Source: a virus
Length of the DNA: 25,182 nucleotides
IMG/VR virus record: IMGVR_UViG_3300023442_000025
Location: 1-25,182 of that record
Reading direction: 5' to 3' (one strand)
Position 1 is the first letter of the stretch. Each line of letters begins with the position of its first letter. Below the pieces are notes generated by a model. The model did no database searches. It had not been told where the DNA came from and was given only the letters and a program-made list of their open reading frames with translations. A program made the position numbers and the translations under genes. This document shows positions 1-25,182 of this stretch, piece after piece.

Positions 1-1
1 G

Positions 2-3000
2 CGCAGCCAACTAAAGAACATTTTTATACCAAAAGAGACCACTACGACTGCCGCCATAAGCAAGACGGCAATAACCATAGGCGTCGGTACCACTTCCGGA
101 CTACAGCTACTCCAGCACGGCCCGAGTTATTCTGACGCGCCCAATGCCTTGGTGGTATACATCCGCATTAAGGACGAGGTAATCCGGTGTACCGCAATGA
201 CCTCCAACTCCTTCACCGTGGACAGTGCGTCGTCCACACTTAACGGCAACGTGGCGAAGGGCGCAACGTCTATCGTAGTAACTGATGCATCGCTGTTCGA
301 TTCCAATGGTGTTGGCTTTGTGGATGATGGCGCTGGTGGTATAACTGAAATAAAATGGACGGCCAAGACATCCAACACCCTTAACAACGTCACCGGCGTC
401 ACCACCGCTCTTACTAGCGGCTGGGCAATAACTGCATCCAACGGCCGGGGCGCACTGGGAACCATACCTGCCGCATACGATTTTGATGTTGGAGCCGCTG
501 ACAGGGTCAAGGTGATCGAACATATCTATTACGAACTGCCTGCGATGAAGCTGGCCTATGCCATATTGACAGGGACGTTGTATGGTTCGGCAGACACTAT
601 CCCGGCTCACCACACCCTAGCCATAGACGGCGCGTGGATAAGCACCAGCGAGTTCATACAGTACAGCGACGACCTGTGGGATCCAGCCGACGACACCAAG
701 GGGATAATTCTGTACTTCAACGGCCTTGGCAAAACCAACGCGAAGAAGTTCATCGAAGAGGAATTGTACTTCTGGTGCGGGGTGTTCAGTCCGATCCTCA
801 ATACCGGAGAGCTTGGGCTAAAACGGATGACAGGCGTTTTATCTGACGCCGCGTATTCGCGCATCTGGAACGAGACCAACATCATTTCAGTTACCAATGC
901 CCGGTTCGATCTAAATGATATTTACAACGACGTGTCCATAGACTGGAATTACGACCCAATATCAAAGTCGTACACCAGACCGTTTACAATATCCGACTCT
1001 AATTCGTACGGTAGGTGGGGGCTGACAAAGACGCTGGAGCTTAAATCCAAAGGACTGCACGGCTCCATACATACGGACGCCATCCTCGCCGGGATGTTCG
1101 ATACGTGGCGGGATCGTCACGTTGGTCCTCCGTTCAAGGCAACGGTGACGCTGGACTACACGCAGCGGGATGTTCGTGTTGGCGACATAGTCCGGCTACA
1201 GTTGTCCAATATGCCGGAGTTCACCGATGAGGATGGCAACTATTCCTCTTTCGATTCCTCGGTGGAAGTCCAGCGCATAAGGTTCAACCCAAAATCCGGC
1301 ACCGTGACATGCGACGTATTCGGCAGCACCTATAAGGCGCAGGCGCTACTGACAGGTCACGACGATCCGTCGCCGTTAGCGGCTTCTTGGTTTACTAGCG
1401 CAGGCACGGATCTATCGACTGTCAGCACACTAACTAGCAGCGTCACGGGTTCGACGCTAACCATCACCAGTGGGTCGCTAACTGGGGCAGACGACCTTTC
1501 CAGCTCCACCGCAACCACTAACAATGAGGCCGGGATATTCTATTGGGTTGGGGATGTTATCGTCAACGGACAAGTAGACATAGACAAGAATGTAGAGTGG
1601 CGCATAGATGGATTCGCCACCTTCAACGCCTCGGCAAAGATCAACGGCAAGGGGCGAGGACTCGCTGGTGGAACATCCGGTATCGCCGGTGCGCTGGGTA
1701 ATACACGAGCGGGCGGTGGGTTTTTTGTACCAGACACGGCGCTGTACTACGCCGGGGATTCTACCAAGTCGGATGATGTCACTGGTATCTATTCCAAAGT
1801 ACCCACCTACCAGATAATCAACAACGGCGGCACGTCGCTGACCAATACCCCACGCAACCTGATGGGATCCAGCGGCGGTAAGGGAGGCGATGTCACAGGC
1901 ATCGGTTCCGTACGCGCTACCGGCGGCAACGGCGGCAACGGCGGCGCTGGCTTTGTACTGTACTGTAAGGGGGCCAGTGGTACCGCCGGTACAAGCGTAG
2001 ACCTCAGCGGCAATGACGGCTCCGCTGGTGGTACAACCTCCAATGCCGGGGTGGTTTCCGTGGCCGGTACAGGGGCGGGTGGCGCTGGTGGCGGCTTCGC
2101 CCTGTTCCTTATTGGTAACACAATAACATCGGAGACGCTGTCCCCGTACTTCGTGTCCAACCACGGCGCAACGGCGATAATAGGGACACCGCTGTCTTCC
2201 AGCACCGGATCATCCAGCGGCTCTGCGAAGTTCCTGTTCGGTACAGGTGGAGCCGTACAGTCGCCCGTCTATTCCTACTACACCGGCATCGGGGCGAGGG
2301 ACGATTCATCGTCCAACCAGTATCTGGCGTGGGTTCCCGACAATATAACCGCGACCCCCGATCCTTCCGCCATAGCAGACACGCCACTAAACATAACATT
2401 CACGGAGAACAGCAATGTACCGCAGACGCCGGGTGAAAATCTGGCAACAATAGATGTCCTAGTTTCCCCGCCAAGCGACACCAGCTACAGCCACAGCATG
2501 ATTGAGTACAAGCTGGCGACGGACACCGACATAAAGTTCCAGCGGATAGCGATACCGGCCAAAGACGAAACAACGGTTACGCTGGCCATGGACGGGCTGG
2601 AGTATACCTTCCGCGCATACCCGGTTAATGTTGACGGCGTGGAATCCAACGAGTTCATAGAGAAAAACTTCACAGTAAGTAATGCGCAAGGCGGCGTGGT
2701 GCTGGGGGCCGGTAACTACGTGAAGACCAGTCCTACCGTCAGCGAGCCTGTGAACGGTGAGGGCATTATAGTCAAGCAGGACGGGGTCTACGCATACTCC
2801 ACCGACGGCACTCTACAGACAGTCATCTATGCAGCGGACGGCAGTATTGTTATAGGTGCAGGGTCTTCCGGTATAGACAATATGTCCGATGCCGCCAAGC
2901 TGTACACCAACCTGATAGACCCTACCTCGTGGGCCGTCGGCAGTAGCGGCAGCCAAGGGGATTTCATACTCAACGGATCAGCGTCAGAGAACAATATCGT

Positions 3001-4354
3001 ACTCGCCGCAGGGCCGTTCAACTACTCTCAACCATTATGGGAGTGCGGTAACGACACGGCAAGTGACGCGGACGGAGGCTGGAACAATTCCTCTATCGCC
3101 CAGTTCGACGACGTCAAGAGCTACCGATTGACGGTATTCGTTAAACGGAATCAGGCGGATGGGGCTACTTACTTCGGCTGCCATTCCAGCTATACCAACA
3201 ACCTCGACGGAACGGCAAACAGCAACCCATATTTCTGGTACGGCGATCTTCCGCAGTGGAACAAGTGGTATATGCTGGTCGGGGTTATCCACGGAAGTGG
3301 GTGGGGTACAACAGACACCGGAGTAGCTGGTGTGTATGACCCCGATACTGGCGAGCGGGTCATAGCCGGTACGGAATACAAGAACATAGTTGGCGCAACA
3401 GCGCAGATGCACCGCGCATATCTTTACTATGCCACGGACGTTACGACGAAGCAGTGGTTCGCCAATCCGCGGGTGGACGAGATAGATGGCAACGAGATTC
3501 CGCTGGCGATGCTGATGGGAGCGGCCGATGTCACCAGTCAATCCCTTCAGAACGGTACCACCATATCAGGCGGTGGAATAATCCTCAACGGCGGTGGGTC
3601 GCTGAAGAGTACCGGCAAGACTGTTGGTACGGGTACTGGGGTATTCCTTGGCTGGGACACCTCCGCGTACAAGCTGGATGTTGGTGACCACACTAACGAG
3701 AAATACATTTACTTCGACGGTACTGATCTTAATCTAGGTCATAACGTAAAGGTGCGAGGTGGTGATACGTTCGGTAACAAGGGTGTTTACAAATCTTTCC
3801 TCCTAGGGGAAGCTATGGTTGATAGCTTATGGGACGCTACTTATGGCGGATACATTACTAGGGGCAGTTATTTTGGGGACATGAACATAGGCCATTCACT
3901 GAGTTCTTCGACTAGCACCGTGATTTACTCCTATGCGCCACAAGACAGATCTTCACCTGATGCGTCAAAAAATAGTGGATTTGAAGTCAACACAAGGACT
4001 ATACAGACAAATACCGGGGACACTCTCTACATAAGTATGGGTAGAGTTAGCACCGTGACTCTTGGATATGGGTTTAAAATAAGTGGGAATACTATACGCG
4101 GAATAACCTGCACAGCGGCGTCCTGCACGACAACCACGGCAAGCGTTACCTCTGGCAGTATGTTCAGGGCGGAAATGATAAGCGGCACCAGTGTATCTTT
4201 CTATGTTGAAGACGTGCTTCTTGAAACGGTGACAACAGACGTGCCGTCGTCGGGTACTATGGCCGGATGGTTCCGGGCGGACTATACCGCGGCTGGCGGT
4301 GGATTTGACAATGAAGCCACCTTAACAAAAGTTTCTTATTACCAAGAGGAGTGA
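2..4354 (+). CDS. Tail-tip / receptor-binding protein (5' partial)
   Basis: The frame is open from base 2, so the gene begins upstream; the TTG at 149 is only an internal codon. About 1450 residues are visible. The first ~400 residues have the character of a central tail hub/tip protein, a J-like or gp27-like baseplate hub. A Gly/Ser/Thr-rich stretch follows at about 1.6-2.2 kb, with GGNGGNGG-type runs suggesting a beta-rich or polyglycine fold. A fibronectin-III-like domain lies around 2.35-2.68 kb (SPPSDTSYS, LEYTFRAYPVNVDGVES). The last ~200 residues look like a lectin/laminin-G-like beta sandwich. The role inferred is host recognition at the tail tip. DNA from about 3.73 kb onward is visibly more AT-rich, suggesting an exchanged C-terminal module. 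Tail function is fairly sure; the exact family is not. Confidence 0.75.
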   Translation, partial: RSQLKNIFIPKETTTTAAISKTAITIGVGTTSGLQLLQHGPSYSDAPNALVVYIRIKDEVIRCTAMTSNSFTVDSASSTLNGNVAKGATSIVVTDASLFDSNGVGFVDDGAGGITEIKWTAKTSNTLNNVTGVTTALTSGWAITASNGRGALGTIPAAYDFDVGAADRVKVIEHIYYELPAMKLAYAILTGTLYGSADTIPAHHTLAIDGAWISTSEFIQYSDDLWDPADDTKGIILYFNGLGKTNAKKFIEEELYFWCGVFSPILNTGELGLKRMTGVLSDAAYSRIWNETNIISVTNARFDLNDIYNDVSIDWNYDPISKSYTRPFTISDSNSYGRWGLTKTLELKSKGLHGSIHTDAILAGMFDTWRDRHVGPPFKATVTLDYTQRDVRVGDIVRLQLSNMPEFTDEDGNYSSFDSSVEVQRIRFNPKSGTVTCDVFGSTYKAQALLTGHDDPSPLAASWFTSAGTDLSTVSTLTSSVTGSTLTITSGSLTGADDLSSSTATTNNEAGIFYWVGDVIVNGQVDIDKNVEWRIDGFATFNASAKINGKGRGLAGGTSGIAGALGNTRAGGGFFVPDTALYYAGDSTKSDDVTGIYSKVPTYQIINNGGTSLTNTPRNLMGSSGGKGGDVTGIGSVRATGGNGGNGGAGFVLYCKGASGTAGTSVDLSGNDGSAGGTTSNAGVVSVAGTGAGGAGGGFALFLIGNTITSETLSPYFVSNHGATAIIGTPLSSSTGSSSGSAKFLFGTGGAVQSPVYSYYTGIGARDDSSSNQYLAWVPDNITATPDPSAIADTPLNITFTENSNVPQTPGENLATIDVLVSPPSDTSYSHSMIEYKLATDTDIKFQRIAIPAKDETTVTLAMDGLEYTFRAYPVNVDGVESNEFIEKNFTVSNAQGGVVLGAGNYVKTSPTVSEPVNGEGIIVKQDGVYAYSTDGTLQTVIYAADGSIVIGAGSSGIDNMSDAAKLYTNLIDPTSWAVGSSGSQGDFILNGSASENNIVLAAGPFNYSQPLWECGNDTASDADGGWNNSSIAQFDDVKSYRLTVFVKRNQADGATYFGCHSSYTNNLDGTANSNPYFWYGDLPQWNKWYMLVGVIHGSGWGTTDTGVAGVYDPDTGERVIAGTEYKNIVGATAQMHRAYLYYATDVTTKQWFANPRVDEIDGNEIPLAMLMGAADVTSQSLQNGTTISGGGIILNGGGSLKSTGKTVGTGTGVFLGWDTSAYKLDVGDHTNEKYIYFDGTDLNLGHNVKVRGGDTFGNKGVYKSFLLGEAMVDSLWDATYGGYITRGSYFGDMNIGHSLSSSTSTVIYSYAPQDRSSPDASKNSGFEVNTRTIQTNTGDTLYISMGRVSTVTLGYGFKISGNTIRGITCTAASCTTTTASVTSGSMFRAEMISGTSVSFYVEDVLLETVTTDVPSSGTMAGWFRADYTAAGGGFDNEATLTKVSYYQEE

Positions 4355-4359
4355 TTTGA

Positions 4360-4953
4360 ATGGGAACCCAGAGCAACGATACTCCTAATTTCTATTCCAA
4401 TAGAGGTGAGATATGGGTCGCTGCTGATGGTCGTCGATTTTACTGTACACAAAATGCTAGTAAAGACTGGCGGCCAGTTAAACAGATTGATCGCGTACAG
4501 ACTACTAACATAGTGTCTGGTGTGGCCGCTGTTGATTTCATAAATTTACCGACGTCGTACTACACCGTGTTCCAGTTTATTATCTACAACCTTGTACCAG
4601 CGACCAACAGCACTAACCTACAGGTGAGGGTGGGGTACGGGTCTGGGCCAACGTGGGACACTACCAGTAACTACACCACCAACACCGGCAGCACAGCGAC
4701 CTATATGACAACCGGCTCCGGACTATCAAATAGTATCTACGAAGGGGCGCACGGGGAGTTCTTCGTGTACGACCCGGCGAACACGTCGAAATATACGCAG
4801 TTCCGCGGTAACCTCGCTATGGCGCAGACCACGACCACTATGACTGGAAGATACATAGCATCTGCCAACAACGTGACCGCTATCAGATTCTTTATGTCAT
4901 CTGGAAATATAAACGAAGGGCGTATAACACTGTATGGGATCACGTATGAATAA
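4360..4953 (+). CDS. Putative tail fibre / receptor-binding accessory protein
   Basis: This 197-aa protein starts 5 bases after the tail-tip stop, with an AGGAG Shine-Dalgarno. It opens with a short polar segment (about residues 1-45, including GEIWVAADGRRFYCTQ). The remainder is Thr/Ser/Asn/Tyr-rich and probably all beta. It ends in GRITLYGITYE, a type of terminus I associate with jelly-roll domains of phage tail appendages. There is no signal peptide or membrane segment. Position directly after the tail-tip gene supports a structural or receptor-binding role. The family was not firmly recognised; assignment rests on context and composition. Confidence 0.55.
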   Translation: MGTQSNDTPNFYSNRGEIWVAADGRRFYCTQNASKDWRPVKQIDRVQTTNIVSGVAAVDFINLPTSYYTVFQFIIYNLVPATNSTNLQVRVGYGSGPTWDTTSNYTTNTGSTATYMTTGSGLSNSIYEGAHGEFFVYDPANTSKYTQFRGNLAMAQTTTTMTGRYIASANNVTAIRFFMSSGNINEGRITLYGITYE

Positions 4954-5170
4954 GATTGTAAACGGCGAACTGGTAACGATGACCACGGCCGAAGAGCAGG
5001 AGATTATTGCGGAATGGGCGCTGTTCGATCCGCTTAAGGAACTAAAGGAACAGGCTATAGCAAAGGTTCGCGAGGATGCTATAGCGGCATTGATCGCGCC
5101 GAAAGTGGCTGCCATAGAAGGGATGGACGAACCGCGATTAAAAGCTGCCATCAAAAACGGTATCAAATAG
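4946..5170 (+). CDS. Small hypothetical protein, possible tail-fibre chaperone
   Basis: About 74 residues, acidic and Ala/Glu-rich, mostly helical with a likely coiled coil from about residue 20 (AEEQEIIAEWALFDPLKELK). I chose ATG 4946, which overlaps the preceding stop by 8 bases; an in-frame ATG at 4934 would add four residues and cannot be excluded. Small helical genes between a tail appendage gene and the lysis genes are often tail-fibre assembly chaperones, but no specific family is recognised. The name is an inference from position. Confidence 0.5.
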   Translation: MNKIVNGELVTMTTAEEQEIIAEWALFDPLKELKEQAIAKVREDAIAALIAPKVAAIEGMDEPRLKAAIKNGIK

Positions 5171-5179
5171 GAGAATCAG

Positions 5180-5710
5180 ATGTTCCTCATAAGCGCAGGC
5201 CACCACCCATACGCCAAAGGCGCAAGCTATGGTGACTTCAACGAATTTGACGAGGCCGTTATCTGGCAGAGAAAGATTATAGAATACCTCGACGGTCGTG
5301 GCGGCTTCGTTCCGCATGGCAAGTTGAAGAATAAAGTGGCGTTCATAAACTCACAGGAAGATGTGGAAGTTGCCGTGGAGATACACTTCAACGCTGCGTC
5401 AGACAAAAACGGAAATCCAGTCGGCAAGGGTTCGGAGGTCTTGATATATCCCGGCAGCGAAGAAGGGGCGGCGGTAGGTAAGCAAGTAGCCATGCGCCTC
5501 GGTCTAATTTACGAACCGAACCGCGGGGTCAAGGACGGTTGGTACCGGATGAACCCGGATAACGGGCCAGACTTTTTTCTTAGTAAGACAAACTGCACGG
5601 CGCTGATCGTGGAACCGGAGTTTGTTCATAATTATGAGAAGATACAGGAAGGAAGAGACGCAGGATGCACCATGATAGCGGAAGCATTACTGGATTATTA
5701 CGGTGGATGA
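5180..5710 (+). CDS. Endolysin, N-acetylmuramoyl-L-alanine amidase (Amidase_3-like)
   Basis: This 176-aa single-domain enzyme would cleave the amide bond between muramic acid and L-Ala in peptidoglycan at the end of infection. Zinc-ligand candidates are H8 or H9 in ISAGHHP, E22 in FNEFDE and H69 in EIHFNA. The catalytic-type glutamate is in LIVEPEFVHN near residue 145. There is no cell-wall-binding domain, which suits a Gram-negative host. With no signal peptide visible, it needs the holin for access. The start ATG has AGGAG 8 bases upstream. The next gene overlaps its 3' end. Seven of its eleven isoleucine codons are AUA. The assignment is confident. Confidence 0.85.
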   Translation: MFLISAGHHPYAKGASYGDFNEFDEAVIWQRKIIEYLDGRGGFVPHGKLKNKVAFINSQEDVEVAVEIHFNAASDKNGNPVGKGSEVLIYPGSEEGAAVGKQVAMRLGLIYEPNRGVKDGWYRMNPDNGPDFFLSKTNCTALIVEPEFVHNYEKIQEGRDAGCTMIAEALLDYYGG

Positions 5711-6137
5711 GATGGGCGACAAAATAGAGGTGACTAAGGACGAGCTGGAGTCGTTGATTTCCGCTGGGGTAGAGAAAGAGAAGTTGAGTATTCTTATCGA
5801 CGACTTCAAGGGGCACAAAATAGAGGAAGAGAAGCGGTATGCTGCCATTGCGAAGAACACAGAGGCCATATTCAGCATGGTCCGCAACTTTCCCGATAAA
5901 ATCAGTCAATGTCAAGACGAGATAGAGAATGATATACATTCAGAACTGGAGAAATATTACGCCACGAAGGCGGATGTATCACGCATGGTACTAGATATGG
6001 AAAGTAGGATAGACAAGCTGGCGTTCAAGTTCAAGTGGACTACCGGAGCCATAGTCACCGTTGCTGGTACAATACAATTCGCGATGACAGTATGGTACCT
6101 CGGGTTACAAATAACCAAGATCACAACAGGAGGATGA
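5703..6137 (+). CDS. Coiled-coil protein with C-terminal membrane segment (lysis cluster)
   Basis: Up to 144 residues; possible starts are GTG 5703 and ATG 5712, both overlapping or adjoining the endolysin stop. The first ~110 residues are charged and helical (EVTKDELESLISAGVEKEKL), predicted coiled coil. One hydrophobic segment follows at about residues 113-136 (GAIVTVAGTIQFAMTVWYLG). It sits between the endolysin and the holin, so a role in lysis timing, as an antiholin or as a spanin-like membrane linker is plausible. No lipobox or signal peptide is visible. The function is unproven. Confidence 0.6.
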   Translation: MDEMGDKIEVTKDELESLISAGVEKEKLSILIDDFKGHKIEEEKRYAAIAKNTEAIFSMVRNFPDKISQCQDEIENDIHSELEKYYATKADVSRMVLDMESRIDKLAFKFKWTTGAIVTVAGTIQFAMTVWYLGLQITKITTGG

Positions 6138-6138
6138 A

Positions 6139-6372
6139 ATGGAGAAGCTGAAAGAATATTTGCCGCAGATCATTACTATACTGACGGTCATTGCTGGCGG
6201 TGGGACGCTTGGGTACAACCAAGCCGGTACGATGTCACGTGTGGAAGATACCAACCACGCCGTACTGAACACCGCCACCATAACCGCCGATGTTATGATA
6301 GAAATATCCGCACTAAAGAATCGCGTACGCGAACTGGAGGCCAGACATGGACTGGAAAAAGATACTCAGTAG
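6139..6372 (+). CDS. Small single-TM protein, possible holin/spanin component
   Basis: This 77-residue protein has a strong AGGAGG 7 bases before the ATG. An N-terminal hydrophobic segment at about residues 9-26 (PQIITILTVIAGGGTLGY) is followed by a helical, charged tail ending in KNRVRELEARHG. The topology, one TM with a coiled-coil tail, resembles small class III holins or an inner-membrane spanin. No embedded outer-membrane lipoprotein partner was found in another frame. It overlaps the start of the next gene by 26 bases. The lysis role is inferred from context. Confidence 0.55.
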   Translation: MEKLKEYLPQIITILTVIAGGGTLGYNQAGTMSRVEDTNHAVLNTATITADVMIEISALKNRVRELEARHGLEKDTQ

Positions 6373-6850
6373 CGTAGCCCCAACGCTGGCAACCGCGTTC
6401 GGCGGCCCGTTGGCGGGCATGGCCACCAAGGCCATCGCCGGTAAGCTGCTGGGTAACGAAAACGCCACCCAGCTTGACGTGGAGCAGGCGTTACTTGGCG
6501 CGACTCCCGGAGACCTTGCTAAGCTTAAAGAAATTGACGCGGGCTTCAAGGTGGAGATGGAGAAGATAGGTGTCGACCTCGCGAAGATAGCCGCAGACGA
6601 TCGGGCCGACGCGAGGAGAAGGGAAGTACAGACAAAGGACAATGCGCCCAAGATATTGGCAACGGTCATAGTGACCGGGTTCTTTGCAACGCTGTACACC
6701 ATTGCATTCGTTGACCTACCGCCGGGAGCGGAACAGCCTGTAAGCATCCTGCTCGGCGCGTTGACTGCTATGCTGACGCAGGTCGGAAATTATTACTTCG
6801 GGTCTTCTGCCGGATCGGCCAAGAAGACGGAGCTTATGGGTAAAATGTAA
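6347..6850 (+). CDS. Holin, GTA-type three-TM family
   Basis: A 167-aa protein of the pattern I recognise as the three-TM holin used by phages and gene-transfer agents. The N-terminus WKKILSSVAPTLATAFGGPL precedes a first hydrophobic helix. A helical cytoplasmic stretch (ALLGATPGDLAKLKEIDA, IAADDRADARRRE) follows. Two C-terminal membrane helices lie around residues 103-122 and 130-150. It would permeabilise the inner membrane and release the amidase. It is the last gene of the rightward lysis cluster. No clear Rho-independent terminator follows before the convergent tRNA. Confidence 0.75.
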   Translation: MDWKKILSSVAPTLATAFGGPLAGMATKAIAGKLLGNENATQLDVEQALLGATPGDLAKLKEIDAGFKVEMEKIGVDLAKIAADDRADARRREVQTKDNAPKILATVIVTGFFATLYTIAFVDLPPGAEQPVSILLGALTAMLTQVGNYYFGSSAGSAKKTELMGKM

Positions 6851-6851
6851 G

Positions 6852-6927
6852 TGGTGGCCCCAACAGGACTTGAACCTGTAATCATCCGATTATGAGTCGG
6901 CTGCATTAACAGTTATGCTATGAGGCC
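6852..6927 (-). tRNA. tRNA with anticodon CAU, most likely tRNA-Ile2 (reads AUA)
   Basis: The minus strand folds as a cloverleaf. The acceptor GGCCTCA pairs with TGGGGCC (one T-G wobble), the discriminator is A and CCA is encoded. The D stem is GCAT/ATGC and the anticodon loop CTCATAA carries CAT. The T arm is ACAGG-TTCAAGT-CCTGT. From memory, the acceptor GGCC...GGGGCCA and the C4-G69 pair match bacterial tRNA-Ile2 (ileX) rather than elongator tRNA-Met, which starts GGCTACG. Lysidine modification by host TilS would then make it read AUA. Oddities are a D loop without the usual GG and a mismatched first anticodon-stem pair. Elongator tRNA-Met is the alternative. Confidence 0.85.
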
Positions 6928-6940
6928 GGTGGTTTTCTAC

Positions 6941-7483
6941 TCAAATTTTAACAGCGTACTTCCCCGGCGCATACGAAACCGGGCCCATGTTTTTAGTTGC
7001 CGAGTTTAACGCATCAATGGCATTTAGCACCTCATCCGACAACTCCGTTTCCTCCGGCAGCTCATCGGAGAAGTAATCCTCATCCAAACGGATTAAGTAG
7101 ATTGGATCGCAGATAACTAGCTGCATTGCATCTGGTGATGTTTCGTAATATTTTGCATATTCCTCAACTTCATCCATCGAATTAAAATACTCATCGTGAT
7201 TTTTTGAGTACGCTGGGGTAGACTCGTCCCAATCCCGTGTTGGCATCTTTCTGTACTTCTTTTCCGACATAATTGATATACAGTCGTCGCAAAACAAGCG
7301 ATGTTTTATTGTGGGCTTTCCGCACTGTTTACACGGTTTGTGCGTGCAACCATAATATCTCGCTGCATCTTCATCGTCGCCAAAGAAGTTTCCTTTTCTA
7401 TCTACCCAGCCCTCGATGTTAGTGACGAACTTCGCATCTTCGCCAGAGTCGTACATTATAATGTCATTGCCTTTATCTTTCAT
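6941..7483 (-). CDS. Hypothetical acidic protein with Cys-pair motif
   Basis: About 180 residues, starting at the ATG that overlaps the SleB stop (ATGA) behind a strong GGAGGGG site. Upstream in-frame codons would lie inside the SleB gene. Residues about 48-68 carry CKQCG...FCDDC, a two-CxxC treble-clef or zinc-ribbon signature. The rest is strongly acidic (YFSDELPEETELSDEVL). It has no membrane segment. Such small zinc-ribbon proteins are common in phage accessory regions. The function is unknown. It is the last protein gene of the leftward transcription unit. Confidence 0.7.
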   Translation of the reverse strand: MKDKGNDIIMYDSGEDAKFVTNIEGWVDRKGNFFGDDEDAARYYGCTHKPCKQCGKPTIKHRLFCDDCISIMSEKKYRKMPTRDWDESTPAYSKNHDEYFNSMDEVEEYAKYYETSPDAMQLVICDPIYLIRLDEDYFSDELPEETELSDEVLNAIDALNSATKNMGPVSYAPGKYAVKI

Positions 7484-7860
7484 TCTCCCCTCCTCAGTCT
7501 GTAAAACAAATGATCCCCGATCCTGGCTACCAGCCTGTCGTGGCGTTTCCAATAGGCTCCACGTGATCCTGATGCGTGGTAATGCGTAGCGCCTCTGGTG
7601 GTGTCAGGGACGAGCTGGGCGGCCTTGGCTATGCGTAGGGCCTTGCCCCATGCCTGCGGGTCGTTGAACGTGCTGCGTGAGCCATCCAGTACAAATGAGA
7701 ACTGCCCGTCCTGATAGATCACATTACACGCGGTTGCCGGGTAGCGTGGGGACGCCATGCGGTTGAGGATTACATGGGCCACGGCGAACTGGCCTGCGGT
7801 TGGCTGGTTGCGGGATTCGTAGTAGATGGCTACTGCGAGGCATAGGGTTGTTATGGTCAT
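7480..7860 (-). CDS. SleB/CwlJ-type cell-wall hydrolase (Hydrolase_2)
   Basis: This 126-aa protein matches the SleB-like catalytic domain nearly end to end. It shows LAVAIYYESRNQPTAGQ with the candidate catalytic Glu at residue 15, then AVAHVILNRM, YPATACNVIY, QFSF and a C-terminal THYHA. The family cleaves peptidoglycan glycan strands, probably as lytic transglycosylases. No signal peptide precedes the domain. It is a second peptidoglycan enzyme besides the amidase at 5180-5710 and is on the opposite strand. It could be structural, late lytic, or cassette-derived cargo. Its first ~22 bp recur in the two 84-bp spacer repeats at 8240 and 10063. Confidence 0.8.
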   Translation of the reverse strand: MTITTLCLAVAIYYESRNQPTAGQFAVAHVILNRMASPRYPATACNVIYQDGQFSFVLDGSRSTFNDPQAWGKALRIAKAAQLVPDTTRGATHYHASGSRGAYWKRHDRLVARIGDHLFYRLRRGE

Positions 7861-7886
7861 TGTTTAGTCCTTATTGATTAAATTGG

Positions 7887-8222
7887 TCAAAATACTCCTA
7901 CAAATTTACCGTTACACTTGTAAGAGCAAAAAGCGTATCTACCATCGAATTTAGCAACGGATTCATCTACTTCTTTTCCGCATTCTGCGCAAATACAGGT
8001 ACCATCAAACGGCTCATATTCTCCGATACGTGGTGCTGGGAATTGTTTGATTGTAGGGTCGATAATATTTCCATCACTATCAACAGCCCACCAGTGCGCC
8101 TGTTTTCCAATACTCCAACAGTGATAATACCCACGAACTGGCTTAAGGTCATGGTTGCTGGCGCATAATTTATCAACGTATTCTTTACATTTTCCTCTGT
8201 ATTTCACGTAGTCTGTTTGCAT
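7887..8222 (-). CDS. Hypothetical protein with C-terminal zinc-ribbon
   Basis: About 111 residues from ATG 8222, which follows an AAGGGGGG site. An in-frame GTG at 8261 would add a 13-residue leader (MTITTLYHRRGEY). The middle holds RGYYHCW, QAHWWAVDSDGNIIDPT and QFPAPRIGEYEPF, then CAECGKEV and FCSYKCNGKF as two Cys pairs. I recognise this arrangement as a recurring unnamed phage protein, but no function is known. It lies directly left of the first 84-bp spacer repeat, so it may belong to the cassette array. Confidence 0.7.
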   Translation of the reverse strand: MQTDYVKYRGKCKEYVDKLCASNHDLKPVRGYYHCWSIGKQAHWWAVDSDGNIIDPTIKQFPAPRIGEYEPFDGTCICAECGKEVDESVAKFDGRYAFCSYKCNGKFVGVF

Positions 8223-8239
8223 ATATTCCCCCCTTCTAT

Positions 8240-8323
8240 GGTATAGGGTTGTGATGGTCACAATGACCTTCTGAATTCATGCGGTACTTATACGGCACTT
8301 TGGGGTATAACCCGCTGTTATGC
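8240..8323. repeat. 84-bp spacer repeat, copy 1
   Basis: This copy matches 10063-10146 over its full 84 bp with about 16 differences by eye. It begins with a stretch shared with the SleB gene start (ATAGGGTTGTGATGGTCA) and has a central weak hairpin based on TATAC/GTATA. It ends in CCCGCTGTTATGC, whose last bases fit an integron GTTRRRY box. Read on the minus strand it links the TAA stop of 8318-8704 to the in-frame GTG leader of the next gene. It may be an attC variant without a good left box, fused to a translation leader. Confidence 0.6.
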
Positions 8324-8704
8324 GCCCTTAAACTTCGGCAGAACGCATGGGTTATCACAGGCTTTATCTAAACACTCAGCAAATGCTTTTGCTGCCTGTT
8401 CATAATTATCGCCAAGTCTTTCGCTGTTAAATTCTACCACTGTAAAGCCAATAGAAATTTTTATTGAGGAAAACCCGTTTGATGTTCTTGTTCGTGTGGC
8501 TTCGATATGTAAATCCATACCTGCTTTGTCCGTAAAAACATCTTCGGATTTAACCGCAATTGTCCTATGTAAAAAATCTTCCACTTTTTTCTCCCTATTC
8601 TCGCATAACAAATCATTAGAATCGGACGCACTTACCGCGGTGCATTTACACAACACAATCGGTTCTTTACATTTGTAGCAAAATTTAGTATCTGCTAAAT
8701 CCAT
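8318..8704 (-). CDS. Hypothetical protein with N-terminal Cys-rich motif
   Basis: A 128-residue protein opening with CYKCKEPIVLCKC, a compact CxxC...CxC zinc-binding motif at about residues 9-21. A mixed alpha/beta body follows (DLHIEATRTRT, SIKISIGFTVVEF) and then a helix with further cysteines near the end. The TAA stop lies inside the GTTATGC box of the 84-bp spacer repeat. Composition is AT-richer than the replication genes. The family and function are not recognised. Confidence 0.6.
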   Translation of the reverse strand: MDLADTKFCYKCKEPIVLCKCTAVSASDSNDLLCENREKKVEDFLHRTIAVKSEDVFTDKAGMDLHIEATRTRTSNGFSSIKISIGFTVVEFNSERLGDNYEQAAKAFAECLDKACDNPCVLPKFKGA

Positions 8705-8725
8705 CGTGCGCCCATCAATTCAAAC

Positions 8726-8732
8726 GTTATAT
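8726..8732. repeat. Possible truncated attC right box
   Basis: GTTATAT preceded by TCAATTCAAAC resembles the right half of a typical attC site, and on the minus strand it supplies the TAA stop of 8727-9032. No matching left half is found within 90 bp, and the gap to the next gene is only about 22 bases. It could be a deletion-scarred site or chance. Confidence 0.3.
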
Positions 8733-9032
8733 TGCGCTACCGCTGTACGTTGCTTTTAAACCAGTACAGCCTTCAACCTTACACTGCACATCTATTCCGC
8801 CGTTCATAGGTACCGCGATTTTATAGGTTACATCATACCAGTATTGACGGTATGGTTGTTGCCATGTGTATCTATCTCGCTCAATGATAATTTGGGCACT
8901 AGGCACGAATTTAGTACCAAATAAATCATGTAACTGATCATGCAGCTCTTTTGCTTCATCTAACGTGAGATCAACCTGTTTACCGTCTTTTGTTTCGAGT
9001 GTGATCTTTGTAAGTTTCAGTTTTTTGCTCAT
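8727..9032 (-). CDS. Hypothetical phage protein (101 aa)
   Basis: A basic N-terminus (MSKKLKLTKITLETKDGKQV) leads into the helix LTLDEAKELHDQLHDLFG, a pattern I have seen in small unnamed phage proteins. A Tyr/Trp-rich beta segment follows (YTWQQPYRQYWYDVTYKI). No catalytic motif or membrane segment is visible. The stop TAA overlaps a GTTATAT box. It starts about 20 bases left of the attC-like site at 9056, so it looks like the cargo of one cassette. The function is unknown. Confidence 0.6.
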   Translation of the reverse strand: MSKKLKLTKITLETKDGKQVDLTLDEAKELHDQLHDLFGTKFVPSAQIIIERDRYTWQQPYRQYWYDVTYKIAVPMNGGIDVQCKVEGCTGLKATYSGSAI

Positions 9033-9055
9033 ATTTCTGCCATCAATAATGCGCC

Positions 9056-9141
9056 ATATAATAAGGCGTTCCGCAGAGCGGTTAAAATTTCGCGCCTTGT
9101 TTTAAGTTGGTTCAGCCACCCGCTGAACTGAATCGTTATGT
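9056..9141. repeat. attC-like site (degenerate)
   Basis: About 86 bp. The left end ATATAATAAGGCG is a weak RYYYAAC box and the right end is a clean GTTATGT box. The outer arms pair imperfectly: left GTTC...AG.GCGG against right CCCGCTGAAC. There is also an inner perfect hairpin of GTTCAGC with GCTGAAC and a CGCGCCTTGTT partner to AATAAGGCG. Layout and end boxes follow the attC plan but the left box is poor. It lies exactly between two genes, and the stop of 9136-9429 is in its right box. Confidence 0.5.
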
Positions 9142-9429
9142 GTCTAAAACTTCCCATTTAGAATATAAATTTCTTGTAGCTTTACCAAAACTACCATCCT
9201 TCTTCTCTATCCTTCCCGTAATCCAAGGCTTGCCTCTATGAGATCTCTCTGCTCTAACACTGTCTACTATCGCCTTCCTTCCGTCGCTTAAAACGACAAT
9301 TGCACCGATAAAAACGCCATAATCTTCCTTATGTTTTTTCAGCCAAAAATCTCTTATTTTCTGCTCAATATTGCTCAATACTTTTCTAGCTTCAAGTTCT
9401 TCTTTTTCTAAAATGTCTATATCTTTCAT
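9136..9429 (-). CDS. Hypothetical cassette protein (97 aa)
   Basis: The N-terminal half is a charged coiled coil (EKEELEARKVLSNIEQKI). The C-terminal half looks like a small beta barrel (YGVFIGAIVVLSDGRKAIV, KPWITGRIEKKDGSFG) and may be SH3-like. The TAA stop is inside the right box of the attC-like site at 9135-9141, and the ATG lies about 17 bases from the left box of the next attC. This one-gene-per-interval layout is typical of integron cassettes. The product is not recognised. Confidence 0.6.
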   Translation of the reverse strand: MKDIDILEKEELEARKVLSNIEQKIRDFWLKKHKEDYGVFIGAIVVLSDGRKAIVDSVRAERSHRGKPWITGRIEKKDGSFGKATRNLYSKWEVLDT

Positions 9430-9445
9430 ATTTCACCTCAAAAAC

Positions 9446-9505
9446 ACATAACAAGTGCATTAACTCGGACTCGCTAACGCTCGCCGGTTATGTTGGTCGT
9501 TATAT
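9446..9505. repeat. attC site (integron-type recombination site)
   Basis: A 60-bp imperfect palindrome. The left box is ACATAAC and the right box GTTATAT. Left arm CAT-T-AAC-T-CGG pairs with right arm CCGGTTATG, leaving two unpaired T residues on the left arm. This is the extrahelical-base pattern by which IntI recognises folded attC DNA. The AACAA following the left box is the classical top-strand orientation, so the site reads left to right while the flanking genes read right to left. Confidence 0.75.
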
Positions 9506-9760
9506 TCTAAAAACTGGCTGTATTCTTTCAATACATGTCGGGACGGCTTTTCCGTCACGCACATCATATGTCACCCTAAATACAGAATCCCTCACAAAAT
9601 TCCAAACGTCTTGTGGTATGCTTTCTTTTATTTCTTTATTAAAATCTGAATTTATCATGGTTAAATCATGACCATTAAATCCAAATATGTCGTTTATCCC
9701 ATCAAACCCTAAATATTCGCCGCTAACAGCATGAGAGTGTAAAAAACATTCGATATACAT
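9500..9760 (-). CDS. Hypothetical cassette protein (86 aa)
   Basis: The start ATG 9760 follows a strong TGGAGG site; codons further upstream to 9805 run into the neighbouring attC half-site and are unlikely. The 86 residues begin MYIECFLHSHAVSGEYLGFD and contain DVWNFVRDSVFRVTYDVRDG with no cysteine clusters or membrane helix. The TAA stop overlaps the right box of the attC at 9446-9505. There is no recognisable family. The flanking sites mark it as a gene-cassette cargo. Confidence 0.65.
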   Translation of the reverse strand: MYIECFLHSHAVSGEYLGFDGINDIFGFNGHDLTMINSDFNKEIKESIPQDVWNFVRDSVFRVTYDVRDGKAVPTCIERIQPVFRI

Positions 9761-9774
9761 TTTTAACCTCCAAA

Positions 9775-9815
9775 ATATAACAAACGAGTCAATGCGAATG
9801 CCCAATGCGCTGCCG
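9775..9815. repeat. attC left half-site (partial)
   Basis: ATATAAC followed by AAACGAGTCAATGCG closely resembles the left arm of other attC sites, including the one at 11177. No right arm with a GTTRRRY box is found within the next 100 bases; instead the 3' end of the broken ASCH-like gene occupies that space. It is interpreted as an attC lost in part by deletion or fusion. Confidence 0.45.
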
Positions 9816-10048
9816 CTTAAATTTCCAAATTCGACCCTTCAATCTGGCATGTTTACCATAGCCTTTCGAGATCACAACTTCGCGCCCAGGTTTGCAGGTT
9901 TCTTTATCCCAGCGTGGGCCATAAAGGCGTAGTTCTTCGTGCTTGCTGCAAACGCCTCAAAATATTCAGTTTTCAGCGGCATAAAAAGAGGTTTCATAAA
10001 TGACGCTTGGCTATTCTTACCGCCTGATACTGGTACCAGAACCTTCAT
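9789..10048 (-). pseudogene. Broken chimera: PP-loop remnant fused to frameshifted ASCH-like gene
   Basis: From ATG 10048 (AGGAG upstream), the first 17 codons read MKVLVPVSGGKNSQASF. This is the start of a PP-loop ATPase (PAPS-reductase-like), with Asn replacing the usual Asp of SGGKDS. They run straight into a second gene start at 9997, MKPLFMPLKTEYFEAFAA, the N-terminus of an ASCH-like phage protein. Near 9940-9946 the frame breaks: the annotated frame ends as nonsense at 9872. Another minus-strand frame continues as KHEELRLYGPRW, then CKPGREVVISKGYGKHARLK, to a TGA at 9789-9791. A small deletion in the segment that should read like AAGTKHEE would explain it. The 3' end is also short and abuts the attC half-site. 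An in-frame GTG leader begins at 10084. Confidence 0.65.
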
Positions 10049-10062
10049 TTCATCTCTCCTTT

Positions 10063-10146
10063 GGCATAGGGTTGTGAGGGGCACGATGACCTCCTAAATT
10101 CCTTTGGTACTTATACCCCAAAGTGGGGTATAGCCCGCTGTTAGGC
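10063..10146. repeat. 84-bp spacer repeat, copy 2
   Basis: The same length and plan as 8240-8323. It starts GGCATAGGGTTGTGA and has a perfect TATACCCC/GGGGTATA hairpin with a 5-base loop. It ends CCCGCTGTTAGGC, a good GTTRRRY box. On the minus strand it carries the stop of 10141-10473 and then AGGAGG with GTG 10084, opening a leader MPLTTLCQRRDE in frame with the following gene. It is probably a divergent or damaged attC site plus a 5' translation leader. Confidence 0.6.
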
Positions 10147-10473
10147 GCTACCAGTGGCCAGCCAATACCTAAAGTGAACACTGGTGATTTCCTCGCCACA
10201 TTCTCCATAGTCTCCAATGTAAACAGAGGTGTATTCTTGCATAGTATATTCTCCGCCTTTCCATCCAGTAAATGTTGCACCGAGTGCTGACTTAGCGTGT
10301 TCCAGCATATCTCCAATTCTGGCTTCTTTTTCTGGTGTGAAAGCTAGTTCATCATAGCTTCCGCGGTCGCTATGAGGTGTGCTGAACCCGTCTTTAACAA
10401 CGAGTTCTTGATCTTGCTTCTCAAGCCATTCAATCAATTTTCCAAGTGTCATATTACCCATCATTTTCTTCAC
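10141..10473 (-). CDS. Conserved phage hypothetical protein (110 aa)
   Basis: The start ATG 10473 follows GGGGAG. It contains MTLGKLIEWLEKQDQELVV, SDRGSYDELAF, GATFTGWKGGEYTM and VYIGDYGECGEEI. I recognise this order of motifs from an unnamed family widespread in tailed phages. It is small, soluble and acidic, with no catalytic signature. The TAA stop falls in the GTTAGGC end of the 84-bp spacer and the start is directly beside the attC at 10481-10552, giving a one-gene cassette. The function is unknown. Confidence 0.7.
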   Translation of the reverse strand: MKKMMGNMTLGKLIEWLEKQDQELVVKDGFSTPHSDRGSYDELAFTPEKEARIGDMLEHAKSALGATFTGWKGGEYTMQEYTSVYIGDYGECGEEITSVHFRYWLATGSA

Positions 10474-10480
10474 TCCCCGC

Positions 10481-10552
10481 GCCTAACAAGGCGCTCCAGT
10501 TTACGCTCAATACGCTGCGCTTCTTTCGCGCAACTGAGCTATGTCGTTAGCC
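10481..10552. repeat. attC site (integron-type recombination site)
   Basis: 72 bp, left box GCCTAAC and right box GTTAGCC. Left arm GCTC-C-AGTT pairs with right arm AACTGAGC, leaving one extrahelical C. The stem continues into GCG pairs around a variable loop (CTGCGC TTCTTT CGCGC). This is the best textbook-like attC in the window. The classical orientation is left to right. The right box supplies the stop codon of the next leftward gene. Confidence 0.8.
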
Positions 10553-10765
10553 TGCACTGACACCTCGTGCCTGCATCCTAGACCGTAGGGCGCGCTTGCT
10601 CAGGGCGATGTGCGCCATGATGCTGCACTCCACGTACTCTGGCACATTAAGCCTGCCGTTTTTCCAGCTCGACCAGTTCCCTTTATTAAATCCCATTAGG
10701 GCTGGGCATTTAGTGGAATTGAGGCCGAGCTTTTCCTCGGCCTCTTCGATCAAATTAACGCTCAC
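10547..10765 (-). CDS. Putative HTH-like phage protein
   Basis: About 72 residues from GTG 10765, which overlaps the upstream gene's stop. An ATG further upstream at 10798 is possible but lies deep inside the neighbour. LIEEAEEKLGLNSTKCPALM then GFNKGNWSSWKNGRLNVPEY reads like a helix-turn-helix of the kind found in small phage regulators (G...NWSSWKNGR...PEY). It ends in a basic helix (LSKRALRSRMQARG). Its TAA stop overlaps the attC right box. Regulatory function is a guess from the motif shape. Confidence 0.55.
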   Translation of the reverse strand: MSVNLIEEAEEKLGLNSTKCPALMGFNKGNWSSWKNGRLNVPEYVECSIMAHIALSKRALRSRMQARGVSAG

Positions 10766-11039
10766 AGTCAAACTCAATATCCACATGGTCATTAGCAACC
10801 ATATTGTTTACATCGGCTGAGTCAGCGCCTTTGGTTTTCGTTAGGTTTTCAATGTCACCCCAATCGCCGTTCATCGCATTTGTTACTGCCTCAATAAACT
10901 CGTTGTAATCGCAAACCACATCAATCCCTTCGTAGGTTTCGTCCAGATCCTCATTGGCGCACCATGAGTAATCTGAACCGCTGTAGTAACATTTGCAGTT
11001 ATTCAGGTGGCTGGTAGCTTTGATGAATTCGTTTAACAT
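10755..11039 (-). CDS. Hypothetical acidic cassette protein (94 aa)
   Basis: Begins MLNEFIKATSHLNNCKCYYS and is strongly acidic throughout (NEDLDETYEGIDVVCDYNEF). It has three cysteines but no clear metal motif. It is the first gene behind the strong promoter at 11093-11121 and is followed in overlap by the HTH-like gene; the two share one cassette interval between attC sites 10481 and 11177. It could be an anti-restriction-style DNA mimic by charge, but there is no family evidence. Confidence 0.55.
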   Translation of the reverse strand: MLNEFIKATSHLNNCKCYYSGSDYSWCANEDLDETYEGIDVVCDYNEFIEAVTNAMNGDWGDIENLTKTKGADSADVNNMVANDHVDIEFDCER

Positions 11040-11092
11040 TTTCTATCCTTTTTGTTTTATCGGTCTCGGCCAATTCCTCAACCGTTAAAGAT

Positions 11093-11121
11093 ATTATAGT
11101 TTTATATTAAAACTAATGCAA
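11093..11121 (-). promoter_or_regulatory. Sigma-70-type promoter, leftward, inside the cassette array
   Basis: On the minus strand, TTGCAT (11116-11121) and a perfect TATAAT (11093-11098) are separated by 17 bases. Transcription would start near 11086 and read leftward into 10755-11039 and the rest of the array. It lies in the 197-bp AT-rich gap 11040-11236, which otherwise holds only the attC site at its right end. Confidence 0.7.
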
Positions 11122-11176
11122 GGGCTTATTTCGCAATATTAAATCTTTTTTTGCCGCAGTTATCCGAGCAGGTGCA

Positions 11177-11242
11177 GGCTAACAAACGCATCAACACGGA
11201 CGGCGCAAAAAGACGCGTCTCCGGTTATGCTGGTCGTTATAA
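11177..11242. repeat. attC site (integron-type recombination site)
   Basis: 66 bp, left box GGCTAAC and right box GTTATAA. Left arm GCAT-C-AAC-A-CGGA pairs with right arm TCCGGTTATGC, leaving an extrahelical C and A. These are the same two base identities as in the top strand of aadA-type attC sites. The right box contains the stop codon of 11237-11533. It is the array's boundary with the replication operon. Confidence 0.8.
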
Positions 11243-11533
11243 ATCAATAAAATTTCTTGCTAATTCTTCAGCTCTTTCCAAACTAATTCCGGGTTCATTG
11301 TGAGAAACCATCCGCAATAGTTCAGAGATAGAGTCACATGGCAATTTCTCCTTGCTTAAGCTTCGCGCATCACACAATGCATCAAAACGTCCTTCAAAGT
11401 AACTTGCTAAGATAATAGCTTCTTCTTTGGTTTTATTTCTGTTTCGTAGTGCTATAGTATCCATTGCAGTATTTTGCCACATACGCCATTTTTGACTAGC
11501 TTCGCTGATCAAACTGGTTAATGATTTATTCAT
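11237..11533 (-). CDS. Hypothetical helical protein (98 aa)
   Basis: All-helical prediction (LTSLISEASQKWRMWQNTAM, KTKEEAIILASYFEGRFDAL, ISLERAEELARNFIDL). No membrane segment or cysteine motif is present. The ATG overlaps the upstream stop (ATGA), so it is translationally coupled to 11530-11955. Its own stop sits in the attC right box at 11236-11242. The family is not recognised. It is either the last gene of the replication-side operon or the first cassette gene. Confidence 0.6.
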   Translation of the reverse strand: MNKSLTSLISEASQKWRMWQNTAMDTIALRNRNKTKEEAIILASYFEGRFDALCDARSLSKEKLPCDSISELLRMVSHNEPGISLERAEELARNFIDL

Positions 11534-11955
11534 AGCTCACCATTCTCCTTGATGTAGTCAGATAGAAGGATGCAGTTGTTCCAAGATAAATATCCGTTAA
11601 CACCCTCAAAAACAACCGCTAGTCCATTGACATCTATGTGTGAAAACAACCTTGGGTATTTTACCTTTTTATCCCAAACCACCACCGGGTCATACTTTTT
11701 GATGTGGTCGTAGGGTTTGATGCGGATGATGTCTAGTCTGTGTGTACCTTTTTTGTTATGTAAATACCTCCCATTGGCGGAAATTGCTATGAGAAAATCT
11801 CCCTTATCACTGAGCACTATAGCTAATGCAGTGTTGGGGCTGTAGTCGGCAGCATTCATTGTCATAATCACAGCAGGCCATTGATCACTACCGTCAGGAT
11901 TCCCGCGGGTACGGAAAATACCTTCTTTGTACAAATCGTCTTTTGTGATTTTCAT
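11530..11955 (-). CDS. Hypothetical protein (141 aa)
   Basis: The start ATG 11955 overlaps the pentapeptide-gene stop (ATGA). Residues near the N-terminus (MKITKDDLYKEGIFRTRG) are followed by alternating beta strands (NTALAIVLSDKGDFLIAISA, FSHIDVNGLAVVFEG). There are no catalytic or metal motifs and no signal peptide. Composition is AT-rich like its neighbours. It is coupled at both ends to adjacent genes. The function is unknown. Confidence 0.6.
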   Translation of the reverse strand: MKITKDDLYKEGIFRTRGNPDGSDQWPAVIMTMNAADYSPNTALAIVLSDKGDFLIAISANGRYLHNKKGTHRLDIIRIKPYDHIKKYDPVVVWDKKVKYPRLFSHIDVNGLAVVFEGVNGYLSWNNCILLSDYIKENGEL

Positions 11956-12605
11956 TTTATGCTCTCCTGCGCTTTTACAGCTCCAATACCTGCAACGATT
12001 AGAGGCTTGTGGATTTTCCACCAGCTTAAGGCGCCCTTATCCATCGCAGCTATTTCTACGTCAGTAAATGAAAGCCACTCCTTGTGTGTATGGTATTTAC
12101 AGCCAATCCTGACATGCTCTTTTGATATGTACGCAGTCCATATTGGTAATGAAAGTACAACAAGTCCAGCATCATTCAAATTAGCCCTACTCAAATTAGC
12201 CCCAATCAAATTAGCCCTACTAAAATCAGCCCCACTCAAATCAGCCCCACTCAAATCAGCCCAAATCAAATTAGCCCCACTCAAATCAGCCCCACTCAAA
12301 TCAGCCCCACTCAAATCAGCCCCACTCAAATCAGCCCTACTCAAATCAGCCCCACTCAAATCAGCCCTACTCAAATCAGCCCTACTAAAATCAGCCCCAC
12401 TCAAATTAGCCCGGATCAAATCAGCCCCACTCAAATCAGCCTCGCTCAAATCAGCCCCACTCAAATCAGCCCTACTCAAATCAACTTTATTTTTTAAGGC
12501 CCATTCAACTGCAAGACGGATATTTGTAGCCTTAGTCCCACTATCTTTTATTCCTGCTGTAAATTGAACTTTGCCAGTAAATCTATTTTTGATTTCAAAT
12601 TTCAT
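11952..12605 (-). CDS. Pentapeptide-repeat protein
   Basis: This 217-aa protein has an N-terminal cap (MKFEIKNRFTGKVQFTA..., VEWALKNKV), about 20 uninterrupted A(D/N)LSx pentapeptides (residues ~42-145) and a C-terminal domain with HVRIGCKYHTHKEWLSF. Pentapeptides form a right-handed quadrilateral beta helix. Some family members (Qnr, MfpA) mimic DNA and bind gyrase. The same cap and tail occur, as I recall, in many phage pentapeptide proteins of unknown role. The repeat codons are nearly identical at DNA level, so copy number can change in frame. The function here is unproven. Confidence 0.85.
   Translation of the reverse strand: MKFEIKNRFTGKVQFTAGIKDSGTKATNIRLAVEWALKNKVDLSRADLSGADLSEADLSGADLIRANLSGADFSRADLSRADLSGADLSRADLSGADLSGADLSGADLSGANLIWADLSGADLSGADFSRANLIGANLSRANLNDAGLVVLSLPIWTAYISKEHVRIGCKYHTHKEWLSFTDVEIAAMDKGALSWWKIHKPLIVAGIGAVKAQESIK
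12172..12492. repeat. 15-bp tandem repeat in pentapeptide gene
   Basis: Roughly twenty 15-bp units of the form CTCAAATCAGCCCCA with small variants (CTACTCAAATTAG and similar). The unit is a multiple of three, so gain or loss keeps frame. It is coding, not a CRISPR array: there are no unique spacers. Confidence 0.85.
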
Positions 12606-12619
12606 AGCAAAAAGTTTCC

Positions 12620-12904
12620 TTATTGTGAGGTTTCATGTTCTTTAAGGTTTGGAAGGGCAAGCAAGTCGTTTATTTTCAGGTCGATGCTTCTTAGCCTAAC
12701 TTCTGCTTCAGACTGGATTTCTTTTTTAGCCCGCCTAAGAATCGCAATTTCTTTGTTGTTGACCTCTGCTATTGGCAGCATGGGGAACTCAACGTCCACG
12801 ATTTCACTCGTTCTAACATAGTCAGAATCTTCTTCCAGGCGTTTTGAATATTCCCTTGGATATTCAATATCAAGTCTAACGCTTCTGTATAGTGCAATTT
12901 TCAT
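12620..12904 (-). CDS. Hypothetical phage protein, coiled coil
   Basis: A 94-aa protein, MKIALYRSVRLDIEYPREY... then YVRTSEIVDVEFPML and a long helix (EIAILRRAKKEIQSEAEVRL). I have seen this layout, a short beta start with 'YVR.SE' and a C-terminal coiled coil, in small phage proteins near accessory genes. No enzymatic motif. The ATG overlaps the upstream TM protein's stop, indicating the same operon. Confidence 0.65.
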   Translation of the reverse strand: MKIALYRSVRLDIEYPREYSKRLEEDSDYVRTSEIVDVEFPMLPIAEVNNKEIAILRRAKKEIQSEAEVRLRSIDLKINDLLALPNLKEHETSQ

Positions 12905-13134
12905 AAGGTCTCTCCAATCATTGCCTGAGCAGCGTTCCAGCTACTTTCTCCACGTTCGTAATACTCTTGCATGACCTGCTCATCAAAACGGTGTTCAAGG
13001 GCCAAGTCATCGAGCCAGTGAAGTACCTCTCTGCGATATCCGGTAATTCCGTACATGTCCCACAAGTGGACGAAAAGCCAGGCGAACATCAGCGCAATCC
13101 ATCCAATCAGCAAATACAAAAGAAAGTCAGTCAT
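12901..13134 (-). CDS. Small single-TM protein
   Basis: 77 residues with one strongly hydrophobic N-terminal helix (FLLYLLIGWIALMFAWLFVH) followed by a soluble acidic helical tail (LDDLALEHRFDEQVMQEYYE). Likely an inner-membrane protein with a cytoplasmic or periplasmic tail. It overlaps the TSCPD gene stop by 8 bases. It may act as a superinfection-exclusion or accessory protein, but nothing in the sequence proves it. Confidence 0.6.
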   Translation of the reverse strand: MTDFLLYLLIGWIALMFAWLFVHLWDMYGITGYRREVLHWLDDLALEHRFDEQVMQEYYERGESSWNAAQAMIGETL

Positions 13135-13486
13135 CGTGGTTCTCCTTAATATGTTTTTCTAAAATCAACCCAAGGTGGTGGACAACGCTGTTGACCATTC
13201 TGCCTGTTCCGTCCGGTATTACATATGACCCGCCGGGATGGAAGGTGTTTTTCATATCCCTTATGATCTCCTCCACCGGCACACCTGCAGATAGCTGTCG
13301 GCTCCACGATGTCATTAGTGCCGTTACCCACTGGAACGATCTCATTTCCTTGCTGTTCAGGAAGAAGGACAACGGTTCTGGGCAACCAACAATAGTGAAG
13401 TATCCAGAGTGGTCGCTGACCCCGGGCGACTTAAACTTGTACGTGGTGCTCGGGCTCACGCCGTGGTGTAGTAGCTGGTCGTCCAC
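13127..13486 (-). CDS. TSCPD-domain protein (ribonucleotide reductase C-terminal-like)
   Basis: 119 residues; GTG 13486 follows a GAGGAGGAG site inside the upstream gene, while a GTG at 13459 would give a 4-base overlap without a ribosome site. The body matches the TSCPD domain appended to B12-dependent ribonucleotide reductases and found alone in phages: YFTIVGCPEPLSFFLNSKEM, WVTALMTSWSRQLSAG, then GSYVIPDGTGRMVNSVVHHL. It may assist nucleotide metabolism during replication. No reductase catalytic subunit lies in this window. Confidence 0.65.
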   Translation of the reverse strand: MDDQLLHHGVSPSTTYKFKSPGVSDHSGYFTIVGCPEPLSFFLNSKEMRSFQWVTALMTSWSRQLSAGVPVEEIIRDMKNTFHPGGSYVIPDGTGRMVNSVVHHLGLILEKHIKENHDD

Positions 13487-14040
13487 TGCGGCTCCTCCTC
13501 GGTACCAGATACTTCGTATTCCACCAACAGATCCAACATGGCCTCTACGATTTCCCTGTCGTTTTTAATCTTTTCCAGTGTCAAATTTATTTTGTCTTGC
13601 TTACTGTCCAGTACGCCAGACAGGATCTCGTCTTTGCCTTGCCGCTTTATACGACTACGATGGCGGGCCAAGGATTTCTGCGCCTTGGCTATCTTGCGCT
13701 CTACTGAAGCCATGCTGTCCTGTTGTTGTGAAATATGCGCCCGGCAATAGGCGACGATGTCTACAACGTCCGCGTCCACGGCCCCATCCATCATTATTGC
13801 CAGCGCCGATACTGCCGGGTTACCCTGATTGGCAGAGGCTCCGTCAACACGACCAGTCTTGTCATAGGTCTCCCGGGACTCCGTATTGGATAGAACGGTA
13901 TGCGCCATCTTCAGCGCCTTAAATTCCTCCTCCGTACCGCCTCTGTCAGGGTGTTTCTTCATAGCCGCCTTGCGGTAGGCTGCGTCTATCTGGTCTTTGG
14001 TGGCGTCTCGCGCCACACCCAGCTCGTCATAAAGGCTCAT
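13456..14040 (-). CDS. J-domain (DnaJ-like) protein
   Basis: A 194-aa protein with a canonical N-terminal J domain, YDELGVARDATKDQIDAAYR, the HPD motif at residues 30-32 and a final helix (EFKALKMAHTVLSNTESRE). The rest is coiled coil with basic patches. J domains stimulate Hsp70 (DnaK) ATPase. Phages could use this to recruit host DnaK to the replication complex. The gene overlaps the DNA polymerase stop by 4 bases (ATGA), supporting a replication link. No zinc-finger or client-binding domain of full DnaJ is present. Confidence 0.85.
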   Translation of the reverse strand: MSLYDELGVARDATKDQIDAAYRKAAMKKHPDRGGTEEEFKALKMAHTVLSNTESRETYDKTGRVDGASANQGNPAVSALAIMMDGAVDADVVDIVAYCRAHISQQQDSMASVERKIAKAQKSLARHRSRIKRQGKDEILSGVLDSKQDKINLTLEKIKNDREIVEAMLDLLVEYEVSGTEEEPQWTTSYYTTA

Positions 14041-16043
14041 TTTAGTGCCCCCCAGTTTGGCCCAGTCTCCACGTCTGCGAGGATCGGTATTTTCAACTTC
14101 ACTGCGTTCTCCATAACCTCTACGATATCTGATATCAATTTATCACCCTCTGCCCCCATCGGCAGAGACCAGTCGTTCTCATCGTGTACGGTCAACAACG
14201 GCAGCGGCATCTGAGCCTTGTACATTATGGCAAGGGCCTTCTTTATAATGTCAGCGCAACTGCCCTGCGTATAACAATTCATTGCCTTATGCGTCTTCGC
14301 CCGCTTAACCCTGTTACCCCACTTTTCTACCGCCGCTTCCCGGCTGGTCTGTAAGTCAAAAAACGTCGGGTCGTCTTCCAGTATCCGCTGCTCATCCTTG
14401 GCACTGTAATACTTGGCGGGTTCCCAGAACGGGAACCGAGCACGACGGCGCAACACTGTATAGATGTGCCCGCGGGATGCCGCCTTCTGGGATGCCCTTT
14501 CCGCAGTGGTCTTGGCGTACGGTACCGCCTCATCGTAGGCCGCGAAGAACGCCTCAGCCTCTGCTTGGGTAAGGCCGGATAGCTGGCGGATCAGAGTGGC
14601 CTTACCCATTCCAAAGATCTTGCCGAAGTTGATATTCTTCACCGGCTTCCGGTCAATATCCCGGTTGAGTAGGGTCTTTAGCATCTGCTGTGTCATTTTA
14701 TGGTAATCTGTTTTCGGGTCGTCCCGATACCGCTGGCGTGCCTCCTCTGCACCGGGACCGGACGCCGCGTGTACCATCAACCGATACTCTATCTGGCTGT
14801 AGTCGATGGACACCCACTGCTCTCCGTCTTCCGGGACGAACAACCCGCGGATCAGCCGCTTCATCTCGTCATCCCGGGCTGGAATGTTCTGTAAATTAGG
14901 CGTTGACGAACTGAACCGGCCAGATACCGTGCCGCTATCGTCTGACCGTAGCGGATGGAACTGCCCGTGGACCCGACCGTTAACGGCCTTCTCCAGCACG
15001 TATCCCTCGACAAAAGTGCCGCGCGCCTTGGCTAGATGCCGCTTTTCTATAATCGCCTTTGCGAGCGGATGGTCACACGCCTCTAGGAATTGCTGTGTGA
15101 ACGACGGGTTACCCTTTGCGGTGCGCGGATACGGTATCCCCTCCTTGTCGAACGCCTTGACAAGATCGTCCTTTATATCAGGATTCAGCCCACCCAGCCG
15201 TCGGTCTATTTCCCCTTCGCGGAACTTCATGCGTTCCGCGACCTGTTGGGCGCGGGCTACATCTACCCGCACGCCTCGCATCCGCATATCAACCAGCATC
15301 GGTATCAGGTCGCACTCCATACGAAACAGGTCCGTAAGTCCCTCGGCCTCCAGTTGGGCTTGTTGGTGTTTCCAAATCCGCATCGGTAAGTCCGCATCAG
15401 CCTCAGCGTAAGGCCCAACGAGGCACGCCGGAGCGCGGTATATATTACCGGCCTGCCTACGGCCTTCCGGCCCGCCATACGCACGGTAGCACCAGTCGTA
15501 TAGCGACTCGTCCACCTTCCCGGTGTTGAGATAGTGCTGGGCCAGCGTGTCCAGTGAATAACTGAGGCGGTGTTCGTTGAGTAGCGGCTCGGCGAACTGG
15601 ATATCAACAGCCCGGCCCGCCACGTCCACCCCTTCGTGTCGCAACCACCCGAAGTCATATTGTAGATTGGCCCCGATCTTTGGTTGGGTGGTGCGACATA
15701 GCTCCTCCCGCGCCCAGCGCAGTACCGCATCCGGATCCATGTTCCCGCCGCCTACTTCGTGGCGCATCGGGAAATACCACTGGTGGCCGTCCTCTGTGGC
15801 CACCGAGATACCCACTAAATGGCCATCCCCGGTCGCCCATCCCGGGCCGTTCGTCATCAGGTTTGGGTCGTAAGTCTCGGTGTCGATTGCCAGCATCTTA
15901 GCGTCCCCGAGGCGGGGGAACTCCTTTGGCGCAGTCCAGCCGGTATCGGGTATCTCAGGCATTGGCCTCGGGCCGCGTTCCCGGCTTCCACGCTCCGGCG
16001 GGCGGTCCTCCCAGAACATTCCGAAGCTATCTAACCGGCTCAT
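14037..16043 (-). CDS. Family A DNA polymerase with 3'-5' exonuclease
   Basis: A 668-aa replicative polymerase. The exonuclease domain has Exo I D54/E56 (LAIDTETYDP), Exo II around N126-D130 (GANLQYDFGW) and Exo III Y212-D216 (YAEAD). In the polymerase domain, SGRFSSSTPNLQNIP lies at ~374-388 and motif A at D414 (VSIDYSQIEYR). Motif B is RKPVKNINFGKIFGMG (~465-480) and motif C is TVHDEND near the C-terminus. There is no 5'-3' exonuclease. Size and architecture resemble T7-type phage polymerases. The ATG overlaps the clamp gene's stop (ATGA). Confidence 0.95.
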   Translation of the reverse strand: MSRLDSFGMFWEDRPPERGSRERGPRPMPEIPDTGWTAPKEFPRLGDAKMLAIDTETYDPNLMTNGPGWATGDGHLVGISVATEDGHQWYFPMRHEVGGGNMDPDAVLRWAREELCRTTQPKIGANLQYDFGWLRHEGVDVAGRAVDIQFAEPLLNEHRLSYSLDTLAQHYLNTGKVDESLYDWCYRAYGGPEGRRQAGNIYRAPACLVGPYAEADADLPMRIWKHQQAQLEAEGLTDLFRMECDLIPMLVDMRMRGVRVDVARAQQVAERMKFREGEIDRRLGGLNPDIKDDLVKAFDKEGIPYPRTAKGNPSFTQQFLEACDHPLAKAIIEKRHLAKARGTFVEGYVLEKAVNGRVHGQFHPLRSDDSGTVSGRFSSSTPNLQNIPARDDEMKRLIRGLFVPEDGEQWVSIDYSQIEYRLMVHAASGPGAEEARQRYRDDPKTDYHKMTQQMLKTLLNRDIDRKPVKNINFGKIFGMGKATLIRQLSGLTQAEAEAFFAAYDEAVPYAKTTAERASQKAASRGHIYTVLRRRARFPFWEPAKYYSAKDEQRILEDDPTFFDLQTSREAAVEKWGNRVKRAKTHKAMNCYTQGSCADIIKKALAIMYKAQMPLPLLTVHDENDWSLPMGAEGDKLISDIVEVMENAVKLKIPILADVETGPNWGALK

Positions 16044-16996
16044 GCATTTACCCCAACCAGTACGCCCTCTATCCCATCCCCAGCCCAGCGCACGGGGGCC
16101 GGATACGCGGCGAGATCGGCATGCGTAGCGACCCCAAGTACCATCAACAGAGCTTCCGCCCGGTAGCGGCTGTCTGGTAGCGATAAGCCGCCCATTTCCG
16201 CCATCATTTCCCCGTCCGTAGTGGCTACCCCGTCGGCGCCAAGGGTGATCACCGGGAACTTAGGATCAGGGCAGAACGGTAACACCCGCTCCACCGCACC
16301 CTGTAATCCACTGGGTATTTCCGGCGTCAGGGTATCCTCGAAAAAATTATCCACGTCAGGCCACGCTAGATCGAACAGCAGGGTCTTCAGCCAACGGCTA
16401 CCCCAAGAAAAAGTAACGGATTGGTCACTTGTGTGTACGGCCTCCGGCTCGCGGCCGATGCGTATCAGCTCATCCACGGCGAACGAGGGAAGGTTGATTG
16501 GCTCGTTTAGGCTACCCCAAGAACAAGGAACCCGGCAGAGGATCACATTGTTTGTTGCGTACGCAAAGCCGTCCTTCAGCAATATTCCGCAGGCCCACGG
16601 GCGGCTGGCGTCGGTACCTATGAACGGGCGCAGCTTACGCAAAACCGGCAACAGCTCGCCATCCATGGTTATTTGCGTTTGGTCCGCGGTTGCGCTTGGG
16701 AACGCCGACGTGTCGCCGAGCGGTAGTATGGCCCGAAATTTCTTGTTGGATATGACCAGCTTACCTGCTGGCGTCACCTTGATGGTAGGCTCGCCGTCGC
16801 AAGCATCTATTGCCTTGAGGAACCTACCGGCTGGAACAGCGATGTCTATGCCGGATAGTTTCTCGCAGTCGGCTTGTATAGTCATCCGCCCATTGGTACC
16901 TTGTATGGTGCCGTCCGAGATACGGAAGTGGGTTAGTACCGGGATGAGGTCTTTATCCGCGACCGCACCGCGAACGAACTGTAGTGTTTTTATCAT
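16040..16996 (-). CDS. Sliding-clamp-like (DnaN/beta) protein
   Basis: 318 residues read like a bacterial beta clamp: IPVLTHFRISDGTIQGTNGR, a repeated beta-alpha-beta pattern, RPWACGILLKDGFAYATNNV as in the DnaN second domain, and FPVITLGADGVA near the end. It is shorter than the ~366-aa bacterial clamp. It would tether the family A polymerase to DNA. It starts with a TAATG junction to DpdA and ends with an ATGA junction to the polymerase. A diverged processivity factor is the alternative. Confidence 0.7.
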   Translation of the reverse strand: MIKTLQFVRGAVADKDLIPVLTHFRISDGTIQGTNGRMTIQADCEKLSGIDIAVPAGRFLKAIDACDGEPTIKVTPAGKLVISNKKFRAILPLGDTSAFPSATADQTQITMDGELLPVLRKLRPFIGTDASRPWACGILLKDGFAYATNNVILCRVPCSWGSLNEPINLPSFAVDELIRIGREPEAVHTSDQSVTFSWGSRWLKTLLFDLAWPDVDNFFEDTLTPEIPSGLQGAVERVLPFCPDPKFPVITLGADGVATTDGEMMAEMGGLSLPDSRYRAEALLMVLGVATHADLAAYPAPVRWAGDGIEGVLVGVNA

Positions 16997-17928
16997 TAAA
17001 ACAACCCGCCATCTTGTAAAATGAATGGAAACGCCGGCATATCACAGAGGTCTTTGAAGTACTGTATATTCCATAGATCCCGCTTCCAGTATATGGAGCG
17101 AAGCTCCTCTACATCAAACCCTTTATCCTCTATTTGTTGCCGAACAATGTCTTGCTCTATTGGCGCCAAAGTATCGTAGTGCATTCCAATCCATTTCTTC
17201 TTTGGGGACTGGTCTGACATAGTAAGCTTCGTCTCTCGACCATTGCCGAGGTCCCAGTAGATGCCGCCAAACATGGCGGTCATCACCCAAGATGTCGAAT
17301 CGACGGAGTACCATGGATACCGCTTCATTAGGTCAAGAGCCGTCAGACCAAAACCATGTACCTTTACTATTGGGAATCCTTTTTGGTCCGTCAGATACTC
17401 TTCCCATATGTAATCCAGCCATTGCCGTAAATCGCTGGTCGATATAGGCACCATGCCACCAAGGGTGATGTGATCATAGTTTTCCAAGTAGTACTGTAGA
17501 TACTTTGGGTCCTCTCCATAATGAAAGCATGGTAGAACTTCTACCCCTAAATCCTCTAATTTTTTTTGATTGGTCAGAGTTAATTCAGGATCACCGATAC
17601 CATCCAGAACAGAAGCGACTTCTATGATATCGCCACTATCTTTTATATAGGCAGCATACTCCCGCAAATCTAGTTCTATTCCTTTGGTGAACATTGAAAA
17701 AGCCCCAGAATCTAGAAATATTTTTTTCCCAGTATCCCTGATTACTGACAGTGTTTTATTCTTTCCGCCGATATAATGATACGATTCAAGGGAATATGGA
17801 TAATCCATTAAGAGGGAGTATTCTTTTTCCGTCATTTCTGTTGGACGATTTGAATATAAGAAAAGCCTCCCGGAAAAGGTTCCAGCTAGATGGATGCGAA
17901 GTACTGTTTCTTTCCAATCTGTAATCAT
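16996..17928 (-). CDS. dpdA: DpdA-like DNA 7-deazaguanine transglycosylase
   Basis: A 310-aa protein of the tRNA-guanine transglycosylase-like fold found in phages. Visible signatures are FLDSGAFSMF (D73), ITLGGMVPIS (~154-163), VKVHGFGLT (H191) and YSVDSTSW (D210). The two aspartates sit where TGT enzymes have their catalytic acids. DpdA exchanges guanine in DNA for preQ0 or a derivative. The adjacent preQ0 synthesis genes argue strongly for DNA rather than tRNA as the target. It is coupled to the PRT-FolE gene (ATGA) and to the clamp (TAATG). Known phage homologues give resistance to host restriction. Confidence 0.85.
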   Translation of the reverse strand: MITDWKETVLRIHLAGTFSGRLFLYSNRPTEMTEKEYSLLMDYPYSLESYHYIGGKNKTLSVIRDTGKKIFLDSGAFSMFTKGIELDLREYAAYIKDSGDIIEVASVLDGIGDPELTLTNQKKLEDLGVEVLPCFHYGEDPKYLQYYLENYDHITLGGMVPISTSDLRQWLDYIWEEYLTDQKGFPIVKVHGFGLTALDLMKRYPWYSVDSTSWVMTAMFGGIYWDLGNGRETKLTMSDQSPKKKWIGMHYDTLAPIEQDIVRQQIEDKGFDVEELRSIYWKRDLWNIQYFKDLCDMPAFPFILQDGGLF

Positions 17929-18815
17929 TTAATGAGCTCTACGAACTCAGCGCGAGCCTCTGGCTTTTCCTTCATGGCACCCCTCATCGCGCTGGTGATG
18001 GTACTGCTGCCTTGCCGCTGGATTCCGCGAGCCTCCATACACATGTGGCGGCAGCTAACAGTAACGGCGACGCCGATGGGCTTAAGGTGTTCTTCCATCG
18101 CGTCCGCGATCTGGTTTGTCAGTCTTTCCTGTACCTGTAGTCGTCTCGCAAAAACATCCACCAAGCGGCTGAGTTTACTAAGACCAACAATCCGGCCATC
18201 AGGGATGTAACCAATATGGGCCACGCCGAAAAAAGGAGCAAGGTGATGCTCGCAGTGGGAATAAACAGGAATATCACGAACGATAACCATTTCATCGCAT
18301 TTCTCCGCGCCGTCCTCGAACACCTTAAGTATATCGCCGGGGCTTTGCGTATATCCGCTGGCGTAATGCTCCCACGCCTTCAGGAACCGTTTTGGCGTTT
18401 CCACCAGCCCGCCGCGGGCCGGGTCTTCCCCTATGAACTGCAACAGCCTTGTTGGGATATCCGTGGCGCTGGAATCTTGGTCCTTGTTACCCTCCCACGG
18501 AAATACTAGCCATTGCCCATCGGCTTGGAATAACGCGTGGAACGGTATACCGTACTCGTCGTGTCGATCTTTTGTTGCGCCACTGTCGATGATATCGTCG
18601 ATGATATAGTGCGCTGCTTCCGGCGAGTCCACTACCTCGCAACGGATAGCGGCTCGGAGTTCCCCAGCCACCGCGTACGCCGCTGGGATACCTCCGCGTG
18701 GAACGCCGTATAGCATTACCGGCGAAGCGGGGTCGTCCGCTAGAATATTCGCCGCGACGTTCCTTGCCCGCTCCTTGATATGGTACTGTTTCAGGTATTT
18801 TTTATTCATTCTCAT
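17925..18815 (-). CDS. folE: Phosphoribosyltransferase-GTP cyclohydrolase I fusion
   Basis: 296 residues from ATG 18815 (ATG 18809 also possible), overlapping the queC stop. Residues 1-108 form a PRTase domain: [12 protein letters not shown] (35-46) and the PRPP-binding loop [11 protein letters not shown] (71-81), ending WLVFPWE. Residues ~117-296 are GTP cyclohydrolase [17 protein letters not shown] (129-144), SHCEHH (zinc C188 and H191) and [11 protein letters not shown] (C259 zinc). FolE makes 7,8-dihydroneopterin triphosphate, the first step to preQ0. The PRTase is unusual here. It could supply or recycle nucleotide or salvage a 7-deazaguanine base, which is inference. Confidence 0.9.
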
Positions 18816-19467
18816 ACTCCGTGGTGTCCTCAATTCCGGCATAAGCCATCGCCTCTATCCGCTCCTGACACGCTCCACATTTTCCGCACGCCTTTTCCCG
18901 GCCGTTGTAGCATGTCCACGCCCGGCGGTAATCCAGACCTAGTTCTTTGCCGCGAACCGCGATGTCGCCCTTTGTCATATTGATGTACGGAGCTTCCACT
19001 TGTATCGGGTCATAGTTGGCAATCCGGGCCACGTTACTGATGGCGTCTACGAAGGCCGGTCGGCAATCCGGGTAGATCGCATGGTCACCTGAATGCGCTC
19101 CGAACAGGACGGTATCGGCTCCAATATTTACGGCGTATCCAATCGCCAGCGATAGCATAATCATGTTGCGATTAGGTACCACGGTGAGCCGCATGGTCTC
19201 GTCTTCGTAGTGCCCCTCTGGTACGTCGATGTCGCCGGTTTGGGAGGAGTTACCGAGTAACTGATTACCGATAGCCGATACATCCACGACTACGTGCTCA
19301 ATCCCTTCGTCCGCACAACCGGCTTTAGCGTACCCCAGCTCTTTGCGGTGCCGCTGCCCGTAGTCAAACGATATCGCGCAGACCTCGTGTCCCGCAGCTA
19401 CGTACTCCATCAGCAGGGTATAACTGTCCATCCCGCCGGAATATACTACAACTATTTTACGGCTCAT
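18802..19467 (-). CDS. queC: 7-cyano-7-deazaguanine synthase QueC
   Basis: 221 residues, the normal QueC length. N-terminal PP-loop [13 protein letters not shown], central [16 protein letters not shown] and [15 protein letters not shown], and a C-terminal zinc site [18 protein letters not shown]. It converts 7-carboxy-7-deazaguanine to preQ0 with ATP and ammonia. No N- or C-terminal glutamine amidotransferase (Gat) domain is attached, unlike Gat-QueC of archaeosine-making phages. Its ATG shares one base with the queE stop (TAATG). The assignment is very sure. Confidence 0.95.
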
Positions 19468-20165
19468 TATTCCACTCCTAAGATCTTATGTGTTTGTAAG
19501 GAAATACGGTATCCACGCTGGATGGCGATGTCTATACACAGATTCATATTCTGCCTGTTCAGGGCGGCGTCCTGCTCGTCCATTGGCTGGATCCAGATAG
19601 TGTGCGCTGTGCTCGGTTCCGGACGGGCGATTTTACGGCCGGTGTCCAACAGCGGTAGCCGGTCGTGCTTATCCAGCATCGTTGACGAGGCGGATATGAT
19701 GTACTTGTAATGGTGTACATTGTTCAGGATATCGCGGTTCAGCTTCCCCGTTTTTGGGCTGGTAACGACATCTACATCATTCCACGGAAAATTCGGTATG
19801 GACACCGTTCCGGCCGTTTCGATCTGTACAGTGAATCCGAGATCCTTTGTCAAAGCGTTTACTAAAGGAATGATGTTCTGGGTAAATGGCTCGCCGCCGG
19901 TAATAACAACAAGGTTCACCCAATGGGCCGTAGTGTGCGCACTTTTAACTAGGCCGACAAGTTCCTCCAGCTCATACAGTTCCCGGACGGATTCAAAATC
20001 CGTGTCGCAGAAAGAGCACTGGAGGTTACAGCCGGATAGCCGGATGAAGATGGCCGGGGTTCCCGCGTGCGGTCCTTCCCCTTGGATCGTCACGAACACC
20101 TCGGAAACATACAGCGCACCGTCGTCTCTTAGCTGTTGCTTTCTTACTGGGTTATTTCCAAACAT
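19467..20165 (-). CDS. queE: 7-carboxy-7-deazaguanine synthase QueE
   Basis: About 232 residues from ATG 20165, which overlaps the upstream stop by 14 bases; further upstream codons lie in the neighbour. It has the radical-SAM signature [14 protein letters not shown] (CX3CX2C), [12 protein letters not shown] before it, VITGGEPF and VQIETAGT. It rearranges 6-carboxytetrahydropterin to 7-carboxy-7-deazaguanine. The C-terminal half has the usual DVVTSPKTG and YKYIISA elements. It is part of the preQ0 set. Confidence 0.95.
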
Positions 20166-20394
20166 TGGCGGGTACCCTGTTGATCTTACGGCGGATGGAT
20201 CGGAGGTGATTTTCAAACTGCTCCTCGACACTCATATTTCGGTGGCGTACAATTCCGCCGGGGCCAATCTTGAACGTGGTGACGGTGCCGTCTGCCCGTC
20301 GATTGGTGATAACGGTTCGGCTATCGTGTGGGCCGGCGGATACTGCCGCGAGCAGTTGTGCCTTGTTATGTACCTCTAGGACGTTTTCCATCAT
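20152..20394 (-). CDS. Hypothetical protein between queD and queE
   Basis: About 80 residues from ATG 20394 or 20391 (ATGATG overlapping the queD stop). Sequence features are VHNKAQLLAAVSAGP, NRRADGTVTTFKIGPGGIVR and a basic C-terminus ([16 protein letters not shown]). A small beta-rich, positively charged protein, possibly nucleic-acid binding. It is overlapped on both sides by pathway genes, so co-translation with preQ0 synthesis is likely. No known Que or Dpd family is recognised, and an auxiliary role is only inferred. Confidence 0.65.
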   Translation of the reverse strand: MMENVLEVHNKAQLLAAVSAGPHDSRTVITNRRADGTVTTFKIGPGGIVRHRNMSVEEQFENHLRSIRRKINRVPANVWK

Positions 20395-20822
20395 GCCCTC
20401 CATTCCGCAAAGCTGGTCGCCGTTTCCCAGACCTTAACGCTGGTGATTGTTATTTGGGTGGATGGCGCGAAGTAACTCTGTATTTCAGTACCCGCGAACT
20501 TGGCGAAGCTCTCCGCGGTTGGGTTCTCAGGCCAGATATGTACCCGCTGGACTGCCCCGTTGGTAGCCTCCATGTCTGCGATCAAGGCCACAGCCGGGTC
20601 GTCCTCCGCCAACACCATCGAGTGATCCAAGGGGTCCAGCACTAGGTTCATAATCTTCTTCAGATCCTTGAAATCAACCACCATGCCGTTGCTAGACATC
20701 TCCGGCGCGGTGGCGGTGACCTCCCACAGGTAGCTATGGCCGTGGAGGTGGCTACACCGCCCGTCGTAATGGTTTAGGCGGTGGCCGGTTTCCGTTCGTA
20801 GCTGCTTGGTTATGGTGATCAA
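20391..20822 (-). CDS. queD: 6-carboxytetrahydropterin synthase QueD
   Basis: About 143 residues. I chose TTG 20822 because GGAGG lies 8 bases upstream and it overlaps the preceding stop; the longer reading from 20888 lies inside that gene. Motifs are TGHRLNHYDGRCSHLHGHSY (zinc histidines and active-site Cys), DFKDLKKI, LDPLDHSMVL and ENPTAESFAKF. It converts dihydroneopterin triphosphate to 6-carboxytetrahydropterin. Length and motifs are normal for the family. Confidence 0.92.
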   Translation of the reverse strand: MITITKQLRTETGHRLNHYDGRCSHLHGHSYLWEVTATAPEMSSNGMVVDFKDLKKIMNLVLDPLDHSMVLAEDDPAVALIADMEATNGAVQRVHIWPENPTAESFAKFAGTEIQSYFAPSTQITITSVKVWETATSFAEWRA

Positions 20823-21316
20823 TTGGTTTTCCTCCACAGGTAGGATTGTCTGGTAGCTGTAAGCTTGTTGATGCCGTTGGTAACGCATGCTTGGATGTAA
20901 TCCTTCGGTGCGGCGTTTTTATTGTTGCGGCGCACTGCCCGACAAATCCCGGCGATCTTATCCTTGATTGTCATATTTGCGATTGCCTCTCTCTTTCTGG
21001 CCTCCGATATCCCCTCCCCGGAGACCTTTTTCTTTGCAACCTTTTTCTTTGCGACCTTTTTCTTTGCGACCTTTTTCTTTGCGACCTTTTTCTTTGCGAC
21101 CTTTTTCTTTGCAGACACGATACTTTCTCCTTTGAGTAGTTTAGTTATTTGGGGGTCGGTGAGTACCTCGTCCCGCCGCCCGTCTTTGAAAACAAGCACC
21201 CCGCTGAGGGTTTCCTTGCTTTTTCTTAACAGGAACGTATGCTCTGATCCGCTGGAATGGGCTTTGTACCCTATCCCCTTGTACGCCTCGATCCTATCTT
21301 CTGGTGTAGTTGACAT
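20819..21316 (-). CDS. Lys-rich AKKKV-repeat protein
   Basis: About 165 residues from ATG 21316 (AGGA upstream; ATG 21337 would add seven). An N-terminal alpha/beta domain (DRIEAYKGIGYKAHSSGSEH, TFLLRKSKETLSGVLVFKDG) is joined to a C-terminal helical domain (TIKDKIAGICRAVRRNNKN). The linker is six AKKKV pentads. The linker resembles histone H1/HU-type basic tails and should bind DNA nonspecifically. It is immediately upstream of queD with a 4-base overlap, so it may bring DNA to the modification or replication machinery. Function not established. Confidence 0.65.
   Translation of the reverse strand: MSTTPEDRIEAYKGIGYKAHSSGSEHTFLLRKSKETLSGVLVFKDGRRDEVLTDPQITKLLKGESIVSAKKKVAKKKVAKKKVAKKKVAKKKVAKKKVSGEGISEARKREAIANMTIKDKIAGICRAVRRNNKNAAPKDYIQACVTNGINKLTATRQSYLWRKTN
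21026..21115. repeat. 15-bp tandem repeat encoding AKKKV linker
   Basis: Six units of CTTTTTCTTTGCGAC (plus strand); the four central ones are identical and the outer ones differ by one or two bases. It is in frame (15 = 5 codons) and prone to slippage. Not a CRISPR: the units abut. Confidence 0.85.
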
Positions 21317-21343
21317 CGCTGGTATCCTGTATCGCATTATAAA

Positions 21344-21532
21344 TCATCTGCCCCACAACACCTTGCGGGTTTCGTCGCTGAGGTTCCGCACTCGTCCGGC
21401 CACCGCTATAGCGTGCGCCTTACAGCACGCAAGGTATTTGTACTCCCCGTCATCGAATATCTTGGTGGCCGGTTTATCACATATAGACCAACAGCACTCG
21501 CCGGGGGTCTTCGCCGTGGCGCGTAGTCTCAT
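21344..21532 (-). CDS. Small Cys-rich putative zinc protein
   Basis: About 62 residues from ATG 21532, an ATGA overlap with the upstream gene. Contains CCWSICDKPATKIF and YLACCKAHAIAVAGRV, i.e. two Cys clusters plus His that could bind one zinc ion. No longer domain. It lies 27 bases before the AKKKV gene. Similar short zinc proteins are common in phage early regions. Function unknown. Confidence 0.6.
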   Translation of the reverse strand: MRLRATAKTPGECCWSICDKPATKIFDDGEYKYLACCKAHAIAVAGRVRNLSDETRKVLWGR

Positions 21533-21756
21533 CGTTCCTGCTCGCCTTCCCGCGGCGGCAGGGCGTTGTACTCCCAATAAACCCGGAGTGCTACGTCCTC
21601 CATAAAGTCGTCGTCTTCGTCGTCCGTGATCGGCGTGGCGTCCAAAATATCGTTGAACCTGATTGTCACGTCCTTATTGGCTAGAAGGATCGTGGGTACC
21701 ATCCCGGCGATATACAGCCCTTCCATTTCGTCTTGAACTTGGTGGCTACAGAACAT
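21529..21756 (-). CDS. Hypothetical acidic protein (75 aa)
   Basis: Starts MFCSHQVQDEMEGLYIAGMV and has a run of acidic residues (ITDDEDDDFMEDVALRV). It is the first gene after the promoter at 21821-21848; the ATG follows GAGAGAAG. Translationally coupled to the Cys-rich gene. No recognisable family. Confidence 0.6.
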   Translation of the reverse strand: MFCSHQVQDEMEGLYIAGMVPTILLANKDVTIRFNDILDATPITDDEDDDFMEDVALRVYWEYNALPPREGEQER

Positions 21757-21820
21757 TGTACTTCTCTCGTTTTTGGCCCGAGGGTATCAAGGCCGGTTGG
21801 TTTACCTAACTCTTAATTTA

Positions 21821-21848
21821 ATTATATATAATACGGGCCAAAGGTCAA
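21821..21848 (-). promoter_or_regulatory. Sigma-70-type promoter, leftward
   Basis: Minus strand TTGACC (21843-21848) and TATAAT (21821-21826), 16 bases apart, in the AT-rich 157-bp gap 21757-21913. It would start transcription near 21815 and drive the three small genes, the preQ0/DpdA cluster and probably the polymerase operon. No operator-like palindrome was recognised in the rest of the gap. Confidence 0.6.
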
Positions 21849-21913
21849 GCGATATACAGCACCATTCCATAATAATTAGATATAAAGATACAATTAAATC
21901 GCATAAAGGATTA

Positions 21914-23341
21914 TCACCCCACCGGGTAAGCCTCGCCGGTCTCCGCCGCGATTACGTGTAGCGATTTCCTTGGCCTGCTCGCGCCGACGTAGAAGGTACG
22001 GTGCTCCGCGTCCGGGTTGACCTCCAGCCCTCGCGCCGTGTTGTGAGTGATATCCTGCCGGATGGCTACGTGGTCGGCCTCTCCGCCCTTAACGCTGTGG
22101 ATGGTACCGATGTACACCTTCCGGCACTCGTCCAGCTTGCGACCGGCGCGGAGGATGCTGCGGTAATACTCGCGATCCTCCAGCGGGATACCCACCAGCG
22201 CGTCGTGCCACTCTGCGGTGATTTTAATGTTCGGAGATCGACACAGTAGATGGACGAGCTTGTGCATGGGCTCAGTAATCTCTCCCCCGCGCTGTAACTT
22301 CACCCACGCCTTGATTGCGCTCAGATGTTCCGCACTGACTGACGCCCCTTTCTTGGTGGTGTAGGGGATGCCGTGCTGGCGACAATGCTCTTCATAATCC
22401 TTCAGGAACATGCTATTGCGGGCCAGTAGCATCCAGCTTCCGTCGGTGATCGTCAGCGAGTCAACATTGTGGGCGTGATGAACTTCCCCCGGCCGGTCGT
22501 CTACGCATCTGTATTCCTTCTTGTATCTGTGCTTAATACGGTGCGCAATGGCCTCGGTAATAGCTAGTATCCGGTTTGGGAGTCGGTAGGTAATCGGTAA
22601 CACCTCACGATCCGCTGTCAGCGACATAAACCGCTCGATATTGGCCCCGCTCCACTGGTAAAGGCACTGGTCGTCGTCGCCCGCCAAGTAAATATGTTTG
22701 GCTCCGCGGAACGCTACTTTAGCCATGTCCCACTGGGCGTTGGACAGATCTTGCGCCTCGTCGATAATCGCCACATCCACGTCGCACAGCATCCGTTCCG
22801 CCGTGTAGTTGGATATCATGTCGCTGAAATCCAGCTTGGCGGTGTCCATCTTGTACTGGTTGATTGTTTCCGCGAATTGCTTAAGCTGGTGCCAGCTGAT
22901 ATCGGTGTTACAGTATTCCCATACCTCCCTCAGCGGTATCGTTCTGGCCTCGGCCAGCCCAACCATCTGTAACATCATGTCCCCTTCTGTTGCGCAGAAT
23001 ATACCATCCGCCTGATCGTGGTAGCCGGTAAACTCTACCCCAACCAGCCGGGCCAGCTCCATGTAATCCTGTCGGCCCATAACGTCCCCACGACTGATCC
23101 CAAGACTCTGGAACGCCAGCGAGTGCATTGTCCTGAAGTTCGTCAGTTGCCGATGACTAAGGTGGAACTTCTCAGCGGCTCGCGTGGCGGCTTCTGTAGC
23201 AGCCTTCTTGGTGAACGACACAAACGCTATTCTGCGAGGATCCACGCCATCTTGGATGTGGCGGTCTACGGTGTCCAATAGCCGGGTGGTTTTCCCGGTA
23301 CCGGGAGGGCCGAGTACCAGCTTCATTGTCCGCTGCATCAT
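21914..23341 (-). CDS. UvrD/PcrA-like SF1 DNA helicase
   Basis: About 475 residues from ATG 23341 (ATGATGA overlap); upstream in-frame codons lie inside the neighbour. Motifs in order: Walker A GPPGTGKTT (residues ~11-19), FVSFTKKAATEA (Ia), AIIDEAQDLS (II), LAGDDDQCLYQWSGAN (III), ITYRLP (IV), GTIHSVKGGEADHV (V) and YVGASRPRKSLHVI (VI). It is an ATP-dependent 3'-5' helicase of superfamily 1A. Next to the primase, it probably serves phage replication or recombination. No nuclease domain is attached. Confidence 0.92.
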   Translation of the reverse strand: MMQRTMKLVLGPPGTGKTTRLLDTVDRHIQDGVDPRRIAFVSFTKKAATEAATRAAEKFHLSHRQLTNFRTMHSLAFQSLGISRGDVMGRQDYMELARLVGVEFTGYHDQADGIFCATEGDMMLQMVGLAEARTIPLREVWEYCNTDISWHQLKQFAETINQYKMDTAKLDFSDMISNYTAERMLCDVDVAIIDEAQDLSNAQWDMAKVAFRGAKHIYLAGDDDQCLYQWSGANIERFMSLTADREVLPITYRLPNRILAITEAIAHRIKHRYKKEYRCVDDRPGEVHHAHNVDSLTITDGSWMLLARNSMFLKDYEEHCRQHGIPYTTKKGASVSAEHLSAIKAWVKLQRGGEITEPMHKLVHLLCRSPNIKITAEWHDALVGIPLEDREYYRSILRAGRKLDECRKVYIGTIHSVKGGEADHVAIRQDITHNTARGLEVNPDAEHRTFYVGASRPRKSLHVIAAETGEAYPVG

Positions 23342-23529
23342 ACCAGCCCGGCGTTGATCGCCCACTTTTCCGCAACAGGCACTTCGTGGTCTTCCATACA
23401 GTAATTGTCCATGTCTATGGTCCGCTTGGGAATCCACACGCCCTCGTCTTCGCCAACGTCAAATAGTATGGCAGCCTTGGTCTCCTTAATTACATTGTCA
23501 AACGGAATATCTACATAATCGGTGGCCAT
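23338..23529 (-). CDS. Small hypothetical protein between primase and helicase
   Basis: 63 residues, MATDYVDIPFDNVIKETKAA followed by WIPKRTIDMDNYCMEDHEVP. The ATG follows GGAGGAG, which lies within the primase's last codons. I have seen similar small proteins with 'ET.KA.L...WIPKS' beside phage primase-helicase genes. It overlaps the helicase start by 4 bases. A replication accessory role is inferred from position only. Confidence 0.65.
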   Translation of the reverse strand: MATDYVDIPFDNVIKETKAAILFDVGEDEGVWIPKRTIDMDNYCMEDHEVPVAEKWAINAGLV

Positions 23530-23531
23530 CG

Positions 23532-25019
23532 CTAAAACTCCTCCTCTGGTGTGCGTGGGATGTCAAAATCATCTTTCTGCTGTTCGAATTCCGGGACGAT
23601 CCAGATATTTGTACCCCGGCCCTTGAGATTCAGGAACGTCTTGTCCACCCCGACCATGGAGTGGAGGATTGCGTATATTTCGTGCTGCTTAAAATCGCGG
23701 AACCGCTGCTGCTCTAGATACTTGAGCAAGTCGGCCGATCTGAAATAGGTCTTTCCTTCGTGGTGCCACGGCTTGCCTAGCAGCAGTTCATCCCGGGTGT
23801 TAGCCGGTGCCTTTGTGACACAGAATTGTTCCAGATGGTAGAGGAATTGCCCTTTTGCCCCGGCGTCGTTCGGGGCTTCTATAACACGGGCTTCTTGTAG
23901 CAGGGTGCGGATAAATTTACCCCACTTGTCCGCTTTCATGGAGTACGGGAGCACCGTCAGTTCCTCCACGCACCGCTTGCTGAACCGTGGCTGGTTCAAT
24001 AGGTCGTCAGTGCTCATCTGTACCCGCATCCCGCCTATCTGAACAATCCATATCGGCGGGTCGGTAGTGACTTTGGTTAGCCCCTCGATCTTCATCCCAT
24101 TATCGTCGCCGCCACCAATCCCGTACTCCGCCCTCATGCAGGCGTCTTTATTGCACAGCGATAATATGGGTGGTTGTTTACAAAGGTAGAAATAATCCTT
24201 CACCCTAACGGCCCGCAGGATGGCGTTGACCTCTGATGCGGTGCCTCTAAAGTATTTCTGGTTGAACTCTATAGTCTTCTGTTCCCAGTCATCTGGCCAT
24301 CGCTTTTTGGCGTACACCGCGCAATCGAGCAACGCATTGTTCATACTACCTTCCGGGAACCCGGTTGCGAATAGTGCGGTCAAGCACGGCGGCGCTCCCC
24401 TATAGTCGTCTGGTGTGCGGTAGATGTCCGCTATGCCCGCTGGATCCTGCTTCATATTGTCCGCATGATCCAGAAAGGTCTCCGCGGTAACGGATTTACC
24501 GTCCACTAGCGCATACCGCGTCGTCCGGGAATGGTCGAAATACGGCATGTTGATCCAATTGCCAACATCCTCCGGGCCAGCGAGAGTGTCCTGTTTTGGG
24601 AAGATCTCGATGCCGGGATAGCCCAAGGCAGTGGACCATTCAGCAAGCACCTTCCGCAGCTCCACTGCCAACATGGGTTCGCTCAGGAATAGGTACAGAT
24701 GCGCCCCGCCGCTCTTACTACGCAGCAATACCAACGGGAGGTTGTGCCGGGTGACTTTACCCTGTAGTTCCACTAGGTCTAAATCGTACACGTCAACGTC
24801 GATAACGCCAAACACCGCGGTGTTGTTATCCCGTATCGGTACAATCCCTATTCCCTGCTTGCCGGATAGGTGACCTTCCCACAACTGCTCGGTGACCTGT
24901 TCCTGTAGCGTTACTGCCCGGCCCTTCGCTTTGCCTTTTTCTGTTGTCTCCCCGCTCAGTGTATAGGTGCCGTACGCCCTACCCAACCCGGCGAAGAGTC
25001 TCATAAATCGTTTTATCAC
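23532..25019 (-). CDS. AEP-type primase (archaeo-eukaryotic primase fold)
   Basis: 495 residues from GTG 25019 with AAGGGG upstream. The N-terminal catalytic region shows FGVIDVDVYD (metal-binding DxD), SKSGGAHLYLFL (active-site SxGxH) and EIFPKQD, the pattern of phage/TOTE-like AEP primases. A middle zinc-type segment (LCNKDACM) and a winged-helix-like C-terminus follow. It would make primers for the family A polymerase. The C-terminus is acidic and ends EEEF. Its last codons double as the ribosome site of the next gene. Confidence 0.8.
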   Translation of the reverse strand: MIKRFMRLFAGLGRAYGTYTLSGETTEKGKAKGRAVTLQEQVTEQLWEGHLSGKQGIGIVPIRDNNTAVFGVIDVDVYDLDLVELQGKVTRHNLPLVLLRSKSGGAHLYLFLSEPMLAVELRKVLAEWSTALGYPGIEIFPKQDTLAGPEDVGNWINMPYFDHSRTTRYALVDGKSVTAETFLDHADNMKQDPAGIADIYRTPDDYRGAPPCLTALFATGFPEGSMNNALLDCAVYAKKRWPDDWEQKTIEFNQKYFRGTASEVNAILRAVRVKDYFYLCKQPPILSLCNKDACMRAEYGIGGGDDNGMKIEGLTKVTTDPPIWIVQIGGMRVQMSTDDLLNQPRFSKRCVEELTVLPYSMKADKWGKFIRTLLQEARVIEAPNDAGAKGQFLYHLEQFCVTKAPANTRDELLLGKPWHHEGKTYFRSADLLKYLEQQRFRDFKQHEIYAILHSMVGVDKTFLNLKGRGTNIWIVPEFEQQKDDFDIPRTPEEEF

Positions 25020-25041
25020 AAGATTCCCCTTGGAAAAGATA

Positions 25042-25062
25042 CCGGGGGCATAACGCCCCCGG
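25042..25062 (-). terminator. Hairpin terminator candidate
   Basis: CCGGGGGC and GCCCCCGG form a perfect 8-bp G+C stem with a 5-base loop between the partial upstream gene and the primase. On the minus strand it is followed by TATCTTTTCC, a short T-rich tract. It could be a partial Rho-independent terminator or an mRNA-processing/stability hairpin. Confidence 0.5.
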
Positions 25063-25073
25063 CTGGTGGTAGA

Positions 25074-25182
25074 CTAAAATTCCTCCTCTTCAACCACCGC
25101 GTCTTTCTCGTGCTTCACCTCGGCCTTCCCGGCAACGACAATAGCCCGGAACTCCTTGGCCGTGTCGTAGAGGTGCTGGTCT
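25074..25182 (-). CDS. Partial gene with acidic tail ending in Phe (possible SSB)
   Basis: Only the last 35 codons lie in the window. They read through DQHLYDTAKEFRAIVVAGKA and a charged stretch to VVEEEEF and a TAG. An acidic tail ending in Phe is the hallmark of single-stranded DNA-binding proteins such as T7 gp2.5 and bacterial SSB. Position upstream of primase supports this, but the fold is outside the window. Confidence 0.45.
   Translation of the reverse strand, partial: DQHLYDTAKEFRAIVVAGKAEVKHEKDAVVEEEEF

Follow-up and report, generated by a model that had tools for sequence, protein, structure and literature searches.

The 84-bp sequence that occurs twice in a viral contig of 25,182 bases (the window, the whole stretch of DNA analysed here) is probably the phage-backbone half of an attI-like site, judging from its sequence and its position at the edge of an integron-type cassette array. 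The array spans 8317-11242, with its attC sites on the plus strand. Relative to bacterial integrons, the cassette genes are reversed in the window and in many other phage contigs, an arrangement that is apparently unreported. The components of the array and its flanks are listed in Table 1.

Table 1 Features of the cassette array and its flanks in the window.
Feature	Positions	Strand	Remarks
SleB-type cell wall hydrolase	7480-7860	-	PF07486, E 2e-25
SleB-type gene start	7839-7860	-	homologous to first 22 bp of the two copies (19/22 and 18/22)
Gene A	7887-8261	-	leader (GTG) supplied by copy 1; ATG at 8222 preceded by its own ribosome site
84-bp copy 1	8240-8323	-	right end is the attI-like core; also carries a ribosome site, a GTG start and a match to first 22 bases of SleB-type gene; right-end box GTTATGC 8317-8323
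attI-like core, copy 1	8305-8323	+	GTATAAC-CCGCT-GTTATGC; inverted 7-mers, 5-bp spacer
Cassette gene 1	8318-8584	-	88 aa from GTG; ORF to 8704; TAA stop from copy 1 box
attC a	8603-8732	+ (top strand)	long, 130 bp
Cassette gene 2	8727-9032	-	stop in R' box of attC a
attC b	9056-9141	+	degenerate R'' (ATATAAT); by sequence inspection, weak half-site alignment
Cassette gene 3	9136-9429	-	stop in R' box of attC b
attC c	9446-9505	+	
Cassette gene 4	9500-9760	-	stop in R' box of attC c
Half attC (attC d)	9775-9806	+	ATATAACAAACGAGTCAATGCG...; without L' and R'; by sequence inspection
Broken gene remnant after copy 2	9790-10049	-	starts MKVLVPVSGGKNSQAS; PP-loop-like, frame lost
84-bp copy 2	10063-10146	-	layout as copy 1; box GTTAGGC 10140-10146
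attI-like core, copy 2	10128-10146	+	GTATAGC-CCGCT-GTTAGGC
Cassette gene 5	10141-10473	-	TAA stop from copy 2 box
attC e	10481-10552	+	
Cassette 6	10547-11039	-	overlapping ORFs 10547-10798 and 10755-11039; first stops in R' of attC e
attC f	11177-11242	+	bottom strand folds with canonical extrahelical G and T
Right-edge gene	11237-11533	-	ends within R' of attC f; no further attC found to its right

The window holds at least two clustered attC sites, the number expected of a CALIN: a, c, e and f, together with two weak members, the degenerate b and the half site d. Sites c, e and f display the canonical architecture, in which R'' pairs with R' and L'' with L', with extra bases on the 5' half of the plus strand, and the folded bottom strand of f has the canonical extrahelical bases. 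No close relatives of these attC sites were found in plasmids and genome contigs. Seven minus-strand genes between 8318 and 11533 take their TAA stop from the complement of the TTA in a GTTA box, and among the listed ORFs of at least 75 aa between 7480 and 16043 none outside the array ends in such a box. Each array gene has its ribosome site and start left of R'' and stops within the R' box. The order in bacterial cassettes is gene first and R'' second, and all seven array genes (7/7) are reversed with respect to it. The right-edge gene probably belonged to the phage originally, upstream of the insertion site.

The two 84-bp copies agree at 68 of 84 positions in an ungapped alignment (E 9e-21), well above the best 36-42 of 84 obtained with dinucleotide-block shuffles, which bears out the preliminary description of two same-length copies about 80% identical. 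The homology ends at the GTTATGC/GTTAGGC box, because the flanks to its right are only 30% identical over the next 10 bases; the cassettes that start there are unrelated to each other. That description had also suspected a GTTRRRY-like box and a link with integron cassettes, and each copy indeed terminates in an R box that borders an array of attC cassettes. As in an attI site, the GTTRRRY box at the array start is accompanied by an inverted L box, with six of seven positions inverted in copy 1 and a weaker four of seven in copy 2.

Related cores mark array edges in other IMG/VR loci (designated L plus a number): GTATAGT-CCACT-GTTATAT at L077 and L115, which represent the same edge, and GTCTAAT-ACACT-GTTAGGC at L079. 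The strict core RYNTARY-NCRCT-GTTA was found in 1.33 Mb of loci only in the two window copies, L079 and L077, every match having a reversed stop within the box, and across 50 whole viral records the motif occurs only in L077 and L079. The clean case is L077, where a phage operon is followed by the core, a reversed Dam methyltransferase cassette, an attC, a reversed cassette and another attC. Starting from the L077 and L079 flanks, no empty site was found in phages. The string CTGTTA is present at five of six non-attC edges (both window edges, L077, L079 and L029, not L095) versus none of 116 attC sites; at the L029 edge CTGTTA is not accompanied by a clear inverted L box, and the L095 edge lacks both. 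The core motif was noticed post hoc, after few edges, and the p value of 3e-8 for CTGTTA is descriptive only, because the edges are few and also served to define the motif. A Vibrio prophage integron edge (L136, between 28054 and 28340) reads GTATAG-ATAGC-GTTAGGT, near the phage core with a spacing one base shorter.

When the array is read leftward, the copies occupy the position expected of an attC but lack R''. They might be attC remnants deprived of their R''-L'' half: an R' box with an L'-like arm closes each copy, and the array also contains the opposite kind of half attC, site d. We consider this improbable, however, since the arms of the copies do not fit site d, an identical truncation would be needed in two diverged copies, CT does not precede GTTA in any of the 116 phage attC sites, and the array edges of L077 and L079 carry the same core.

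The preliminary description had suggested that the 84 bp might be a mobile expression module, in which a terminal box, hairpin, ribosome site and leader peptide would move as one unit and drive the next gene. The two copies are built alike, and in both of them an in-frame GTG leader is followed by a second ribosome site, as such a module would predict. These leaders, MTITTLYHRRGE and MPLTTLCQRRDE, begin with GTG and are in frame with the next ATG, as had been claimed; within the proposed consensus M(T/P)(I/L)TTL(Y/C)xRRxE, the RRxE part results from in-frame reading of the ribosome site that serves the internal ATG. The reported match of the first ~22 bp to the start of the SleB gene was reproduced as well (Table 1). 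SleB homologues commonly have a (V/L)C(L/M)A-type start, and for this reason MTITTL(Y/C) is read as a cut-off SleB N terminus; the leader is best read as the truncated start of the adjacent SleB-type gene, of which it keeps the first 22 bases. None of the SleB homologues in IMG/VR (32-44% identical) shares the 5' region. The next gene assumed for each copy exists after copy 1, where it is gene A, whose homology to Rhizobium phage proteins starts at residue 17, past the leader; copy 2 is followed by a broken remnant. This remnant was compared with the PAPS reductase of L029 as a possible relative, and no alignment was obtained.

The hairpin proposed for each copy is strong only in copy 2, where TATACCCC-ACTTT-GGGGTATA forms a perfect stem-loop on the minus strand; it is broken in copy 1, and neither copy clearly beats its shuffles. 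The hairpin loop is inverted between the copies (8289-8310 versus 10111-10132, 91% complementary), as if flipped during replication. The BLASTN check for other copies that had been suggested, run on phages and plasmids, returned nothing useful, nor did three viral pattern scans in IMG/VR and one genome scan, and no promoter match lies inside the 84 bp. With no other copies, no promoter, an unconserved hairpin, a SleB-like leader and gene A homologues that begin after that leader, the 84 bp appear to be the fixed side of an insertion site and are probably not a self-contained mobile expression module, a reading we hold to be unlikely. A repeated intergenic regulatory element, comparable to the promoter-early-stem-loop of T4-type phages and spread by homologous recombination with the cassettes coincidental, would suit the intergenic position and the stem-loop of copy 2 ahead of the ribosome site, but it is very unlikely, as the combination of a promoter with an intergenic stem-loop is missing (the stem being intact in copy 2 alone) and the homology of both copies stops at the recombination box.

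If the copies are the backbone half of an attI-like site, the original order on the minus strand would have been the gene at 11533-11237 with its R-box TAA, the 84 bp with ribosome site and start codon, and then the SleB-type gene. Cassettes would have been inserted between the G and the TTA of the box by an integron integrase, which was probably supplied by the host because none was found in the phage record. The polarity of the array is normal for an integron, the attI-like core coming first and the attC top strands after it; since the cassette genes are all reversed, the array would be read as part of the phage operon, from end to end and then past the core. Neither an empty site nor a close relative of this phage was found. 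The 81% identity between the edges suggests that arrays of two related phages recombined, and the two diverged copies probably arose by such recombination between array edges, which would account both for the half site at 9775 and for the broken gene that follows copy 2. Gene A and the broken gene would then follow cut-off SleB starts, although the sequence of events that led to gene A is a guess.

The record is an IMG/VR contig with phage replication genes. Its DNA polymerase is about 50% identical to Pseudomonas and Stenotrophomonas phage enzymes, and the 84-bp region is absent from both cultured DNA-polymerase relatives whose region was read. Neither an integron integrase nor any other tyrosine recombinase was detected in the record (TIGR02249, PF00589), 25 kb that are probably a fragment. 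On this probable fragment the array is a CALIN, having no integrase nearby, and it lacks the intI beside attI of a complete integron. The integron-integrase cut-off was passed by none of 50 records, and 11 array-bearing records contained no tyrosine recombinase. Elsewhere in the window, a tRNA-Met(cat) (6852-6927) lies at the convergent junction of the late operon and the cassette-bearing operon, a pentapeptide-repeat protein (11952-12605) is built from 15-bp DNA repeats, and a phage DnaJ-domain protein (13456-14040) adjoins the DNA polymerase. Queuosine/deazaguanine genes (17925-20888; GTP cyclohydrolase I, QueC, radical SAM, PTPS) have counterparts in related Pseudomonas phages and probably serve DNA modification, and a lysine-rich histone H1-like protein with 15-bp repeats (20819-21337) falls below the Pfam cut-off.

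The orientation of cassette genes was assessed with an oriented detector, for which plasmid R100, a multi-cassette plasmid and a Vibrio prophage integron served as bacterial-type control arrays. All 11 control sites were forward and none reversed (0/11), and the aadA1 attC of R100 was detected in the correct orientation. Scanning IMG/VR for the attC pattern only, with genes ignored, gave 89 stretches. Decisive sites in these attC loci were reversed in 44 cases versus forward in 6 at a score of at least 38; for starts with a ribosome site at the same threshold the counts were 34 versus 3. By locus, 25 were reversed versus 4 forward (p 1e-4), and 32 versus 7 at score 36, while random TAAC/GTTA pairs in the same contigs gave 108 versus 96. 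L079 alone has 11 attC sites with reversed genes, and phage genes were found in L079, L029, L077, L095 and L047. The oriented detector misses some published sites, because P12002L and MW202573 gave no convincing attC with a gene call. A simple attC pairing scan without orientation was rejected as too noisy.

Cassettes in other phage arrays encode Dam (L077:679-1167), Mom (L033:2138-2755), MT-A70 (L029:10692-11246), PAPS reductase (L029:7209-7991) and a Mom-like protein (L079:6811-7230). It is conceivable, and we put it tentatively, that lytic phages have a system of their own, in which attI-like cores of the form RYNTARY-NCRCT-GTTARRY and reverse-coding cassettes rich in DNA modification genes are swapped between unrelated phages via a host integrase. 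If so, the reversal aligns the cassette genes with phage transcription, and in view of the Dam, Mom, MT-A70 and PAPS reductase genes the system could serve to exchange counter-defence genes. A gene-exchange system separate from the bacterial pool would follow if reversed coding and a shared core were the rule in lytic phages. The model suggests testable explanations for the entry point of cassettes into phages and for the loss of the bacterial reading direction. Phage cassette clusters are known from about twenty phages and have been described as typical or mixed arrays. Such clusters with functional attC sites have already been published; the literature searched, whose coverage excludes many journals and preprints, contained no report of reversed coding or of a shared phage attI-like core.

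The closest known systems are the CALINs of lytic phages, which consist of attC arrays with small genes and DNA methyltransferase cargo and have no integrase (Qi et al. 2023, PMC9892861). Some of their attC sites recombine with attI1, and the arrays of phages TJE1 and PH101 are described as typical in layout (PMC9892861). The window resembles these CALINs in its attC array, small genes and lack of an integrase, but the window and most tested IMG/VR loci are reversed, and an attI-like edge core is not described there. With attI1, attI2 and the Vibrio attI, the window core shares the GTTRRRY box, an inverted arm a few bases to its left, the position at the array start and the polarity towards attC. 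In contrast to the integron attI, it has no adjoining integrase, has an NCRCT spacer and lies before a phage cell-wall-hydrolase gene. Delta-attI cassettes likewise place an attI-type site within an array, in their case short attI1 or attI2 pieces in place of attC (PMC12901181), whereas here the entire 84-bp edge recurs, about 20% diverged. Finally, attG sites, as outlined for Loot et al. 2024 in two later articles (PMC11389934, PMC12444791), are genomic sites other than attI and attC that accept cassettes, and the window core is a candidate for a site of that kind; in those outlines attG insertion is scattered, whereas the phage core motif recurs at the array edges of unrelated phages.
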